Of a stretch of DNA of 64,000 nucleotides, positions 1 through 64,000 are shown one piece after another. The DNA is from Burkholderiaceae bacterium (lineage in GTDB: Bacteria > Pseudomonadota > Gammaproteobacteria > Burkholderiales > Burkholderiaceae_C). How positions within the stretch are numbered: position 1 is the stretch's first letter; each line of letters opens with the position of its first letter. The translations under genes and the position numbers were made by a program. The notes beneath the pieces were generated by a model. It was given only the letters and a program-made list of their open reading frames with translations. It had not been told where the DNA came from and did no database searches. Location of the stretch: positions 1 through 64,000 of the forward strand of contig JACSRS010000107.1 in the NCBI GenBank assembly GCA_014879655.1, in the 5' to 3' direction.

Positions 1-204
1 GTGGACATGATCAGCTGGGACGGCGCCGGTCAGATCACCCGCTTCAAGGTGATGGTGCGCCCGCTCAAAGCCGTCAACAAGCTGCACGAGTTGATGGCGC
101 GCAGCTGCAGGGCGCGCAGCAGCAACAAATCGACTATCCGTCCCCAAAGGCCGCGCGCCATTCCGTCGGGCTGCATCCGGCCCATCCGTGGAAGGCACGC
201 GTGA
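1..204 (+). CDS. SnoaL/NTF2-like protein, C-terminal part (5' end outside window)
   Basis: The first 35 or so codons read as the conserved tail of a SnoaL-like (nuclear transport factor 2 fold) protein: a D-M-I-x-x-D-G-x-G-x-I beta strand, then F-x-V-M-V-R-P-L-K-A and a closing helix with LHELM. Such proteins are small cone-shaped barrels, often of unknown substrate. The last 25 residues are Arg/Ser-rich and do not look like the family. Dropping two bases after the helix (near 99) would give a Gln-rich tail instead, so a late frameshift is possible. The annotated end overlaps the convergent regulator by 71 bases, which also hints that the true stop is earlier or shifted. Only the fold assignment is reasonably secure. 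Confidence 0.5.
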   Translation: MDMISWDGAGQITRFKVMVRPLKAVNKLHELMARSCRARSSNKSTIRPQRPRAIPSGCIRPIRGRHA

Positions 205-1228
205 AGGCATTGGCATCGGCGTATTGCAAGGTCGCTGCAATGTGCAACACCGGCAACCGGGTGTTGAACAACAGCTGGCAAGCCAGCTCGTACCGGGCTT
301 GGTTGATCATCGCCTGAAAACTCCTGCCTTCGGCCGCAAGGCGCCGCCGCAGGGTGCGCGGGCTGATGCAGAAGTGTTGCGCCACGGCCTCAGCCGTGCC
401 CTGGCCGCCCAGCAGCATCTGGTGCAGCGTCGTCTCGACCTTTTCGCCAAGGGTGATCGAGCTCCAGGCCAGTGCCTGCTGCATGACCTCTAGCAGCGCC
501 TCGTAGCTCACCGGATCGGCACCGGCGATCGGCCGGGCCAGCCAGGATGCGTCGAAAACCACACCGGCCACCTCGGCGTCAAAGTTCAAAGGCGCGCGAA
601 ACATCCGATGGTAGGCATCCACACTGACCGGACGACGCATGGGAAACTGCGCGCCAACCGGCACGAAGGCATCACCGCACAAGGCGAGCAGGATGCGATG
701 GGCGATGGCCACGACGGTGTCGTAGATGTATCGCGTGTGCGGCGTCGCATGGCTGTACAGGGAATAGCCCAGCACGGCCGTGCTGCCTTCCGGCGGCAGC
801 AACAGCAGCAACATCGGCGCGGCGCTGCGGTCAACCATCGGCAAATGCTGCAGCAAATGCCGCAGTGCGCTGCCAACGCTGGGCGAAGCACGCATCAATT
901 CGCCCAGCGGCCCCAGACTATCCAGTGAAAAGCGCTCGCCCACCAAAAGCCCGAAATGTGGGCAGTTTGAGAGACTTGCGCACTCGGCAAAGAGCCGACC
1001 GACCGATTCGATCGGCAGTCTCGCATCCGGGACACTGAACAAAGAAAGCGGCACGCCCGCTCGCGCAAACGCCGTCTGCGGGTTGAATCCGAGTTCCGTG
1101 AGGACCTTAGGGATGGCAAGGATCGGGCCGATGCGGACTTCACCCACGCCACTTTGCACGTAGGCGGGCAGGTCCGGCAGCGGAGATTGCGGGCCTGGCG
1201 GCCATCCCCTGATCTGATCAATTTTCAT
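134..1228 (-). CDS. AraC-family transcriptional regulator (arabinose-binding-like N domain)
   Basis: About 364 aa. The N-terminal two thirds resemble the Arabinose_bd (PF12625) effector domain of the OruR/ArgR-like AraC subgroup. The C-terminal ~100 residues form the double helix-turn-helix: a first HTH with SPRTLRRRLAAEG and a second around ATLQYADANAFTRAFHGW, followed by the family's S-P-x-x-W-R signature. ATG at 1228 is preferred over the upstream in-frame TTG at 1261; neither has a strong Shine-Dalgarno. It is transcribed divergently from the DUF1254/1214 gene with about 150 bp between starts, the usual layout for a local activator of that cluster. A second regulator of the same subgroup lies beside the other DUF1254 locus at 61-62 kb. 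The effector is unknown. Confidence 0.9.
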   Translation of the reverse strand: MKIDQIRGWPPGPQSPLPDLPAYVQSGVGEVRIGPILAIPKVLTELGFNPQTAFARAGVPLSLFSVPDARLPIESVGRLFAECASLSNCPHFGLLVGERFSLDSLGPLGELMRASPSVGSALRHLLQHLPMVDRSAAPMLLLLLPPEGSTAVLGYSLYSHATPHTRYIYDTVVAIAHRILLALCGDAFVPVGAQFPMRRPVSVDAYHRMFRAPLNFDAEVAGVVFDASWLARPIAGADPVSYEALLEVMQQALAWSSITLGEKVETTLHQMLLGGQGTAEAVAQHFCISPRTLRRRLAAEGRSFQAMINQARYELACQLLFNTRLPVLHIAATLQYADANAFTRAFHGWAGCSPTEWRAAFGDG

Positions 1229-1378
1229 GCCGAAATTTTGGCCGGAATTGCAAGGCGCCAATCCGCAGTGCGCTCTAACATCCGAGTGGAAACCCTTACG
1301 CAGAACGAAGAATATCGCGCCTTGTGCGGGATCGTCAGTTCGTTTTCTGCAAGAGATTCACTTCAACAAGGCAAGATC

Positions 1379-2917
1379 ATGAAACACTCCCGCACCCTCG
1401 CCCGCCATGCGACGCTGGCCGCTGTGCTCGCATTGGCCGCATTCGCCAGCCAGGCCCAGCCGCTTTCCGGCCCGCCGGCTGACCCGCAATACAAGTATTC
1501 GACGCCGATGCCGCCAGGCGTTGCCGTGCCAGACAAAGTGGATTCGCGCCTGGGCGCGCTGACCTTCTCGGGCGGTGTGCCGGATGTCGCAACAACGCAG
1601 AAACTCTACGACAACCTGGACTTCCAGCGTGCCGTTCAGGGCTACCTGCTGGGTCTGCCCCCGGTCAACCAGCTTGCCAACCGGCGCGCGATGCTCACCA
1701 TGGGGCCGGCCAACCTCACCGTGCCGATCTGGGAACAGAAGGTGGATTCGCGCACCGTCGAACTGACCGCCAACGACAACACACCCTACACCTGGTTCTG
1801 GCTCGACCTGAAAAACGGCCCGCTGGTGCTTGAAGTGCCCCCAAAAGTGCTGGGCCTGATTGACGACATGTGGTACCGCTGGGCAGGCGATGTGGGCATC
1901 ACCGGCCCCGATCGCGGGCGGGGGGGCAAGTATCTGCTGCTGCCGCCGGGATACAAGGGTGCAGTACCCAAGGGCTACCGTGTGGTGCGGCCCGCCACGT
2001 TCAGCGTGTGGATTCCCTGGCGCAGCTTCCTTGTCAACGGTGACCCCAAACCGGGCGTCGACGCGGTCAAGAAGTACACCAAAATCTATCCGCTGAGCCA
2101 GGCGGCCAACCCGCCCAAGCTCAATTTCGTCGACATGTCAGGCAAGCCGTTCAACATGGTCGGCCCGGCTGGCTTCGAATTCTGGGAAATGCTCAACCAG
2201 GTGGTGCAGGAAGAGCCCACCGACACCATCGACCCGACCACGCTGGGCATGTGGGCGTCGATCGGCATCCAGAAGGGCAAACCGTTCGCGCCAGATGAGC
2301 GCATGAAGAAGATTCTCACCGAAGCAGCCACCGTGGGCGATGCAACCGCACGCACCATTGCCTACCGGCTGAAAGACCGCGCGGGCTACTACTACGACAA
2401 CAGCAACTGGCGCCTGCCCTTCTTTGGCGGCTACAAGTTCGAGTCGCAGCCCGGCGTCGCCAATCTGGATGCCTCCGCGTTCTTCTTCTTCCTGGCCACT
2501 GGCGTCACGCCGGCGATGGACACTAAGATCGTCGGCGAAGGCTCAATCTATCCGTGGTCCGCGCTGGACGCCAACAACAACCCGCTGGACGGCGGCAAGA
2601 ACTACCGGTTGCGCCTGCCGCCGAACGTGCCGGCCAAGGCTTTCTGGTCCGTTATCGTCTACAGCGCCCAGACCCGCTCGATGATCCAGACCAACGAGCA
2701 GTTCCCCAGCGTGAGCAGCCAGAACAGGGGTGTGCAGAAAAACGCCGACGGCTCCATCGACGTGTACTTCGGCCCGAAGGCACCTGCCGGCAAGGAGTCC
2801 AACTGGGTGCAGACGATCCCGGGTCAGACCTGGTTCACCATCCTGCGCCTGTACGGTCCGCTGGAGCCCTGGTTCAACAAGAGCTGGCGGCCGGGCGAGA
2901 TCGAGTTGCTGCGATGA
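1379..2917 (+). CDS. Secreted DUF1254/DUF1214 domain protein
   Basis: 512 aa. A Sec signal peptide (Arg/His start, Ala/Leu core, cut near residue 26 after an A-S-Q-A motif) precedes a DUF1254 region (about 60-200) and a C-terminal DUF1214 domain (about 390-510) with the family's FWS-x-x-x-Y and FGPKAP...NW-x-QT...R-x-YGPL-x-PW signatures. DUF1254/1214 proteins are periplasmic or envelope proteins of unknown biochemical role. ATG at 1379 is chosen because it gives the signal peptide and has a purine-rich AACAAGGCAAG upstream; the open frame continues back to 1154 without such features. It heads a same-strand run with an outer-membrane protein, an H1-like protein and an arylsulfatase, and faces an AraC regulator. 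Three relatives lie elsewhere in this window. Confidence 0.9.
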   Translation: MKHSRTLARHATLAAVLALAAFASQAQPLSGPPADPQYKYSTPMPPGVAVPDKVDSRLGALTFSGGVPDVATTQKLYDNLDFQRAVQGYLLGLPPVNQLANRRAMLTMGPANLTVPIWEQKVDSRTVELTANDNTPYTWFWLDLKNGPLVLEVPPKVLGLIDDMWYRWAGDVGITGPDRGRGGKYLLLPPGYKGAVPKGYRVVRPATFSVWIPWRSFLVNGDPKPGVDAVKKYTKIYPLSQAANPPKLNFVDMSGKPFNMVGPAGFEFWEMLNQVVQEEPTDTIDPTTLGMWASIGIQKGKPFAPDERMKKILTEAATVGDATARTIAYRLKDRAGYYYDNSNWRLPFFGGYKFESQPGVANLDASAFFFFLATGVTPAMDTKIVGEGSIYPWSALDANNNPLDGGKNYRLRLPPNVPAKAFWSVIVYSAQTRSMIQTNEQFPSVSSQNRGVQKNADGSIDVYFGPKAPAGKESNWVQTIPGQTWFTILRLYGPLEPWFNKSWRPGEIELLR

Positions 2918-3080
2918 CCTGAATATGGCAGATGACTTTGCGGCTACCGCCGCCCACTCTTGGGGAAGAATCGATTGCTTTTTTTCTGTTCCATCGCGAA
3001 ATCACACGATCTGGCTATGAAAATAGGCAGGTGCTTCAAGGCCAGTTAAAGTGTTTCTCCATCAATCAAGGAGTTTTCCC

Positions 3081-3887
3081 ATGAGTAAAGTCAAACGGAA
3101 CGGGTGGATGCTGGCGATGGCAGCAGCCGCACTCGCCAGCCCGGTGAGGGCCGAAATGAGCGCAGAGGAACTGGCCAAGCTGGCGCAGAACCCGGTCGGC
3201 AACCTGATCAGTGTGCCTTTCCAGAACAACACCAACCTCAACACCGGCCCGCTCAAGGGCAACCAGAACATTCTCAACATCCAGCCGGTGATTCCGGTGG
3301 AAGTGAATGCCGAATGGAACGTGATCACCCGCACGATCCTGCCGGTGGTTTCGCAGCCGGCCATGGTCCCGGGCGGTGACCGCACCAACGGCATTGGCGA
3401 CACGATCTTCACCGCCTTCCTGTCTCCGGCGGTGCCAAAAGGCGTGATCTGGGGCGTCGGGCCCGTGCTGCAGCTGCCCACGGACACCAACGGTCTGGGC
3501 AACAAGAATTGGGGGATGGGTGTGTCTGCGGTCATGCTGAAGATCGAAAAAGGCAATCCCTGGGTTTATGGTGCGCTGGTCAACAACATCTGGTCGCTCT
3601 CCAGCGACGGCACCGGCGGCAGCTACAACAACGGCCTGCTTCAGCCCTTCCTCAACTACAACTTCCCTGATTACTACCTGACCAGCGCACCGGTGATCAC
3701 CGTGAACTGGAAGGCTGCCAACAGCCAGGCGTGGACGGTTCCTCTGGGCGGCGGCATCGGCAAGATCTTCCATCTCGGCAAGTTGCCGGTGAACGCCCAG
3801 ATCGGCGCGTACTACAACGTCGTCAAACCCGACGATGGCCCGAACTGGCAGGTGCGCGCGCAGGTGCAGCTGATGTTCCCGAAGTGA
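3081..3887 (+). CDS. Outer-membrane channel-like protein (neuromedin U-type transporter family)
   Basis: 268 aa, with a good AAGGAG ribosome site 7 bases before the ATG and a cleavable signal peptide ending near V-R-A-E. The mature protein alternates short hydrophobic strands and Gly/Asn turns and ends in a terminal F-P-K strand, consistent with a beta-barrel. The early LAKLAQNPVGNLISVPFQNN segment is typical of proteins annotated as neuromedin U or generic transporter in proteobacteria; these names carry no proven function. It lies 163 bp after the DUF1254/1214 gene, so it may share its promoter or have its own in that gap. Inferred role: a porin-like channel for the substrate handled by the cluster. 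Confidence 0.8.
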   Translation: MSKVKRNGWMLAMAAAALASPVRAEMSAEELAKLAQNPVGNLISVPFQNNTNLNTGPLKGNQNILNIQPVIPVEVNAEWNVITRTILPVVSQPAMVPGGDRTNGIGDTIFTAFLSPAVPKGVIWGVGPVLQLPTDTNGLGNKNWGMGVSAVMLKIEKGNPWVYGALVNNIWSLSSDGTGGSYNNGLLQPFLNYNFPDYYLTSAPVITVNWKAANSQAWTVPLGGGIGKIFHLGKLPVNAQIGAYYNVVKPDDGPNWQVRAQVQLMFPK

Positions 3888-3985
3888 CCTGCGGCAAAGA
3901 TTCGCTTGAACTTTGATCAACCATCGGAGTCCACGGGGTTGAAACTGGCACAGGCCCCGCCCTCACAACCAGTCTGGAAGCAGAC

Positions 3986-4483
3986 ATGACCCGTCGCAAA
4001 TCGAAGAACCCGAACTTGAAACTGGCAACCCGAGAGCTTGGCGACGCTACTGAACATATCCGTCTGGCGGTTGGCCAGAAGGTTGACGAGATCGGCGCGC
4101 TCGTCACCGCCGAGCTCGACAAGGCGCGCCAGGCGGTTTCGACAAAGCAGGGCAAGGCCCGCCGCAAAGTCGACGCCATGCTGAAAAAGGCTGAGAAGCG
4201 GCTGGCAAAGGCTGGCAACAAGGCCAGCCAGGCCCTGCACAAGGCCGTGCGAAAAGCGCAGAACACGCTGGATACGGCCAAAAAAGCCGCGCAGGCTCCG
4301 GTTGCCAAGCGGCCGGGAACGGGCAAGGACGCGAAGGACAGCGCGGTCGCGAAAAAGGCACCTGCACGTAAAATCGCTGCGAAGACGGCATCCGTGAGGC
4401 GGACACCAGCAAAGAGCGCTCCTGTGAAGACGGCGGCCAAGACGGCCGCGCCGGCAGGGGTGAACAGCGTTTCCGGTTCCTGA
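3986..4483 (+). CDS. Lys/Ala-rich histone H1-like protein
   Basis: 165 aa. Residues 1-95 are predicted helical and charged, resembling a phasin-like or coiled-coil segment with regularly spaced Lys and Ala. Residues about 95-158 are a low-complexity Ala/Lys/Pro tail with repeated A-x-K-x-A-P and AAKTA units, like histone H1-like tails of beta-proteobacteria and AlgP. Such tails bind nucleic acid or polyanions. There is no signal peptide, so it should be cytoplasmic, unlike its secreted neighbours. It lies between the outer-membrane protein and the arylsulfatase on the same strand, and its tie to that cluster is unclear. A phasin role (granule coating) is the main alternative, suggested by the N-terminal half. 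Confidence 0.75.
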   Translation: MTRRKSKNPNLKLATRELGDATEHIRLAVGQKVDEIGALVTAELDKARQAVSTKQGKARRKVDAMLKKAEKRLAKAGNKASQALHKAVRKAQNTLDTAKKAAQAPVAKRPGTGKDAKDSAVAKKAPARKIAAKTASVRRTPAKSAPVKTAAKTAAPAGVNSVSGS

Positions 4484-4626
4484 AAGCAGCTTTTGCCGAT
4501 GAAACAGACCCACATCCACCCTGCTGCAAGGCCATAATGCAAACGAGTCCTGCAGCCGGCCGTTGCGCTTTGCCGCTGTCCCGCTTTTCAACCACTCATC
4601 GTTTTTTTCATCCCAAGGAGGTATCC

Positions 4627-7170
4627 ATGCGCAAGATCCAGAGTCTGGCCAGCGCGGCGGTGCTGCTATTTGCCACCCTGTCGATTCCCGGCACGGTCAC
4701 GGCGCAGCAGGTCACCGGCAAGCTGGGTTCGCCCGACGCGACAACCACAGTCAGCAACAAGCAGTTGCCGGCGCCCGACCCCAAATTTGGCGGCATCATC
4801 AAGAATGACGCACTGCAGTCCAAGGCTTGGTGGGCGCCGCGCGTGGTGCCACCCAAGGGTGCGCCCAACGTGCTGCTGATCATCACCGACGACTCCGGCT
4901 TCGGCGTGCCCAGCACCTTTGGCGGTGTGATTCCCACGCCGACGATGGATCGCATCGCCCAGAACGGCCTGCGTTACAACCGCATCTTCTCCACCGCGCT
5001 GTGCTCACCCACCCGCGCTGCACTGATCACCGGCCGCAACCATCACTCGGCCGGTTTTGGCGTGATTTCCGAGCAGTCCACCGGTTTCCCCGGCTACAAC
5101 AGCATCATCAACAGGGACAAGGCCACCATCGGCCGCATGCTGGTGGACAACGGCTACGCCACCGCCTGGTTCGGCAAGGACCACAACGTGCCGGCCTTCG
5201 CGGCCAGCCAGGTCGGGCCGTTTGACCAATGGCCGACCGGCATGGGCTTCGAGTACTTCTACGGATTCATCGGTGGCGATTCCAACCAGTGGCAGCCCAA
5301 CCTGTTCCGCAACACCACACAGATCTATCCTTTCGACGGCAAGCCCGGCTGGAACCTGGTCACCGGGATGGCGGACGACGCTCTCGAATACATGAACCGG
5401 ATTCACCAGATCCAGCCGGACAAGCCGATCTTCATCAAGTACGCGCCTGGCGCCACGCACGCGCCGCATCACCCCACCAAGGAGTGGGTGGACAAGATCA
5501 GCGCGATGCACCTGTTTGACGGCGGCTACGAGAAATTGCGCGAGACCATCTTCGAGAATCAGAAGAAGCTGGGCGTGATTCCCAAAGACCTCCAGCTGAC
5601 GCCGTGGCCCAAGGAAATTCTCAAGCCCTGGGACCAGCTTGATGCGCAGACCAAGAAGCTCTTCATCAAGCAGGTGGAGGTTTTCGCAGCCTACGCGGCC
5701 TACAGCGACCATGAGATTGGCCGGGTGATCGATGGCTTCGAGAAGCTGGGCAAGCTGGACAACACGCTGATCATCTACATCAATGGCGACAACGGCACCA
5801 GTGCCGAAGGCGGTCCGCTGGGCACGCCCAACGAAGTGGCCTTCTTCAACGGCGTGAACGAGATTCCGGTCGACGTGCAGATGAAGTGGTACGACGTCTG
5901 GGGCACCGAACAGACCTACAACCACATGTCGGCCGGCTGGTCTTGGGCGTTTGACACGCCTTTCGACTGGTTCAAGCAGAACGCCTCGCGTCTGGGCGGC
6001 ATCAACCAGAACATGGTCGTGATGTGGCCCGACCGCATCAAGGACAAGGGAGCGCTGCGCGAACAGTTCATGCACGTCATCGACGTGGTGCCGACCATTC
6101 TGGAAGCGGCCGGCATCAAGGCCCCGCAGATGGTGGACGGCATCAAGCAGGCGCCGATCGAAGGCACCAGCTTCCTCTACACCTTCGACGCCAAAAACGC
6201 CAAGGCGGCGACGCGCCACAAGACGCAGTACTTCGAGATGATGGGCCAGTGGGCGCTGTACGACGACGGCTGGCTGCTCAGCACCAAGGTCAACCGTGCG
6301 CCCTGGGAAGCCTTTGGCCCCGCCAACCCGGACCCGCTGAACAACCAGATCTTCCAGCTCTACGACCTGAGCAAGAGCTGGAACCAGTCTGAGGACATTG
6401 CCGCGCAGAACCCGAAAAAGGTCAAGGAGATGCGCGCCAAGTTCCTGGCCGAGGCGAAGAAGTACCAGGTTTTGCCGTTTGATGCTTCAGTGGCCGGCCG
6501 CATCGTTGCGCCCAGGCCCAACATCACCGCCGGGCGCAACGAGTTCGTCTATACCACGCCGATGGTCGGTCTGCCGCAGGGTGATTCGCCGTTCCTGCTG
6601 AATGCGTCCTACACCATCTCGGCTGACATCGAAGTGCCGCAAGGTGGCGCCGAAGGCATGATCCTGACCTCGGGCGGGCGCTTTGGCGGCTACGGCTTCT
6701 ACCTGCTCAAGGGCAAGCCGGTGTTCCTGTGGAACCTGGTCGACCTCAAGCGCATCAAGTGGGAAGGTCCCGAGGCGCTGTCACCCGGCAAGCACACGGT
6801 GGAGTTCGACTTCAAGTACGAAGGTCTGGGCGCCGGTACGCTGGCATTCAACAACATGAGCGGCCTGGGGCGCCCCGGCACCGGCACGCTGAAGGTGGAC
6901 GGCAAGGAAGTGCAGACCATCCGCATGGAACGCACCATGCCCATGATCCTGCAGTGGGACGAGAGCTTCGACATCGGCTCCGACACGCTGACTGGCGTGA
7001 ACGACGCCGACTACAAGCCGCCCTTCAAGTTGACCGCCCAGCTCAACAAGCTGACGATCAAGGTCGATCGGCCGAAGCTGTCGGAAGCGGACATCAAGAA
7101 GCTCGAAGGCGCACAGGCTGAAGCGCTGGACGGCAAGCCGCTGACCCGCGTGCAGGCGGGCCCGCAGTAA
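4627..7170 (+). CDS. Arylsulfatase, large form with C-terminal extension, secreted
   Basis: 847 aa with a strong AAGGAGG site and a Sec signal peptide cut near T-A-Q-Q. The sulfatase domain begins at about residue 75 with N-V-L-L-I-I-T-D-D (metal-binding Asp pair). The CSPTR signature has the nucleophile Cys at 126, which must be oxidised to formylglycine by a maturase not present in this window. A G-K-D-H motif near 180 and N-G-D-N-G-T near 405 supply further metal and active-site residues. Beyond about residue 620 a roughly 200-residue beta-rich domain follows, as in the long bacterial arylsulfatases. Predicted activity: hydrolysis of sulfate esters in the periplasm. A rho-independent terminator follows, so it probably ends the operon begun by the DUF1254 gene. 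Confidence 0.92.
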   Translation: MRKIQSLASAAVLLFATLSIPGTVTAQQVTGKLGSPDATTTVSNKQLPAPDPKFGGIIKNDALQSKAWWAPRVVPPKGAPNVLLIITDDSGFGVPSTFGGVIPTPTMDRIAQNGLRYNRIFSTALCSPTRAALITGRNHHSAGFGVISEQSTGFPGYNSIINRDKATIGRMLVDNGYATAWFGKDHNVPAFAASQVGPFDQWPTGMGFEYFYGFIGGDSNQWQPNLFRNTTQIYPFDGKPGWNLVTGMADDALEYMNRIHQIQPDKPIFIKYAPGATHAPHHPTKEWVDKISAMHLFDGGYEKLRETIFENQKKLGVIPKDLQLTPWPKEILKPWDQLDAQTKKLFIKQVEVFAAYAAYSDHEIGRVIDGFEKLGKLDNTLIIYINGDNGTSAEGGPLGTPNEVAFFNGVNEIPVDVQMKWYDVWGTEQTYNHMSAGWSWAFDTPFDWFKQNASRLGGINQNMVVMWPDRIKDKGALREQFMHVIDVVPTILEAAGIKAPQMVDGIKQAPIEGTSFLYTFDAKNAKAATRHKTQYFEMMGQWALYDDGWLLSTKVNRAPWEAFGPANPDPLNNQIFQLYDLSKSWNQSEDIAAQNPKKVKEMRAKFLAEAKKYQVLPFDASVAGRIVAPRPNITAGRNEFVYTTPMVGLPQGDSPFLLNASYTISADIEVPQGGAEGMILTSGGRFGGYGFYLLKGKPVFLWNLVDLKRIKWEGPEALSPGKHTVEFDFKYEGLGAGTLAFNNMSGLGRPGTGTLKVDGKEVQTIRMERTMPMILQWDESFDIGSDTLTGVNDADYKPPFKLTAQLNKLTIKVDRPKLSEADIKKLEGAQAEALDGKPLTRVQAGPQ

Positions 7171-7226
7171 GGTCGTGCGGACAAAGGTTTCCGGGCGCTG
7201 ATGTGCCCGGCACAACCACCCAGAAG

Positions 7227-7254
7227 GCGCCCCGAAACCGGGGCGCTTTTTTTT
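7227..7254 (+). terminator. Rho-independent terminator after the large arylsulfatase
   Basis: A perfect 8-bp stem, GCGCCCCG with CGGGGCGC around an AAAC loop, is followed directly by eight T residues. It lies 57 bases after the arylsulfatase stop and separates it from the next beta-barrel gene. Confidence 0.95.
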
Positions 7255-7354
7255 GGTCGGCGTGATGATGCAATACATTGGTGATCGGCCAGAGCAAGCC
7301 ACCCTCGGCGAAAGTGACCGCGTGCCGTCAATGGAAAATGTCCCTGCCCTACCC

Positions 7355-8362
7355 ATGCACAAGATGACCGAACCCTTCACCCTGCAGCTGCGACCATCCA
7401 CGAAAACCGGGCGGCGGGCACGCGCAGGCGCGTGCCTCGCGCTTGCCGCCGTGCTGGGCTCAACCGGGGCGGCTGCCGACGAAGGCGGCGTGCCTTTCTG
7501 GACCTCGGGGCAGTTTGCCAGCATGGCCGCCGTGCCCCCGGCGCCGGGCTGGTCAATGACGACGATGTTTTACGGCTACAGCGGCAAGGTTGAAAAGTCC
7601 AAAGCCCTGCAGAGGGGCGAAACGGTTGCGGCAGGTTTGAAATCGAGCTCGCTGCTGATGCTGCTGCAGCCGGGTTATGCCTTTGAGGAAAAGTTCCTTG
7701 GCGGCCGGCCCTACCTGGGTGTCGCTTGGGGGCCGGGCACCAACAGCACCTCGGTGGACCTCACGCTGTCACCGCCGGGTATCGGCGGCGCGCGCAGCGA
7801 TGCCATCACCGGCGGCAGCGACATCTATCCGTTCGCCAGCCTGTCGTGGAACCGGGACAACAACAACTGGATGGCCTACCTCACCGGCGACATACCGGTG
7901 GGCGCCTACAACGCACAGCGACTGGCCAATCTGGGCATCGGCCACGCCGCCATCGATGCGGGCGGCGGCTACACCTACCTGAACACCTCCACCGGGCGCA
8001 CCTGGTCTGCGGTGGCGGGCTTGACCTACAACTGGGAAAACCCGCACACCAGTTATCAAAACGGCATCGATTCGCACCTGGACTGGTCTGCCTCGCAGTT
8101 TCTGTCGGCCAACTGGCAGGTGGGCATCGTCGGCTATGTCTACCAGCAGTTGACGGGCGACAGCGGCAGTGGCGACAAGGTTGGCGCGTTCAAGTCGCGC
8201 GTGGCGTCGGTCGGACCCCAACTGGGTTATGTGTTCCAGTTCAACGGCCAGCCTGCCTATGCGAATCTGCGCGGCTACTACGAATTCGGCGCGCAAAACC
8301 GCCCGGAGGGCTACGCGGTCTTCGCAACGGTCAGCATTCCACTGGGCAGCGCCCGCAAGTGA
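7355..8362 (+). CDS. Outer-membrane beta-barrel, phenol-degradation MetA-like family
   Basis: About 335 aa. After an Arg-rich start and a hydrophobic segment (about residues 22-40, probable signal peptide ending AAADE) the protein consists of alternating amphipathic strands, with the typical second half of the Phenol_MetA_deg family (PF13557): YTYLNTSTG, then AGLTYNWENPHTSYQNG, SHLDWSASQFLS and VGYVYQQLTGDSG. Members are outer-membrane proteins found beside catabolic genes and thought to admit hydrophobic substrates; direct evidence is thin. Starts at 7331, 7355 and 7364 are all possible. It sits downstream of the arylsulfatase terminator, so it has its own promoter, but it fits the same envelope cluster. 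Confidence 0.82.
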   Translation: MHKMTEPFTLQLRPSTKTGRRARAGACLALAAVLGSTGAAADEGGVPFWTSGQFASMAAVPPAPGWSMTTMFYGYSGKVEKSKALQRGETVAAGLKSSSLLMLLQPGYAFEEKFLGGRPYLGVAWGPGTNSTSVDLTLSPPGIGGARSDAITGGSDIYPFASLSWNRDNNNWMAYLTGDIPVGAYNAQRLANLGIGHAAIDAGGGYTYLNTSTGRTWSAVAGLTYNWENPHTSYQNGIDSHLDWSASQFLSANWQVGIVGYVYQQLTGDSGSGDKVGAFKSRVASVGPQLGYVFQFNGQPAYANLRGYYEFGAQNRPEGYAVFATVSIPLGSARK

Positions 8363-8398
8363 CGTTGGCGTGATTTCCCCTTCCGCATTGGAACGCAC

Positions 8399-8830
8399 AT
8401 GACCTGGGACCTCCCCGACCCGTTTACGCTGCCCGTCTCGCCGCAAGCCGGCGACATCGACGGGCTGAACCACACCAACAACGCGGTCTACGTCCAGTGG
8501 TGCGAAAAGATCGGCTGGGCGCACTCCGACGCGCTGGGCCTGAGCCTGGCCGACTACCAGCGCCTGGACCGTGCCATGGCGATCCGCCGCGGCGAATACG
8601 ACTACCTGCTGCCCACCGCCTGCGGCGAGGAGCTGACGCTGGGCACCTGGATCACCGCCAGCGACGGCAAACTGACGATGGAGCGGCGCTTCCAGCTGCT
8701 GCGCGACAGCGACCAGGCCACCATCCTGCGCGGCCGATGGGAACTGGTCTGCATCGAAGTCAGCACCGGCCGCCCGCGCCGCATGCCGCCGGCGTTCTGC
8801 GAGATCTACCTGCCGGTTCTCAGAAGCTGA
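8399..8830 (+). CDS. Acyl-CoA thioesterase, hot-dog fold (4HBT/YbgC type)
   Basis: 143 aa, the normal size for a single hot-dog domain. The diagnostic segment is G-D-I-D-G-L-N-H-T-N-N-A-V-Y near residues 20-33, where the Asp and the following N-H-x-x-N-x-x-Y form the 4HBT active-site helix. A later R-R-G-E-Y-D-Y-x-x-P stretch forms the central strands. Such enzymes hydrolyse short- to medium-chain or aromatic acyl-CoA thioesters in the cytoplasm. It starts 36 bases after the beta-barrel gene and may be co-transcribed with it. The exact acyl substrate cannot be read from sequence. Confidence 0.88.
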   Translation: MTWDLPDPFTLPVSPQAGDIDGLNHTNNAVYVQWCEKIGWAHSDALGLSLADYQRLDRAMAIRRGEYDYLLPTACGEELTLGTWITASDGKLTMERRFQLLRDSDQATILRGRWELVCIEVSTGRPRRMPPAFCEIYLPVLRS

Positions 8831-8840
8831 ATCGCTTCCT

Positions 8841-8891
8841 TATCAGTAGCGATAGAACACCATTTGACGCTGGATACGCCCTGAAATGACC
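8841..8891 (+). repeat. Dispersed repeat, copy A
   Basis: Core TAGC, 13 bases, TTGACGCTGG, then ATAC and a weak inverted partner (CTGAAAT) to the upstream ATTTGAC. It starts 10 bases after the thioesterase stop. One of six same-orientation copies in the window. Confidence 0.8.
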
Positions 8892-9031
8892 ACATTTTCC
8901 GGCTGAAACGGCCTCACCCCCCCTCATCCTGCGGCGCTCATCGGACTGGCTGGGGCGACCGTACAATTTCCCACAAATCGAAGTCAGCTGCGGCAACGGT
9001 GCTGACCAACAAAAGACAAGGAAAATCAGGG

Positions 9032-10057
9032 ATGGCGATTTATCGGTGCGGTGCCTGCGGCTTCGTCTGTGAAGACGCTGTGAACCCGGTGGGCAGCAAG
9101 GTGGCGTGTGGTCGCTGCGGTGGCGCCTGTACCGTCTATGGCACGGTGTTCTACGTCGAAAAACTGGTGGAGCGCTACTTTGCCGCGCGTCGCGAGATCG
9201 AGGCGCTGCAGCAGGGCGAGGCCGCTGCGGCGGACCCGGCGCGCGGCGCAGCTGCCGCGTCACCGGCCAGCCAACCTGCGCCCACAGCAGCCGCGCTGCC
9301 CGCCCGGATCGACCTCGCCAATACCAGCGTGCTCGCCACCGAGGCGCAGCACCAGCCTTTGAAAGACTGGCTGGCGTCAAAGCAGATTCAGGCGGTTTTT
9401 GACACGGCTGCGGTCGACACCACCGGCTTCTTTGACGACGCCGCCCGCGCCATTGGCGAGCGCTACGACCTGTTTGCCGAACTGATGGACAGGGTCCGCT
9501 TTGCCTACCGCAAGAGCCACACCTGGATCAACCTCGAACTGCGCGACCTGAGCCAGAAAGACACGCAGGCCATCAACGCGCTGTGCCGCCAGCTCTACGG
9601 CCACACCTTCTTTGCGCGCTACAGCTGGCAAAAGCCCGAAAAGATCATCAACCTGACGTTGCAGCAGGCGCCCGCCGTGCGCGCTTTCTTTGAAGGCGGC
9701 TGGCTGGAGTGGTACGTTTTCATGGAACTGCTGGAGCGGGTGCGGGCCAGCGGCCAGGCGTTTGCCTGCGCGCGCAGTGTCAAGGTCACCTTCCCCAACG
9801 AAGACCTGCACGAGCTCGATGTGCTGTTTCTGCTGCAAGGCCGCACGCCCATCTGCATCGAGTGCAAGTCGGGCGAGTTCCGGCGCGACATCGACAAGTA
9901 CGTGCGGCTCAAGCGCCGCCTGGGGCTGGAGCGCAGCCACTTCATCATCTGCGTCACCGACCTGTCAGACGAGCAGGTCGCGGGGCTGAACGCGATGTAC
10001 GAGCTGAGCTTCGTCAACCTCAACCGGCTGGGCACGCACCTGCAACTGCTGGTCTGA
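9032..10057 (+). CDS. Zinc-ribbon plus PD-(D/E)XK nuclease-like protein
   Basis: 341 aa, not assigned to a named gene. Residues 6-9 (C-G-A-C) and 27-30 (C-G-R-C), with further cysteines nearby, look like an N-terminal zinc ribbon. A Pro/Ala-rich linker (about 65-95) follows, then a helical middle, then a nuclease core. The core has an H-E-L-D strand with Asp 263, then 14 residues on I-E-C-K-S-G with Glu 277 and Lys 279, which is the PD-(D/E)XK arrangement, followed by R-R-D-I-D-K-Y. That region resembles the nuclease end of DUF1887/Card1-like proteins, but I see no CARF ligand domain and no CRISPR array nearby. ATG at 9032 is preferred to GTG/TTG-type starts upstream. Function unknown; a defence or repair nuclease is an inference. 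Confidence 0.75.
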   Translation: MAIYRCGACGFVCEDAVNPVGSKVACGRCGGACTVYGTVFYVEKLVERYFAARREIEALQQGEAAAADPARGAAAASPASQPAPTAAALPARIDLANTSVLATEAQHQPLKDWLASKQIQAVFDTAAVDTTGFFDDAARAIGERYDLFAELMDRVRFAYRKSHTWINLELRDLSQKDTQAINALCRQLYGHTFFARYSWQKPEKIINLTLQQAPAVRAFFEGGWLEWYVFMELLERVRASGQAFACARSVKVTFPNEDLHELDVLFLLQGRTPICIECKSGEFRRDIDKYVRLKRRLGLERSHFIICVTDLSDEQVAGLNAMYELSFVNLNRLGTHLQLLV

Positions 10058-10110
10058 ATGCTGCGCCAGCAGGATTGCACAGCGGCTACTGCCTGTCCTG
10101 ACGGCCGCCC

Positions 10111-11595
10111 CTATTTGGCCACCATGACACTCGGCGGGTTCCAGCTGCCCTCGCCGGGCGGCAGGATGGACGGCGCTTGCGTCTTCGGCCAGTACAGGCG
10201 CATGACCAGATAGATGCTGTCGTTGGGCGCGGGCAACCAGTTGGCTTCCTTGTCCTTGCCCGGTGAATCTTTCTGGATATGAATCGTGAGAGAACCGTCA
10301 GCGTTCTTCTTCATGCCTGGAAGCATCGGCGAATTGATCAGGTAGCGGTTGATCGGGTTTTCGATCAGCAACTGCGTCTTCCCGTCGTACATGGTCACGG
10401 ACCAGAAAGCATGAACCGGCGGCAGCTGGTCTTTGCCGAAGGTCAGCGTGTAGTTGTGCTTGCTGCCATCCAGCGTTGCGCCTGCGCCATCGACCCGGGT
10501 CATCGGGTACATGGCTTCAACACCGTCGTTGCCGTAAATGCCGCCCTTGGCGGCCGCCGCGCGCTTGAGCCAGTCGCCTTTGTAGAAAGCCCGGTCACCG
10601 AACAAGGATCCGACCTTCCAGCCGTTGATGTCCTTCATGCCATCGTTCAGATACTTGTCAACCTTGTCGTCGCCCTCCTTCATCGCCAGCAGCACGGCAG
10701 CTTTGTGCTCCAGTGAAAGGTCTTTGAAATCAAAGGTCTTGCCCGGACCGATGCCAATGCTGGCCAGCCGGGCACGAACGGCGCGGTCTTCTTCGGAAAC
10801 CGGTACAAATTGCAGCGCCGCATCCAGATAGGCGTAGAAGTTCTCCTTGATCCCCGCCGTCGTGGCCGGAACGAATTTGACGTCAGGTGCTGCCGGGGGC
10901 GCAGGTTGCTTCAGGAAGGCCGACAGCGGCTGCGCCTGGTAGCCAGCCTGCACCTTGACCACGTTGGGCATGTCCCCGGCGTCGAACAACTGGGTGCGGA
11001 AAATGCTGAGCGCAAACGGTGTGCTCGACTGGAAAACCTTCTTGATACCGGCCGGCGTCTCGCCTTTCCAGTCCGGCCCCACCACCAGGTAGCTGCCGGC
11101 GTCCACACCGGTGGCCCGGCTGCCGATGTAGCCATAGTTGTAGGCGTTGCCATCGGTCAGCTGCACCGAGTAATAGCGTTTCTTGTCCACCGCCGGCACC
11201 GAGATCACCATCGGCTCGGCGCGCAGGTCCAGCCAGAGCATCGAATACGGCGTGTCGCTGTTGGGCGTGACCACCGCCGTGTCCTTGTAGGTAAAGACGC
11301 GCGCCTCGTTGCTTATGATATTGAACGGGCCCTTGTACTGACCCGAGTTCTTGTCCACGACGAATTCGTTCATCACCGCGTAGTTCATCACGATGGGCAG
11401 GCCGTAAATGAAGGCTTCTTCGGCGATCGCCTTGGTTTCGGCAATTCCTGGAGCCAGCACGCCCTTGGCTTCTTCCTTTTTCTCGGCCTGAACCACGGGA
11501 TCGGCCTTCTTGCCGCACCCGGTGACCGTCAGCAAGGTCAGGCCCAGCGCCAGTCCCAGTACCGGCAGGCATTTCGATTTCGTGAATTTCATCAT
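10111..11595 (-). CDS. DUF1254/DUF1214 lipoprotein
   Basis: 494 aa. The start is set by a GGAGG site 7-8 bases before ATG at 11595, giving a short positive start, a hydrophobic core and a lipobox L-T-V-T-G-C, so the protein should be lipid-anchored. Residues about 60-190 match DUF1254 (E-E-A-F-I-Y-G-L-P-I-V early, then N-S-D-T-P-Y-S-M-L-W-L-D-L). The C-terminal ~110 residues match DUF1214 (HAFWSVTMYDG, then KNADGSLTIHIQ and NWLPAP). It is the most divergent of the four DUF1254/1214 proteins here and keeps the AYIYG-like N-terminal motif the other three lack. It stands alone, divergent from tctD, and shares no obvious operon. Confidence 0.9.
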   Translation of the reverse strand: MMKFTKSKCLPVLGLALGLTLLTVTGCGKKADPVVQAEKKEEAKGVLAPGIAETKAIAEEAFIYGLPIVMNYAVMNEFVVDKNSGQYKGPFNIISNEARVFTYKDTAVVTPNSDTPYSMLWLDLRAEPMVISVPAVDKKRYYSVQLTDGNAYNYGYIGSRATGVDAGSYLVVGPDWKGETPAGIKKVFQSSTPFALSIFRTQLFDAGDMPNVVKVQAGYQAQPLSAFLKQPAPPAAPDVKFVPATTAGIKENFYAYLDAALQFVPVSEEDRAVRARLASIGIGPGKTFDFKDLSLEHKAAVLLAMKEGDDKVDKYLNDGMKDINGWKVGSLFGDRAFYKGDWLKRAAAAKGGIYGNDGVEAMYPMTRVDGAGATLDGSKHNYTLTFGKDQLPPVHAFWSVTMYDGKTQLLIENPINRYLINSPMLPGMKKNADGSLTIHIQKDSPGKDKEANWLPAPNDSIYLVMRLYWPKTQAPSILPPGEGSWNPPSVMVAK

Positions 11596-11903
11596 TGAGA
11601 GACCTCCAATCAAGTGCAGACCTCGCGGATCTGCCCGCTGCGCTCCCCGAATGGAAGCCGCGCTCCCCAGTCTATCCGTTGCGGGCCGCTGGGTCGGCGA
11701 CAGGGTGGACAAGGCCGTCCGGGAGAACGGCTACTGCGGATGCAGCAGCCCGACAGCGCAACAAGCAGGGCACCTCCAATGGACAATCTGGGAAGCCCGC
11801 CTCGAAAGCCCTGGACCCTTGGATGCAAGCCATTTCGCCCGATTGACGTTTTCCTGTCAGGGCTGGCGTTGCCGCCCCCCTTCGATCTGCGCATACTCCG
11901 GTC

Positions 11904-12572
11904 ATGCGCATATTGCTGGCAGAAGACGAACGCGAACTGGCCAACTGGCTGGTGCGCGCGCTTGGCCAGAGCAGTTTTCAGGTGGACTGGGTCAACGACG
12001 GGCGGCTGGTGCGCGCCAGCCTGAAGGCCACCCGCTACGACGCGCTGATTCTGGATCTGGGCCTGCCCGGCCTGGGCGGGCACGATGTGCTGGCCGACCT
12101 GCGCGACGCCGGCCACCTGCTGCCGGTGCTGATCCTCACCGCGCGCGACTCGCTGATCGAGCGCGTCAGCAGCCTGCACGAGGGCGCCGACGACTTTCTG
12201 GCCAAGCCGTTTGAACTGCCCGAACTGGAAGCCCGGCTGATCGCACTGATCCGGCGTGCCCGTGGCAGCGACCACCCGCGTTTTGCCTGCGGGCCGCTGG
12301 CCTACGACCCGGCCGCCCGGCGCTTCACGCTGGCGCACGAGGCGCTGGCGCTGACGCCGCGCGAACATGGCGTGCTGCGCGCGCTGATCCAGCGCAGCGG
12401 CGAGCCGCTGTCCAAGCAGGAAATCCTGGACCGGGTGTTTTCCGACGAGCAGGACGTGAACCCCGAGGCCATCGAGGTGCTGGTACACCGGCTGCGCAAG
12501 CGCCTGGCCAGCAGCCCGGTGCAGATCACCACGCTGCGCGGCCTGGGTTACGTGCTCGAAAGCGCTGGCTGA
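11904..12572 (+). CDS. tctD: Response regulator TctD, OmpR/PhoB family
   Basis: 222 aa. The receiver domain carries the acidic pair E7/D8, phosphoacceptor Asp 51 (L-I-L-D-L-G-L-P-G), a T-A-R switch and Lys in A-K-P-F. The C-terminal winged helix (about 130-220) has the OmpR-type L-T-P-R-E-H-G-V-L and the closing L-R-G-L-G-Y-V-L. The stop is followed two bases later by the kinase start, and the tctCBA genes lie directly downstream, the standard arrangement in which TctD activates the tricarboxylate transporter when TctE senses citrate or a related acid. Gene name rests on this context plus family. Confidence 0.9.
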   Translation: MRILLAEDERELANWLVRALGQSSFQVDWVNDGRLVRASLKATRYDALILDLGLPGLGGHDVLADLRDAGHLLPVLILTARDSLIERVSSLHEGADDFLAKPFELPELEARLIALIRRARGSDHPRFACGPLAYDPAARRFTLAHEALALTPREHGVLRALIQRSGEPLSKQEILDRVFSDEQDVNPEAIEVLVHRLRKRLASSPVQITTLRGLGYVLESAG

Positions 12573-12574
12573 CC

Positions 12575-14011
12575 TTGGACGCGCTGCGCTGGCTGAACCT
12601 GGACGCGCTGCACCGCCTGAGCCTGCGGCGCACGCTCCTGCTGGCGCTGTTGCCCGGCATGATGGCCGTGGTGGGCGCCGAGCTGTGGCTGACCTGGCGC
12701 ACCGCGGTGGACGCCGCCAACGCCGCCTACGACCGCTCGCTGCTGGGTGCAATCAAGGCGATGGACGCCAACATCTCCACCGCCAGCGGCGGCCTGGGCG
12801 TTGAGCTTCCGTATGCCATGCTGGAATTCTTCGAGCTGACCGCCAGCGGGCAGGTCTTCTACCGCGTGGCGACCGAAGACGGCCTGGTCGAAATCGGCAA
12901 CGCCGACCTGCCGGCGCCCCGGCAACCGCTGGTGACCGGGCGGCCGCAGTTTGACGACGCCGTCTACTACGACACGCCGGTGCGGCTGGGCTCCTACGCG
13001 CGCGTGCTCGGCCGGCCGCTGGCGGGCCGGCCCACGCCGCAACGGGTGGTGATCCAGATTGCCGAAACGCTGGAGTCGCGCCAGGACTTCACGCGGGCGC
13101 TGGTGATCCAGTCGGTCGCACGCGATCTGCTGCTGGTACTGGCGGCCACCGTCATGCTGGTGCTGGCCGTGGCCTGGGCGCTGCGGCCCTTGGCGCGGCT
13201 GCGCGGCGAAGTGGCGGCGCGCAATCCGGACGACCTGACGCCCGTTTCCACCGGCCGCATCCCGGCCGACGTACGGCCGCTGGTGGAGGCCATCAACCAC
13301 CATATCGAGCGCAATCGCGAGCAGACCGAGGCGCGCCGGCGCTTTGTGGACGACGCCTCGCACCAGTTGCGCACACCGCTGGCCACGCTGGCCACCCAGG
13401 TGGGCTTTGCGCTGCGCGAGACCGAGCCGGCCAGCCAGCAGGAGGCGCTGCGGGCCATCAAGGTGCAACTGGACGAAACCGTGCGCCAGACCAACCAGAT
13501 GCTGGCGCTGGCGCGTACCGACAGTGCTGCGCTGCAGACAGAGGCGGTGAACCTGGCTGCGCTGGCGGAAGAGCAGACCCGCAGCGGCTGGGCGGACGCC
13601 CGCGCACGCGGCATCGACCTGGGTTTTGACGGGCCGGGCGGCGGCGCCAGCTGGCGGGTACAGGCACAAGCCGCGCTCCTGCGCGAGGCGCTGGCCAACC
13701 TGCTGCACAACGCGCTGCGCCACACGCCGCGCGGCGGACAGGTCACGGTGAAAGTCCGGCGCGAATACGCGCAGGCGGTGCTGACGGTGCTGGACACCGG
13801 CGCCGGCATGACCGACGAGCAGCGCGCTCGCGCCGGCGAGCGATTCTTTCGCGCCGGCAACACCAGCCTGCCCGGCTCCGGGCTGGGGCTGGCCATCGTG
13901 CGCTCGATCTGCGAACGCCACGGCGGCTCGCTGCAGGTGGACGCCAACCCCGACGGACGCGGGCTGGCGGTCTCGATGCGGCTGCCGCTGGTGCCGTCAT
14001 CGGCGGCCTGA
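12575..14011 (+). CDS. tctE: Sensor histidine kinase TctE
   Basis: 478 aa starting at a TTG two bases after the tctD stop, consistent with translational coupling. Transmembrane segments at about 19-38 and 183-202 bracket a roughly 140-residue periplasmic sensor domain of the 2CSK_N type. Then come a short HAMP-like linker, the HisKA box with phospho-His 263 (D-A-S-H-Q-L-R-T-P-L), and an ATPase domain with an N box (L-L-H-N-A-L-R-H) and a GSGLGLAIV G box. It should autophosphorylate in response to an extracellular carboxylate and pass phosphate to TctD. Confidence 0.9.
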   Translation: MDALRWLNLDALHRLSLRRTLLLALLPGMMAVVGAELWLTWRTAVDAANAAYDRSLLGAIKAMDANISTASGGLGVELPYAMLEFFELTASGQVFYRVATEDGLVEIGNADLPAPRQPLVTGRPQFDDAVYYDTPVRLGSYARVLGRPLAGRPTPQRVVIQIAETLESRQDFTRALVIQSVARDLLLVLAATVMLVLAVAWALRPLARLRGEVAARNPDDLTPVSTGRIPADVRPLVEAINHHIERNREQTEARRRFVDDASHQLRTPLATLATQVGFALRETEPASQQEALRAIKVQLDETVRQTNQMLALARTDSAALQTEAVNLAALAEEQTRSGWADARARGIDLGFDGPGGGASWRVQAQAALLREALANLLHNALRHTPRGGQVTVKVRREYAQAVLTVLDTGAGMTDEQRARAGERFFRAGNTSLPGSGLGLAIVRSICERHGGSLQVDANPDGRGLAVSMRLPLVPSSAA

Positions 14012-14187
14012 CACGGGTTCACTGGCCATCAGCCGGCGGCATCCGGCCCGCTGCGATTGCGGGTTTTCCCTGATTTTTTCGCGATTTTTCTGAAAGGCGG
14101 CTGAAAGTCGCGGCCCCGTACATTGCCTCCATCCCCGAACGCATTCCGGCGTGCGGGGTCCGATCCCCCACCGATGGAGACACACCG

Positions 14188-15171
14188 ATGAAAATCCGAT
14201 CCACCCTGATTTCGCTGGCGCTGACCTGCGCCACCACGCTGGCCGTTGCGGCCGGCCCGTTCGAAAAGACCGAGTGCATTGCACCGGCCAAACCCGGCGG
14301 CGGCTTCGACCTGACCTGCAAGCTGGCGCAGACCGCGCTGATGGACGGCAAGTACATTGCCGATCCGATGCGCGTGACCTACATGCCCGGCGGCATCGGT
14401 GCGGTGGCCTACAACACCGTGATCGCCCAGCGCCCGGCCGAAGGCAACACCATCGTCGCCTTTTCCGGTGGCTCGCTGCTGAACATCGCCCAGGGCAAGT
14501 TCGGCCGCTACAACGAAAACGACGTGCGCTGGCTGGCCGCCATCGGCGCCGACTACGGCGCCATCATCGTCAGCGACAGTTCGCCGTTCAAGACGCTCAA
14601 GGACGTGATGGCCGCTGTCAAGGCCGACCCCTCCAAGGTGGTGTTCGGTGCCGGCGGCACCGTCGGCAGCCAGGACTGGATGAAGGCCGCACTGACGGCC
14701 AAGGCCGCCGGCCTGAACCCCAAGGCCATGCGCTTTGTTGCCTTTGAAGGCGGCGGCGAAGCCATGACCGCGCTGCAGGGCGGCCACGTGCAGGTGTATT
14801 CGGGCGATGCATCCGAAGCGGTGCAGCAGATGGCCGCTGGCACCAAGATCCGCATCCTGGCGGTGATGGCCGACAAGCGGGTTCCGGGCGCGCTGGCCAA
14901 CATCCCCACCGCCAAGGAGCAGGGCGTGGACATCGAGTGGCCGATCATCCGCGGCTTCTACATGGGCCCGAAGGTCAGCGATGCCGACTTCAAGGCCTGG
15001 AGCGACACCTTCAAGAAAATGATGGCCACGCCGGCCTACGACAAACTGCGCGCCGAGCGCGGCCTGTTCCCGTTTGACCTGGTTGGCGCCGAAGCCGACG
15101 CCTACATCAAGAAGCGCGTGCAGGACTACCGCAAGCTGGCCGAGGAGTTCGGTCTGGCCGTCACCAAGTAA
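14188..15171 (+). CDS. tctC: Tripartite tricarboxylate transporter substrate-binding protein TctC
   Basis: 327 aa with a signal peptide cut after T-L-A-V-A-A-G. It has the Bug/TctC two-lobe fold signatures: an early A-P-x-x-P-G-G-G-F-D ligand loop, Y-M-P-G-G-I-G-A-V, and a D-A-S-E-A-V segment in lobe 2. The P-G-G-G-F-D in place of the usual P-G-G-x-x-D is slightly atypical. The periplasmic protein captures a carboxylate and delivers it to TctAB. It starts 176 bp after tctE; that gap should hold the TctD-controlled promoter, and it contains A/T-rich TTTTTT tracts but no operator I can name with confidence. Confidence 0.9.
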   Translation: MKIRSTLISLALTCATTLAVAAGPFEKTECIAPAKPGGGFDLTCKLAQTALMDGKYIADPMRVTYMPGGIGAVAYNTVIAQRPAEGNTIVAFSGGSLLNIAQGKFGRYNENDVRWLAAIGADYGAIIVSDSSPFKTLKDVMAAVKADPSKVVFGAGGTVGSQDWMKAALTAKAAGLNPKAMRFVAFEGGGEAMTALQGGHVQVYSGDASEAVQQMAAGTKIRILAVMADKRVPGALANIPTAKEQGVDIEWPIIRGFYMGPKVSDADFKAWSDTFKKMMATPAYDKLRAERGLFPFDLVGAEADAYIKKRVQDYRKLAEEFGLAVTK

Positions 15172-15276
15172 GCGCCCGCCTACTGACTGACCCCGGCCGC
15201 CCTTCGCGCGGCCGGCAGCACGCCACCCACCCCCCTGCCGCAGCGTGCGCGGCGCCCTCACCCGGAGATTTCCCAC

Positions 15277-15723
15277 ATGAGTGATCGCATTCTTGGTGCG
15301 GTGTGCGTCGTTGCGGCCGCAGGCATGGCCTGGGCCGCACAAGGCTACGCCGCCGCCATTTCCTACGAGCCGGTGGGGCCGCGCGCCTTTCCGCTGCTGC
15401 TGTCCGGCCTGATGGCCATTGCCGGCATCTGGCTGGTGATCCGGCCGACGATGCGCGGGATGGCGCTGGAAGGCCAGCACCTGAAGATTCTGGGCATGAG
15501 CGCCGTGGCCATCGTGGCCTATGCACTGCTGTTCGAGAAGCTGGGTTTCCCGGTTGCCACCGCAGTGATGGCGGTGCCGGTGGGCATGGCCTTCGGCGGC
15601 GACTGGAAGAAGTCGCTGATCGGCGGCATCGGGCTCGGGTTGGGCCTGTTCATCCTTTTTGACAAGCTGCTGGATGTGGTGCTGCCCACCGGGCTGCTGA
15701 GCTTTGTGCTGGGAGGCCGCTGA
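15277..15723 (+). CDS. tctB: Tricarboxylate transporter small membrane subunit TctB
   Basis: 148 aa with about four hydrophobic helices (residues 5-22, 40-57, 72-90 and 105-140), normal for TctB (DUF1468 family). The S-Y-E-P-V-G-P-R-A-F-P-L-L motif after the first helix matches the family. It works with TctA in a cation-coupled secondary transporter fed by TctC. It lies 105 bp after tctC and its stop overlaps the tctA start by one base (TGATG), so B and A are coupled. Confidence 0.9.
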   Translation: MSDRILGAVCVVAAAGMAWAAQGYAAAISYEPVGPRAFPLLLSGLMAIAGIWLVIRPTMRGMALEGQHLKILGMSAVAIVAYALLFEKLGFPVATAVMAVPVGMAFGGDWKKSLIGGIGLGLGLFILFDKLLDVVLPTGLLSFVLGGR

Positions 15724-17219
15724 TGGACACGCTGCAACACCTGATGGGCGGCTTTGCCGTCGCGCTCACGCCGGTCAACCTGCTGGTCGCCGCCATCGGC
15801 GCCTTTCTGGGCACCATCGTCGGCATGCTGCCGGGGCTGGGGCCGATCAACGGCGTCGCCATCCTGATGCCGCTGGCCTTTGCGCTGAAGCTCCCGCCCG
15901 AAACCGCGCTGATCCTGCTGGCGGCGGTCTACATCGGCTGTGAATACGGCGGCCGCATTTCATCGATCCTGCTGAACGTCCCCGGCGATGCCGGCGCCAT
16001 CATGACCGCACTGGACGGCCACCCGATGGCCAAGAAGGGGCTGGGCGGCGTGGCGCTGTCGATCTCGGCCTGGAGTTCGTTCGTCGGCTCCATCGTCGCC
16101 ACCATCGGCATCGTGCTGTTTGCACCGCTGCTGGCCCGCTGGGCGCTGGCCTTCGGCCCGGCCGAATACTTTGCGCTGATGTGTTTCGCCTTTGCCTGCA
16201 TTGCCGGCCTGATGGGCGATGCCCCGATGAAAGCTGCGCTGGCCGCCATCATCGGCCTGTCGCTGTCGACCGTGGGGCTCGATTCGAACTCGGGCGTCTA
16301 CCGCTTCACCGGCGGTGACGTGCATCTGTCCGACGGCATCCAGTTCATCGTGGTGGTCATCGGCGTGTTCTCGATCAGCGAGATCCTGCTGATGCTGGAG
16401 CAGCACCACAGCAGCGCCGGCCTGATCCGCGAGACCGGCCGCAACATGTTCAACCTGAAGGAAATGGCCCAGACATGGTGGGCCACGGTACGTTCCAGCC
16501 TGGTCGGCTTCGTCGTTGGCGTGCTGCCGGGCGCCGGCGCCACCATTGCCAGTGCGATGACCTATTCGATGGAAAAGCGCCTGGCCGGCGACACCGGCAC
16601 TTTCGGTGAAGGCGACATCCGCGGCGTGGCCGCGCCGGAAGCGGCCAACAACGCCTCGGCCGCCGGCTCCTTTGTGCCGATGCTGACGCTGGGCGTGCCC
16701 GGCTCGGGCACGACGGCGGTGATGGTGGGCGCGCTGTCGCTCTACAACATCACGCCGGGACCGGCGCTGTTCACCCAGCAGCCGGCGCTGGTGTGGGGCC
16801 TGATCGCCTCGCTGTTCATCGGCAACGTGATGCTGCTGCTGATCAACATTCCGCTGGTGGGCGTCTTCACCCGCATCCTGCGCGTGCCCAACTGGCTGCT
16901 GGTGCCGGGCATCCTGGCCATCAGCGCGGTGGGCGTGTACGCGGTGCACGCCACCACGTTCGACCTCGTGCTGATGAGCGTGCTGGGCCTGATCGGCTAC
17001 CTGCTGCGCAAGCAGGGCGTGCCGATGGCGCCGCTGATCCTGGGCTTTGTGCTGGGCGACCTGATGGAGCAGAACCTGCGCCGCGCGCTGTCCATCACCA
17101 ACGGCGAACTGGGCATTCTGGTGGAAAGCCCGATCTCCATCGGCCTGTGGGTCGGCGCGGTCACCATGGTGCTGCTGCCGCCACTGGTGCGCGTCTGGAC
17201 CAGGCGCCAGGCCGGCTGA
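15723..17219 (+). CDS. tctA: Tricarboxylate transporter large membrane subunit TctA
   Basis: 498 aa, full length for TctA, with about 11-12 hydrophobic segments. The conserved G-M-L-P-G-L-G-P-I-N-G motif near residues 40-50 and the repeated V-G-V-L-P-G-A-G-A-T-I-A-S near 265-277 are the paired family signatures from internal duplication. P-E-A-A-N-N-A-S-A-A-G near 305-315 is likewise typical. It is the permease of the citrate/tricarboxylate system and ends the operon at a strong terminator. Confidence 0.93.
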   Translation: MDTLQHLMGGFAVALTPVNLLVAAIGAFLGTIVGMLPGLGPINGVAILMPLAFALKLPPETALILLAAVYIGCEYGGRISSILLNVPGDAGAIMTALDGHPMAKKGLGGVALSISAWSSFVGSIVATIGIVLFAPLLARWALAFGPAEYFALMCFAFACIAGLMGDAPMKAALAAIIGLSLSTVGLDSNSGVYRFTGGDVHLSDGIQFIVVVIGVFSISEILLMLEQHHSSAGLIRETGRNMFNLKEMAQTWWATVRSSLVGFVVGVLPGAGATIASAMTYSMEKRLAGDTGTFGEGDIRGVAAPEAANNASAAGSFVPMLTLGVPGSGTTAVMVGALSLYNITPGPALFTQQPALVWGLIASLFIGNVMLLLINIPLVGVFTRILRVPNWLLVPGILAISAVGVYAVHATTFDLVLMSVLGLIGYLLRKQGVPMAPLILGFVLGDLMEQNLRRALSITNGELGILVESPISIGLWVGAVTMVLLPPLVRVWTRRQAG

Positions 17220-17240
17220 TCCCGGACTGACGAGGACACG

Positions 17241-17280
17241 AAGGGCCTGACCGCTGCATGGCGGTCAGGCCCTTATTCTT
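17241..17280. terminator. Bidirectional terminator between tctA and the DUF454 gene
   Basis: A perfect 14-bp stem (AAGGGCCTGACCGC and its complement) around a 6-base loop, with T-rich sequence to the right and A-rich sequence to the left. It lies 21 bases after tctA and overlaps the last codons and stop of the convergent DUF454 gene, so it can serve both. Confidence 0.9.
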
Positions 17281-17707
17281 TGCGAGAGGGTTCGGGTGGC
17301 CGCGCCGGCGCTGTCGGCAGCTGCCACAACCACAGAGCCACGACGCTGCAGAACAGCGGCGGCAACCAGTTCAGGCGCGGCAGCACCCAGGCCGACCAGG
17401 CGCTGCCGATCAGCATCATCACCGTGGCTAGCTGCTTGGCGCGCAGCGGCACCGCACGGTTGGCGCGCCAGTCCAGCACCATGGGGCCAAAACGCGGATG
17501 CTCGACCAGCCAGCGCTCACAGCGCTCGCTGCCACGCGAAAAGCAGAATGCGGCCAGCAGCACAAAAGGCGTGGTGGGCAGCAGCGGCAGAAAGATGCCG
17601 ATCACACCCAGCGCCAGGCTGATGCCGCCAGCGGCCAGCCAGAGGTGGCGCTGCCATAGCGGGCGCTGCACCAGCGGCACGGCGGCGGAGACGGGCTCTT
17701 GCGACAT
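17273..17707 (-). CDS. ybaN: DUF454 (YbaN-like) inner-membrane protein
   Basis: 144 aa from ATG at 17707, chosen because the DUF454 homology begins soon after; the open frame extends further upstream without support. The family signature appears as G-I-x-L-P-L-L-P-T-T-P-F-V-L-L-A-A-F-C-F-S-R-G-S, followed by W-L-x-x-H-x-x-F-G-P near residue 70. Two hydrophobic hairpins (about 24-55 and 92-125) suggest four membrane crossings. No function is established. It is convergent with tctA. Confidence 0.85.
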   Translation of the reverse strand: MSQEPVSAAVPLVQRPLWQRHLWLAAGGISLALGVIGIFLPLLPTTPFVLLAAFCFSRGSERCERWLVEHPRFGPMVLDWRANRAVPLRAKQLATVMMLIGSAWSAWVLPRLNWLPPLFCSVVALWLWQLPTAPARPPEPSRKE

Positions 17708-17930
17708 GGAACGATCTTGCCATGGTGAGCGCTGCCAACCGCTGCGAGTTGCGAACATGCAGGGAACCTGAAAGGGTGGTTCGCTAAAATAGCCCAGTTG
17801 AACGCTGTCTTGCAGGGCTGAAACGTTCGCCGGGCAACCACCGGACACCTGCGCCCCAGCTGGGCTGGGGCAATGGGGCCTTTCACAAGGCCGAATCAAG
17901 GCCCCCTCCAATCCCGGAAATCCTCCATCC

Positions 17931-19250
17931 ATGCGTATCAAACCCGACGAAGTCCTGCCCAGCGGCAGCGGAAAGTTCAGCCTGGCAAAGCTGACCCTGC
18001 TGTCGATTCTCACGGGCGCCGTCATCGACCTCGTCATCGGCGTTTTTCGCGTGGCGCTGGACCACATGAACACCGCTCGCACCGACACCATCACCTGGGC
18101 TCACCAATGGGGCGTGCTGGGTTTCATACTGGTTTGCGCCTCGGTCGCTGCAACCACTGCGCTTGCAGCCTGGCTGGTGGAACGCTCCCGGGAACCCGCA
18201 GCCGGCAGTGGTATTCCCCACGTCGAGGCAGTAATTGAAGGCACACTGCCCGCCGCTCCGCTGATGCTGCTACCTGTCAAGTTCGTGGGTGGTCTGCTCG
18301 CCATCGGTGGTGGTCTGGCACTGGGACGCGAAGGCCCCAGCGTGCAGATGGGCGCCAACCTGGCGCAGTTTTTTGGAAGCACGTTCCGCCTGCCAACCGC
18401 AGACCGCATTGCGCTTTTTGCATCGGGCGCCGGTGCCGGGTTGGCGGTGGCCTTCAATGCCCCCATGGCCGGATCGGTGTTCGTGCTGGAAGAACTGGTG
18501 CGTCGGTTCGACATCCGGATTGCCATCGCCGCACTGGGTGCCTCCAGCTCCGCCATCGCGGTGGCATCACTGTTGCTCGGGCAGCAACCCGATTTTCATG
18601 TGGCAGAACTCCCTGTTTCCAGCACCTGGACCGGCCCCATCTTTGGCCTGCTGGGTATCCTGGCCGGGCTGGCAGGGGTGAGCTACAACCGGCTGATCAT
18701 CCGGACCTGCGCGCTGTTCGACGGTTTGACCCGCTGGCGACCGGAGTTCCGGGCGCTCCTGATCGGTGCACTGGTGGGCGCGCTGGCATGGTTTGCCCCG
18801 CACATGGTCGGCGGTGGCAACGAGATTTCCCAGCAGGCGCTCGTTGGCGGAATCGCGCTGACCGCATTGCCCGTCATATTTGCCGTTCGCTTCCTGCTCG
18901 GCCCGCTGTCCTATGCCGCGCGCACGCCTGGTGGCCTGTTCGCGCCCATTCTTGCGCTGGGTGCCTGCCTGGGCCTCGGATTCGGTCTTTTGTGTCCGCA
19001 GTTCGTGGCAGATGCCGGTGCCACCCCCGTCACCTTTGCGATCGCCGGCATGGCGGCTTTTCTGACCGCAACGGTTCGCGCGCCCATCACCGGAATGATC
19101 CTGATCTTCGAGATGACCGGCGCCTTCAATCAGGCCTTGCCGATGCTCTGGGCTTCTTTTGCCGCCATGGCGGTTCCCACATTGATGGGCAACTCGCCCA
19201 TCTACGACTCCATGAAGGCTCGCACCATCGGCGTCGCCAAGACCCTGTAG
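17931..19250 (+). CDS. ClC-family chloride/proton antiporter
   Basis: 439 aa with the full ClC signature set: G-S-G-I-P at 92-96, G-R-E-G-P-S-V-Q with gating Glu 134, F-N-A-P-M-A-G followed by V-L-E-E-L with proton-pathway glutamates at about 187-188, and G-G-L-F-A-P in the second half. Two charged glutamates favour an H+/Cl- exchanger over a channel. There are about 10-12 hydrophobic helices and no CBS domains, so it is the short prokaryotic form. About 220 bp lie upstream; I looked there for a fluoride riboswitch, since some ClC genes encode fluoride exporters, and saw none. The G-S-G-I-P and G-R-E-G-P motifs also argue for chloride rather than fluoride. Confidence 0.9.
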   Translation: MRIKPDEVLPSGSGKFSLAKLTLLSILTGAVIDLVIGVFRVALDHMNTARTDTITWAHQWGVLGFILVCASVAATTALAAWLVERSREPAAGSGIPHVEAVIEGTLPAAPLMLLPVKFVGGLLAIGGGLALGREGPSVQMGANLAQFFGSTFRLPTADRIALFASGAGAGLAVAFNAPMAGSVFVLEELVRRFDIRIAIAALGASSSAIAVASLLLGQQPDFHVAELPVSSTWTGPIFGLLGILAGLAGVSYNRLIIRTCALFDGLTRWRPEFRALLIGALVGALAWFAPHMVGGGNEISQQALVGGIALTALPVIFAVRFLLGPLSYAARTPGGLFAPILALGACLGLGFGLLCPQFVADAGATPVTFAIAGMAAFLTATVRAPITGMILIFEMTGAFNQALPMLWASFAAMAVPTLMGNSPIYDSMKARTIGVAKTL

Positions 19251-19348
19251 GGGTCGGGCAACCCGGGAGCGGCTTCGAACCACCAGGACGCCAACTCCCA
19301 ATCCCGCCACACCTGTGGGGCTGTGCCGGCGGCAGGGATACTGCAGCC

Positions 19349-20818
19349 ATGGACTTTGTCAATCTGCCGCTGTTCGCCGCCGCCGCACTGGTTTTTGCCA
19401 GCGTGCTGACCGGCCTGTTTTCGGCGCGCATCGGCTTTTCCTTTTTGCTGGTGTTTCTGGTGGCCGGCATGCTGGCGGGCGAAGACGGGCCGGGGCGCTA
19501 CCTGTTTGACGACTACCGCCTCGCTTTCTGGGTCGGCAACCTGGCGCTGGCGGTCATCCTGCTCGATGGCGGGCTGCGAACGGCCTGGGCCACCTTCCGC
19601 ACCGGCCTGCGCCCGGCGTCGCTGCTGGCGTCGCTGGGGGTGCTGGTCTGCGCCGGCGTCACCGCACTGGCCGGCATGTGGGCGGCCGGGCTGGACTGGC
19701 GCACCGCGCTGCTGCTGGGCGCCATCGTCGGCTCCACCGATGCGGCGGCAGTCTTCGGGCTGCTGAACCGCTCGGGCGTGACGCTCAATGAACGCATCGG
19801 CGCGACGCTGGAGATCGAGTCCGGCGTCAACGATCCGATGGCGGTCTACCTGACGCTGGCTTTCATTGCGCTGCTGATGCCGGGCGCATCGGCCCATTCG
19901 GCGGCAGGCGCCTTTGCAATGGCGTTCGTGCAGCAGTTTGGCTGGGGCGCGCTGGCCGGGGTGCTGGGTGGCTTTGCGATGGCCGGCCTGCTCAACCGCG
20001 TGGCCTCGCGCGATGCCGGTGGCGGCGTGCTGGCGCTGCTGATCGGTGCGGGCGGCCTGCTGATCTTTGCCACTGCCGGCATGCTGGGCGGCTCGGGTTT
20101 TCTGGCGGTTTACCTGTTCGGCATCATTCTCGCGCGGCGGGCGGCGCGGGCGGTGAAGCCCACGCTGGCGGCAATGGACGGCTACGCCTGGCTGGCGCAG
20201 GCCGGCATGTTCCTGTTGCTGGGCTTGCTGGTGACGCCGTCGGACCTGCTCGATTCGCTGCTGCCAGCGGTGGCCGTGTCGTTGACGCTGATTTTCATCG
20301 CGCGGCCGCTGGCGGTGTGGGTCTGCCTGCGCCCGCTGCACTTTTCCACCCGCGAGATCGGCTTCATCGCCTGGGTGGGCTTGCGCGGCGCGGTGCCCAT
20401 CGTGCTGGCGCTGTTCCCGCTGATGGCCGGCACACCGAAGGCGGCGCTGCTGTTCAACATGGCCTTTGTCGTGGTCGTCACCTCGCTGCTGATTCAGGGC
20501 ACCACCATCGGGCTGGTGGCGCGGCGGCTGGGTGTGGCCTTGCCCGACGCGGATGACGAACCCGCGCGGCGTGCCGTTTTCGGTGATTTCGAGTTCGACG
20601 CGGGCCTGCCGGTGGGACGGATCTGCGATTTCTACGCCCTGCCGCTGCCAACGACGCCGGAGGTGGCGCTGGGCGACTGGATGGCCGAGGAACTGCTGCG
20701 CCCGCCCGTTGCCGGCGACACCGTTGAACTCGGATCCGCCGCCTTCGTGGTGCGCACGGTGGAAAGCGGCCGCATCACGCGCGTCGGGCTGTCGCTGCAG
20801 GACAGCGAAGCCGCCTGA
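19349..20818 (+). CDS. NhaP2/CvrA-like cation/proton antiporter, short form
   Basis: 489 aa from ATG at 19349. The CPA1-type membrane domain has about 12 helices, with G-S-T-D-A-A-A-V-F (Asp 131) and S-G-V-N-D-P-M-A (Asp 162), the paired ion-binding aspartates. G-L-R-G-A-V-P-I-V-L-A near residue 350 is the NhaP signature. The C-terminal ~80 residues resemble the CorC/HlyC transporter-associated domain of NhaP2. Escherichia NhaP2 is roughly 90 residues longer and has a TrkA_C module between membrane and tail; that module seems missing here. Likely exchanges K+ or Na+ for H+ at the inner membrane. Adjacent to the ClC gene, so the pair may deal with ion balance together. Confidence 0.88.
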   Translation: MDFVNLPLFAAAALVFASVLTGLFSARIGFSFLLVFLVAGMLAGEDGPGRYLFDDYRLAFWVGNLALAVILLDGGLRTAWATFRTGLRPASLLASLGVLVCAGVTALAGMWAAGLDWRTALLLGAIVGSTDAAAVFGLLNRSGVTLNERIGATLEIESGVNDPMAVYLTLAFIALLMPGASAHSAAGAFAMAFVQQFGWGALAGVLGGFAMAGLLNRVASRDAGGGVLALLIGAGGLLIFATAGMLGGSGFLAVYLFGIILARRAARAVKPTLAAMDGYAWLAQAGMFLLLGLLVTPSDLLDSLLPAVAVSLTLIFIARPLAVWVCLRPLHFSTREIGFIAWVGLRGAVPIVLALFPLMAGTPKAALLFNMAFVVVVTSLLIQGTTIGLVARRLGVALPDADDEPARRAVFGDFEFDAGLPVGRICDFYALPLPTTPEVALGDWMAEELLRPPVAGDTVELGSAAFVVRTVESGRITRVGLSLQDSEAA

Positions 20819-20850
20819 TCGCTGTGAGCCGGGCTACCCGAATAAATCCC

Positions 20851-20900
20851 TTTTTGATAGCTAAAAGTGACCATCTGACGCTGGAAAATTGCGAAAAAGA
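20851..20900 (+). repeat. Dispersed repeat, copy B
   Basis: TTGATAGC, 13 bases, CTGACGCTGG (one change from the TTGACGCTGG core) and an A-rich right flank. It begins 33 bases after the NhaP2 stop. Confidence 0.75.
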
Positions 20901-20917
20901 CTGAAAAGACAAGCAAA

Positions 20918-20946
20918 AGGCCGGACACCCCCTCGGGTGCCCGGCC
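20918..20946 (-). terminator. Terminator for the minus-strand envelope gene pair
   Basis: A stem AGGCCGG-x-CACCC around a CCTC loop with its complement. Read on the minus strand it is followed by TTTTGCTTG. It lies about 37 bases downstream of the gene ending at 20983. Confidence 0.8.
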
Positions 20947-20982
20947 TGGTTGCAGCGCTGGTCGGCCGGCGGGTCGGCGAAA

Positions 20983-21339
20983 TTATTTCTTCGCCGGCGT
21001 CACTGCGATCAGTTCGGCCTGGGTGTAGGTGACTTTCATCTGGTCGCCCACCTTGGCGCCGTTGAGCAGCGCCGGGTCGTTCAGCTTGACTTCGGCAAAG
21101 TGGCCGTAAGGGCCGCGCACCAGCACGGTACCCTTGGCCTGGTTGATGGACCAGATGTTGGACACCAGCGAGACACTACGCACAGCGGCTGCGCCCGGCT
21201 TGGTACCTGCCTTGGCGGAAGCGGTGTCGTTGAACGAGGTCGATGAACGGATGCCGTCACCCTTCTGGAAGTCCAGCGCCACGGCCTGCACGTATTCGGT
21301 GTTCACCGTGTCGCCCCCCTTGACCTGCGCCAGGTTCAT
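20983..21339 (-). CDS. Small envelope protein, apparently lacking its N-terminal half
   Basis: 118 aa. The first residues, N-L-A-Q-V-K-G-G-D-T-V-N-T-E-Y, look like the middle of a known but unnamed proteobacterial lipoprotein family in which N-L-x-Q-V-K-x-G-D-x-V ends the first of two small beta domains. The second copy, G-A-K-V-G-D-Q-M-K-V-T-Y-T-Q-A, closes the protein. A signal peptide and first strands are missing. The ATG overlaps the previous gene's stop by one base. I infer a deletion removed the 5' half, leaving a start codon inside the domain. If translated it would lack an export signal. It could alternatively be a genuine short variant. Confidence 0.6.
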   Translation of the reverse strand: MNLAQVKGGDTVNTEYVQAVALDFQKGDGIRSSTSFNDTASAKAGTKPGAAAVRSVSLVSNIWSINQAKGTVLVRGPYGHFAEVKLNDPALLNGAKVGDQMKVTYTQAELIAVTPAKK

Positions 21340-21872
21340 CAGCGATAGATGACGGCACGGCGATAGCTGCGCCGCGCCACGCCGGCATACGACACAGGGG
21401 TCAGCGGCATGCCGATGACGTCGATGAAGACCGACACGTCGGCGCCCTTGGCGGGCATCTCGCCCTGCAGCACCTTGACGGTGTAGCTCAGCGTGTCGCC
21501 GTTGAGTTCGGGCTTTTCCAGCACGGCCACCACCTGCACCAGCTTGCCGCCATCCAGGATGGAAATGTCGGCGTTCGGGTTGTCTTTCAGAAAGCTGTCC
21601 TTGCCCTGGCTCCAGAACGGCACGAAAACGGCCGTGGTCATGTTGCCGGCAACGCGCTCGGGGCGATCCGAGAAAAACACGGTGATCGGGCTGACACCTG
21701 TCAGCGACAGCTTGCTGGTGGCCTTGTCGAACGTCATGCCCTTGGAGGACTGCACGAACAGGAAATCGGCTTGCTTGGCGCCGGATGCAGCGGCTTGCGC
21801 CAGTGCGCCTTGCATGGGGAGGGCAGATGCCAGCACGGCAGCGGAGGCCATCAATTGGCGGCGAGTGGACAT
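21339..21872 (-). CDS. Secreted conserved protein of unknown function
   Basis: 177 aa from ATG at 21872, which gives a signal peptide (Arg-Arg start, Ala-rich core, cut near L-A-Q-A). The mature part has F-V-Q-S-S-K-G-M-T-F, then S-P-I-T-V-F-F-S-D-R-P-E-R-V-A-G, F-W-S-Q-G-K-D-S-F, P-N-A-D-I-S and finally F-I-D-V-I-G-M-P-L-T-P, a combination I recognise from conserved hypothetical periplasmic proteins that sit beside the lipoprotein family described for the next gene. No catalytic residues are apparent. Predicted periplasmic. Operon with the truncated neighbour (one-base overlap). Confidence 0.75.
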   Translation of the reverse strand: MSTRRQLMASAAVLASALPMQGALAQAAASGAKQADFLFVQSSKGMTFDKATSKLSLTGVSPITVFFSDRPERVAGNMTTAVFVPFWSQGKDSFLKDNPNADISILDGGKLVQVVAVLEKPELNGDTLSYTVKVLQGEMPAKGADVSVFIDVIGMPLTPVSYAGVARRSYRRAVIYR

Positions 21873-22073
21873 GGGAATTCCTTGAATAAAGATGAACGGA
21901 TGCAGGCTGTTGATTTTAGTCAGCCGAAAAAGTTCACGGTTTTGACGCGAGTCAGACTTGGCGCTGCGCAAAAGGCGCTACCATGAATGTCGACCGCCGG
22001 GCCGGTTGCCTGCCGCTCTGTTTGCTGAACGACGGCATCGTCGGGCCCACCCTTGACCGGAGGATCGCCACGC

Positions 22074-22514
22074 ATGCTCGGATTCGAACTGACCATCTGG
22101 GACTACATCACTTTTGCCACGCTGGCGCTGGCCGGCGTCTGCGTGGTCGTGATCTTCGTCTTCGTTGCCGGGCTGCCCGGGCGCATTGCGATCAGCCGCA
22201 AGCACCCGGATGCCGAGGCCGTCAACATCATGGGCTGGGCGGGCTTTCTGGCCGTGGTGCCCTGGATTCAGGCTTTCATCTGGGCCTTCAAGCCGACGGA
22301 CATCGTCGACATTCGCCGTTTTCCACTGGAAGAGGCCCGGGCCATCGATATCGAAAATGCCCGTTTGCGGGGTCAGCAGCCGCCGGCTGCAAGCGCCGCT
22401 GCGACACCGGCGATGGCGGCGCTTGCCGACGAAGCTGCGCTCGCCGCACAAGCCGCCGCGGGTGAAGCACCCGCTGCGACTCCCGCCGGGGTGAAACCGG
22501 CACCCAACGCCTGA
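22074..22514 (+). CDS. yiaW: DUF3302 (YiaW-like) inner-membrane protein
   Basis: 146 aa from ATG at 22074 with CGGAGG upstream; a TTG 21 bases earlier is less likely. W-D-Y-x-T-F opens the first membrane helix (about residues 10-32), followed by H-P-D-A-E-A-V-N-I-M-G-W and a second helix (about 48-66), the DUF3302 pattern. The last 60 residues are Ala-rich and unstructured, longer than in Escherichia YiaW. It lies 10 bases before the HlyD-family gene, as yiaW lies before yiaV, so it is probably a partner in the same exporter. Confidence 0.82.
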   Translation: MLGFELTIWDYITFATLALAGVCVVVIFVFVAGLPGRIAISRKHPDAEAVNIMGWAGFLAVVPWIQAFIWAFKPTDIVDIRRFPLEEARAIDIENARLRGQQPPAASAAATPAMAALADEAALAAQAAAGEAPAATPAGVKPAPNA

Positions 22515-22524
22515 GGCCTTCCGC

Positions 22525-23679
22525 ATGCTTTTCGGTTTTGTGCTGCTGTTCGGCTATGCCTTCCTGGTGTGGCTGGTGTTCTTCAAGTTCAAGTGGATGA
22601 AGTTCAATATCGCCTGGGGGGTGGTATCGGTTTCGGTCGGCGCGCATCTGCTGGTCATCTTCCTGATCGGGCTGCGCTACATGACACCGCAGTCAACCCA
22701 GGCCAAGGTGATCCAGCAAACCATCCAGCTGACGCCGCGCCTGTCGGAACCCACGCTGCTCACCGCTGTGCTGGTAAAGCCGAACGAACGGGTAAAAAAG
22801 GGTACGCCACTGTTTCAGTTCGACCGCCGGCCGTATGAATACAAGGTCAGGCAGTTGCAGGCGCAACTGGCCAGCGCGAAGCAGAACGTGCTGGTGATGA
22901 AGTCGGACATCCAGATCAACGCCGAAAAAGTGGTCAAGCTGCAGGCGGCGCTGGTCTATTCGCAATACCAGCAGAAGCTGTCGGAAGGACTGGCCAAAAC
23001 CGGCGCCGGGCCGGAGGAAGACGCCAAGAAGTGGGAAGCCCAGGTCGCCGAGAACAAGGCCGCCATCAGCGAGGCCCAAGCCGAGCTGCAGCGTGCGCGG
23101 CTGCGCTACCAGTCCAACGTCGACGGCGTCAACACCTCGGTCGCTGTGGTGCAGGCCGAACTGGACCAGGCGCTGTACTACCTGGCCAACACGACGATGC
23201 TGGCGCCTGAGGACGGCTACATCATCAACATGCAGGCTCGTCCCGGCATGGTGGCAGGCGATGTGCGGGTGGGGGCCATCGCCTCTTTCATCTGTGACAC
23301 CGACCGCTACCTGCTGGCGCAGTTCTTCCAGGAAAACCTCAAGTACGTGAAGCCCGGTCAGAGCGTCGAGATTGCGCTGGACCTGTACCCCGGCCAGATC
23401 TGGACTGGCAAGGTGGAGACCATCTGGCAGGGCAGCGGTTCGGGGCAGATGCTGCCCAGTGGCGTATTGCCCAACTTCCAGGCGATGAGCCCCGAAGTGC
23501 CGCAAGGGCAGTTCGCGGTGGCGATCCGCATCGATGACCCGGATCAGAGCCTGTTCCCGCTGGGCACGCAGGGCCGAGCTGCGGTCTACACCCACCCGGA
23601 CAGCGGCTTTTCCGTGCTGCGCAAGATCGGCATCCGCACCTATACCTGGTTCAACTGGCTGTATCCGTTCAACTTCTGA
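22525..23679 (+). CDS. yiaV: HlyD/EmrA-type membrane fusion protein (YiaV-like)
   Basis: 384 aa. Two N-terminal helices (about 2-22 and 28-52) are followed by a biotinyl/lipoyl-like half with V-K-K-G-T-P-L-F-Q-F-D, a coiled-coil hairpin (about 105-215), the second lipoyl half with A-P-E-D-G-Y-I-I-N and a beta-barrel region. This is the plan of periplasmic adaptors linking an inner-membrane pump to an outer-membrane channel. Its stop overlaps the next gene's ATG (TGATG), and that gene is an outer-membrane channel, so the export route is partly encoded here. No classical pump is adjacent; DUF3302 may replace it. Confidence 0.87.
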   Translation: MLFGFVLLFGYAFLVWLVFFKFKWMKFNIAWGVVSVSVGAHLLVIFLIGLRYMTPQSTQAKVIQQTIQLTPRLSEPTLLTAVLVKPNERVKKGTPLFQFDRRPYEYKVRQLQAQLASAKQNVLVMKSDIQINAEKVVKLQAALVYSQYQQKLSEGLAKTGAGPEEDAKKWEAQVAENKAAISEAQAELQRARLRYQSNVDGVNTSVAVVQAELDQALYYLANTTMLAPEDGYIINMQARPGMVAGDVRVGAIASFICDTDRYLLAQFFQENLKYVKPGQSVEIALDLYPGQIWTGKVETIWQGSGSGQMLPSGVLPNFQAMSPEVPQGQFAVAIRIDDPDQSLFPLGTQGRAAVYTHPDSGFSVLRKIGIRTYTWFNWLYPFNF

Positions 23680-25130
23680 TGCGCCGCAGTCTTCTTCCGA
23701 TGCCCGCTACCGTATCCCGGGTTCTGCTCCGCTTCGGCCGGTGCGGCCCGGCGGCCATCACCCTGCTGCTCGGCGGTTGCGCGCTGTCGACCCCCCCTCA
23801 GCACGCGGACTTGGTCGCACAGGCGCTGCCGGCCAATACCCGTGTGCCAACGACCTGGGCGGCAGGTGCACAGCACGTTGCGGTGGCCGACGATTGGCTC
23901 AAAGCCCTGCAAGACCCGGCGCTGGAAGTCATCGTGGCCGAAGCCCTGGCCCACAACCCCGATTTGCGCCAGGCCGCAGCCCGGGTCGAAGCGGCGCGCG
24001 AGGCGGTCAAGGTGGTCGGTGCCCGCCTGCAACCGCAGGTGGGCGCACAACTGGGCGCAACCGCCCGCCAGGACCGTGACAACGGCAGCTTCAACAGCAG
24101 CTTTGGCGCACTTGGCGTGGCCTGGGAGGTCGACATCTGGGGCCGGGTGCGCGCGCAGACCGCTGGCGCCCAGGCCAGCGCCGAGGCTGTTGCGCTGGAC
24201 TACGCTTATGCCCGCCAGTCGCTGGCCGCGACAACCGCCAAGCTGTGGTACCTGGCCACCGAATCGCAGCAGCTGGTTGAGCTGGCCGGCGAGGCGGTCG
24301 CCATCTATGAGCGGCTGCTGGCGCTGGTGCAGCAGCGGCGCGCGGCCGGCAAGGATTCGGACATGAACCTGGTGGACGTCCGGGCCAGACTGCAAAGCGC
24401 ACAAAGCGGTCTTCTGACCGCGCAACAAGCCGCAGCCGAAGTGCGTCGGTCGCTCGAAACCCTGATCGGCCGCTACCCGTCCGCCGAGATCAGTGTCGCG
24501 AACCGCTTCGCGCCGTTGCCACCGCCGGTGGCGGCGGGTTTGCCCGCCACGCTGCTGGAGCGCCGCCCCGATCTGCTGGCCGCGCAAAGCGCCGTGCTGG
24601 CCGCGTTCCGCCAGCAGGAGGCAGCGCAACTGGCGCTGCTGCCCGATGTTTCACTGACTGCCCAGGGCGGGCGCGTGGGCAGCGGATTGCTGGCACTGCT
24701 GGGCCTGAACCCCTGGCTGGCCGCCGCGCAGGTCGGCCTTTCGATCCCGATATACGAAGGAGGTGCCTTGCGTGCCCGCATCGCCATCGCCACGGCCGAA
24801 CAGGCGCAGGCCGTGGCGCGCTTCGGCGGCCAGAGCCTGACGGCTTTTCGGGAAGTGGAAAACGCGCTGGCCAGCGAGCAGTACCTGCTGAACCGGATTC
24901 CCTACGATGAACGAGCACTGGCCGATCGCGGGGAGGCCGTGCGCATCGCCACCATCCAGTTCAAGGCAGGTCAGCGAGACATATTGTGGGTTTCTCGTCT
25001 GCAGGCCGAGCAGCTGGGCAATCAGGAAGTGGTGGTGCGTGCCCGCGCCGCCCAGCGCATCAACCGCATCCAGCTGCACCTGGCGCTGGGTGGCAGCTTT
25101 GACGCAAGACCCGCCGCAATCGCACAATAG
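23679..25130 (+). CDS. NodT-family outer-membrane efflux lipoprotein (first copy)
   Basis: 483 aa. A lipobox L-L-L-G-G-C at about residue 34 gives a lipid anchor. Two OEP (TolC-like) repeats follow, each starting with a long helix: N-P-D-L-R-Q-A-A-A-R-V-E-A-A-R near 90 and R-R-P-D-L-L-A-A-Q near 295. W-E-V-D-I-W-G-R near 150 and I-P-I-Y-E-G-G-A-L-R-A near 355 are family hallmarks. It should form a trimeric channel-tunnel in the outer membrane for the YiaV-type adaptor, to which it is translationally coupled. Confidence 0.9.
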   Translation: MRRSLLPMPATVSRVLLRFGRCGPAAITLLLGGCALSTPPQHADLVAQALPANTRVPTTWAAGAQHVAVADDWLKALQDPALEVIVAEALAHNPDLRQAAARVEAAREAVKVVGARLQPQVGAQLGATARQDRDNGSFNSSFGALGVAWEVDIWGRVRAQTAGAQASAEAVALDYAYARQSLAATTAKLWYLATESQQLVELAGEAVAIYERLLALVQQRRAAGKDSDMNLVDVRARLQSAQSGLLTAQQAAAEVRRSLETLIGRYPSAEISVANRFAPLPPPVAAGLPATLLERRPDLLAAQSAVLAAFRQQEAAQLALLPDVSLTAQGGRVGSGLLALLGLNPWLAAAQVGLSIPIYEGGALRARIAIATAEQAQAVARFGGQSLTAFREVENALASEQYLLNRIPYDERALADRGEAVRIATIQFKAGQRDILWVSRLQAEQLGNQEVVVRARAAQRINRIQLHLALGGSFDARPAAIAQ

Positions 25131-25181
25131 GCTTCAACTGGATTCGCACTGCCTGTCGCGACCAACCCGACCCGATCTGCC

Positions 25182-25949
25182 ATGACCGTCATCCTGCAAA
25201 GTAACGCCGCCCTGCCCCGAATCCCTTCACTGTTGCTGCTCGCCCTGCTCACGATGCCCGCCATGGGCAGCGACAAGAAGCCGGCAGCGCCCCGCGTTGA
25301 CGTCCAGGCCAGCCTGTGTGGGTCGCCCGAGCAAACCATCGAGGCCTTGCGCCTGAAGTCCACCGGTGCGCCGTCCGATGTCTGGCTTTTTGACGATGCG
25401 TCGCTCAGCCTGTTCAACAAGGGATTGCGCATCCGGCTACGGCCGAACAAGAAGGGCGCCGAACTGACACTGAAGGCTGCCGATCAGGACTGCGCTCAAC
25501 TGGCGCCAGGCGTGCTGCCGGCCGGCGAAGGCAAATGTGAATACGACGCCCACGGCGAGCGCATCGCCGGCGCGTTGTCGCTGTCGCGCACGGTCAGCGC
25601 CGCGCAGGCTGCGCAACTGGCCGGCGGACATGCGCCGGTGGCCGATGCCCTGAGCGAGGCTCAGGTACGCTATCTGCAATCGGTGCCGGGAGTCTGGCCG
25701 CTGCCCGTCGGTCTGCGCGCGCTCGGACCCACGCGCGTCAGCAGCTATGCCGCCAAACCTTACGTGGTGGACATCTCCGAGTTGCCTGGCGGCGAGCGCT
25801 TCATTGAAATCTCGCGCAAGGGCCCGCTGACGCAGGCTGCCCAGATGCGCAGCCGCATGAACGCGGACCTGACCGCCGCCGGCGTGACCGTGTGCACCGA
25901 CCAGTCGGCCCAGGCGGTGAACAAGCTGAAGAGCTTGCTGAAGCCCTGA
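25182..25949 (+). CDS. Secreted CYTH-like domain protein
   Basis: 255 aa with a signal peptide ending near M-P-A-M-G. The centre contains D-V-W-L-F-D-D and L-F-N-K-G-L-R-I-R-L-R-P-N-K-K-G-A-E-L-T-L-K, resembling strands of the CYTH fold (a beta barrel that binds triphosphates or polyphosphate). The N-terminal E-x-E-x-K metal motif of true CYTH enzymes is not obvious, so activity is doubtful. It begins 51 bases after the outer-membrane channel and could belong to that operon. Alternative: a structurally similar periplasmic binding protein. Confidence 0.65.
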   Translation: MTVILQSNAALPRIPSLLLLALLTMPAMGSDKKPAAPRVDVQASLCGSPEQTIEALRLKSTGAPSDVWLFDDASLSLFNKGLRIRLRPNKKGAELTLKAADQDCAQLAPGVLPAGEGKCEYDAHGERIAGALSLSRTVSAAQAAQLAGGHAPVADALSEAQVRYLQSVPGVWPLPVGLRALGPTRVSSYAAKPYVVDISELPGGERFIEISRKGPLTQAAQMRSRMNADLTAAGVTVCTDQSAQAVNKLKSLLKP

Positions 25950-26075
25950 AAAAGAACGCCCGGCCGACGGTACCGGGTTTCGGCAACAAGCGCGCTACGG
26001 TTTGCGCGGTGTACGGTTGGCAGGCTGTGCCCCTGCCGCCCCCGGCCGATTGGCACTTCGGTGCCGGTACAACCA

Positions 26076-27104
26076 TCACTCGAAAGCGAAAATTTTCTTC
26101 CAGTCGTTCTTCATGCTGATCAGCGTCCAGCCAGCAGCCTTGTACTGATCCAGCCCCTTGTCCAGCTTGCCGACCGGTGAAGTGCGGTCGTACGCGTACT
26201 CGCGGACGGCGTCGTCGTGATGGACGATCATGCCCAGCCGCATGCCCGGCCCGGTGGTGGCGTATTGCAGCATCGCGAGGTCACCGTCGGAGTTGCCAAA
26301 TGCGGCGATGGGCCGACGCCCGACCAGCACCTCAATCCCCACCGGCTTGCCGGCACCGTCGTTGACGTGCTCGATCTGCGGCTGCATGACGAGCACACCC
26401 CGATTGTCCTTCACTTCATACAACAGCTTTTGCCGCGTGCCGACCACCTGTTCCGGCGGAATGCCGTAGACACGTTCGGTGAAAGGCCGCATGAACTCCA
26501 CCGAACCGCCAGAGGAGATGTAGGTGCGGAACCCATTTCTTCGCAGGTATCGCAGCACCTCCTGCATCGGCTGGTAGGTGAGCTGGTCGAAGGTTCGCTT
26601 GAATCGCGGATCCTGGGCCTTGACCAGCCAGTCGTTGACGACGATCGCGAAGTCCCCGGTTGTGCCCCCTTGCGCCGCGAGCAGCATTTCAACAATCCCC
26701 TTTTCACCCGAGGCCATCACGCCCTTGATGTCACCGGCGATCGCGGACTTGAACGGCTCCTTGTCCTTCCACGCCGGATGCTGTGGGGCGAGCGCCTTGA
26801 TGCGATCGAAGACGAACCTCACCTGGGTATATATCGGGTATTCCAGCCACAGCGTGCCGTCGTTGTCGAAGGTCGCGATGCGGTCGGCCGGCGCCACGTA
26901 ATCCTTGCCGCCGTCCTTGGTCACCGCCTGAACAAAGTCGACGATGCGCTGTTTTGCCGGGCCTGCGGTCCACGACGGCAGCGGATCCGCGCCCGACGGG
27001 GCGCTGCTTTGCATCGGCGCGCAAGCTGACAGCGCGAGTGACACACCGATGGCAGCGAGCCAGCGGCGGCGGGTCCATGCGAATCCGGAGTGTTGGGCAT
27101 TCAC
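26076..27104 (-). CDS. HAD-superfamily phosphatase-like lipoprotein
   Basis: 342 aa from a GTG at 27104 with GGAG upstream; an ATG at 27272 would add 56 poorly supported residues. An Arg-Arg-Arg motif, hydrophobic core and lipobox L-S-A-C suggest export, possibly by Tat, and lipidation. HAD motif I is T-F-D-N-D-G-T-L-W (nucleophile Asp then acid Asp), motif II S-S-G-G-S near residue 205, and motif III/IV in G-N-S-D-G-D-L near 270. The layout resembles SerB-like phosphoserine phosphatases, but the substrate is unknown. It lies downstream of an arylsulfatase on the same strand, so both may process ester-linked groups in the periplasm. Confidence 0.82.
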   Translation of the reverse strand: MNAQHSGFAWTRRRWLAAIGVSLALSACAPMQSSAPSGADPLPSWTAGPAKQRIVDFVQAVTKDGGKDYVAPADRIATFDNDGTLWLEYPIYTQVRFVFDRIKALAPQHPAWKDKEPFKSAIAGDIKGVMASGEKGIVEMLLAAQGGTTGDFAIVVNDWLVKAQDPRFKRTFDQLTYQPMQEVLRYLRRNGFRTYISSGGSVEFMRPFTERVYGIPPEQVVGTRQKLLYEVKDNRGVLVMQPQIEHVNDGAGKPVGIEVLVGRRPIAAFGNSDGDLAMLQYATTGPGMRLGMIVHHDDAVREYAYDRTSPVGKLDKGLDQYKAAGWTLISMKNDWKKIFAFE

Positions 27105-27260
27105 AGGGTATCTCCGATTGAGGGTGAGTTCCGAGACAGGATTGCAGACCCCGACCTGATGCGACGACCCCGACGAGAGGCCCGCAAAGCGTTCAGCCGG
27201 GACACTGCCAACAAAGCAGCCGGCCTGCAAAGCGCAAGACCGGCCGCTATATCTGCAGAA

Positions 27261-27280
27261 GATGCCCGCCATCGGGCATC
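27261..27280 (-). terminator. Hairpin after the second arylsulfatase
   Basis: Perfect 8-bp inverted repeat GATGCCCG / CGGGCATC with a CCAT loop, 14 bases past the arylsulfatase stop. On the minus strand it is followed by TTCTGC, not a clean T run, so termination may be partial and allow read-through into the HAD gene. Confidence 0.55.
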
Positions 27281-27293
27281 CGCTGGGCAGGGA

Positions 27294-28979
27294 TCAGTTA
27301 CCGGTTGGCAACGGGATGTTGATGCCGTCCTTCATGAGCATTTCGCGCACGTACTGGAATTTCTGATACCTGGATATTTCGATCGGCCCGTCGTAACCCA
27401 CGCTCTGCAGCTTGCGCGGCGGGTACTTCACATAGGTCTTCATCAACTCCGTGACCGTCTGCCCGATCGGCACCAAGGTCCAGGTGCGTTCGGTGTAGTT
27501 GTTCATGAATATGTCGTAGCGCTCCTGCGGGTCTTGCCACAGATCGAAGATCTGGGGCACGGTAGCCACGTACTTTTCAGCGCCCTTCCAGCCCAGATTG
27601 GTGTCAACCGCAAGCCCGCCGGTCGCCTGGCCGTCGTCTCCGCGCAGGTTGAACACGGCCTTGAACTTGCCTAAACGAACGGCGCCAGGCGAGAGTTCGT
27701 TTTCAGTAAAGTAGAACCAGGACTTGCGCGGGTTCGGGCCCGTGCCGAACAGCACCGGAGAGATGTCAAAGCTGTCAAAAATGATGGGCTGTCCTTCCCG
27801 ATCCTTCTCGGGCAGCTTCACACCACCGATGGATGCAAAAGTGGCCATCATGTCCAGACCGCCAACGATGTCATGGTTGCGCGTAGCCGGCTTGATCTTG
27901 CCCGGCCAGACCGCAATGGCCGGCACCCGGTTACCGCCCTCACGCACGGTGCCCTTGGTACCGCGGAACGGTGTGTAGCCGGCGTCGGGGTAGACGTCCT
28001 GCCAGGCACCATTGTCCGTCGTGTAGACCACCAGCGTGTTCTTGTCCATGCCCAGTGCGCGCAGCTTGTCCATGATGCGGCCGATGCGCGTGTCAAGTTC
28101 CACCATTGAGTCAGCGTAGTTGGTCTTGGACATTGACTTGAGCTTGAACTCCGGCGCCGGCATATTGGGCTGGTGCACCTTCATGAAGTTCACGTTGATG
28201 TAGAAAGGCTTGGAGGGATCTTTGGCCGCTTTGTCGAGAAACTCGATCGCTGCCTTTTCGACATAGCTGTCAAAGAAGGGAATGCCGACCACGCCGTCGG
28301 GGTAGGTGACGCCGTGCAAGGTGACGGGTTTGCCAGGTTCATTGACATACTGGCCGTTGATCTTGAAGTCTTCAACCGGTTTCTGACCCGCTTTGCCAGA
28401 AAGCGCGCCCTTGGTCACTTTCTGGAACATCTCGCGAAGCTCCGGGTCCATGTCCGGGAACCAGGTCGGGTCGCCATAGGTGTAGGCATTCAGGTGGTAC
28501 AGGCCGACGTATTTCATTTCGTCATAGCCTTGCGCATTGGGCAGCGCATAGTCGGCCTCGCCCAGATGCCACTTGCCAGTGAAGTAGGTCTGGTAGCCCC
28601 CTTGCTTGAGCACCGATGCCAGTGTCCATTCAGCAGCCGGCAGGCCACCGCCTTGGCCCTGGAAAGCCACCGTGGTCATGCCACTGCGGTTGGGTATGCG
28701 GCCTGTCTGCATCGCTGCACGACCGGGCGTGCAGCTCGGTTGTGCATAGAACGAAAAGAAGGTCATGCCTTCGCTGGCCATCTTGTCAATGCTCGGGGTG
28801 GGCATGCCGCGACCTTCGCCGCCACCATACGGACCGAGGTCTCCAAAGCCCGTGTCGTCGGACACGATGAAGAGGATGTTGGGCTTCTTGGCCGGCGCCT
28901 GCGCGAGCGCCGGCGACGCCGCACCGAAGCCGAGGCCTGCCATGGCTGTCAGCAAGACAAACATGCGTTTCAGTTTCAT
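27294..28979 (-). CDS. Arylsulfatase, secreted
   Basis: 561 aa with a signal peptide cut near A-L-A-Q-A. Metal-binding D41-D42 in F-I-V-S-D-D-T-G-F-G-D is followed by the CTPGR signature with Cys 83, the residue converted to formylglycine. T-G-K-W-H-L-G-E near 134 and T-D-N-G-A-W near 325 give further active-site Lys, His, Asp and Asn. It is a different, shorter subtype from the arylsulfatase at 4.6 kb and lacks its C-terminal beta domain. Predicted to hydrolyse sulfate esters in the periplasm. The two-component genes upstream on the same strand are natural candidate regulators. Confidence 0.92.
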   Translation of the reverse strand: MKLKRMFVLLTAMAGLGFGAASPALAQAPAKKPNILFIVSDDTGFGDLGPYGGGEGRGMPTPSIDKMASEGMTFFSFYAQPSCTPGRAAMQTGRIPNRSGMTTVAFQGQGGGLPAAEWTLASVLKQGGYQTYFTGKWHLGEADYALPNAQGYDEMKYVGLYHLNAYTYGDPTWFPDMDPELREMFQKVTKGALSGKAGQKPVEDFKINGQYVNEPGKPVTLHGVTYPDGVVGIPFFDSYVEKAAIEFLDKAAKDPSKPFYINVNFMKVHQPNMPAPEFKLKSMSKTNYADSMVELDTRIGRIMDKLRALGMDKNTLVVYTTDNGAWQDVYPDAGYTPFRGTKGTVREGGNRVPAIAVWPGKIKPATRNHDIVGGLDMMATFASIGGVKLPEKDREGQPIIFDSFDISPVLFGTGPNPRKSWFYFTENELSPGAVRLGKFKAVFNLRGDDGQATGGLAVDTNLGWKGAEKYVATVPQIFDLWQDPQERYDIFMNNYTERTWTLVPIGQTVTELMKTYVKYPPRKLQSVGYDGPIEISRYQKFQYVREMLMKDGINIPLPTGN

Positions 28980-29201
28980 CTCTTTTCTCCTCCAGTAGTA
29001 GTGGCTTGGTTCCTGCCGTCCTGCAAGGACTGGCTGTCCCGCACGGCGGTCTCTTCAAAGGAACCCTTGCCCGCAACGCGGCGAAGGTCAAACCGTTCCG
29101 CGCATCCACGAAAACATCTTACCCTTTTGATCTTCACCCCGAAACGCTGGTAGCACGCCAGGAAAAGGTGCAATCGAGCTTGCCCAAAAGGGCAAGCCCC
29201 G

Positions 29202-29822
29202 CTACCTTTCGCGCAGGTGGCGCAGCCGTTCGGCCAGCACACCGAGCTCCGCCGGCGAACTCGCGCCCAGCTTCTCCATGACTCGCGCACGCAATCCCTT
29301 GACGGTCCGCTCCGACACATCCAGCGCGTCGGCGATCTGCTTGTTGAGTTGACCAGCGACAACGTGTTCGAAAACCGCCTTCTCCCGCTCCGTCAAAAGG
29401 GCATAGCCCGCACGTATTCGGTCTTCTTCATCGCGCGCGGCACGTTGTCGTTCGTTCAGCGCAAGCGCGCGTCCGATGGCTTCCAGCAGGCTCTGGCGCT
29501 GGACCGGTTTTTCCAGAAAGTCGACGGCGCCGGCCTTCATGGCCCGCACGCTGGAGGGCACATCGGCATGGCCCGTCATGAAGATCACCGGCAGATTCAC
29601 GCCATGGTTCGGCAATGCTGCCTGCAAATCGAGTCCTGACGGGCCGGGCATGCGCACGTCAAGCAGCAGGCAACCGGGACGATCCGGCGCCGGGTGCAAG
29701 AGGAACTCGCCCGCCGAGGCGTAGCCGCGCGCCTCAAAACCGGCCGCGTTCAGCAGGCGAAGCAAGGCGCTGCGCAGTGAATCGTCGTCATCGACGATGT
29801 GGATCAGAGGGATGTCGCTCAT
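29202..29822 (-). CDS. FixJ/NarL-type response regulator
   Basis: 206 aa. The receiver has an acidic cluster D11-D14, phosphoacceptor Asp 55 (L-L-L-D-V-R-M-P-G), a T-G-H switch and Lys in L-E-K-P-V-Q. The C-terminal LuxR-type HTH (about 140-200) reads L-T-E-R-E-K-A-V-F...N-K-Q-I-A-D-A-L-D-V-S-E-R-T-V-K. The start overlaps the kinase stop by four bases (ATGA), so the pair is coupled. Being immediately upstream of the arylsulfatase, it is a good candidate activator of that gene. Confidence 0.9.
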   Translation of the reverse strand: MSDIPLIHIVDDDDSLRSALLRLLNAAGFEARGYASAGEFLLHPAPDRPGCLLLDVRMPGPSGLDLQAALPNHGVNLPVIFMTGHADVPSSVRAMKAGAVDFLEKPVQRQSLLEAIGRALALNERQRAARDEEDRIRAGYALLTEREKAVFEHVVAGQLNKQIADALDVSERTVKGLRARVMEKLGASSPAELGVLAERLRHLRER

Positions 29823-31738
29823 GTCTGACTCTTCAAGCCTTTGTCGATAGCGTCGGCGGCGGGAAATTCCACACGAAACACCGCGCCCTCTGCGACGTCA
29901 CGATCCGCCGTGACGCTGCCGCCGTGCGCATCGACCAGGGTGCGCACGATCGGCAAGCCGAGTCCCATTCCGCTCGATTTGGTCGTGAAGAAAGATTCGA
30001 AGAGGCGCGGAAGATGCTCCGACCCGACCCCAGCGCCCCGATCCTGCACCGCCAGGCGGACGCGGCCCTCTGCATTTTCGACGCTGACCGTCACGGTGCG
30101 CCGGGACTCGGGCAGGCCTTCGATTGCGTCCAACGCGTTCAGCACCAAATTGATCAGGATCTGCTGGATCTGGATCCGGTCACCCACCATCATCGCTGGC
30201 GTCGCCGGGAGACGGATGTCCAGGTTCGCATTGCGCCTTCGCGCTTCGGCGCGCAGGATCCGCTCCACATCGGACACCACTTCGTTCAGGTCCAGGCGCT
30301 GGTGCACCATTTGATGCTTGGACAGCAAGGCGCGCACCCGAAGAATGACTTCGCTGGCGCGCAGGTCATCGAGGCGGATGTCCGCCAGTATCTGGCGAAT
30401 CTCGTCGGTTCGGTGCATGCCCGACTCCAGCATCAGTTCGGCAGCTTCGGCATTGCTGAGGATTGCACCCAACGGTTGGTTGATCTCATGTGCAATCGCG
30501 CCAGCCAGTTCGCCCACCACGGCTAAACGTGACGCGCGCACGAGCTCGAAACGCTGCTTGTGTTCGGCGCGGACCGCTGCCAAACGGCGGCGGCGTTCAA
30601 CGAAAAGTCCGACGATCAGTGCACCTTGGACCAAAAATACTGCAACCGCGATCAGAATTTCACGGGCGTAGGCCTCCCAGAGCGTCGGCTCCCTGAAATG
30701 GACAACCACATCCCCGGGAATGGATGCCCGGTCGATGCCCCAGCGCTGGATCTGGCGCCAGTCAACGTTCAGCGAGTTGGGCACGATCTCGCTCGGGTCC
30801 GTCGCGACCGGCAAATGACCGGCCAACACGGCATTGACTTGCTGACCGGCCCGACGCCCCATGGCGTAGAAGTCCACCATGACGCCGCCAACCGCGCCAG
30901 TGCCGATGAAGGTGTTGAACGGCCCGTATACCGGCGCGCCCGACGCCTGCGCCATCGCCTTGACAGACTCCTGCGGCGTCTGGTGATGGCCGTCGCCGTC
31001 AACATAGTAGCCAGGGCTGAACACGACGGTATCGGGCCGCAAGGCGCCCAGGCGTCTCAGGACTTCGGCAGTCGACAGACCGGCCAGGAACTCGATGGCA
31101 ACGCGCCCGCTGAAACGCCGCACTTCTTTGCGCAGACGGCTTTCCCATTGGCGATCCAGCGGGCTGGTACCCGTGACCAGCAGCAAGTGCCGGGCTTGCG
31201 GATGCCAGCGAAGTGCCCATTCGATGGTGCCAGCGAAGTCATAGTCAATCGGCGTGCCAAGCACGTCGGACTTCGGCAACCCCAGCTCTTCCATGATAGA
31301 GCGGGAAGCACCGATGTGAACGATGCGGACGCCCGGAAACAACGTCGGGCATTGCTGCAGGCAGAAAGTCAGCGCCTCGCGCCCGCCCGCCACAACCACA
31401 TCCGGCCGGTGTTCCGCGTATTTGCCCCGCAAATAGGTGCCCAGCAGCTCGACATAGGCGGGCCCCTCAAATTGGGGGGTGTCGAGAAATTCGTCGAAAA
31501 GCAGGACCGGCCGTTCGCCCTGGCTTGTCACGACATCTCGCAGACCCCGATCCACTTCGATATTCGCCGGCAACAGGCGCCCGTTGGAGTACAACACCAG
31601 GACGTTGACGGGTTTCTGAACCGCCCATGCTGGCACCGCCGCAGAAAGCAGGCCCATGAAGAGCCTCAGGGTCGCGACGCGCACCGTGAGCGCCCTCAGC
31701 GCCTGCCACGGCGATATCGAAAAGGCGCACTGGTTCAT
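29819..31738 (-). CDS. Sensor histidine kinase with ABC-type substrate-binding sensor domain
   Basis: About 639 aa from ATG at 31738 (GTG at 31759 is an alternative). A signal/anchor helix (about 14-40) precedes a periplasmic ABC_sub_bind-like domain (about 42-330) with N-V-L-V-L-Y-S-N-G-R at its start and the late G-V-M-V-D-F-Y-A-M-G-R-R-A-G motif. A helix near 361-382 crosses the membrane. HisKA holds phospho-His about 417 in A-G-A-I-A-H-E-I-N-Q-P-L, and HATPase has G-M-G-L-G-L-P-I-V-R. Kinases of this plan sense small ligands directly. With its FixJ-type partner it likely controls the sulfatase and HAD genes downstream. Confidence 0.88.
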   Translation of the reverse strand: MNQCAFSISPWQALRALTVRVATLRLFMGLLSAAVPAWAVQKPVNVLVLYSNGRLLPANIEVDRGLRDVVTSQGERPVLLFDEFLDTPQFEGPAYVELLGTYLRGKYAEHRPDVVVAGGREALTFCLQQCPTLFPGVRIVHIGASRSIMEELGLPKSDVLGTPIDYDFAGTIEWALRWHPQARHLLLVTGTSPLDRQWESRLRKEVRRFSGRVAIEFLAGLSTAEVLRRLGALRPDTVVFSPGYYVDGDGHHQTPQESVKAMAQASGAPVYGPFNTFIGTGAVGGVMVDFYAMGRRAGQQVNAVLAGHLPVATDPSEIVPNSLNVDWRQIQRWGIDRASIPGDVVVHFREPTLWEAYAREILIAVAVFLVQGALIVGLFVERRRRLAAVRAEHKQRFELVRASRLAVVGELAGAIAHEINQPLGAILSNAEAAELMLESGMHRTDEIRQILADIRLDDLRASEVILRVRALLSKHQMVHQRLDLNEVVSDVERILRAEARRRNANLDIRLPATPAMMVGDRIQIQQILINLVLNALDAIEGLPESRRTVTVSVENAEGRVRLAVQDRGAGVGSEHLPRLFESFFTTKSSGMGLGLPIVRTLVDAHGGSVTADRDVAEGAVFRVEFPAADAIDKGLKSQT

Positions 31739-32136
31739 GGAGCGAATCCAGCTTTCCACGAATGGGAACGGGGAAAAATTCTCCGAGGCTCAATGAAAAA
31801 GTGCATCGGTCGCCAGTTTACGGGCTCGCTGCGCCAGCCCGCAAAGCGCTCGGCAAATGGTTCGGCAAGGTTTGAGCGTACTGCGTCCTCGTCCGAGAAC
31901 TGCCGCGACCCATAACCGACCAACCGGGCACATCACGGATGCCTGCCGTTGCGGGCTCATGCCAACGGCTGGCACTTGGGGTAGACGCTGCCATTCCACT
32001 CTATCGGATAATGACGACCTGTGCCGGCAGGCAATCGCCGGCAACCCTAATAGGCCCCCAAACGTTGAGCAAATCCAGAAAAAGCGCGAAAGCAGCCAAA
32101 GCCGCATCGGCAGTCCCGGCGCCGGTCGAGCGCCCC

Positions 32137-34521
32137 ATGACGGATAGCGCTGGGGCATCTGAAAAACCCGCTTCGGTGGGGCGCCAACGGTTCATCGGGA
32201 TGGTGTTGGCCGCCATTGCTGTGCTGGCTGCTCTGGCGTGGTGGCTGATGCGTGGCACCGAGGCACCGCCACCTGCAGCGACCGCCACCGGCCCGGCGCC
32301 ATCGGTTCTGCAACGCGATGCCAGCTATGTCGGCTCCGCGACCTGCAGCACCTGTCACACGGACGAGTTCAAGGCGTGGAAAGGCTCGCACCACGACCTG
32401 GCGATGCAGGAAGCCACCGACGCCACGGTGCTGGGCGACTTCAACGACACGAAATTTCGGCATTTCGGCGTCGAGACCACCTTCTTCAGGCGCGACGGCA
32501 AGTTCATGGTCCGCACCGACGGGCCTGACGGCAAGCTGGCCGATTTTGAAATCAGCCGCACCTTCGGTGTCTGGCCACTGCAGCAGTACATGGTGGCCTT
32601 TCCCGGCGGGCGCTACCAGATGTTGCCGGTGGCATGGGACACGCGAAGCAAGGAGCAAGGCGGCCAGCGCTGGTTTCACGTGCTGCCGCAGGAAAAGCTG
32701 GATTACCAGAACGCGCTGCACTGGACAGGCCGCTACCAGAACTGGAACCTGCAATGCGCGGCCTGCCATTCCACCAACCTGCGCAAGGGCTACGATGCCG
32801 GCACCGACAGTTACAAGACCACCTTCAGCGAGATCAACGTGGCCTGCGAGAGCTGCCACGGCCCTGGCTCGAAGCACGTGGAATGGGCGGCCAAGGCCAA
32901 AGGCGCAGCTGCGCCCGGCACCGACAAGGGCCTGACACCACTCAGGTCCGACTGGCAGGAAGCCTGGATATTCCCGCCGGGCGACGCCACCTATGCGCAG
33001 CGCGCCAAACCTGCCGACCCGGCCGCGATGAACACCTGTGCCGCCTGCCACGCCCGTCGCTCGACGCTGGCTGAACACGGCCCGGTGGGCGCGCCACTGC
33101 AGGAAACCCATCGTCTGGCGATGCTGACCGCACCCAACTACCACGCCGACGGCCAGCAGCGTGAAGAGGTGTTCGTCTGGGGCTCATACCTGCAGAGCAA
33201 GATGAGCCAGCGCGGCGTGACCTGCATGGACTGCCACGACGCGCACAGCCTGAAACTGCGCGCCGAGGGCAACAACTTGTGTGCACGCTGCCACAACGCC
33301 GCGAAGTTCGATACCGAGAAGCACAGCGGCCACAAACCCGGCAGCAAGGGCGCCGAATGCGTGGCCTGCCACATGCCCGAGCAGAACTACATGGTGGTCG
33401 ACGCACGGCGCGACCACGCCATCCGCGTGCCACGCCCCGACCTGTCGGACAAACTGGGCAGCCCGAACGCCTGCACCCAGTGCCACACCGACAAGAAGCC
33501 GCAATGGGCGGCTGCGGCGATGGACCAGTGGTACGGCCCGGCCTGGCGCAGCCGGGCGCAGACCGGCACCACGCTGCACGCCGGCGCCACGCTGGGCGCG
33601 GCGGCGCTGCCGTCTGTGCTGGCGCTGGCCGACAACCCGGCGCAGCCGGCCGTGATAAGGGCCACTGCGCTGACGCTGGCGCAGCCGCATCTGCAGCCCG
33701 ATTCTTTCCCGGTGATCCAGAAGCTGCTGCAAAACGTGGACCCCGCGCTGCGCGTGGCCGCGCTCGAATCGATGGACCCGTTCGACCCCGCCGCTCGGGT
33801 GCAGGCGGCCGCACCGCTGCTGACCGACCCGGTGCTCGGCGTGCGCATCGAAGCCGCCCGGCTGTTGGCGGACGTGCCCGAGGCGCAGTTGCCGGTGCCT
33901 GCCCGCGAAGCACGCACGCGGGCGCTGAAGGAATACGTGGACAGCCTGCTGATCGACGCCGACTGGCCCTCGTCCAATGTGACGCTGGGCAATCTGTACA
34001 TGCGCCAGGGTCGTGCCGACGATGCGGTCAGGTCCTACCAGCGGGCGATCAGCATGGACCCCGGACTGGTCGGCGCCTGGCTCAACCTCGCTGACGCCTA
34101 TCGGCAGAGCGGCCGCGACGCCGAGGGTGGAAACGTGTTGCGAGAGGGCTTGAAGAAGCTGCCCAAGTCCGCCGAACTGCATTATGCGTTGGGGCTTTTG
34201 CTGGTTCGCGAGGGTCAATCACCCGCAGCCCTGGCCGAGCTGCGCCTGGCCGCGCAGCTGGCGCCGGACAACGCGCGATACGCCTACGTGCATGCCATTG
34301 CGCTGAATTCCTCGGGTCAGCGCGCGCTGGCGCTGACCGAGCTGAAGAAAGCGCTGGAACGCCACCCCGGTGACCGGGATATCCTGAGCGCGTTGATCTC
34401 GATCAACCGCGAGTCCGGCGACAACGCCGCCGCGCTGGTCTACGCCCGCAAGGCGGCACTGGTTTTCCCCGATGACCGCTCGATCCGGCAACTGATTGCC
34501 CAGCTTGAAGGGGCACGTTGA
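32137..34521 (+). CDS. Eight-heme cytochrome c fused to HEAT-like and TPR repeats
   Basis: 794 aa from ATG at 32137; in-frame ATG at 32011 and TTG at 32065 are alternatives that add a Lys/Ala-rich lead. One N-terminal helix (about 20-37) anchors it, then eight C-x-x-C-H heme sites occur: CSTCH, CAACH, CESCH, CAACH, CMDCH, CARCH, CVACH, CTQCH, all before about residue 460. The arrangement resembles the cytochrome c554 / multiheme nitrite reductase-like fold. A HEAT-like alpha region (about 480-590) and four to five TPRs (about 620-790) follow. Periplasmic electron transfer plus a protein-docking platform is inferred; the redox partner is unknown. Confidence 0.85.
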   Translation: MTDSAGASEKPASVGRQRFIGMVLAAIAVLAALAWWLMRGTEAPPPAATATGPAPSVLQRDASYVGSATCSTCHTDEFKAWKGSHHDLAMQEATDATVLGDFNDTKFRHFGVETTFFRRDGKFMVRTDGPDGKLADFEISRTFGVWPLQQYMVAFPGGRYQMLPVAWDTRSKEQGGQRWFHVLPQEKLDYQNALHWTGRYQNWNLQCAACHSTNLRKGYDAGTDSYKTTFSEINVACESCHGPGSKHVEWAAKAKGAAAPGTDKGLTPLRSDWQEAWIFPPGDATYAQRAKPADPAAMNTCAACHARRSTLAEHGPVGAPLQETHRLAMLTAPNYHADGQQREEVFVWGSYLQSKMSQRGVTCMDCHDAHSLKLRAEGNNLCARCHNAAKFDTEKHSGHKPGSKGAECVACHMPEQNYMVVDARRDHAIRVPRPDLSDKLGSPNACTQCHTDKKPQWAAAAMDQWYGPAWRSRAQTGTTLHAGATLGAAALPSVLALADNPAQPAVIRATALTLAQPHLQPDSFPVIQKLLQNVDPALRVAALESMDPFDPAARVQAAAPLLTDPVLGVRIEAARLLADVPEAQLPVPAREARTRALKEYVDSLLIDADWPSSNVTLGNLYMRQGRADDAVRSYQRAISMDPGLVGAWLNLADAYRQSGRDAEGGNVLREGLKKLPKSAELHYALGLLLVREGQSPAALAELRLAAQLAPDNARYAYVHAIALNSSGQRALALTELKKALERHPGDRDILSALISINRESGDNAAALVYARKAALVFPDDRSIRQLIAQLEGAR

Positions 34522-34613
34522 CAGGCTTCCCGGACCGGTGCCGAGCTCCGATGCAAAATCGACCTGACTTTTCAGTTTCAAGGGATCGCGTCAAACGGGA
34601 TCCCCGCCATCCG

Positions 34614-34627
34614 CTCTCTCTCTCTCT
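34614..34627 (+). repeat. Short (CT)7 tract upstream of the glycine-zipper lipoprotein
   Basis: Seven perfect CT dinucleotides end 25 bases before the next start, just before a TCTAAT that could act as a -10 element. Such tracts can change length. Confidence 0.7.
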
Positions 34628-34652
34628 AATTGCAACCACTAAGGAGTCACCC

Positions 34653-35096
34653 ATGTTGAAAACCATCCACACCCGCCTCGTCGCTGCCGCCACACTGGTG
34701 CTGCTGCTGACCGCCTGCGCCACGCCTATGCCACCGCCGCCGGTGGAGGTGCGCCGCGGCGTGATCGAGCAGATCACGCCGACCCAGATCGCCACCAACC
34801 AGCACGCGGGCGTCGGTGCCATCCTGGGTGGCCTGGCGGGTGTCGGCATCGGCAGCCTGATCGGCGGCGGAACCGGCCGCGACGTGGCCATGGTGGCAGG
34901 CGCCATTGGTGGCGCGGTGGTCGGCAACGAGGTGCAAAAGCGCAATGACCAGCCGATTCCTGCCCAGCAGATCATGGTGCGCACCAGCTCCGGTGTGCTG
35001 GTGGCCATCACGCAGCCGACCAACCCCGCTCTGCGCGTGGGCCAGCGCGTCTACATCCAGGGCAACGGCGAGAGCGCCGTCGTCACGCCGCAATAA
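34653..35096 (+). CDS. Glycine-zipper outer-membrane lipoprotein (SlyB/PcpY-like)
   Basis: 147 aa with AAGGAG 6-7 bases before the ATG. Signal peptide and lipobox L-L-T-A-C at residue 20, then a short stretch V-E-V-R-R-G-V-I-E-Q-I, then the 2TM glycine zipper (about 51-90) with G-V-G-A-I-L-G-G-L-A-G-V-G-I-G-S and A-G-A-I-G-G-A-V-V-G-N-E-V. The C-terminal 50 residues form a small beta domain. Family members stabilise or sense the outer membrane, but this one has no proven role. A CT dinucleotide tract precedes it. Confidence 0.87.
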   Translation: MLKTIHTRLVAAATLVLLLTACATPMPPPPVEVRRGVIEQITPTQIATNQHAGVGAILGGLAGVGIGSLIGGGTGRDVAMVAGAIGGAVVGNEVQKRNDQPIPAQQIMVRTSSGVLVAITQPTNPALRVGQRVYIQGNGESAVVTPQ

Positions 35097-35128
35097 CCGC
35101 CCGCTCACCCCGAACCCGCAAGATCACC

Positions 35129-35509
35129 ATGCCCCGCCCCATACTCGACGAAAGTCACATGCACCCCGCCATCCGTGACAAGGTGGCCGGTTCGCGCCAG
35201 ACCCTGGTGCAGGAAGTGATGACGGCCATCCGCCAGCACGATGTGGTGGTGGTCGGCATGGCAATGAACCCGTTTCCCAAAAAGGCCCGCGCTTTGCTGA
35301 ATACCGCAGGTGTGCCCTGCACCTACCTGGAATACGGCAGCTACCTGAACAGCTGGCGTGACCGAAATGCACTGAAGATGTGGACCGGCTGGCCGACGTT
35401 TCCGATGGTGTTCGTCAAAGGCACGCTGATCGGCGGCGCCGGCGAATTGCAGGCCCTGATTGATCGCGGCGAGTTGAAGGTGCTGCTGGACAAGCCCCGA
35501 AGCAGTTGA
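35129..35509 (+). CDS. Glutaredoxin-fold protein lacking the catalytic cysteine
   Basis: 126 aa. The monothiol glutaredoxin (Grx4) pattern is clear: V-V-V-V-G-M-A at 39-45, then W-P-T-F-P-M-V-F-V-K-G near 90 and G-G-A-G-E-L-Q-A-L near 103, the loop that holds glutathione or an Fe-S cluster. Where active members have C-G-F-S or C-P-Y-C, this protein has N-P-F-P at 47-50, and its only Cys is at 64. It therefore cannot act as a normal thiol reductase. It may be a scaffold or a binding protein. It follows the glycine-zipper gene by 32 bases and may be co-transcribed. Confidence 0.82.
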   Translation: MPRPILDESHMHPAIRDKVAGSRQTLVQEVMTAIRQHDVVVVGMAMNPFPKKARALLNTAGVPCTYLEYGSYLNSWRDRNALKMWTGWPTFPMVFVKGTLIGGAGELQALIDRGELKVLLDKPRSS

Positions 35510-35543
35510 TCGGGGCCGCCGGCATCCGTCGGCATCAATCCCC

Positions 35544-35590
35544 GATCAATAGCAACAAACGTCCATTTGACGCTGGATGGGGGTCAAAAT
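35544..35590 (+). repeat. Dispersed repeat, copy C
   Basis: TAGC, 13 bases, TTGACGCTGG, with a clear inverted pair ATTTGAC / GTCAAAAT around it. It starts about 35 bases past the glutaredoxin-like stop. Confidence 0.85.
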
Positions 35591-35606
35591 CATTGCCATT
35601 TGACCT

Positions 35607-37049
35607 TCAATCAACCTCGACCCCCTCCAGCACCCGGACCTTCACGCTCTTGCCCTTGATGCGCCCGGCATTCAGGCGGCTTGCGGCCTGGTACGCGATG
35701 GCGCGGTCCACCGCCACATAGGTGGACCATTCATTGACATTGATCTTGCCCACCTGCTCGCGGGTGTAGCCCAGGTCAGCCGTCAGCGCGCCCAGCACGT
35801 CGCCAGGGCGGATTTTTTCCTTGCGGCCGCCCTGGATATGCAGCGTGATCATCGGCGGCACCAGCGGGTCATTGGTGCCAGGGTCGGTTGACGTCAGCTC
35901 GCTCAGCGGATGCCAGACCGATTCGCGGCCCTGCAGCTGCTCGATGCGGCCCACATAGCCCATTTCCGGCATGCTGACCAGGTTCAGGGCCAGACCGCTC
36001 TCGCCCGCCCGGCCGGTGCGGCCGATGCGGTGGATGTGCACCTCGGGGTCGGGCGTGACATCCACGTTGATGACGGCGGCGAGGTTGGCAATATCCAGCC
36101 CGCGCGCCGCCACATCGGTGGCCACCAGCACCGAACAGCTTCGGTTGGCAAAGCGCACCAGCACCTGGTCGCGCTCGCGCTGCTCCAGTTCGCCAAACAA
36201 CGCCAGCGCCGAGAAGCCCTGCGCCTGCAGCACACCCACCAGATCGCGGCACTGCGCCTTGGTGTTGCAGAACGCCAGCGTGCTGGCCGGTCGGAAATGG
36301 TTGAGCAGCAGGCTTACCGCGTGCAGGCGCTCGCTGTCTTTCACCTCGTACCAGCGCTGCTCGATCTGCGCCGCCGAGTGCTGGGCCTGCACCTTCACCG
36401 TCTGCGGGTTGCGCATGAACTGGCTCGCCAGCTTCGCGATGCCTTCCGGGTAGGTGGCCGAGAACAGCAGCGTCTGGCGCTCGGCCGGGCACTGGCGCGC
36501 GACGGTGACGATGTCGTCGAAAAAGCCCATGTCCAGCATGCGGTCGGCCTCGTCCAGCACCAGCGTGTTCAGGGCGTCGAGCTGCAGGCTGGCGCGCGCC
36601 AGGTGGTCCATCACCCGGCCCGGCGTGCCCACCACGATGTGCGCGCCATGTTCCAGCGTGGCCAGCTGCCCGCGCAGCGGCACGCCGCCGCACAGCGTGA
36701 CGACCTTGATGTTGTCCTCGGCCCGCGCCAGGCGCCGGATCTCCGTCGTCACCTGGTCGGCCAGTTCGCGCGTGGGGCACAGCACCAGCGATTGCACGGC
36801 AAAGCGGCGCGGGTTCAAGTTGGCCAGCAGCGGCAGTGCAAACGCCGCCGTCTTGCCGCTGCCGGTGCTGGCCTGGGCGATCAGGTCCTTGCCCAGCAGG
36901 GCCGCCGGCAGGCTGGCCGCCTGGATCGGCGTCATGGTCAGATAGCCCAGCTGCTGCAGATTGGCCAGCACCGCCGGCGACAGCGGCAGGCGGCTGAATT
37001 CCGTCGTATCAGCGGCAGGGGGAGAGGAAGGCGCGGAAAGAGAAGTCAT
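35607..37049 (-). CDS. dbpA: ATP-dependent RNA helicase DbpA
   Basis: 480 aa. DEAD-box motifs are complete: Q motif near 42, A-S-T-G-S-G-K-T (Walker A) near 60, P-T-R-E-L-A, D-E-A-D near 165, S-A-T, and H-R-I-G-R-T-G-R near 345. The C-terminal ~75 residues form a DbpA RNA-binding domain, with G-G-R-K-E-K-I-R-P-G-D-V-L-G-A-L and N-E-W-S-T-Y-V-A-V, which in Escherichia binds helix 92 of 23S rRNA. Role: 50S ribosome assembly in the cytoplasm. It is divergent from amn; the repeat copies lie on each side of it. Confidence 0.93.
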   Translation of the reverse strand: MTSLSAPSSPPAADTTEFSRLPLSPAVLANLQQLGYLTMTPIQAASLPAALLGKDLIAQASTGSGKTAAFALPLLANLNPRRFAVQSLVLCPTRELADQVTTEIRRLARAEDNIKVVTLCGGVPLRGQLATLEHGAHIVVGTPGRVMDHLARASLQLDALNTLVLDEADRMLDMGFFDDIVTVARQCPAERQTLLFSATYPEGIAKLASQFMRNPQTVKVQAQHSAAQIEQRWYEVKDSERLHAVSLLLNHFRPASTLAFCNTKAQCRDLVGVLQAQGFSALALFGELEQRERDQVLVRFANRSCSVLVATDVAARGLDIANLAAVINVDVTPDPEVHIHRIGRTGRAGESGLALNLVSMPEMGYVGRIEQLQGRESVWHPLSELTSTDPGTNDPLVPPMITLHIQGGRKEKIRPGDVLGALTADLGYTREQVGKINVNEWSTYVAVDRAIAYQAASRLNAGRIKGKSVKVRVLEGVEVD

Positions 37050-37093
37050 TCCCGATTATCGGCACCCGGCGCTGCAGCCCCTAAAACTACTCC

Positions 37094-37142
37094 TTTCATA
37101 GCAACAAATATCCATTTGACGCTGGGATGTTGATGATTTGAC
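37094..37142 (+). repeat. Dispersed repeat, copy D
   Basis: TAGC, AACAAATATCCAT, TTGACGCTGG, then a GATTTGAC further on. It lies in the divergent gap between dbpA and amn and is nearly identical to copy C over its first 30 bases. Confidence 0.85.
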
Positions 37143-37233
37143 TGTGAATTTGTCAAAAAGAAGGGACAGGGGTACCGGTCTGCCGAGTCCAGGGGGTCGC
37201 CCGGTTGTCACAGGCCGCGTGGACAATGTGCAC

Positions 37234-38820
37234 ATGCCCCACATGCCCGAATTCATCGCCCCCACCCGCTTCACCGACGCCGCCGCCGCACTGGCGCAAG
37301 TGCAGACCATCTACAACGCCAGCATCGGGCACCTGCGCGAAGCCATGCGCCGCTTCGTGGCCGGCGAAGATGACAGCGCCCCCGGCGCACCACCGCAGCG
37401 CCAGCGCGCCTGTTACCCCTATGTGCGCATCCACAGCGATTCGCTGTCGCACGCCGACTCGCGCCTGAGCTTCGGCTTCGTCGCCGGCACCGGCCGTTTT
37501 GAAACCACGCTCACGCGCCCCGACCTGTACGCCGCCTATTACCTGGAGCAGTTCCGGCTGCTGCTGGCCAATCACCGCGCCGAGATTGAGGTGGGCACCA
37601 GTACGCACCCGATTCCGGTGCATTTCAGCTTTGCCGAGCACGACCACGTGGAAGGCTCGATGAGCGCCGAGCGCCGCCAGCTGATGCGCGACGTGTTCGA
37701 CCTGCCCGACCTGGCCGCGATGGACGACGGCATCGCCAATGGCACGCACCAGCCGCGCGCCGGCGAGGCTCAGCCGCTGGCGCTGTTCACCGCGCCGCGG
37801 GTGGACTACTCGCTGCAGCGCCTGCGCCACTACACCGGCACCGCGCCCGAGTGGTTCCAGAACTTTGTGCTGTTCACCAACTACCAGTTCTACATCGACG
37901 AATTCATCGCGCTGGGTCACGCCGCCATGGCTGACCCGGCGAGCGAGTACGTCGCTTTCGTCGAGCCGCGCAACGTGGTGACGCGGCGGGTGGGTTTGCC
38001 CGCCCAGGCCATCGACGCGCTGGGGAACGGTCCGCCGCCGGGCCGCCCCAAGGCGGAACACGGCCCCCTCGGGGGGCAGGAAGCACACGAAGTGAGCGAC
38101 CGTGGGGGCAATACTCCGCCTCCAAGGCTTCCGCAGATGCCCGCCTACCATCTGATGCGCAAGGATCGCACCGGCATCACGATGGTGAACATCGGCGTCG
38201 GGCCGGCCAACGCCAAGACCATCACCGACCACATCGCCGTGCTGCGACCGCACGCCTGGATCATGCTGGGCCACTGCGCCGGCCTGCGCAACAGCCAGCA
38301 ACTGGGCGACTACGTGCTGGCCCACGGCTATGTGCGCGAAGACCATGTGCTGGACGAAGAACTGCCGCTGTGGGTGCCGATCCCGGCGCTGGCGGAGGTG
38401 CAGGTGGCGCTGGAGTCCGCGGTGACCGAGGTCACACAACTGACCGGGCATGCCCTCAAGCGGGTGCTGCGAACCGGCACCGTGGCTTCTACAGACAACC
38501 GCAACTGGGAATTGCTGCCCGACAACACGCCGCAGCGCCGCTTCAGCCAGAGCCGGGCCATCGCATTGGACATGGAAAGCGCGACCATCGCCGCCAACGG
38601 CTTCCGCTTTCGTGTGCCCTACGGCACGCTGCTGTGCGTGTCAGACAAACCACTGCACGGCGAGATCAAGCTGCCCGGCATGGCCAACCACTTCTACCGC
38701 GAGCGCGTGAACCAGCACCTGCTGATCGGCCTGAAAACCGTGGAACGGCTGCGCGAAGCCGGCGTGGACAAGCTGCACAGCCGAAAGCTGCGCAGCTTTG
38801 CCGAGGTGGCGTTCCAGTAA
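37234..38820 (+). CDS. amn: AMP nucleosidase with a repeat-derived insertion
   Basis: 528 aa from ATG at 37234. AMP nucleosidase hydrolyses AMP to adenine and ribose 5-phosphate. The N-terminal regulatory domain (to about 200) holds Y-P-Y-V-R-I; the C-terminal catalytic Rossmann-like domain has N-I-G-V-G-P-A-N-A-K-T-I-T-D-H near 325, L-G-H-C-A-G-L-R-N near 350, and D-M-E-S-A-T-I-A-A-N-G near 445. Residues about 264-298, Gly/Pro/Glu-rich, do not fit the family: they are encoded by a palindromic repeat (see 38025-38113) that keeps the frame. Homologues of this type go straight from V-T-R-R to L-P-Q-M-P-A-Y-H. The insertion sits between the two domains and may be tolerated. Confidence 0.9.
   Translation: MPHMPEFIAPTRFTDAAAALAQVQTIYNASIGHLREAMRRFVAGEDDSAPGAPPQRQRACYPYVRIHSDSLSHADSRLSFGFVAGTGRFETTLTRPDLYAAYYLEQFRLLLANHRAEIEVGTSTHPIPVHFSFAEHDHVEGSMSAERRQLMRDVFDLPDLAAMDDGIANGTHQPRAGEAQPLALFTAPRVDYSLQRLRHYTGTAPEWFQNFVLFTNYQFYIDEFIALGHAAMADPASEYVAFVEPRNVVTRRVGLPAQAIDALGNGPPPGRPKAEHGPLGGQEAHEVSDRGGNTPPPRLPQMPAYHLMRKDRTGITMVNIGVGPANAKTITDHIAVLRPHAWIMLGHCAGLRNSQQLGDYVLAHGYVREDHVLDEELPLWVPIPALAEVQVALESAVTEVTQLTGHALKRVLRTGTVASTDNRNWELLPDNTPQRRFSQSRAIALDMESATIAANGFRFRVPYGTLLCVSDKPLHGEIKLPGMANHFYRERVNQHLLIGLKTVERLREAGVDKLHSRKLRSFAEVAFQ
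38025..38113 (+). repeat. Palindrome-rich repeat inserted within amn
   Basis: Contains CCGCC-CCAA-GGCGG (38043-38056), CCCCC-TC-GGGGG (38064-38075) and GTGGGGGC near its end. I recall similar units dispersed between genes in Comamonadaceae, but only one copy is in this window. It is about 90 bases and preserves the frame. Confidence 0.75.
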
Positions 38821-38966
38821 GGCGTCGCGCCGGCCATCGCCCGCGGTCTTTACCCAAATTTACCGATCTGTGTTGCACCGCACAAAGAGCCGGGCAGACA
38901 TGCGTACAAAATGGTCCACGATCCACTGGCGCCATCATCCTGCAGGCGCTTGTGCGAAACAGCACC

Positions 38967-40421
38967 ATGATTCTGTCCCAGTCCGCCCGACGCCGAAACC
39001 AATGCGCGCCCAGACCTTCCATGCTCTGGCTGGCAGCACTGCCCATCGCCGCCCTGAGCGGCTGCGCCTCGCTGACAAGCCCTGACACCGCAACACCTCT
39101 CGCGCCGGTGCCGACGGCCTGGTTCGCCGACGCCCACCCGGCAGCACCCGATCAGCCCCCGACCTCGCTCGCCCTGTGGTGGCAGCGTTTTCATGACCCG
39201 CAGCTCTCCGCCCTTGTCTCGCAGGCGCTCAATGCCAATACCGACGTGCGCAGCGCCCAGGCGGCGTTGCGCCAGGCCCGTGCCCAGCGCGACGCGCGGG
39301 TCGCGCCCTTGCTGCCCAATGTCAGCGGGTCCGTCGCGGGGCAGCGCAACACCACCGGCGGCAACATCGCCAGCGACAGCTACAGCGCCAGCCTGGACGC
39401 GAGCTGGGAGCCCGACATTTTTGGCGCCAACCGAAGCGCGCTGAACGCCGCCGAGTCGGATGTCCAGGCCGCCAGTGCCAGCCTGGCCAGCGTGCAGGTC
39501 TCCATGGCCGCCGAAGTCGCGGTGACCTATATCGAGGTGCGCAGCCTGCAGGCACGGCTGGTGATTGCGCGCAGCAACCTGGACAGCCTGAATGAAACCC
39601 TTCAGATCACGCGCTGGCGCGTCCAGGCGGGCCTGACGACCTCGCTCGACGTGGAACAGGCCGTATCCGCCAGTGAGCAGACCCAGGCTGCCATCATCGC
39701 GACGGAAACCAGTCTGACGCAGTCCATCAGCAGCCTGTCCGTGCTGACGGGCCAGCCTCCCGGCGCATTGCAGTCCTCGCTGGCCGATGCTGCACCGGTC
39801 CCGCAGGCCGATGGTTCTCTGGCCCTGGCCCTGCCAGCGGACACCTTGCGCCAGCGACCCGACGTGCGCGCCGCCGAAGCGCGCATCCGTTCGGCGCTGT
39901 CCCTCTTGTCCGCGGCCGACGCCGCGCGTTACCCCAGCTTCAGGATCAGCGGCGCGCTGGGCCTGCGCGCGATGACGCTGGGCACGCTGACCAACGGCGC
40001 CTCGGCGGTCAGCGCTTTGCTGGGCAGCATTTCCGTGCCGCTGTTTGACGGCGGCGCGATCCAGGCCCAGGTACGGTCCCAGGAAGCCACGCTGGAGCAG
40101 GCGCGGGTCAACTACCAGGCCACGGTGCTCACGGCGCTGAAAGATGTCGAGGACGCACTGGTGTCCCTGCAGGGCAACCGCGAGCGGCTGGCCCGGCTGC
40201 AGGCCGCAGCCAACGCCGCAGCCAACGCGGAATTGCTGGCCCGCCAGCGCTACGGCAGCGGACTGATCGACTTTCGCACCGTGCTGGAAACCAAGCGCAC
40301 CCTGCTCAACACCCAGGATGGCGTGGAAAGTACGCGCGCCAGTCTCAGCGCCGACCATGTTCGCCTTTACAAGGCCCTGGGCGGCGGCTGGACGCCTGAC
40401 CTCGACGCCGCCACACCCTGA
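38967..40421 (+). CDS. NodT-family outer-membrane efflux lipoprotein (second copy)
   Basis: 484 aa from ATG at 38967, giving a signal peptide and lipobox A-L-S-G-C near residue 32. Two OEP repeats follow, with L-N-A-N-T-D-V-R-S-A-Q-A-A-L-R-Q-A near 90, S-W-E-P-D-I-F-G-A near 146, Q-R-P-D-V-R-A-A-E near 295 and V-P-L-F-D-G-G-A near 350. It is the outer-membrane end of the MacAB-like pump encoded directly downstream (33-base gap). It is only distantly similar to the first NodT copy at 23.7 kb. Confidence 0.9.
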   Translation: MILSQSARRRNQCAPRPSMLWLAALPIAALSGCASLTSPDTATPLAPVPTAWFADAHPAAPDQPPTSLALWWQRFHDPQLSALVSQALNANTDVRSAQAALRQARAQRDARVAPLLPNVSGSVAGQRNTTGGNIASDSYSASLDASWEPDIFGANRSALNAAESDVQAASASLASVQVSMAAEVAVTYIEVRSLQARLVIARSNLDSLNETLQITRWRVQAGLTTSLDVEQAVSASEQTQAAIIATETSLTQSISSLSVLTGQPPGALQSSLADAAPVPQADGSLALALPADTLRQRPDVRAAEARIRSALSLLSAADAARYPSFRISGALGLRAMTLGTLTNGASAVSALLGSISVPLFDGGAIQAQVRSQEATLEQARVNYQATVLTALKDVEDALVSLQGNRERLARLQAAANAAANAELLARQRYGSGLIDFRTVLETKRTLLNTQDGVESTRASLSADHVRLYKALGGGWTPDLDAATP

Positions 40422-40454
40422 CCGCCACGCGGCCACTGGATTGACACCTTCGCC

Positions 40455-41801
40455 ATGAATGCATCGAAACCCGCATCCTCCCCCGTCGCACCACCAACCG
40501 CCGAAAAGTCCGCTGCGGCCGATCTGCAGGCGCTGCTGGGTACCGAACAAGCACCCCGCTGGTGGCGACGTCCGGCGCTGTGGATCGGCGTCATCGTCCT
40601 GGCCGCCGCCGCCGCGGGGCTGTTCTACTGGCAGACCCGGAAGGCGTCGAATGCGGCACCCGTCTACGTGACCGAGGCGGTGCGCAAGGGCAACCTCACG
40701 CTTTCGGTCGCGGCCAACGGCACCATCATGCCCACGCGCGTGGTGAACATCGGCAGCGAACTCTCCGGCACCGTCAAGCGGGTGCTGGTGGACGTGAACG
40801 ACGTCATCAAGAAGGGCCAGGTGCTGGTCGAACTCGACACGGCCAAGCTCGATGACCAGGTGCTGCGCTCGCGTGCCGCGCTGGCGGCGGCCCAGGCCCA
40901 GCTGGCGCTGACCACGGCCACCGTAAAGGAATCTCAAGCCAGTCTCGGCCGCTTGGAAGAAGTGTCGCGACTGTCCGGCGGCAAGGTGCCGTCTGCCACC
41001 GAACTGGACAGCGCCCGCGCCACCGTGGATCGCGCCGTGGCCGGCGAAACCAGTGCGCGGGCCAGTGTGGCCGAGGCCCGGGCCGCCCTGTCCACCGACG
41101 AGACCAACCTGTCCAAGGCTTCGATCCGCTCGCCGATCGACGGCGTTGTGCTCTCGCGATCGGTGGATCCGGGCAACGCGGTGGCAGCCTCGCTGCAAGC
41201 CGTGACCTTGTTCTCGGTGGCCGAAAACCTGACCCAGCTGAAGCTGGAAGCCAGCGTGGACGAGGCCGACGTGGGCTCGGTCAAAGCGGGGCAAAAGGCC
41301 AGTTTCACCGTGAGCGCCTACCCGTCTCGCCGATTTCCGGCCACCATCCGGCGCGTGGCTTTTGGCTCGACCACCACCAACAATGTGGTGACCTACGTGG
41401 CCACGCTCGATGTGAACAACGCCGAACTTGCCCTGCGCCCCGGCATGACGGCTGTGGCCACCATCATCGCCACCGAGCGCGAAGGCGTGCTGCTGGTGCC
41501 CAACACGGCGCTGCGCTTTGTTCCGACCTCCGTGACATCGGCGGCTGGCAAAAGTTCGGACAGCAGCATCCTGTCGAAGATGATGCCGCGTCCGCCCAGG
41601 AGCAGCACGACCAAGGTGGCCGGCACCGAAACCAAGGCCCCCGGCACGCGCCGGATCTGGATTCTGCGCGAGGGCCAGGCGGTATCCATGCCGGTGCAGA
41701 CCGGCATCAGCGACGGTCGCTTGACCGAGGTCAGCGGCGAAGGCCTCACTGCCGGCATGGCCGTCATCACCGACCAGCGCAGTTCGGGCAGCGCACCATG
41801 A
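40455..41801 (+). CDS. macA: MacA-like periplasmic adaptor protein
   Basis: 448 aa. A cytoplasmic N-terminal stretch precedes one helix (about 38-58), then the first lipoyl half (T-R-V-V-N-I-G-S-E-L-S-G-T-V), a coiled-coil hairpin (about 130-220), the second lipoyl half with I-R-S-P-I-D-G-V-V-L, and beta-barrel plus membrane-proximal domains. It links the inner-membrane ABC unit to the NodT-type channel. Its stop overlaps the ATPase start by four bases (ATGA). The N-terminal ~37 residues are longer than in Escherichia MacA. Confidence 0.88.
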   Translation: MNASKPASSPVAPPTAEKSAAADLQALLGTEQAPRWWRRPALWIGVIVLAAAAAGLFYWQTRKASNAAPVYVTEAVRKGNLTLSVAANGTIMPTRVVNIGSELSGTVKRVLVDVNDVIKKGQVLVELDTAKLDDQVLRSRAALAAAQAQLALTTATVKESQASLGRLEEVSRLSGGKVPSATELDSARATVDRAVAGETSARASVAEARAALSTDETNLSKASIRSPIDGVVLSRSVDPGNAVAASLQAVTLFSVAENLTQLKLEASVDEADVGSVKAGQKASFTVSAYPSRRFPATIRRVAFGSTTTNNVVTYVATLDVNNAELALRPGMTAVATIIATEREGVLLVPNTALRFVPTSVTSAAGKSSDSSILSKMMPRPPRSSTTKVAGTETKAPGTRRIWILREGQAVSMPVQTGISDGRLTEVSGEGLTAGMAVITDQRSSGSAP

Positions 41802-42563
41802 TGCAGCGTGAGGACCCTCACGCTCCACCGCTGATCCGTCTGCGCGGTATCACCAAGGTCTATGGCAGCGGCAGCACCGCCTTTCAGGCCCTGAAAGGCG
41901 TGGATCTGGACATCCGGGCAGGTGATTTCGTCGCCATCATGGGGCCCAGCGGCTCGGGCAAATCCACCGCCATGAACACCTTGGGCTGCCTGGATACCCC
42001 GACCACCGGCACCTATGAATTCAACGGCGTCCAGGTGCAGTCGCTCAGCCGCGATCAGCGCGCCCGGGTGCGCCGGCGCTACCTCGGTTTCGTGTTCCAG
42101 GGCTACAACCTGCTGGCACGCACCTCAGCGCAGGAGAACGTCGAGTTACCGCTGATCTACCGTGGCGAGCCCGCAGCAAGCCGCCACGCCATGGCCGCGC
42201 GCGCGCTGGACTCGGTGGGCCTCAAGGGCTGGGAACGGCACACGCCAAGCGAGTTGTCGGGCGGCCAGCAGCAGCGAGTGGCAATCGCGCGCGCCATCGT
42301 TACCGAGCCCGCCGTGCTGCTGGCCGACGAACCCACGGGTAACCTCGACACCGCCCGCAGCAAGGAAATCATGGAACTGCTCTGGCACCTCAATGCCGAC
42401 CTGGGCATCACCGTGCTGATGGTCACGCACGAGGCCGACATGGCCGCCTACGCGCGACGCATCGTGCACTTTGTCGACGGTGTCGTCGCCAGTGACGCGC
42501 GCAATCCGCATCCGGCAGGACTGCAAGTGGCATCGGCGATCGACGCAAACGCTGGAGCCGATC

Positions 42564-42574
<11 letters not shown>
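41798..42574 (+). CDS. MacB/LolD-type ABC transporter ATPase
   Basis: 258 aa with Walker A G-P-S-G-S-G-K-S near 50, signature L-S-G-G-Q-Q-Q-R near 150, Walker B with A-D-E-P-T-G-N-L-D and a switch His in M-V-T-H-E. In Escherichia MacB the ATPase is fused to the permease; here it is a free subunit, as in LolD or FtsE. The gene overlaps the permease start by 11 bases. The last ~25 residues extend beyond the usual ATPase end. Confidence 0.92.
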
Positions 42575-43772
<1,198 letters not shown>

Positions 43773-43798
43773 GGGCGGCCGACGACGGCCAGACGACG

Positions 43799-44650
43799 TC
43801 AGTCGTTGGACAGCGACGCCATCGGCTCGCCCACACGCACCGGCCGGGCGGGCTCCCACGCGGCGGCAAAGTGCAGCGTGTCCTGCGGCCAGAGCATGAC
43901 CACGGTGGAGCCCAGCAGGAAGCGCCCCATCTCGTCGCCTTTTTTCAGCTCGATCGGCACGTCGTCATAGCGCCACTCGCGAATGTCGGCGCTGCGCGGC
44001 GGGTTGACCACGCCGTGCCAGACGGTGGCCATGCTGCCGACGATGGTGGCGCCCACCAGCACGTTCACGAACGGGCCGTGCGGCGTGTCGAACACACAGA
44101 CCACACGCTCATTGCGCGCAAACAGGCCCGGCACGCCGCGCGCGGTGGCCGGGTTGACCGAGAACAGATCGCCCGGCACGTAGATCATGCGCGTCAGCCG
44201 GCCGTCACACGGCATGTGGATGCGGTGATAGTCCTTCGGGCTGAGGTAGATGGTTGCAAAGTCGCCGTCGTGGAAACGGGCGGCCAGTTCGGCGTCACCG
44301 CCCAACAATGCGCGCGTGCTGTACTGGTGATCCTTGGCCTGGAAAATCTGGTCGGCGCGAATGCGGCCGAGCTGGCTGATGGCGCCGTCGACGGGGCAGA
44401 CCCAGGCGCTGTCGGCCAATGGCCGGACACCGGCTTTGAGTTCGCGGGTGAAAAACGCGTTGAAGGTCGGGTAGCTGGCCGGGTCGGGGTTGGCGGCCTC
44501 GGCCATGTTGACGCCGTAGCGGCGAATGAACCAGGGGATGACGCGCCGCGTCCAGCCCTGCGCCGTGACGCCGGCGCACCAGCCGGCGAGTTCGGTGAGC
44601 AGTCGTTTGGGAATCAGGTACTGCAGCAGCACCGCAAGGCGTTCAGACAA
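43799..44650 (-). CDS. psd: Phosphatidylserine decarboxylase proenzyme
   Basis: 283 aa from a TTG at 44650. Cuts phosphatidylserine to phosphatidylethanolamine at the inner membrane. The self-cleavage motif L-G-S-T at 246-249 supplies Ser 248, which becomes the pyruvoyl group; D88 (C-P-V-D-G) and H144 (D-Y-H-R-I-H-M-P) complete the triad used for processing. Length and motif spacing are normal for the type I bacterial enzyme. It converges with the MacB permease (26-base gap) and is divergent from the NodI-like gene. Confidence 0.94.
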   Translation of the reverse strand: MSERLAVLLQYLIPKRLLTELAGWCAGVTAQGWTRRVIPWFIRRYGVNMAEAANPDPASYPTFNAFFTRELKAGVRPLADSAWVCPVDGAISQLGRIRADQIFQAKDHQYSTRALLGGDAELAARFHDGDFATIYLSPKDYHRIHMPCDGRLTRMIYVPGDLFSVNPATARGVPGLFARNERVVCVFDTPHGPFVNVLVGATIVGSMATVWHGVVNPPRSADIREWRYDDVPIELKKGDEMGRFLLGSTVVMLWPQDTLHFAAAWEPARPVRVGEPMASLSND

Positions 44651-44765
44651 AACAGGGTGCCCGCAAAGCTAGGAAGGCTGCGATTTTACCGACCGCGGCC
44701 CGTACAGGGGCGTGGAAAGGACTTCTGGCGCAACGGCTCCCGCGGGTTCCCGGCAAAATGCCTGC

Positions 44766-45707
44766 ATGAGCGCACCCCTGCTGGAAATCCACCACCTGAG
44801 CAAACGCTATGGCGCCACCACCGTGGTGAACGACGTTTCTTTTGCCATCGATGCCGGCGAGTGCCTGGGCGTGATCGGCCCCAACGGTGCGGGCAAGACG
44901 ACCACCATCCGCATGGCGCTGGGGCTGGCAACGCCGGATGCAGGCCGCATCCGCTACTTCGGCGGCGATGGCGAGGCGCTGGAGATGCCGCACGACGCGC
45001 TGGCCATCAAGGCGCGGCTGGGCGTGGTGAGCCAGTTCGACACGCTCGACCCGGACTTCACCTGCGCCGAGAACCTGCTGGTCTATGGCCGCTACTTTGG
45101 CATGAAGGATGCAGACATCCGCGCGCGCATCCCGCAGCTGCTGGAATTTGCCGCGCTGTCGCATAAGGCCGACGCCAAACCTGGGGAACTGTCCGGCGGC
45201 ATGAAGCGGCGGCTGAGCCTGGCACGCGCGCTGGTGAATGACCCGCGCCTGCTGCTGCTGGACGAGCCCACCACCGGGCTCGACCCGCAAGCCCGCCACC
45301 TGATGTGGGAACGCCTGCAACTGCTGCTGCAGCAGGGCAAGAGCATCTTGCTGACCACGCACTTCATGGATGAAGCCGAGCGCCTGTGCAGCCGCCTGCT
45401 GGTGCTGGACCACGGTCGCAAGATCGCCGAAGGGCGCCCCCGTGCGCTGATTGCCGAGCACCTGGAGCCCGACGTGGTGGAGGTCTATGGCGTCGGCGCG
45501 CTGGCACTGGCCCAGGATGCCACGCTGGCGGGGCTGGCTGCGCGGGTGGAAGTCAGCGGCGAGACGGTTTTTTTCTACACCCGCGACGCGCATCCGCTGC
45601 TGGTCGCGCTGGAGGCACACCCCGGCCTGCGCACGCTGCACCGGCCCGCCAATCTGGAAGACCTGTTTCTGAAACTCACCGGACGCCAGATCCGGGAAGA
45701 CGGCTAG
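44766..45707 (+). CDS. NodI-type ABC transporter ATPase
   Basis: 313 aa from ATG at 44766. Walker A G-P-N-G-A-G-K-T-T near 40, signature L-S-G-G-M-K-R-R-L near 140, Walker B L-L-L-L-D-E-P-T-T-G-L-D-P near 160 and switch His in T-T-H-F-M-D-E-A-E. The C-terminal ~80 residues are a small alpha/beta domain found in NodI and DrrA-like proteins. It pairs with the permease gene 25 bases downstream. NodIJ in rhizobia exports lipo-oligosaccharides, but homologues are widespread in Burkholderiales without nodulation, so the cargo is not known. Confidence 0.9.
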   Translation: MSAPLLEIHHLSKRYGATTVVNDVSFAIDAGECLGVIGPNGAGKTTTIRMALGLATPDAGRIRYFGGDGEALEMPHDALAIKARLGVVSQFDTLDPDFTCAENLLVYGRYFGMKDADIRARIPQLLEFAALSHKADAKPGELSGGMKRRLSLARALVNDPRLLLLDEPTTGLDPQARHLMWERLQLLLQQGKSILLTTHFMDEAERLCSRLLVLDHGRKIAEGRPRALIAEHLEPDVVEVYGVGALALAQDATLAGLAARVEVSGETVFFYTRDAHPLLVALEAHPGLRTLHRPANLEDLFLKLTGRQIREDG

Positions 45708-45732
45708 TGATGTTTACCCCCACGCTCCACCG

Positions 45733-46539
45733 ATGAACCACAAACCCGCCTCTGTCTGGTCACCGCCGCGCGTATCGATGCGCTGGTGGCCGGTTTTCCT
45801 GCGCAACCTGCTGGTCTGGCGCAAGCTGGCCATTCCCAGCCTGATCGGCAACATTGCTGAGCCGCTGATGTGGCTGGTGGCTTTCGGCTACGGGCTGGGC
45901 GCGCTGGTGGGCCAGGTGCAGCTGGGCGACCAGAAGATTCCCTACATCCTGTTCCTGGCAAGTGGCAGCGTCTGCATGAGCGCGATGAACGCGGCCAGCT
46001 TCGAGGCGCTGTATTCGGCGTTCTCGCGCATGCACGTGCAAAAGACCTGGGACGGCATCATGAATGCGCCGGTGCGGCTGGATGACGTGGTGATGGCCGA
46101 GATGTTGTGGGCCGCCTTCAAGGCGCTGTTCACCACCACCGCGATTCTGGGCGTGATGCTGGCGCTGGGCATCAGCCACAGCCCCAAGCTGCTGGTGGCC
46201 TGGCCGGTGCTGCTGGGCGTGGGTATCACCTTCAGCTGCATTGCGCTGATCTTCAATGCGCTGGCGAAGGGCTACGACTTCTTCACCTACTACTTCACGC
46301 TGTTCCTGACGCCGATGATGTTCCTCTCGGGCATCTTCTTCCCGACCACGCAGCTGCCCGAATTGGTGCGCCTGGTGGCGCAGTGGCTGCCGCTGACGGC
46401 GGCGGTGGAACTGGTGCGCCCGATGTTCATGGACGAATGGCCAACCCACCCGCTGCGCCACGGCGGCCTGCTGCTGGGCTACACCGTGGGCGCGTTCTGG
46501 ATCGCGCTGGCACTCACGCGCAAGCGGTTCAAAAACTGA
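45733..46539 (+). CDS. NodJ-type ABC-2 permease
   Basis: 268 aa with six hydrophobic segments and the ABC-2 family P-M-M-F-L-S-G-I-F-F-P loop near 195-205, then W-L-P-L-T-A-A-V-E-L-V-R-P near 220. It forms the membrane part of the NodI-like exporter. A stretch of its 3' end (46408-46449) is repeated in diverged form at 47199-47240, beyond the foreign-looking gene that follows. Confidence 0.9.
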   Translation: MNHKPASVWSPPRVSMRWWPVFLRNLLVWRKLAIPSLIGNIAEPLMWLVAFGYGLGALVGQVQLGDQKIPYILFLASGSVCMSAMNAASFEALYSAFSRMHVQKTWDGIMNAPVRLDDVVMAEMLWAAFKALFTTTAILGVMLALGISHSPKLLVAWPVLLGVGITFSCIALIFNALAKGYDFFTYYFTLFLTPMMFLSGIFFPTTQLPELVRLVAQWLPLTAAVELVRPMFMDEWPTHPLRHGGLLLGYTVGAFWIALALTRKRFKN

Positions 46540-46614
46540 AGCGAGATTTGCGCGTCTGTTGAGGGTATATTCCCCCTTGGTTTTTTTGTTGAAATCTTGT
46601 CAAGGAGAAACGCG

Positions 46615-47085
46615 ATGACCGTAAGTCACAAGAGCATCCATGAGTTGGATCTGGAACCAATCATGGTGAAAGTAATGGACGAGGAAGAGGGTCTTGGATG
46701 GTCTTTGGAGTTCACAAAACAAGTCGCGAACGAATACAAGAGATATTTGACTATTTGCTTGGAGAATCCCGATTTTCCGATGGTTCCCTGCACATTCGTG
46801 GACGAATTTTGGCACTTCCACATTCTTGATACACAAAAGTACCAAGAAGACTGCAATCGAGTATTTGGGTACTTCTTGCACCATTTCCCATACTTCGGTA
46901 TGCGTGGTGAAGAGGATGCGAGAAATTTGAAGGACGCATGGTCCGAGAGCTGCTCCCTATATGAAAAGCGATTCGGATCAATTGATAGAGATATCTGGTC
47001 GGCGAGCAAGCGTTGCCCGAATTGCGGGAGAAGAATCAATCACTCTTCAATGGAGGAGCGGCCTCGTTTGAAGGTGGCGGCATAG
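46615..47085 (+). CDS. GRDP-like (glycine-rich domain-containing protein-like) family protein, probably acquired
   Basis: 156 aa with CAAGGAGA upstream of the ATG. Residues about 60-105, with V-D-E-F-W-H-F-H-I-L-D-T and H-H-F-P-Y-F-G, match the GRDP-like (DUF1399-related) pattern seen in scattered bacteria and plants; the function is unknown. Two Cys in C-P-N-C-G near residue 136 may bind metal. Codon use is clearly different from neighbours, with many A/T third positions (for example ttg, aaa, gaa, att), so GC content drops sharply. With the repeated nodJ end after it, this points to horizontal transfer into this place. Confidence 0.8.
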   Translation: MTVSHKSIHELDLEPIMVKVMDEEEGLGWSLEFTKQVANEYKRYLTICLENPDFPMVPCTFVDEFWHFHILDTQKYQEDCNRVFGYFLHHFPYFGMRGEEDARNLKDAWSESCSLYEKRFGSIDRDIWSASKRCPNCGRRINHSSMEERPRLKVAA

Positions 47086-47196
47086 CCGGAACCGGAATTT
47101 TTTTAGTTGGGGGCGTGTCTTTGTGTCAACGATTCACTCCGCTTGGCGACGCCCCACAATCAATTTTTCGACGTAGTTGGGCCCAATCGTTCGCAA

Positions 47197-47243
47197 TCAA
47201 ATTGGTGCGCCCGATGTTTATGAACGAATGGCCCGCTCACCAG
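47197..47243 (+). pseudogene. Decayed copy of the NodJ-type permease 3' end
   Basis: 47199-47240 matches 46408-46449 at 35 of 42 positions and in the same reading phase encodes L-V-R-P-M-F-M-N-E-W-P-A-H against L-V-R-P-M-F-M-D-E-W-P-T-H in the intact permease. Several changes are third-position C-to-T. The rest of the permease is absent. It looks like a fragment of a related permease brought in with, or left by insertion of, the preceding gene. Confidence 0.7.
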
Positions 47244-47285
47244 CAAGCGCTTTCTTGGCTAGCGCCGCCTCCGAAGAAAGTCCTG

Positions 47286-47340
47286 TTTTTGTAGCTGTAT
47301 TCGACCAATTGACGCTGGCTACTGGTCATTTATTCAAAAA
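47286..47340 (+). repeat. Dispersed repeat, copy E
   Basis: TAGC, 13 bases, TTGACGCTGG, then CTACTGGTCAT as the right arm. It lies between the nodJ fragment and the GMC oxidoreductase end. Confidence 0.8.
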
Positions 47341-47357
47341 ATCAGCGCGAAACCGGC

Positions 47358-48950
47358 TCAGGGGGTCGCCGCGCGGATCAGGTCGGCGGCCTTCTCCGCG
47401 ATCATGATCACCGGCGCATTGGTGTTGCCGCTCACCAACTGCGGCATGATGGATGCGTCGACCACGCGCAGGCCCTCGATGCCGTGCACCCGCAGTTCGG
47501 CATCGACAACGTCCATCGGCCCCGGGCCCATGCGGCAGGTGCCCACCGGGTGGTAGATGGTGTCGGCATGGTCGCGGATGAAAGCCTCGATCTGCGCATC
47601 GGTCTTGGCTGCGGCGGATGACGCGAGCTCCCGCCCGCCCTGGCTGGCCAGCGCGCTCTGGTTCATCAGGCTGCGCATGAACTTGAAGCCTCTCACCAGG
47701 CGTTGCAGGTCGTCCGGGTCACCAAGGAAATTGGGGTCGATCAGCGGCGCGGCCATCGGGTCGGCGCTGGCCAGTTTCAGGCTGCCGCGGCTCTTGGGCC
47801 GCAAGACGCAGACGTGACACGAGTAGCCGTGACCAAAGGCCGTCTTGCGGCCATGGTCGACCAGCTTGCCGATCACGAAGTGCAGTTGCAGATCGGGCAC
47901 CGCCTCGTCGGGCTGGCTCTTGAAGAAACCGCCGGCTTCGGCGAAGTTGGTGGTCAGCATGCCGCTGCGGTGGTTGCGCCACTCAAAGATGCCCTTGACC
48001 GCCCGCACGATGCCGGCCAGCGAGATTCCAAACAGCTCCTTGTGCTCGGGCGCGTCGTACACCTGCACCACGTCCACGTGGTCGTGCAGGTTCTGGCCCA
48101 CGCCCGGCAGGTCGTGCACCACCGGGATGCCATGCTTGTTCAGCTCAGCCGCCGGGCCGATGCCCGAGAGCATCAACAGCTGGGGCGACTGCAGCGAGCC
48201 GGCGCACAGCAGCACCTCGCGCGACGCGCGCAGCACATGTGTCTGGGCGCCCTGACGGTACTCGACGCCGACGGCCCGCTTGCCCTCCATCAGGATGCGG
48301 GTGGTGTGCGCGCCGGTGATCACCTGCAGGTTGGCCCGCGAGCGAGCTGGCGTCAGGTAGCCCTTCGCGGCGCTGAAGCGCTCGCCGTTCTTGTGCGTGA
48401 CCTGGTAGGGGCCCACGCCTTCGAACTGCGCGCCGTTGAAGTCGGGGCTGACGGGCAAGCCGGCCTGCTTGCCGGCTGCGATGAAATGGGCGTTGAAGGG
48501 GTTGGGACTGCGCAGGTCCATCACGTTCAGCGGCCCGCCGGTACCGTGATAGTCGTCGGCGCCGCGTTCGTTGTTTTCGGCACGCTTGAAATACGGCAGC
48601 AGGTCGTCATAACGCCAGCCGGGGTTGCCCAGCGACGCCCAGTGGTCGTAGTCGCTCTTGTGGCCGCGGATGTAGATCATCGCGTTGATCGAGCTGGAGC
48701 CACCCAGAACCTTGCCGCGGGGCTGATAGCCCTGGCGGCCGTTCAGGCCGGGCTGCGGCACCGTGGCAAAGGCCCAGTTCGCCTGGCCGTTCTGTGCCAG
48801 AAGCGCCAGCCCAGCCGGACAATGGATCAGCACGCTGCTGTCGGGCGGGCCGGCCTCCAGCAGTGTGACCTTGACCGCCGGGTCTTCGCTCAGACGCGCC
48901 GCCAGCACGCTGCCTGCCGAGCCCCCGCCCACGATGATGTAGTCAACCAT
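47358..48950 (-). CDS. GMC-family FAD-dependent oxidoreductase (choline/alcohol dehydrogenase-like)
   Basis: 530 aa. N-terminal FAD site [16 protein letters not shown], then the GMC signature 1 with [11 protein letters not shown] near 82 and signature 2 with [15 protein letters not shown] near 250. The active-site His lies in [10 protein letters not shown] near 465 and the partner Asn/His in N-T-N-A-P near 510. Relatives oxidise choline or medium-chain alcohols (AlkJ-like). No betaine-aldehyde dehydrogenase is adjacent, while beta-oxidation genes follow on the other strand, so an alcohol substrate seems as likely as choline. Confidence 0.9.
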
Positions 48951-49159
48951 TTCCCGCTCCTTTTCGCGTGCCCGAACTTACCGCGGCCGCCGGGTGGCCA
49001 CGTGTCGCAAGCGCGCCATTGTGAACGCTCCGGATTGCTGCGTTGCAGCAATCGATTCGTCCGATCCAGCCTCGCCATCAGTGGCCGTCACCCTGCCGCT
49101 ACCATTGGGGCTGGCACGGGAACATTCCCGCAGATCACTTTCATTCCGGAGTATTCAGC

Positions 49160-50008
49160 ATGAACATCAGCACCGTCGGCATCATTGGCGCAGGCACCAT
49201 GGGCAACGGCATTGCGCAGGCTTGCGCGGTTTCGGGCATCCCCGTTGTCATGGTTGACATATCGCAGGAAGCGGTCGACAAAGGCATCAGGACCGTGGCG
49301 GGCAGCCTGGAGCGGCTGGTCAAGAAGGAAAAGATCAGCCCCACCGACAAGGATGCGGCCCTGGCCCGCATCAAGGGCAGCACCCGCTACGAAGACTTGG
49401 CCAGTGCGCAACTGGTGGTCGAAGCCGCCACCGAGAACTTCGACCTGAAGGTCAGGATCCTCCGGCAGATCGATGCGATTGCCGCGCCGGAGGTGATCAT
49501 CGCCTCCAACACCTCGTCCATTTCGATCACCAAGCTGGCCGCAGCGACCAGCCGCGCAGACCGTTTCATCGGCATGCACTTCTTCAACCCGGTGCCGATG
49601 ATGGCGCTGGTGGAAATCATCCGCGGCCTGCAGACCAGCGATGCCACGCACGATGCCGTGCATGCGCTGGCACAGGCGCTGGGCAAGACGCCGATCACGG
49701 TGAAGAACGCGCCGGGCTTTGTGGTCAACCGCATTCTGGTGCCGATGATCAACGAGGCCTTCTTTGTGTTGGCCGAGGGGCTGGCCACGGCCGAAGACAT
49801 CGACGCGGGCATGAAGCTGGGCTGCAACCAGCCGATCGGCCCGCTTGCGCTGGCCGACATGATCGGGCTGGACGTGTGTCTGGCGGTGATGGACGTCTAC
49901 CTGACCGAATACGGCGACAGCAAGTACCGGCCCTGCCCGCTGCTGAAGGAAATGGTGGCCGCCGGGCGCCTGGGCCGCAAGACCGGCCAAGGCGTCTACA
50001 GCTACTGA
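49160..50008 (+). CDS. 3-hydroxyacyl/3-hydroxybutyryl-CoA dehydrogenase
   Basis: 282 aa, the usual length of short-chain HBDH. NAD site [12 protein letters not shown] at 8-19, catalytic segment S-N-T-S-S-I near 116 and G-M-H-F-F-N-P-V-P near 136 (His of the His-Glu dyad), and the C-terminal dimer domain with [12 protein letters not shown]. It interconverts 3-hydroxyacyl-CoA and acetoacyl-CoA. It is followed closely by an enoyl-CoA hydratase, so the two give consecutive beta-oxidation steps. Confidence 0.93.
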
Positions 50009-50053
50009 GGCTGTCGCGTCGGTGAACACGCCGGGACGGTCAGGGGCGCTACG

Positions 50054-50881
50054 ATGGCGCGCATGAACAGCCCGTCCCCCTCCCCAGCCTCTGCCGAGGG
50101 CAGCATCGACACCGAAGTTCGGGGCTCGGTGCTGCTGATCGGCATCAACCGCCCGGCCAAACGCAACGGCTTCACGCCGAAGATGTTCCGCGAGCTGGGT
50201 GAGGCCTACACCCGGCTCGATGACGACGCCGATCTGCGCGTCGGCGTGCTGCACGCCTTTGGCGACCATTTCACCGCCGGGCTGGACCTGCCCACCATTG
50301 CGCCGCTGATGCAGCGCGGCGAGAAGGCCGTGCCGCTGGGCCTGGTCGACCCGCTGAACCTGGCCATGGAAGGCTACCGCCGCCGCAGCAAGCCGATGGT
50401 GGTGGCGGTGAAGGGCATCACCTACACGCTGGGCATCGAGCTGATGCTGGCCGCCGACATTGTGGTGGCAGCCGATGATTGCCGCTTCTCGCAGCTTGAG
50501 GTCAAGCGCGGCATCATGGCCACCGGCGGCGCCACGCTGCGCATGGCCGAGCGTGCCGGTCTGGGTAACGCACTGCTGCACCTGCTGACCGGTGACGAAT
50601 TCGGCAGCGCTGAGGCGCTGCGCCTGAACTTTGTGCAGAAGGTGGTGCCCGCCGGGCAGGAGTTGGATGAGGCGCTGCGCATTGCCGAAGCCATTGCCGC
50701 GCAGGCGCCGCTGGCCGTCGTCGCGACGCGGCTGAATGCGCTGAAGGCGGTGGAGCAAGGCCCGGTCGTGGCGATGCAGGAGTTCCTGGCCACGCAGCAG
50801 CGCCTTTCCCGCAGCGAAGACGCGGCCGAGGGCGTGCGCTCTTTCGTCGAACGCCGCGACGCCCGTTTTCAGGGCCGCTGA
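50054..50881 (+). CDS. Enoyl-CoA hydratase/isomerase family protein
   Basis: 275 aa; ATGs at 50054 and 50063 are both usable. Crotonase-fold signs: I-G-I-N-R-P-A-K-R-N-G-F near 30, oxyanion-hole strand G-D-H-F-T-A-G-L-D-L near 73, and the second oxyanion segment with G-I-T-Y-T-L-G-I-E-L near 122. The two catalytic glutamates of true hydratase-1 are not plainly in place: the second helix has A-A-D-I-V-V-A-A-D-D with Asp in the expected area. It may act as hydratase or isomerase. It follows the 3-hydroxyacyl-CoA dehydrogenase by 45 bases. Confidence 0.87.
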   Translation: MARMNSPSPSPASAEGSIDTEVRGSVLLIGINRPAKRNGFTPKMFRELGEAYTRLDDDADLRVGVLHAFGDHFTAGLDLPTIAPLMQRGEKAVPLGLVDPLNLAMEGYRRRSKPMVVAVKGITYTLGIELMLAADIVVAADDCRFSQLEVKRGIMATGGATLRMAERAGLGNALLHLLTGDEFGSAEALRLNFVQKVVPAGQELDEALRIAEAIAAQAPLAVVATRLNALKAVEQGPVVAMQEFLATQQRLSRSEDAAEGVRSFVERRDARFQGR

Positions 50882-50884
50882 GCG

Positions 50885-50910
50885 GCCGGCGACCCCGTTG
50901 CCGGCTTTTT
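50885..50910 (+). terminator. Terminator after the enoyl-CoA hydratase gene
   Basis: GCCGGC, a nine-base loop, GCCGGC and five T residues directly after the stop. Confidence 0.75.
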
Positions 50911-50921
50911 GGAATACCCAT

Positions 50922-50941
50922 TTCAATTGTGTGCAATTGAA
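50922..50941 (+). promoter_or_regulatory. Probable OhrR operator
   Basis: Perfect inverted repeat TTCAATTG-TGTG-CAATTGAA, 20 bases before the ohrR start. It resembles known OhrR operators built on CAATT/AATTG half-sites. Binding here would let OhrR repress ohrR and the co-directional ohr. Confidence 0.8.
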
Positions 50942-50961
50942 TTACCCGCAATAATTCACCC

Positions 50962-51471
50962 ATGTCAACACCGACGCCATCCACCGCTGCCCAAACCGAC
51001 CCGCTGCTGCGGCTGGACAACCAGCTGTGCTTTGCGCTGTATTCGTCGTCGCTGGCGATGACCAAGCTTTACAAGCCGCTGCTGGCCGAACTGGGCCTGA
51101 CTTACCCGCAGTACCTGGCGATGCTGGTGCTCTGGGAGAACGACGGCCTGCGCGTGTCGGAACTGGGCGATCGCCTGTATCTGGACTCCGGCACGCTGAC
51201 ACCGCTGCTCAAACGCCTTGAAGCTGCTGGTCTGGTCGTGCGCCAGCGCAGCCGCGAGGACGAGCGCCAGGTGCACATCCACCTGACCGGTGAAGGCCAC
51301 GCACTCAAGGCGCGCGCCGCCTCCGTGCCCGGCTGCATCCTGCAGGCCACGCAGTGCAGCCTGGGTGAGGTGGTGGAACTGACCCGCCGCATCCAGCTGC
51401 TGCGCGACCGCCTGACCGGTGCGGCGCCGGTCGCCGACACAGAAACCGATTCCATTCACCCCTCTGCCTGA
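50962..51471 (+). CDS. ohrR: Organic hydroperoxide-responsive MarR-type repressor OhrR
   Basis: 169 aa. [11 protein letters not shown] places the peroxide-sensing Cys at 23, with the conserved tyrosines downstream (Y-S-S...K-L-Y). Two further cysteines at 125 and 132 ([10 protein letters not shown]) suggest the two-Cys OhrR type that forms an intersubunit disulfide, like Xanthomonas OhrR. The winged helix (about 60-105) has [15 protein letters not shown]. Oxidation should release the palindrome upstream and induce ohr 33 bases downstream. Confidence 0.93.
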
Positions 51472-51503
51472 ACCCCAGGCTTTTCACCTCGAAGGAAGAA
51501 ACC

Positions 51504-51932
51504 ATGGTCACCCATGTCGAAAAAGTGCTTTACACCGCCGTTGCAACCTCCACCGGCGGCCGCGATGGCAAGTCGGTCAGCTCCGACGGTCTGCTCAACG
51601 TGCGTCTTGCCCCCCCGAAAGAGCTGGGTGGCCCGGGCGGCGCCACCAATCCCGAACAGCTGTTTGCCGCCGGCTACTCGGCCTGCTTCATCGGCGCGCT
51701 CAAGCACGTGGCTGCCATGCAGAAAATCGCCGTTCCGGCTGACACCTCGATCACGGCTTCGGTCGGCATCGGCCAGATTCCGGCGGGCTTCGGCATCAAC
51801 GCCAAACTGGTGGTGAACCTGCCGGGCGTGGACCGTGCCGTCGCCCAGCAGCTGGTCGATACCGCACACAAGGTGTGCCCGTACTCGAACGCCACGCGCG
51901 GCAACATCGACGTGGTGATCGAACTGGCCTGA
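51504..51932 (+). CDS. ohr: Organic hydroperoxide resistance peroxiredoxin Ohr
   Basis: 142 aa, full-length Ohr of the OsmC fold. Active-site cysteines at 61 (Y-S-A-C-F) and 125 (K-V-C-P-Y-S-N-A-T-R-G-N), with catalytic Arg about 20 and Glu about 51. It reduces fatty-acid and other organic hydroperoxides using lipoyl groups, in the cytoplasm. AAGGAAG lies 7 bases before the ATG. Regulated with ohrR by the upstream palindrome. Confidence 0.95.
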   Translation: MVTHVEKVLYTAVATSTGGRDGKSVSSDGLLNVRLAPPKELGGPGGATNPEQLFAAGYSACFIGALKHVAAMQKIAVPADTSITASVGIGQIPAGFGINAKLVVNLPGVDRAVAQQLVDTAHKVCPYSNATRGNIDVVIELA

Positions 51933-51953
51933 CCGGTCAGACCGCCCGCCCCC

Positions 51954-51989
51954 AAAAAGCCGCCCCGGCACTAACGGGGCGGCTTTTTT
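51954..51989. terminator. Bidirectional terminator between ohr and the K+ channel gene
   Basis: AAAAAGCCGCCCC and its exact complement around a nine-base loop. It has T runs on both strands; it overlaps the last codons of the convergent channel gene. Confidence 0.93.
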
Positions 51990-52387
51990 GCGCCGATGTC
52001 GATGCGCAGTTGCTCCACTTCCTCGCGCAGCGCGCGCAGTTCGCGCATCAGGTCGCGCTCGATCTGGCGCTCTTCTGCGCCCACCTCGCGCTCGACAAAA
52101 ATCGCTGCCAGCGAGGCGGTGACCAGCGACAGCACCGACAGCCCCAGCAAAACGACCAGCACCGAGAAGGCCCGCGAAAGGTGGGTCGAAGGAACCAGGT
52201 CCCCATAGCCCACGGTAGCTGCCGTGGTAAACGCCAGCCAAAGGCCATCGGACAGGCTGTTGACCTGCGGGTCCAGCGCCCAGAACCCGACGCCGCCCAG
52301 CAGCAGGATGGCGAGCGCGAGAACCAGCGAATACAGGAGGCCGCGCCGGACCAGGCGCTGGCTGCGGTTGAGAATGGGCGTACGCAT
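51971..52387 (-). CDS. Two-helix potassium channel protein
   Basis: 138 aa: helix 1 (about 15-38), pore loop with the selectivity filter T-V-G-Y-G-D at 58-63, helix 2 (about 72-95) and a coiled-coil tail (about 96-130) rich in Glu, Arg and Leu. This is the minimal KcsA-like plan. The tail may set the tetramer or sense pH. It stands alone, convergent with ohr, and shares a terminator with it. Confidence 0.9.
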   Translation of the reverse strand: MRTPILNRSQRLVRRGLLYSLVLALAILLLGGVGFWALDPQVNSLSDGLWLAFTTAATVGYGDLVPSTHLSRAFSVLVVLLGLSVLSLVTASLAAIFVEREVGAEERQIERDLMRELRALREEVEQLRIDIGAKKPPR

Positions 52388-52488
52388 AGGGGTATTTTCA
52401 CGCCAGAATGATCCGTCTGTGCATCGGCCAGCGCTTGCGTGGCACGGCTTTCATCGGCCACCCCTGAAAAAGGCGACAACCCGCGACA

Positions 52489-53556
52489 ATGGCCGGGATG
52501 AATGTTCAACCGTCTCTGCCGATTGCAGCCCCGGGCGCCGATCCCCACCCGTACACCCGACTCACGCCCGACGCAGTGCTGGACGCGCTGGCTGCGGTCG
52601 GCCTGTACGGCGACGGCCGGCTCACCGCGCTCAGCTCCTACGAAAACCGTGTCTACCTGATTCACCTCGAAGATCCGTTCGAGGGCCACCAGGCCGTGGT
52701 GGCCAAGTTCTATCGCCCCGGCCGATGGAGCCGTGAGCAGATACTGGAGGAACACGCCTTTGCCGCCGACCTGATGGCGCAGGATGTGCCCGCCATCGGG
52801 CCGCTGCGACTGGCCGGTGAAACCTTGCACAGTGCTGAAGGCTTCCTGTTCAGCGTCAGCCCGCGCCGCGGCGGTCGCGCGCCTGAACTGTACGATTTCG
52901 AGGTGCTTGAATGGATCGGCCGCTTTCTGGCCCGCATCCACACCGTGGGTAGCGCCCGCCCGTTTGCTGCGCGCGGCGCGCTGGACCTGCAGACTTTTGC
53001 CATCGAGCCCCGGGACTGGCTGCTCGCCAGCGGCATGATCCCGCCGGACGTCGAGGGCGCCTGGCGGTCAGCCATCAACATCGCTATCGACCTGATAGCG
53101 AAACATGTCGATTTGACGCTGGATACTGGCCAAAAACGATCAAAAATACGCCTGCATGGCGACTGCCACCCCGGCAATATTCTGTGGACGCCGGCCGAGC
53201 AGCCGGGGGCGGGCCCGCACTTTGTGGATCTGGACGACGCCCGCATGGGACCGGCGGTGCAGGATCTGTGGATGCTGCTGTCGGGTGACCGCGGCCAGCA
53301 GACCGCGCAACTGGATGCGCTGCTCGAAGGCTACCGGCAGTTCCGCGACTTCGACACCCGCGAGCTGGCCCTGATCGAGCCGCTGCGCACGCTGCGCCTG
53401 ATCCACTACAGCGCCTGGCTCGCGCGCCGCTGGCGCGATCCGATCTTCCCGATCAATTTTCCCTGGTTCGGCAGCCGCGACTACTGGCAGGGCCAGGTCG
53501 ACATGCTGCACGAGCAGATCGAGGCCCTCCAGTCGGAACCGCTGGCCTGCTACTGA
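52489..53556 (+). CDS. srkA: Stress response kinase SrkA (YihE) with a repeat-encoded segment
   Basis: 355 aa (ATG at 52498 also possible). Protein Ser/Thr kinase of the APH fold. Y-E-N-R-V-Y-L-I near 45, K in V-A-K-F-Y-R-P-G-R-W near 68, catalytic H-G-D-C-H-P-G-N with Asp 225 and Asn 230, and metal-binding Asp in D-L-D-D-A-R-M-G near 245. In Escherichia it counters MazEF-linked stress death. Residues about 198-220, just before the catalytic loop, are encoded by one copy of the dispersed repeat (53088-53143), giving I-D-L-I-A-K-H-V-D-L-T-L-D-T-G-Q-K. The frame is intact and all catalytic motifs remain. Confidence 0.9.
   Translation: MAGMNVQPSLPIAAPGADPHPYTRLTPDAVLDALAAVGLYGDGRLTALSSYENRVYLIHLEDPFEGHQAVVAKFYRPGRWSREQILEEHAFAADLMAQDVPAIGPLRLAGETLHSAEGFLFSVSPRRGGRAPELYDFEVLEWIGRFLARIHTVGSARPFAARGALDLQTFAIEPRDWLLASGMIPPDVEGAWRSAINIAIDLIAKHVDLTLDTGQKRSKIRLHGDCHPGNILWTPAEQPGAGPHFVDLDDARMGPAVQDLWMLLSGDRGQQTAQLDALLEGYRQFRDFDTRELALIEPLRTLRLIHYSAWLARRWRDPIFPINFPWFGSRDYWQGQVDMLHEQIEALQSEPLACY
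53088..53143 (+). repeat. Dispersed repeat, copy F, inside srkA
   Basis: TGATAGC, 13 bases, TTGACGCTGG, ATACTGGCCAAAAA. It matches the intergenic copies in core and spacing but is translated as part of SrkA. Confidence 0.85.
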
Positions 53557-53648
53557 GCGCCCGTGGGCCGGGGCCACGGCGACGCCGGCGGGTGGCCGTG
53601 TCTTAAACTCGCCCCCAGCTCCACCGCCTTCTGACCTGAAAGCCCGCC

Positions 53649-54221
53649 ATGTCCCGCATCACGGAAGCCCCCGAAGTCATCATGTTCGTGCGCCACGGCG
53701 AGAAACCTGGCGAGCACAGCAAGCCGCACGGCGTCAATCACCACGGCGAGCACGATGAGCATTCGCTGTCGGTGCAGGGCTGGACCCGGGCCGGCGCGCT
53801 GGCCAGCCTGTTTGCCCACGCACCGTCGCGCTCCCACCCCTACATCGTGCGGCCGGGCCGCATCATTGCCACACGGCCGACCGAAAGCGCGAAAAGCAAG
53901 CGCGAGATGTTCACGGCCGAGCCGATCGCCAAACGCCTGAAGCTGCCGATCGAGAACGCCCACACGCATGGCGACGAAGAAGCGCTGGTCAAGGAGGTCC
54001 TGGGCAAGCCGCTGCCGGTGCTGATCGTCTGGCATCACGGCACCATGGCCAAGATCGTGCACCACTTCCCGGTCGTCAACCGCGACGACATCCCCAGGCA
54101 TTGGCCCGACGACCGTTTTGACCTGATCTGGATTTTGCTGCGCGAACCGGGCCCGGAACTGGCATACCGGTTTATCGCAACGCCACAGATGCTGCTGGCC
54201 GACGACGAAGAGACGGCCTGA
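53649..54221 (+). CDS. Histidine phosphatase family protein
   Basis: 190 aa. The N-terminal F-V-R-H-G-E-K-P at 13-20 is the phosphohistidine signature of branch-1 histidine phosphatases; W-H-H-G-T-M near 130 supplies the second His. A His-rich loop (H-G-V-N-H-H-G-E-H-D-E-H) at 27-38 is unusual and might bind metal. No clear substrate; family members act on sugar phosphates, proteins or polyphosphate. It stands alone between srkA and two lipoprotein genes. Confidence 0.8.
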   Translation: MSRITEAPEVIMFVRHGEKPGEHSKPHGVNHHGEHDEHSLSVQGWTRAGALASLFAHAPSRSHPYIVRPGRIIATRPTESAKSKREMFTAEPIAKRLKLPIENAHTHGDEEALVKEVLGKPLPVLIVWHHGTMAKIVHHFPVVNRDDIPRHWPDDRFDLIWILLREPGPELAYRFIATPQMLLADDEETA

Positions 54222-54362
54222 AGCCCCGCCTGTTGCTTTTCCGTTCACCCTCCCTACCGATTGCTCAGAACTTGCTTTGCGGCAAGAAACCTGGGAATCG
54301 AACACCTAAAGTTGAAGGTGATCGGCTATCAGCCGGAACCATCACAGCCTTCAGGGACAACC

Positions 54363-55481
54363 ATGAAAAAAGCAACGGCAACCGTCCTTGCATTCGCCAT
54401 TGCGCTCGGTGGATGCGCCACGCCATCCAAGGATGTGGCGACCGCCTACGTATCGCCCGTTCAGTACAACTCGTACACATGCGATCAGATACTGGCTGAA
54501 AGCTCACGATTGCTGGTCCGCGTCAATGAGCTCGGTGGACAACTGGACAAAGCGGCGGACAACGACAAGGTCATCACCGGTGTCGCGCTGATCCTGTTCT
54601 GGCCCGCCGCATTTGCGCTGGGCGGCACGAAAGGTCAGGAAGCCGAGTACGCCCGACTGAAGGGCGAGCACGAGGCGCTTCAGCAGGCATGGATCCAGAA
54701 GAAGTGCAGCGCGCCCATGGCGGGCGTCGGCCCCACACCCAACGGGATGCCTTTGGCTCAGGGCAACATCCAGATGGCAGACACGACCCCGCTGATGGTC
54801 GGCGATCGTCTCACCTATCGCCTTCGTGAGGCCATGACAGGCGTCGAGCAAGGCGAAGCAACCCTGACCATTTCTTCAATCGCGAACGGGCAGGTCGGTT
54901 TTGATGGCGACAGCCTGATCATCAGCGACCAGGGGACCCTGACCAAAGGCCAGGTGACCCGGCCGACCATTCTCGGGATCAATGTGGCACGGCTGGGTAC
55001 CGGTAACAAATTCAAGGGAACGTTTCGCAGCGCTCCGCACACGGGAAACCCGGATGCGTCGGTCGATCTGTCCGTTCTCGGACCGGATATCTATGTGGTT
55101 CCGGGCCGTCGACTGAGTGCGGTTCGCATCGGGCTTTCGGGTTATTCAACGGTTTCATCGGCCCAGGTTCCCGGCAGGGCCGCGTCGGCAAGCCCGTTCA
55201 ATGGAAGTCTGGTGGTCGACGCAGCGACCGGGATTGTTCTGGAGATGAAGGTCAAGTCGCCAAGTTCGCTGTACGCGATTGATCTGGCGCTGGTTCGCAT
55301 CGAGAACCCCAATCCGCCACCGGCCGCACTGCCAGCGACCACCTCGGCGCCTCCGGCGCCCGGCGCAAACACGGCTGCGACCAAAGAAGAAAAACTCAAG
55401 GAACTGAAAAGGCTGCACGACGCTGGCCTGATCACCCCCGAGGTCTATTCGGCCCAACAGAAAGTCATCCTCGGCAATTGA
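54363..55481 (+). CDS. Lipoprotein with C-terminal SHOCT-like motif
   Basis: 372 aa from ATG at 54363 with a signal peptide and lipobox A-L-G-G-C at residue 19. Residues about 35-110 contain a helical region with T-C-D-Q-I-L-A-E-S and one hydrophobic segment (V-A-L-I-L-F-W-P-A-A-F-A-L) seen in small lipoproteins of unknown role. A beta-rich middle (about 130-310) follows. The last 30 residues, E-E-K-L-K-E-L-K-R-L-H-D-A-G-L-I-T-P-E-V-Y, are a SHOCT-type motif. It forms a pair with the next gene (21-base gap), which ends in the same motif. Function unknown. Confidence 0.78.
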   Translation: MKKATATVLAFAIALGGCATPSKDVATAYVSPVQYNSYTCDQILAESSRLLVRVNELGGQLDKAADNDKVITGVALILFWPAAFALGGTKGQEAEYARLKGEHEALQQAWIQKKCSAPMAGVGPTPNGMPLAQGNIQMADTTPLMVGDRLTYRLREAMTGVEQGEATLTISSIANGQVGFDGDSLIISDQGTLTKGQVTRPTILGINVARLGTGNKFKGTFRSAPHTGNPDASVDLSVLGPDIYVVPGRRLSAVRIGLSGYSTVSSAQVPGRAASASPFNGSLVVDAATGIVLEMKVKSPSSLYAIDLALVRIENPNPPPAALPATTSAPPAPGANTAATKEEKLKELKRLHDAGLITPEVYSAQQKVILGN

Positions 55482-55502
55482 CGGATGCAGAAAGGACGCG
55501 CC

Positions 55503-56186
55503 ATGAAAACCTTGAACCGCTCGATGGCCAGCGCGCTTTGCCTCTGTGTGGCACTGCTGTCCGGTTGCGCAACCCCCGCAAGGGTGGACCAGATGACCGT
55601 CAGTGGTCAGCCGGAGCAACGCATTGCCGCGACACCATTGCGGGGCAATGTTGCAGTCCGCGACGTCACCGGCGGCCGCGAAACCAACCCGATGTGGATG
55701 TCGAATGTCAGCAGCGACGAGTTTTCGCAGGCCATCGAGGGTTCCATGCGCATCGTGGGCCTGCTGGCCCCCAACCGTCAGGCAGCGCGGTACATGCTGA
55801 CGGCTCACCTGGTCAGCCTGGACCAGCCCTTCATCGGTCTGGACATGACCGTTACCGCTTCAGTCCGATACAGCGTCGTCGAAAGCGCGGCGGGCAAGGA
55901 AATTTTCCAGAAGACCATTACGGCGCCCTACACCGCCAAATTCAGCGATGCGTTTGCGGGCGTCGAACGACTGAAGCTGGCAAATGAAGGCGCCATCCGA
56001 ACGAATATCACCCAGCTGATCGATGACCTGTTCCGCCTCAAGATTGAAGGCGTCGCGATAGCTCCGAACGCCTCCCAGTCACGCGAAGCGAAACTGACGG
56101 AGCTGAAACGCCTGAAAGACTCGGGCCTGATCAGCGAAGATGTCTATCAGGAGCGCCAGAAGGCCATCCTCAACAGCGAGCCGTAA
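55503..56186 (+). CDS. Lipoprotein with C-terminal SHOCT-like motif, second member
   Basis: 227 aa with lipobox L-L-S-G-C at residue 22. The middle (about 40-180) reads as an alpha/beta domain with D-V-T-G-G-R-E-T-N-P-M-W, then A-R-Y-M-L-T-A-H-L-V-S-L-D-Q-P, and T-V-T-A-S-V-R-Y, resembling conserved proteobacterial lipoproteins of unknown role. The C-terminal E-L-K-R-L-K-D-S-G-L-I-S-E-D-V-Y-Q-E-R-Q-K-A-I-L repeats the tail of the preceding protein, so the pair may bind the same partner. Co-transcribed with its neighbour; a terminator follows. Confidence 0.78.
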   Translation: MKTLNRSMASALCLCVALLSGCATPARVDQMTVSGQPEQRIAATPLRGNVAVRDVTGGRETNPMWMSNVSSDEFSQAIEGSMRIVGLLAPNRQAARYMLTAHLVSLDQPFIGLDMTVTASVRYSVVESAAGKEIFQKTITAPYTAKFSDAFAGVERLKLANEGAIRTNITQLIDDLFRLKIEGVAIAPNASQSREAKLTELKRLKDSGLISEDVYQERQKAILNSEP

Positions 56187-56251
56187 CGAATTCAGCGTCT
56201 GCGTCTGCAGACCACCGAATCACACCAGCCCTGCGCGCACCATGCGCCCCA

Positions 56252-56286
56252 AAAGCCCCACCTGCAAAACAAGTGGGGCTTTCATA
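56252..56286 (+). terminator. Terminator after the SHOCT lipoprotein pair
   Basis: AAAGCCCCAC and GTGGGGCTTT with an 11-base loop, 66 bases after the stop. The tRNA fragment begins within two bases of its end. Confidence 0.85.
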
Positions 56287-56287
56287 T

Positions 56288-56332
56288 TGGTGGCCTGGGG
56301 CGGAATCGAACCACCGGCACGCGGATTTTCAA
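56288..56332 (-). other. tRNA-Phe 3' fragment, probable attachment site
   Basis: Read on the minus strand this is the 3' part of a tRNA-Phe: anticodon loop TTGAAAA with GAA, anticodon-stem strand TCCGC, variable loop GTGCC, T arm GGTGG-TTCGATT-CCGCC (stem pairs), acceptor strand CCAGGCC, A and CCA. Upstream on that strand the 5' half (D arm, GGCCTGG acceptor strand, GCGGA) is absent. A 45-nt 3' tRNA end without its 5' half is what an integrated element leaves at its far border. Confidence 0.85.
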
Positions 56333-57095
56333 GACAAGGCACAGCCGGGTCTGGTGTGCGCGTAAGCTGAAGAAACGTAACGAGTTTTGCTCTGCCTGGC
56401 TTTCCCGGTGGCCGGTCTACCGAACCTGTTTCCGAACCCTGCCGAGCTGCCGGGAAGCATCGTCATACGTTTTCTCTATGTGGATCAAGGCAATAGCGGG
56501 GGTGGGCACCGAACTTCACCGATCCGGTCGCATGGCGGCTTTCGCGGGGGGTCCTAGGTTGCAGTCGCCCTTCCCGGTTCCAGCGCCGTATGGCCCCTGT
56601 TATGCCGCCATCATTTTCGCCCTCATGGAGGCGAGGCGGGGATGGCCATGCTGGCATGCGCTGGGGTGTTGGCCAACTGGAATGCTGCGAGCGACACGCT
56701 GATGATGCGTGCCAAATGAGCCTTGATGCCAATGGGGACTGAGCCAACGCCGATCCAGGTTGGATGGGTCTGGGATGATGTCGTGTTCATGCCGCCACGT
56801 TAGCCCGCATATTTCGCGCTACTGCACTGTACGACCCCGTGCGGGTCAATTTCGGTGCCTCGGTTGCTGCAAGCGTGCGATTTGAAGACATTGCCCCGCC
56901 TAAGCTGCAATTGACGATGATCGGGCGCAACTACCACGACCCCGGCTTGGGGTGCAGGCTTTTTTGGGTGCCGACGCGCCGGCCAGGCACTGGATGCAAT
57001 TCAGGGTGAGCGCAGCTGACTCATGGCGTGCACATAGATGTCTGCACTGGGCCAACAGATCCCTTGTTCATTCGGGTTGGTTCGATCAGGTTGGT
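56333..57095. other. Gene-poor stretch next to the tRNA fragment
   Basis: About 760 bases with no gene I recognise. It holds a 55-codon minus-strand ORF (56623-56790) and an open plus-strand frame at about 56800-57010 that encodes a protein-like stretch (L-Y-D-P-V-R-V-N-F-G-A-S then F-E-D-I-A-P-P) with no good start. I see no integrase. It may be decayed mobile-element sequence. Confidence 0.5.
56623..56790 (-). CDS. Possible small ORF, unrecognised
   Basis: 55 aa from ATG at 56790: a Thr/Ser/Pro-rich start, then a helix-like stretch A-H-L-A-R-I-I-S-V-S-L-A-A-F near residues 25-38, then a Pro/Ala-rich end. It reads more like protein than the other frames here, but there is no good ribosome site and no known family. 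It may be debris. Confidence 0.25.
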   Translation of the reverse strand: MNTTSSQTHPTWIGVGSVPIGIKAHLARIISVSLAAFQLANTPAHASMAIPASPP

Positions 57096-57659
57096 TCAGT
57101 TGAGGTCGTCGTCTTTGTAGTACTTGGTGCCCTTGGCGGTCAGTTCGGCCGCAAGGCCGTCGTCGGTGAGCTGGTACAACCAGACGCCCGGCGAAACGGA
57201 CAGTGCGCCGGCAAAGACTTCCGCGCCCTGTCCGCTCAGCTGTGCGGCGAGCGTTGCCTGCGCACCCATTTCCCAGCCAGAATTGATGAAGCTGTTCAGG
57301 TCGGACGCCTTTTCGAAGACCCATACGAGCCTGAACTTCTTCACGCCGAAGCCCAGGCCGGCCTGGACTTCGACCATCTTCATGAATGTCTCCTGCTTCG
57401 ACCTCGTGTTCACGGCGACGCCCGAACCGCTGCCGCCACCGGCAAAGAGGATCTTCATCCCGAAATTTCTGAACACCGCGTAGCCGGCCGAGCGCTCGAT
57501 GGCGCCCTTGGCCTTGGGTTGCGTCCGGTAGAGCTCGGCCAGGGTCTCAGCGACCATGCCGCGGATCTTCTTACGATCTTCGTCCTTGTTCGCGGCGAGT
57601 GCAGAGCCAGCGGCGAGCATGGCAGCGAGAAGACTTAGGCAGGTGCGGCGGGTGATCAT
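57096..57659 (-). CDS. YSC84/Ysc84-domain secreted protein
   Basis: 187 aa from ATG at 57659 with GGAG eight bases upstream; the frame continues further but the signal peptide (I-T-R-R then Leu/Ala core, cut after A-L-A-A) begins here. The mature part carries the YSC84 (PF04366) pattern: A-x-G-Y-A-V-F near 60, G-G-G-S-G-S-G-V-A-V-N, G-x-Q-A-G-L-G-F-G-V-K-K, and V-F-E-K-A-S-D-L-N-S-F. The domain binds lipid in eukaryotes; in bacteria the role is unknown. It lies 72 bases after the first DUF1254/1214 gene and may share its transcript. Confidence 0.85.
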   Translation of the reverse strand: MITRRTCLSLLAAMLAAGSALAANKDEDRKKIRGMVAETLAELYRTQPKAKGAIERSAGYAVFRNFGMKILFAGGGSGSGVAVNTRSKQETFMKMVEVQAGLGFGVKKFRLVWVFEKASDLNSFINSGWEMGAQATLAAQLSGQGAEVFAGALSVSPGVWLYQLTDDGLAAELTAKGTKYYKDDDLN

Positions 57660-57730
57660 CGTCGTTTCTCCGTGGTCGTGCTGGCCTTCGTTCTTGTCGA
57701 GAAAGCGCGTCATGTCATCCCCCCCCCGGG

Positions 57731-59269
57731 TCACCGGGCCAGCTGGTCTTGTCGGACCAGTTCGAAATCACCAGGCATCCAGCTTTTGTCGAACCAGGGT
57801 TGCAGCGGGCCATAGAGGCGCAGCAGCACGTTGTAGCCCTTTGCGGGCATGGTCTGGATCCAGTTGCCTTCGTGTCCTTTCGGCGCCTTCGGGCCGAACC
57901 ACATCGTGTAGGAACCATCGGCATTTGCCTTCACGGACGGGTTGTTGCTGTCCAGGCCGCCGGTTTTCTGATCGGTTTCAAGGACCGAACGAGTCTGGTT
58001 GTCGTAGACCATGAAGGACCAGAAGTCCTTGGCGGGAACGGGGCCGGGGAGGGTGACCTTGTAGGTATTGCCGCCGTCGAGATAGCGACCTTCCGAATCA
58101 TGGGCGCCGATCGCGTAGGCAGAACCGGTGCCGACCTTGGGATTGGCCATGGCCGGGGTGATGGCGGTGGCGTAGTAATGGAACATGATGCGGTCATCCA
58201 GCACCAGTTCTCCGTTGTTCATGAACTCGTGGCTGCCACCCGTGAAGCTGGAATACCACTGGCGCTTGCCCGGGTAAAAATAGGCGCTATCCAGGCGCGG
58301 ACGGAAGGTGATCGAACGCGCCGTGGCGTTGCCGATGGCCACACCCTCGGTGAGGATCTTCTTCATACGGGCATCCGGCGCGAAGGGCTTGCCCTTCTTG
58401 ATCCCGATCGCGGCGAACTGGCCGACGATTTCAGGATTGAAGGCACCGGCCGGCTCATATTGGACGACCGCGTTCAACTCCGCCCAGTAGGCATAGTCGT
58501 TCGCGTGGATGGTGTTGATCTTCGCACCCGACGCATTGACCACTCTCCCTTTGGGCGGGTTGTTCAACTTCGAGAGGGGGTAGATGCGGAATTGCGTTCT
58601 CAGGCCCTGGGTAGCCGCTTCCAGGTCGCCGTCCTGGACCAGCGCACGCAGGAACATCCAGTTGCGGTAGGTGGGGGTCTTCACGACGCGATAGCCGTCG
58701 GGAAGCGCACCCTTGTAGTCCGGACCGACAAAGACATACTTGCCACCCTTGCCCTGGTTCGGCCCGGTTACACCGAAGTCGGTGACCCAGCGGAAGAAGG
58801 CATCGTCCACCGCACCGACCAGACGCCCGGCAGGCACCTCCACGATGGCCGGTTCATCCTTTACGTTGATCTCGGCAAAGGCATAGGGCGTGGTCGTCTG
58901 GGGTGTCAGGAGCAGACTTCGAGCGTCGTAGAGGTTTTCCCACAGCACCAGGTCGCCCGGTTTCGCGCCGGCCTGCTTCAGGCCTTCCAGCATGGCGTAG
59001 ATGGAGGTGGCCGGAATGCCGTTGAGAAACGCATCGACAGCGCGCGAGAGGTCAATGAAGTCGTAGGTCTTCTTCACCGTGGCATCGCTGGGCATTCCGT
59101 CCCTGAAATCGAGTTCGCCAAGGAATTCGGTCTGCACCTTGTCGGGGGTGATCAGGCTCGAAGGCACATCGGCTTTGTATTTGGGTTCTGCCGCAGAAGT
59201 TGACGTAACAAGCGTTGTCATCAATGCGGCAGAGGCCAGTAGCGAAAGGGTATGGCGTGTCATGCTCAT
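57731..59269 (-). CDS. Secreted DUF1254/DUF1214 protein, intact tandem copy
   Basis: 512 aa with AAAGGAAAA upstream. Signal peptide cut near S-T-S-A-A-E. DUF1254 region (about 60-180) and DUF1214 region (about 390-505) end with N-W-I-Q-T-M-P and R-L-Y-G-P-L-Q-P-W-F-D-K-S-W, as in the protein at 1.4 kb. It is plainly a tandem duplicate of the next gene (same length, same motifs throughout, 43 bases between them). Its codon at the spot where the neighbour has a stop is CAG (L-E-T-D-Q-K). Likely in an operon controlled by the AraC regulator at 61-62 kb. Confidence 0.9.
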   Translation of the reverse strand: MSMTRHTLSLLASAALMTTLVTSTSAAEPKYKADVPSSLITPDKVQTEFLGELDFRDGMPSDATVKKTYDFIDLSRAVDAFLNGIPATSIYAMLEGLKQAGAKPGDLVLWENLYDARSLLLTPQTTTPYAFAEINVKDEPAIVEVPAGRLVGAVDDAFFRWVTDFGVTGPNQGKGGKYVFVGPDYKGALPDGYRVVKTPTYRNWMFLRALVQDGDLEAATQGLRTQFRIYPLSKLNNPPKGRVVNASGAKINTIHANDYAYWAELNAVVQYEPAGAFNPEIVGQFAAIGIKKGKPFAPDARMKKILTEGVAIGNATARSITFRPRLDSAYFYPGKRQWYSSFTGGSHEFMNNGELVLDDRIMFHYYATAITPAMANPKVGTGSAYAIGAHDSEGRYLDGGNTYKVTLPGPVPAKDFWSFMVYDNQTRSVLETDQKTGGLDSNNPSVKANADGSYTMWFGPKAPKGHEGNWIQTMPAKGYNVLLRLYGPLQPWFDKSWMPGDFELVRQDQLAR

Positions 59270-59312
59270 GAATGCGTTTTCCTTTTCTGCGCCTTCAAGA
59301 TTTCGTCAACCA

Positions 59313-60824
59313 TCATTTAACCAGCTCGAAATCGCCCGGCTTCCAGGTCTTGTCAAACCAGGGCTGGAGCGGGCCATAGAGGCGCAGCAGTGTGTTCCAG
59401 CCCTTGCCCGGCATGGTCTGGACCCAGTTGCCACCCTTGCCTTTCGGTGCCTTGGGGCCGAACCAGATGGTGTAGGAGCCGTCGTCGTTCGCCACCAGGC
59501 CGCGGCTGTTGCTGTCGAGGCCAGCGGACTTCTAGTCGGTCTCGAGCATCGACCGGCTCTGGTTGTCGTAGACCATGAACGACCAGAAGTTGTTCATCGG
59601 GATCGGTGCTGGCAGCGTGATCCTGTAGGTCTTGCCGCCATCGAGGTAGTCGCCGTTGGCGTCCCGTTCGGCATAGGCATAGACCGATCCTTTCCCGACC
59701 ACCGGCAGCGCCATCGCGGGCGTGATCCCGGTGGCGTAGTAGTGGAACAGGACACGGGCATCAAGCAACCGCTCGCCGTTGTCGTAAAACTCGGAACTGC
59801 CGCCGATGAAACTGGTTTTCCACTGGCGGTCCGGGTAGTAGAAGGTGCGCTTGTCCCGCGGCGCGAAAACGATCGCCCTCGCGGTGGCATTGCCGACCGC
59901 CACCGCGTCGGTCAGGATCGCGCGCATCCTGTCATCGGGTGCGAAGGGCTGTCCCTTCTTGATGCCGATGGCGGCCAGCGTGCCGACCAGTTCAGCTGGA
60001 AAGGCATCGCTCGGTTCCTTCTGGATGACGGCGTTGATCTCTTTGTAGAACTCAAAATTGTTGGCGTGGACCGTGTTGAACTTCAGCCCCGACAGATTGA
60101 CGAACTTCGTTTTTGGCGGGTTGTCGCGCTGCGCCCATGGGTAGACCCGCATCGTATCCTTGACCCCTTGCACGCCCGCCGCCAGATCGCTGTTCATGAT
60201 CCGGGTCAACTGCCAGACCGTGTAGGTGGGCGAACGGACGATGAAATAGCCCTCTTTGGGCAAATCGCCCTTGTATCCCGGGGGAACCAGCAGGTATTTG
60301 CCCCCCTTGCCCTGGTCGGGCCCGGTCAATCCCAGGTCGACGACGTGCCGGAAATAGGCGTCGTCCAGCGGCCCAAGCAGGCCGGGCGACGCTTCCAGAA
60401 CGATCGGACCGTTTTCCAGGTCAAAGCAACGGGTGACATAGGAGGTTGTCGTCTGGGCCGTCAGAAAAACCGACTTGGCGTCCATGAGCGTTTCGAAAAT
60501 GCCAACCGTCTGTTCGTCGACCCCGGCTTCTTTCTTCAGGCCGTGGCACATCGCATAGATTGATGCCGCTGGCATGCCGTCAAGAAAGGCTTGGACGCCC
60601 CGCATGAAATCCAGGTTGTCGTACACGGTCTTGACGGTCGCATCGACCGGTGCGCCATCCTTGAAACGCAAGGTCCCGAGGCGGGTCTTGACGCTGTCCG
60701 GCGTGCGGACCGACGCGGGAACGTCCGCCTTGAACTTCGGCGCATCGGCGGCGCTGGCGCAGACTGACGCGAGCGCGCCGACGAGGGTGAGTGCGGACAT
60801 TGCCGCAACTTTGAGAGTCATCAT
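59313..60824 (-). pseudogene. DUF1254/DUF1214 gene interrupted by an amber codon
   Basis: Signal peptide and both domains are present in one frame of 504 codons from ATG at 60824 (GAAGG upstream), but codon TAG at 59534-59532 stops translation after S-M-L-E-T-D. The frame continues past it with K-S-A-G-L-D-S-N and the normal DUF1214 end Y-G-P-L-Q-P-W-F-D-K-T-W-K-P-G-D-F. The tandem neighbour has CAG (Gln) at the same place, so this is a single C-to-T nonsense change. The product without read-through lacks the last ~70 residues of DUF1214. A sequencing error or amber suppression would rescue it. Confidence 0.88.
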
Positions 60825-61045
60825 TCCATTTACCTTCAGTGTCATGTTGAAAGCGCCTTCGCCTGCTGACAGTTTCCTTGCCGGCGGCGCGCATAGCCGA
60901 ACCGCTGGACGACGTTCAAGGCCGCCATGACGAGTGGGTCTGGCCTGACTTCACGAGGCCAGAGTGCGGTGTCGCCAAAGGCATACGCCGCGTGCCCATC
61001 GGTTTTCTACAGCGGGATATTGTCCCTCGTTACGACGTTCGAAAC

Positions 61046-61072
61046 TTGACAATTCAGCTCAAATAATTGACA
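61046..61072 (+). promoter_or_regulatory. Direct TTGACA repeats, possible AraC-type operator
   Basis: Two exact TTGACA hexamers start 21 bases apart (61046 and 61067), two helical turns, in an A/T-rich stretch between the AraC gene end and the DUF1254 start. Direct repeats at this spacing fit AraC-family binding. They could instead be unrelated -35-like sequences. Confidence 0.4.
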
Positions 61073-61139
61073 TTTTGGATCAAACGACTGGGCTCGCAGC
61101 TCCACGTCGGGGGGCTGAATGCACCTGCGGCCGAACGCT

Positions 61140-62147
61140 CTATCGGATCTTTCGGGCTGCTGCCCGACATTGCCGGGGTGTCATGCCAGCCAGTCGACTG
61201 AACGCCCGATCGAAGGCGCTGAGTTCCGAGTAGCCGACTCGCAACGCTATCTCGCTGATGGGTACCTGGGTCTCCCTTAGGGCCGACTGGGAAACATCCC
61301 TTACGACGCCGTCACGCAGTTCTCGATAACTGAAACCGTCCTGCTTCAGACGACGCTTCAAGGTGCTGACCGAGATCCTCAGCTTGCGAGCGACACCGGC
61401 CGCGTCGCCCGGCCCGCTGTCCAAGTGTTCGAGGATCAGCAACCTGACCCGGTCCGCCAGCTCTTCCTCGGTCTGCATTCGGTCGAGCAGACCGTCGGCG
61501 TGTTGGATCAGCACCCTCAGCAGATTGGGATCGGTCTCGTTGACGCGACAAAGCAGAACGTCTGCCGGGAACTCGATGCAATTCGTCGCTTGCCCGAACT
61601 GGAGGTTCGTGCCGAAGTGCTGGATCTGCTCGCTCACGTCCTCCGGCGCCGGATGCGTGAATGAGGCACTTGCTGGCGTCCAGTCGGCTGAGGTTCCACG
61701 CCTGATGACGTGCACGAAGAAACCCAGGCTCCATTCGTTGTCATGTCGCACCGACAAGGCCGAGCTGGCCTTGGTCCGATAGGTGAGCTTGGCCATCCGC
61801 CTGCCGACGGAAAGACGCAGCGTTGCGCCCAGATAGAAGATCGGGTAGTACCTGCAAGCGATCTCCAGTGCCTCGCCCACTGTCGGCGCGTTCTTCAGAA
61901 GGTACCCATAGATGCCGAGGTCCGAAGGGCTGGCCAGCTCGACCATGCGCAGGCCGAAGTTGTTGTCTGCGCTGAGCGATTCGCATTCGAGAAGAATCGC
62001 ATTGACCACGACGGGCGTGAGCGACTCGGGCGCACGCGACGCCGCATCCATCTGCTGCGGGAGTCTCCGGAACAGCTCCTGTAGGTCGACTCCGCCCATG
62101 GCGAAGGCCTTCAATAACCAAGCGCCGGGTTGATGGCGGTCAGCCAT
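61140..62147 (-). CDS. AraC-family transcriptional regulator
   Basis: 335 aa. N-terminal arabinose-binding-like effector domain (about 10-200), with D-L-G-I-Y-G-Y-L-L-K-N-A-P-T-V-G-E-A-L near 75, and C-terminal AraC double HTH: A-R-K-L-R-I-S-V-S-T-L-K-R-R-L-K-Q-D-G-F near 255 and I-A-L-R-V-G-Y-S-E-L-S-A-F-D-R-A-F near 300, ending with T-P-R-Q-C-R. It is upstream of the tandem DUF1254/1214 genes on the same strand with a 315-base gap, and belongs to the same broad subgroup as the regulator at 0.1-1.2 kb, which faces another DUF1254 gene. Confidence 0.92.
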   Translation of the reverse strand: MADRHQPGAWLLKAFAMGGVDLQELFRRLPQQMDAASRAPESLTPVVVNAILLECESLSADNNFGLRMVELASPSDLGIYGYLLKNAPTVGEALEIACRYYPIFYLGATLRLSVGRRMAKLTYRTKASSALSVRHDNEWSLGFFVHVIRRGTSADWTPASASFTHPAPEDVSEQIQHFGTNLQFGQATNCIEFPADVLLCRVNETDPNLLRVLIQHADGLLDRMQTEEELADRVRLLILEHLDSGPGDAAGVARKLRISVSTLKRRLKQDGFSYRELRDGVVRDVSQSALRETQVPISEIALRVGYSELSAFDRAFSRLAGMTPRQCRAAARKIR

Positions 62148-62574
62148 GTTTGAATCTCAGTAAGCAGTGCCTGATGGCGATGACCCTCTCGCTGTTGAGC
62201 CGTGATCAGTGACGGCTCCTTGGTGGGACATGCTACACGGCCTTGCGGACGGCATCGTTGTTGGTGGGCAAGCGCCGGGCCTGCAGGATTTTGAGCCGGG
62301 GTGCATCTGACCAGTCGCGATCGTTTCCTGATCGGCAGTCGCCACCCGTGAGCGACCGCGTTTGCAGGGCGAAGATTGTTGGACGTGATCGGCCCGACGG
62401 TTACCTGCGCGGACCGGCCGCTCGACCTGAAGGGTGCCAACGGCGGCTGGGGCGGTTGCCGTCATTCAGCGGCCGACGCCGATCGACGCGTCCCAGTCTA
62501 AAGCACACATTCGGCCAACATCCAGTGCGAACCGAAGCCCGCCCGGACGCGAGACCCCGAAAGGCTCCTGCGCT
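62148..62574. other. Intergenic stretch, no gene recognised
   Basis: About 430 bases between the AraC start and the yccF stop. Open frames on both strands translate to Arg/Pro/Ser-rich sequence without any family signature. It should contain the AraC promoter; I see no hairpin or tRNA. Confidence 0.6.
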
Positions 62575-62973
62575 TCACTTCACATCCACGATCGTCCTTC
62601 CGATCGGGGCAATCGCAATGCCGGCGAGCTTCAGGTGCTGCAGCCCGAATGGGATACCGATGATCGTTATGAAGCAGGCCAGCGCCGACAACAGGTGCCC
62701 GATGGACAGCCAGATACCGGCAAAGATGAACCACAGCACATTGCCCAGCATGCCCAGAGCTCCGGTGCCGATGTCGCCTTTGCCTCGGACTATCTGGCGA
62801 TCAACGGCCTCTTTGCCAAAAGGCCAGAACGCGAACTGACCGATCACAAAACATGCCTTGGCCCAGGGGAGGCCGACGATGGTGATCGCGCACAGCAAAC
62901 CGGCCAGCCACCAACCAAGGCCCATGAAAACTCCACCCAAGATCAGCCAGATAACGTTCCCGATCGTGCGCAT
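62575..62973 (-). CDS. yccF: YccF-family inner-membrane protein
   Basis: 132 aa with AAGGAG before the ATG. Two copies of the YccF motif: I-G-N-V-I-W-L-I-L-G-G near residue 5 and L-G-N-V-L-W-F-I-F-A-G-I-W-L near 75, each followed by a helix with T-I-V-G-L-P-W or T-I-I-G-I-P-F-G. There are about four hydrophobic segments. Function unknown (DUF307). Single gene. Confidence 0.92.
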   Translation of the reverse strand: MRTIGNVIWLILGGVFMGLGWWLAGLLCAITIVGLPWAKACFVIGQFAFWPFGKEAVDRQIVRGKGDIGTGALGMLGNVLWFIFAGIWLSIGHLLSALACFITIIGIPFGLQHLKLAGIAIAPIGRTIVDVK

Positions 62974-63256
62974 TTGGCTCCTTTACGAGTGTGAGTAAAC
63001 ATCGTTAAACGGCGCCAGCATAGCGGACCCATTGCCGAACGACACACAGCGCAGGAATCAACCAAAAAGTCTAAGGCGAGTAGAGCCAACTTCTGATCAT
63101 CAACGCCAATGGTGATGACTTGCCACACAAACCTTGGTAGTTCTGGGTAACAACCCGAGCAAGCCGAAGCCCGCCCGAGTTGCCATGCCCGATCAGACCG
63201 CCTTCACCTCTGGCCTTCTCACGATCACCGACGCCGCATTGGCCGCTTCCTGCCCC

Positions 63257-63825
63257 TCAGGTCGAGCGCTTGAAGGGCAGCATGGCGGCAAGAACCCCGT
63301 CTTTAAGAATGAAATGGTGGTAGATCGCGGCAGCGGCGTGCAGACCGGCAAGCCACATGATGGCATCACCAAGAAATTGATGCACCTCGCCCCAATCTGC
63401 GAGCTTAGCAAGGGCAGAGTCTGCAATGATGGGCATCTGGGCGACACGCACACCACCCAGCAATGTCAGCGGATGGGACTCACTGCCCAAGGTCAATAGT
63501 GCAGTGACCGGAAGCGCCAGAAGCAACACCCACAACGCACCGTGCGCAAGCCTGGCCGCCATTTGCATCAACTGGCCATGGGAATCCGGGGTGTGGGTGC
63601 GCGCAGCGCCACCCACAACAGGCGCAGCAGGGTCAATATCAAGACCAATACTCCCAAGGATTCGTGCCACACGATGTCGAGCCGGGTTGCCGGGTCAATG
63701 CCTTGGCGCATAAGCCGCCCGAAGCCGCCAGGACCGAGAATGAACGCGGCAGTCACCGCGATAGCCGTGGCCCAATGAAATATCTGGCTCAGGATATCGA
63801 ATTTGGGTATTGATTGTTGATTCAT
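63257..63825 (-). pseudogene. Cytochrome b561 gene with a frameshift
   Basis: Two overlapping frames together make one cytochrome b561 of about 180 aa. The first (63825 to about 63575) has S-Q-I-F-H-W-A-T-A and V-W-H-E-S-L-G-V, with heme-ligand His residues, and L-R-L-L-W. The second (about 63590 to 63257) continues with M-A-A-R-L-A-H-G-A-L-W-V-L-L-L-A-L-P, then G-E-V-H-Q-F-L-G and G-L-H-A-A-A-A-I-Y-H-H-F. The shift falls near 63570-63590, where the first frame meets a TGA. The protein would carry electrons in the inner membrane. A sequencing error is possible. Confidence 0.85.
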
Positions 63826-63843
63826 AAAACCACCAATACCATC

Positions 63844-64000
63844 TTACTTCTTCTGCTCAGCAGCGTTTCCAGTGACCGCCTTGATTCCAGCAGCCGCAAC
63901 ATCGACTGTCGTGCCAACAACCGTTGCACCAACCTTGACGGTGGTGGCTACTGCGCTCACTGCCGCATCACCGACCGCCACCACTGCGCAACCGCCACAA
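63844..64000 (-). CDS. Small Ala/Val-rich probable lipoprotein, C-terminal part
   Basis: The minus-strand frame from the window edge to TAA at 63844 encodes about 51 residues: C-G-G-C-A-V-V-A-V-G-D-A-A-V-S-A-V, then V-K-V-G-A-T-V-V-G-T-T-V-D-V-A-A-A-G-I-K-A and a short charged end. This fits small proteobacterial lipoproteins with a G-C-A lipobox and repeating valine/alanine segments. The start lies beyond 64000. It precedes the cytochrome b561 gene on the same strand by about 20 bases, so they are probably one transcript. Confidence 0.65.
   Translation of the reverse strand, partial: CGGCAVVAVGDAAVSAVATTVKVGATVVGTTVDVAAAGIKAVTGNAAEQKK

Follow-up and report, generated by a model that had tools for sequence, protein, structure and literature searches.

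The gene srkA, which occupies positions 52489..53556 on the + strand of the 64,000-nucleotide stretch of DNA analyzed here (hereafter, the window), encodes a YihE/RdoA-type serine/threonine protein kinase of the APH fold, and the DNA directly ahead of the codons for its catalytic H-G-D-C-H motif (53155..53169, + strand) resembles a dispersed repeat. This raises the question of how a repeat came to be read as protein beside a catalytic loop, and of what has kept it there. A first-pass annotation, made from the letters alone, had regarded the gene as otherwise intact, and this is borne out: the open reading frame (ORF) is full, its product matches Pfam APH (E 1.8e-33), NCBIfam PRK11768 (476.8 bits; cut-off 194) and E. 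coli YihE in the PDB (1zyl; E 1.5e-88), and a model of the product compares with the fold of 1zyl at a TM score of 0.85. The APH fold, the HGDCH catalytic loop (invariant in the alignment), and the family profile that define SrkA/YihE kinases are all present.

The repeat copy within srkA is copy F (53083..53147, + strand). At its 5' end is a short hairpin, GCTATC-gacct-GATAGC (53083..53099, + strand; arm GATAGC at 53094-53099), that occurs in the repeat families of other genomes and is weak in the consensus of the source genome (G000). Further along is a conserved core, CGATTTGACGCTGG (53109..53122, + strand; genome consensus CCATTTGACGCTGG), recognized in family pattern searches. Read in frame, the copy supplies about 22 residues (AIDLIAKHVDLTLDTGQKRSKI) immediately preceding RLHGDCH, the catalytic motif beginning two codons 3' of the repeat-coded segment. 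Copy F is an exact match to a longer family pattern (G000:C79:53095-53131), and a matrix of the other copies, scanned over the whole srkA ORF, scores 38.3 bits at copy F and -5.3 bits at the next best place. The claims that a dispersed repeat is translated within SrkA and that its residues stand right before the H-G-D-C-H loop are thereby confirmed; the coordinates originally proposed for it, 53088-53143, were close to correct, the element reaching slightly wider, from about 53083 to about 53147.

Copies A to E all lie between the main ORFs of the window, with core pattern matches on the + strand at 8860..8874, 20871..20885, 35563..35577, 37112..37126, and, with two mismatches, 47305..47319; copy F alone of the six is coding. 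Six matches to the 15-mer core CCATTTGACGCTGG at two or fewer mismatches compare with 0.15 expected by shuffling. Across the whole of G000, the core at one or fewer mismatches has 227 matches (reversed-pattern control, 0) and a longer pattern that includes ATAGC and GCC has 223 (control, 0), a density of about one copy per 16 kb. The element is AT-rich and about 57-65 nt long, with a strongly conserved 14-nt core and loose flanks; its consensus tag is ATAG(C), GTAGC being a minority variant. The G000 consensus folds no better than shuffled sequence (z +0.3) and is therefore not a good palindrome; the consensus of another genome, G011, forms a strong hairpin (z -5.9), and the srkA copy a weak to moderate one (z -2.8). 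A search of Rfam over the window returned no match. All six window copies are on the + strand, the genome overall being balanced (107 forward, 120 reverse). About 45-60 nt beyond several of the intergenic cores (e.g., those at 37112 and 47305) comes a stretch of loose conservation, CAGGGGGT / ACCCCC, which is possibly part of a longer element in G000.

The orthologue comparison took in SrkA protein and DNA from about 110 genomes, one per species and many of them MAGs, with families sampled by pattern and the source genus represented by one genome. Many Comamonadaceae carry AT-rich repeat-like DNA of the form GCTATT-GATTTGATAGCTGCTNGCGCA...GGCC at the same srkA codon, coding LIAxxAxLTGAxGQ, and the repeat keeps its codon, strand, and phase across many genera. 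At the DNA level, it was not found in outgroups, Limnohabitans, Polaromonas, Ramlibacter, or Hydrogenophaga. In Polaromonas FW.019-like genomes (L128, L129), srkA does have a repeat near HGDCH, but its register is displaced, and it may have arisen separately. From a conserved Trp/Tyr region (W) to HGDCH, most outgroups (other Burkholderiales families) have 25-27 residues, G000 has 31, and many Comamonadaceae have 31-37. The G000 stretch is about 4 residues longer than that of most outgroups and about 6 longer than that of E. coli YihE; with a net gain of only about 4, the roughly 22 repeat-coded residues therefore replaced mostly native SrkA sequence. The orthologue comparison suggested in the first-pass annotation is thus positive, the segment being present in some relatives and absent from others, and a segment of one length throughout the orthologues, which would have spoken against insertion, is not what is seen. 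The notion of an insertion stands as regards site-specific presence and absence; it does not stand as a private, recent, or simple insertion, given the shared codon and the small net gain. In a SrkA tree built without the repeat segment, carriers are spread through the Comamonadaceae, including an early branch (L009), with several losses and at least four changes forced.

The segment also follows the repeat content of the genome. In-frame ATAGC or GTAGC is present in the srkA segment of 37 of 43 repeat-rich genomes and of 0 of 27 repeat-poor genomes (Fisher p 6e-14, a descriptive value since related genomes are not independent). Exceptions are Polaromonas and one Comamonas, which are repeat-rich without an srkA copy, and a GC-ameliorated Acidovorax-like copy. 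In carriers, the GC content of the segment is 12 points below that of the gene, a dip that repeat-poor genomes do not show. Inside the Rhodoferax clade, L107 is free of repeats (0 matches); its srkA segment is GC-rich as DNA and still similar as protein.

A second conserved gene of G000, trpF (L057, PRAI domain), also holds a repeat copy. In nearly all repeat-rich genomes examined, trpF has an element that is written in the dialect of the genome concerned and keeps both its frame and its distance, exactly 36 nt, from the QFHG codons that follow it; trpF of G021 is GC-rich at the repeat site. The FVN-QFHG stretch of TrpF has 18 residues in carriers, repeat-poor relatives, Burkholderia, and Caballeronia; since its length is unchanged, the motif replaced native sequence in trpF. 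In a Pfam scan of ten long ORFs across G000 copies, only the trpF copy fell inside a recognized enzyme domain, one weak DUF429 match being set aside. In the AT-rich relative G032, 10 of 20 sampled copies, in both orientations, lie in Pfam-supported ORFs, including the LolA N-terminus, EarP, LysA, MTAN, RNase R, and the MetRS linker (L241, L244-L248, L253, L254, L257, L259). A third shared repeat-bearing gene was sought, and the candidate, lysA, carries the repeat in G032 only, where the protein is longer (44 vs. 33-35 residues); not every coding copy is therefore shared. We did not adopt the idea that the repeat originated from trpF, because trpF is without the perfect hairpin of the G011 family and because the AAC-A motif is missing from Burkholderia TrpF.

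Repeat families differ from genome to genome: AGCGCTTG...CAAGCGCT in G011, AGGCAATAAATACGCCGGCT in G032, TTGAGCAGTATTTACATGGGCT in G036, GCTCGCGCA...GGGGCT in G064, and CCATTTGACGCTGG in G000 and G061. The dialect of coding copies was scored with the repeat matrices of nine genomes over 22 central bases, using label permutations; for seven genomes, none of the scored bases had belonged to the search pattern; the pattern for G000 and G061 did include the core TTGACGCTGG. The family of the same genome ranked first in six of nine cases for srkA (permutation p about 4e-5) and likewise in six of nine for trpF (p about 2e-5), values in which relatedness inflates independence. In G032, for example, the family reads ATAGCTGTTCAGGCAATAAATACGCCGGCTACAGGC, as compared with ATAGCTGCTCAGGCAATAAATACGCCGACTATAGGC in srkA and ATAGCTGCTCAGGCAATAAATACGCCGGCTATAGCC in trpF, and the G061 srkA copy agrees with its own family at 18 of 22 bases; three Acidovorax-like families are too alike to separate own from other. 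When matrices were scanned over whole ORFs, the best place was the same codon-phase srkA site in all nine genomes, with the G016 copy barely above background (4.6 vs. 4.0 bits). The match in srkA is at the DNA level, synonymous sites included.

The explanation that we favor, and to which we assign somewhat better than an even chance, is that an old copy of a RAYT-associated (REP-type) element, in frame and at a tolerant place, makes up the srkA segment and has been repeatedly homogenized with the family of its own genome. An element copy would have taken up this place early in the Comamonadaceae, encoding a helix end and a probably flexible loop ahead of the catalytic loop, and would since have been homogenized with the same-genome family, most likely through gene conversion or RAYT-assisted REP-to-REP replacement; given such homogenization, the srkA copy would take its codons from the dialect of whichever genome carries it. 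In genomes that have lost the family, the segment would be expected to drift back to GC-rich codons or to shorten. TnpA-REP cleaves and recombines REP DNA in vitro (PMC8266576), which offers a plausible route to REP-to-REP replacement, and ordinary gene conversion would be the other. The data show that the copy belongs to the family and is in frame, that its site is shared, that srkA and trpF match the dialect of their genome, that the copy is lost along with the repeats, and that a repeat adjoins the RAYT gene; the conversion mechanism, the part played by RAYT, and the near-neutrality for SrkA we infer. A bolder proposition, which we put forward tentatively as having a little less than an even chance, is that the RAYT-linked family acts as a lasting gene-conversion drive on fixed stretches of conserved enzymes, such that in each Comamonadaceae genome its own repeat dialect, and not selection on the enzymes, sets part of the SrkA and TrpF sequences.

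One Y1_Tnp/RAYT gene was found in 11 of 12 genomes checked, with NCBIfam REP_Tyr_transpos scores of 73-81 bits against a cut-off of 80. In G000, one PF01797 gene (E 1.4e-12) scores 77.6 bits against that cut-off, and the gene of G064 scores 81.1 bits. In 7 of 11 genomes, G000 included, a repeat copy in inverted orientation stands between -26 and +20 bp relative to the RAYT stop; a copy upstream of the RAYT start, as in REP systems in which two inverted REPs flank the RAYT gene, was seen in one genome only. Because of the single RAYT gene and the copy at or near its stop, the element is most likely a RAYT/REP-type repeat. In those 11 genomes, the RAYT gene (L141, L142-L151) apparently occurs once and keeps the same conserved position; in L141, the neighboring ORFs resemble a glutamate synthase large subunit and a methyltransferase.

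The element shares with REP/RAYT (TnpA-REP) systems and REPINs its more than 100 dispersed copies per genome (as in G000), a single genome-encoded REP-associated tyrosine (Y1/HUH) transposase, genome-specific families (PMC2817692, PMC8266576, PMC3116915), and a repeat copy at the 3' end of the RAYT gene. REPs are extragenic and palindromic by name and have a GTAG (or CGTC) tag tetranucleotide, whereas the element here has the consensus ATAG(C), codes at conserved positions of srkA and trpF while copies A-E are intergenic, and is barely palindromic in G000. Like RPE-1 to RPE-7 of Rickettsia and WPE of Wolbachia, it is translated in frame inside conserved housekeeping proteins (srkA and trpF; in G032 lysA, EarP, MTAN, and others) at the same locus of orthologues (PMC3767692, PMC2229807). 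However, RPEs measure 100-150 bp, form long stem-loops, and belong to intracellular Alphaproteobacteria (Rickettsiales), whereas this element of about 57-65 nt occurs in free-living Comamonadaceae, adjoins a RAYT gene, and has coding copies that follow each genome's dialect. BRE, a beta-proteobacterial repeat element of Bordetella and Comamonadaceae, is dispersed too, with some copies wholly inside coding sequences (PMC3110155), but it is 75-91 bp long, 69% GC, and present in at most 29 copies, as opposed to an AT-rich element in 100-220 copies; BRE was set aside on length, GC content, and copy number.

An alternative is that the motif is itself the object of selection or drive, in the manner of DNA uptake sequences (DUS) or protein-binding sites; point mutation would then create and maintain it in situ, and its dialect would follow a recognition protein. 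We consider this unlikely, although the DUS of Neisseriaceae do show comparable genome-specific dialects and some intragenic copies (PMC3630211), and such an origin would be in keeping with a whole motif in trpF without change in length and with the conserved 14-nt core and loose flanks in G000. DUS are words of 10-12 nt recognized by a pilin receptor (ComP), with a role in transformation, and number in the thousands (3273 copies in one Neisseriaceae genome; PMC3630211), as opposed to about 220 copies here, or about one per 16 kb; additionally, an element of about 57-65 nt is long for an in situ origin, the RAYT adjacency fits copying better, and in G032 the lysA copy brought additional residues with it.

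Rather less probable is that srkA and trpF contain hot spots into which the active family of each lineage inserted separately. Recurrent insertion would give every genome its own dialect, and the lysA copy of G032 is a case of an in-frame copy that arose in one lineage; however, it would have to reproduce the identical nucleotide position, strand, and phase genus after genus, without any gain in length in trpF, and intermediate and decayed copies are nested in repeat-bearing clades.

A different suggestion is that protein function maintains the segment, which would be an adaptive loop, specific to the lineage, that tunes SrkA activity; its position directly before the catalytic loop might imply as much. 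In the AlphaFold model of SrkA (pLDDT 87.8), the repeat-coded residues are 180-201 and form a helix end and a loop (pLDDT <50) just before the catalytic strand. Such a loop is probably flexible, and the model suggests that SrkA tolerates the segment rather than being tuned by it; the structural check proposed at the outset thus fits the neutral of the two outcomes then envisaged, the segment appearing as a low-confidence loop joined to a helix end. A mild effect on SrkA is possible by analogy, because a Rickettsia guanylate kinase bearing an RPE was still active and differed in its affinity for substrate (Abergel et al., 2006, as recounted in PMC2229807). Still, adaptive tuning is a very improbable account: the region differs freely from one genus to the next in both sequence and length (25-55 residues between W and HGDCH), confidence in the predicted loop is low, and it is the DNA, synonymous sites included, that carries the match. 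Chance resemblance of an ordinary loop, variable in all SrkA proteins, to the repeat is scarcely credible and was excluded by the core counts in the window, the 223-match pattern with a control of 0, the 38.3 bits at the site as against -5.3 elsewhere in srkA, and the 14-nt core with ATAGC and GGCCAAAA in register.

Translation of repeats into protein is known chiefly from Rickettsia and Wolbachia. In the free-living bacteria considered here, a RAYT-linked family occupies orthologous codons of two unrelated conserved enzymes, and the copies change with the whole family. The element behaves like RPEs, is probably REP-type, and adds concerted change at orthologous codons. Searches of the open-access literature turned up neither a description of this element nor a case of coding copies that follow a dialect, and such tracking at orthologous codons in free-living Betaproteobacteria seems to be new. 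If conversion is confirmed, a mobile repeat would be steering protein evolution across a whole bacterial family, and the coding copies would provide a direct, countable test of RAYT action on existing REP copies in vivo, an open question for the spread of REPs. Separately, the window contains longer imperfect repeats at 57756-58264 and 59320-59828 and, inverse, at 2642-2917 (70-77% identity), which are probably paralogous genes.
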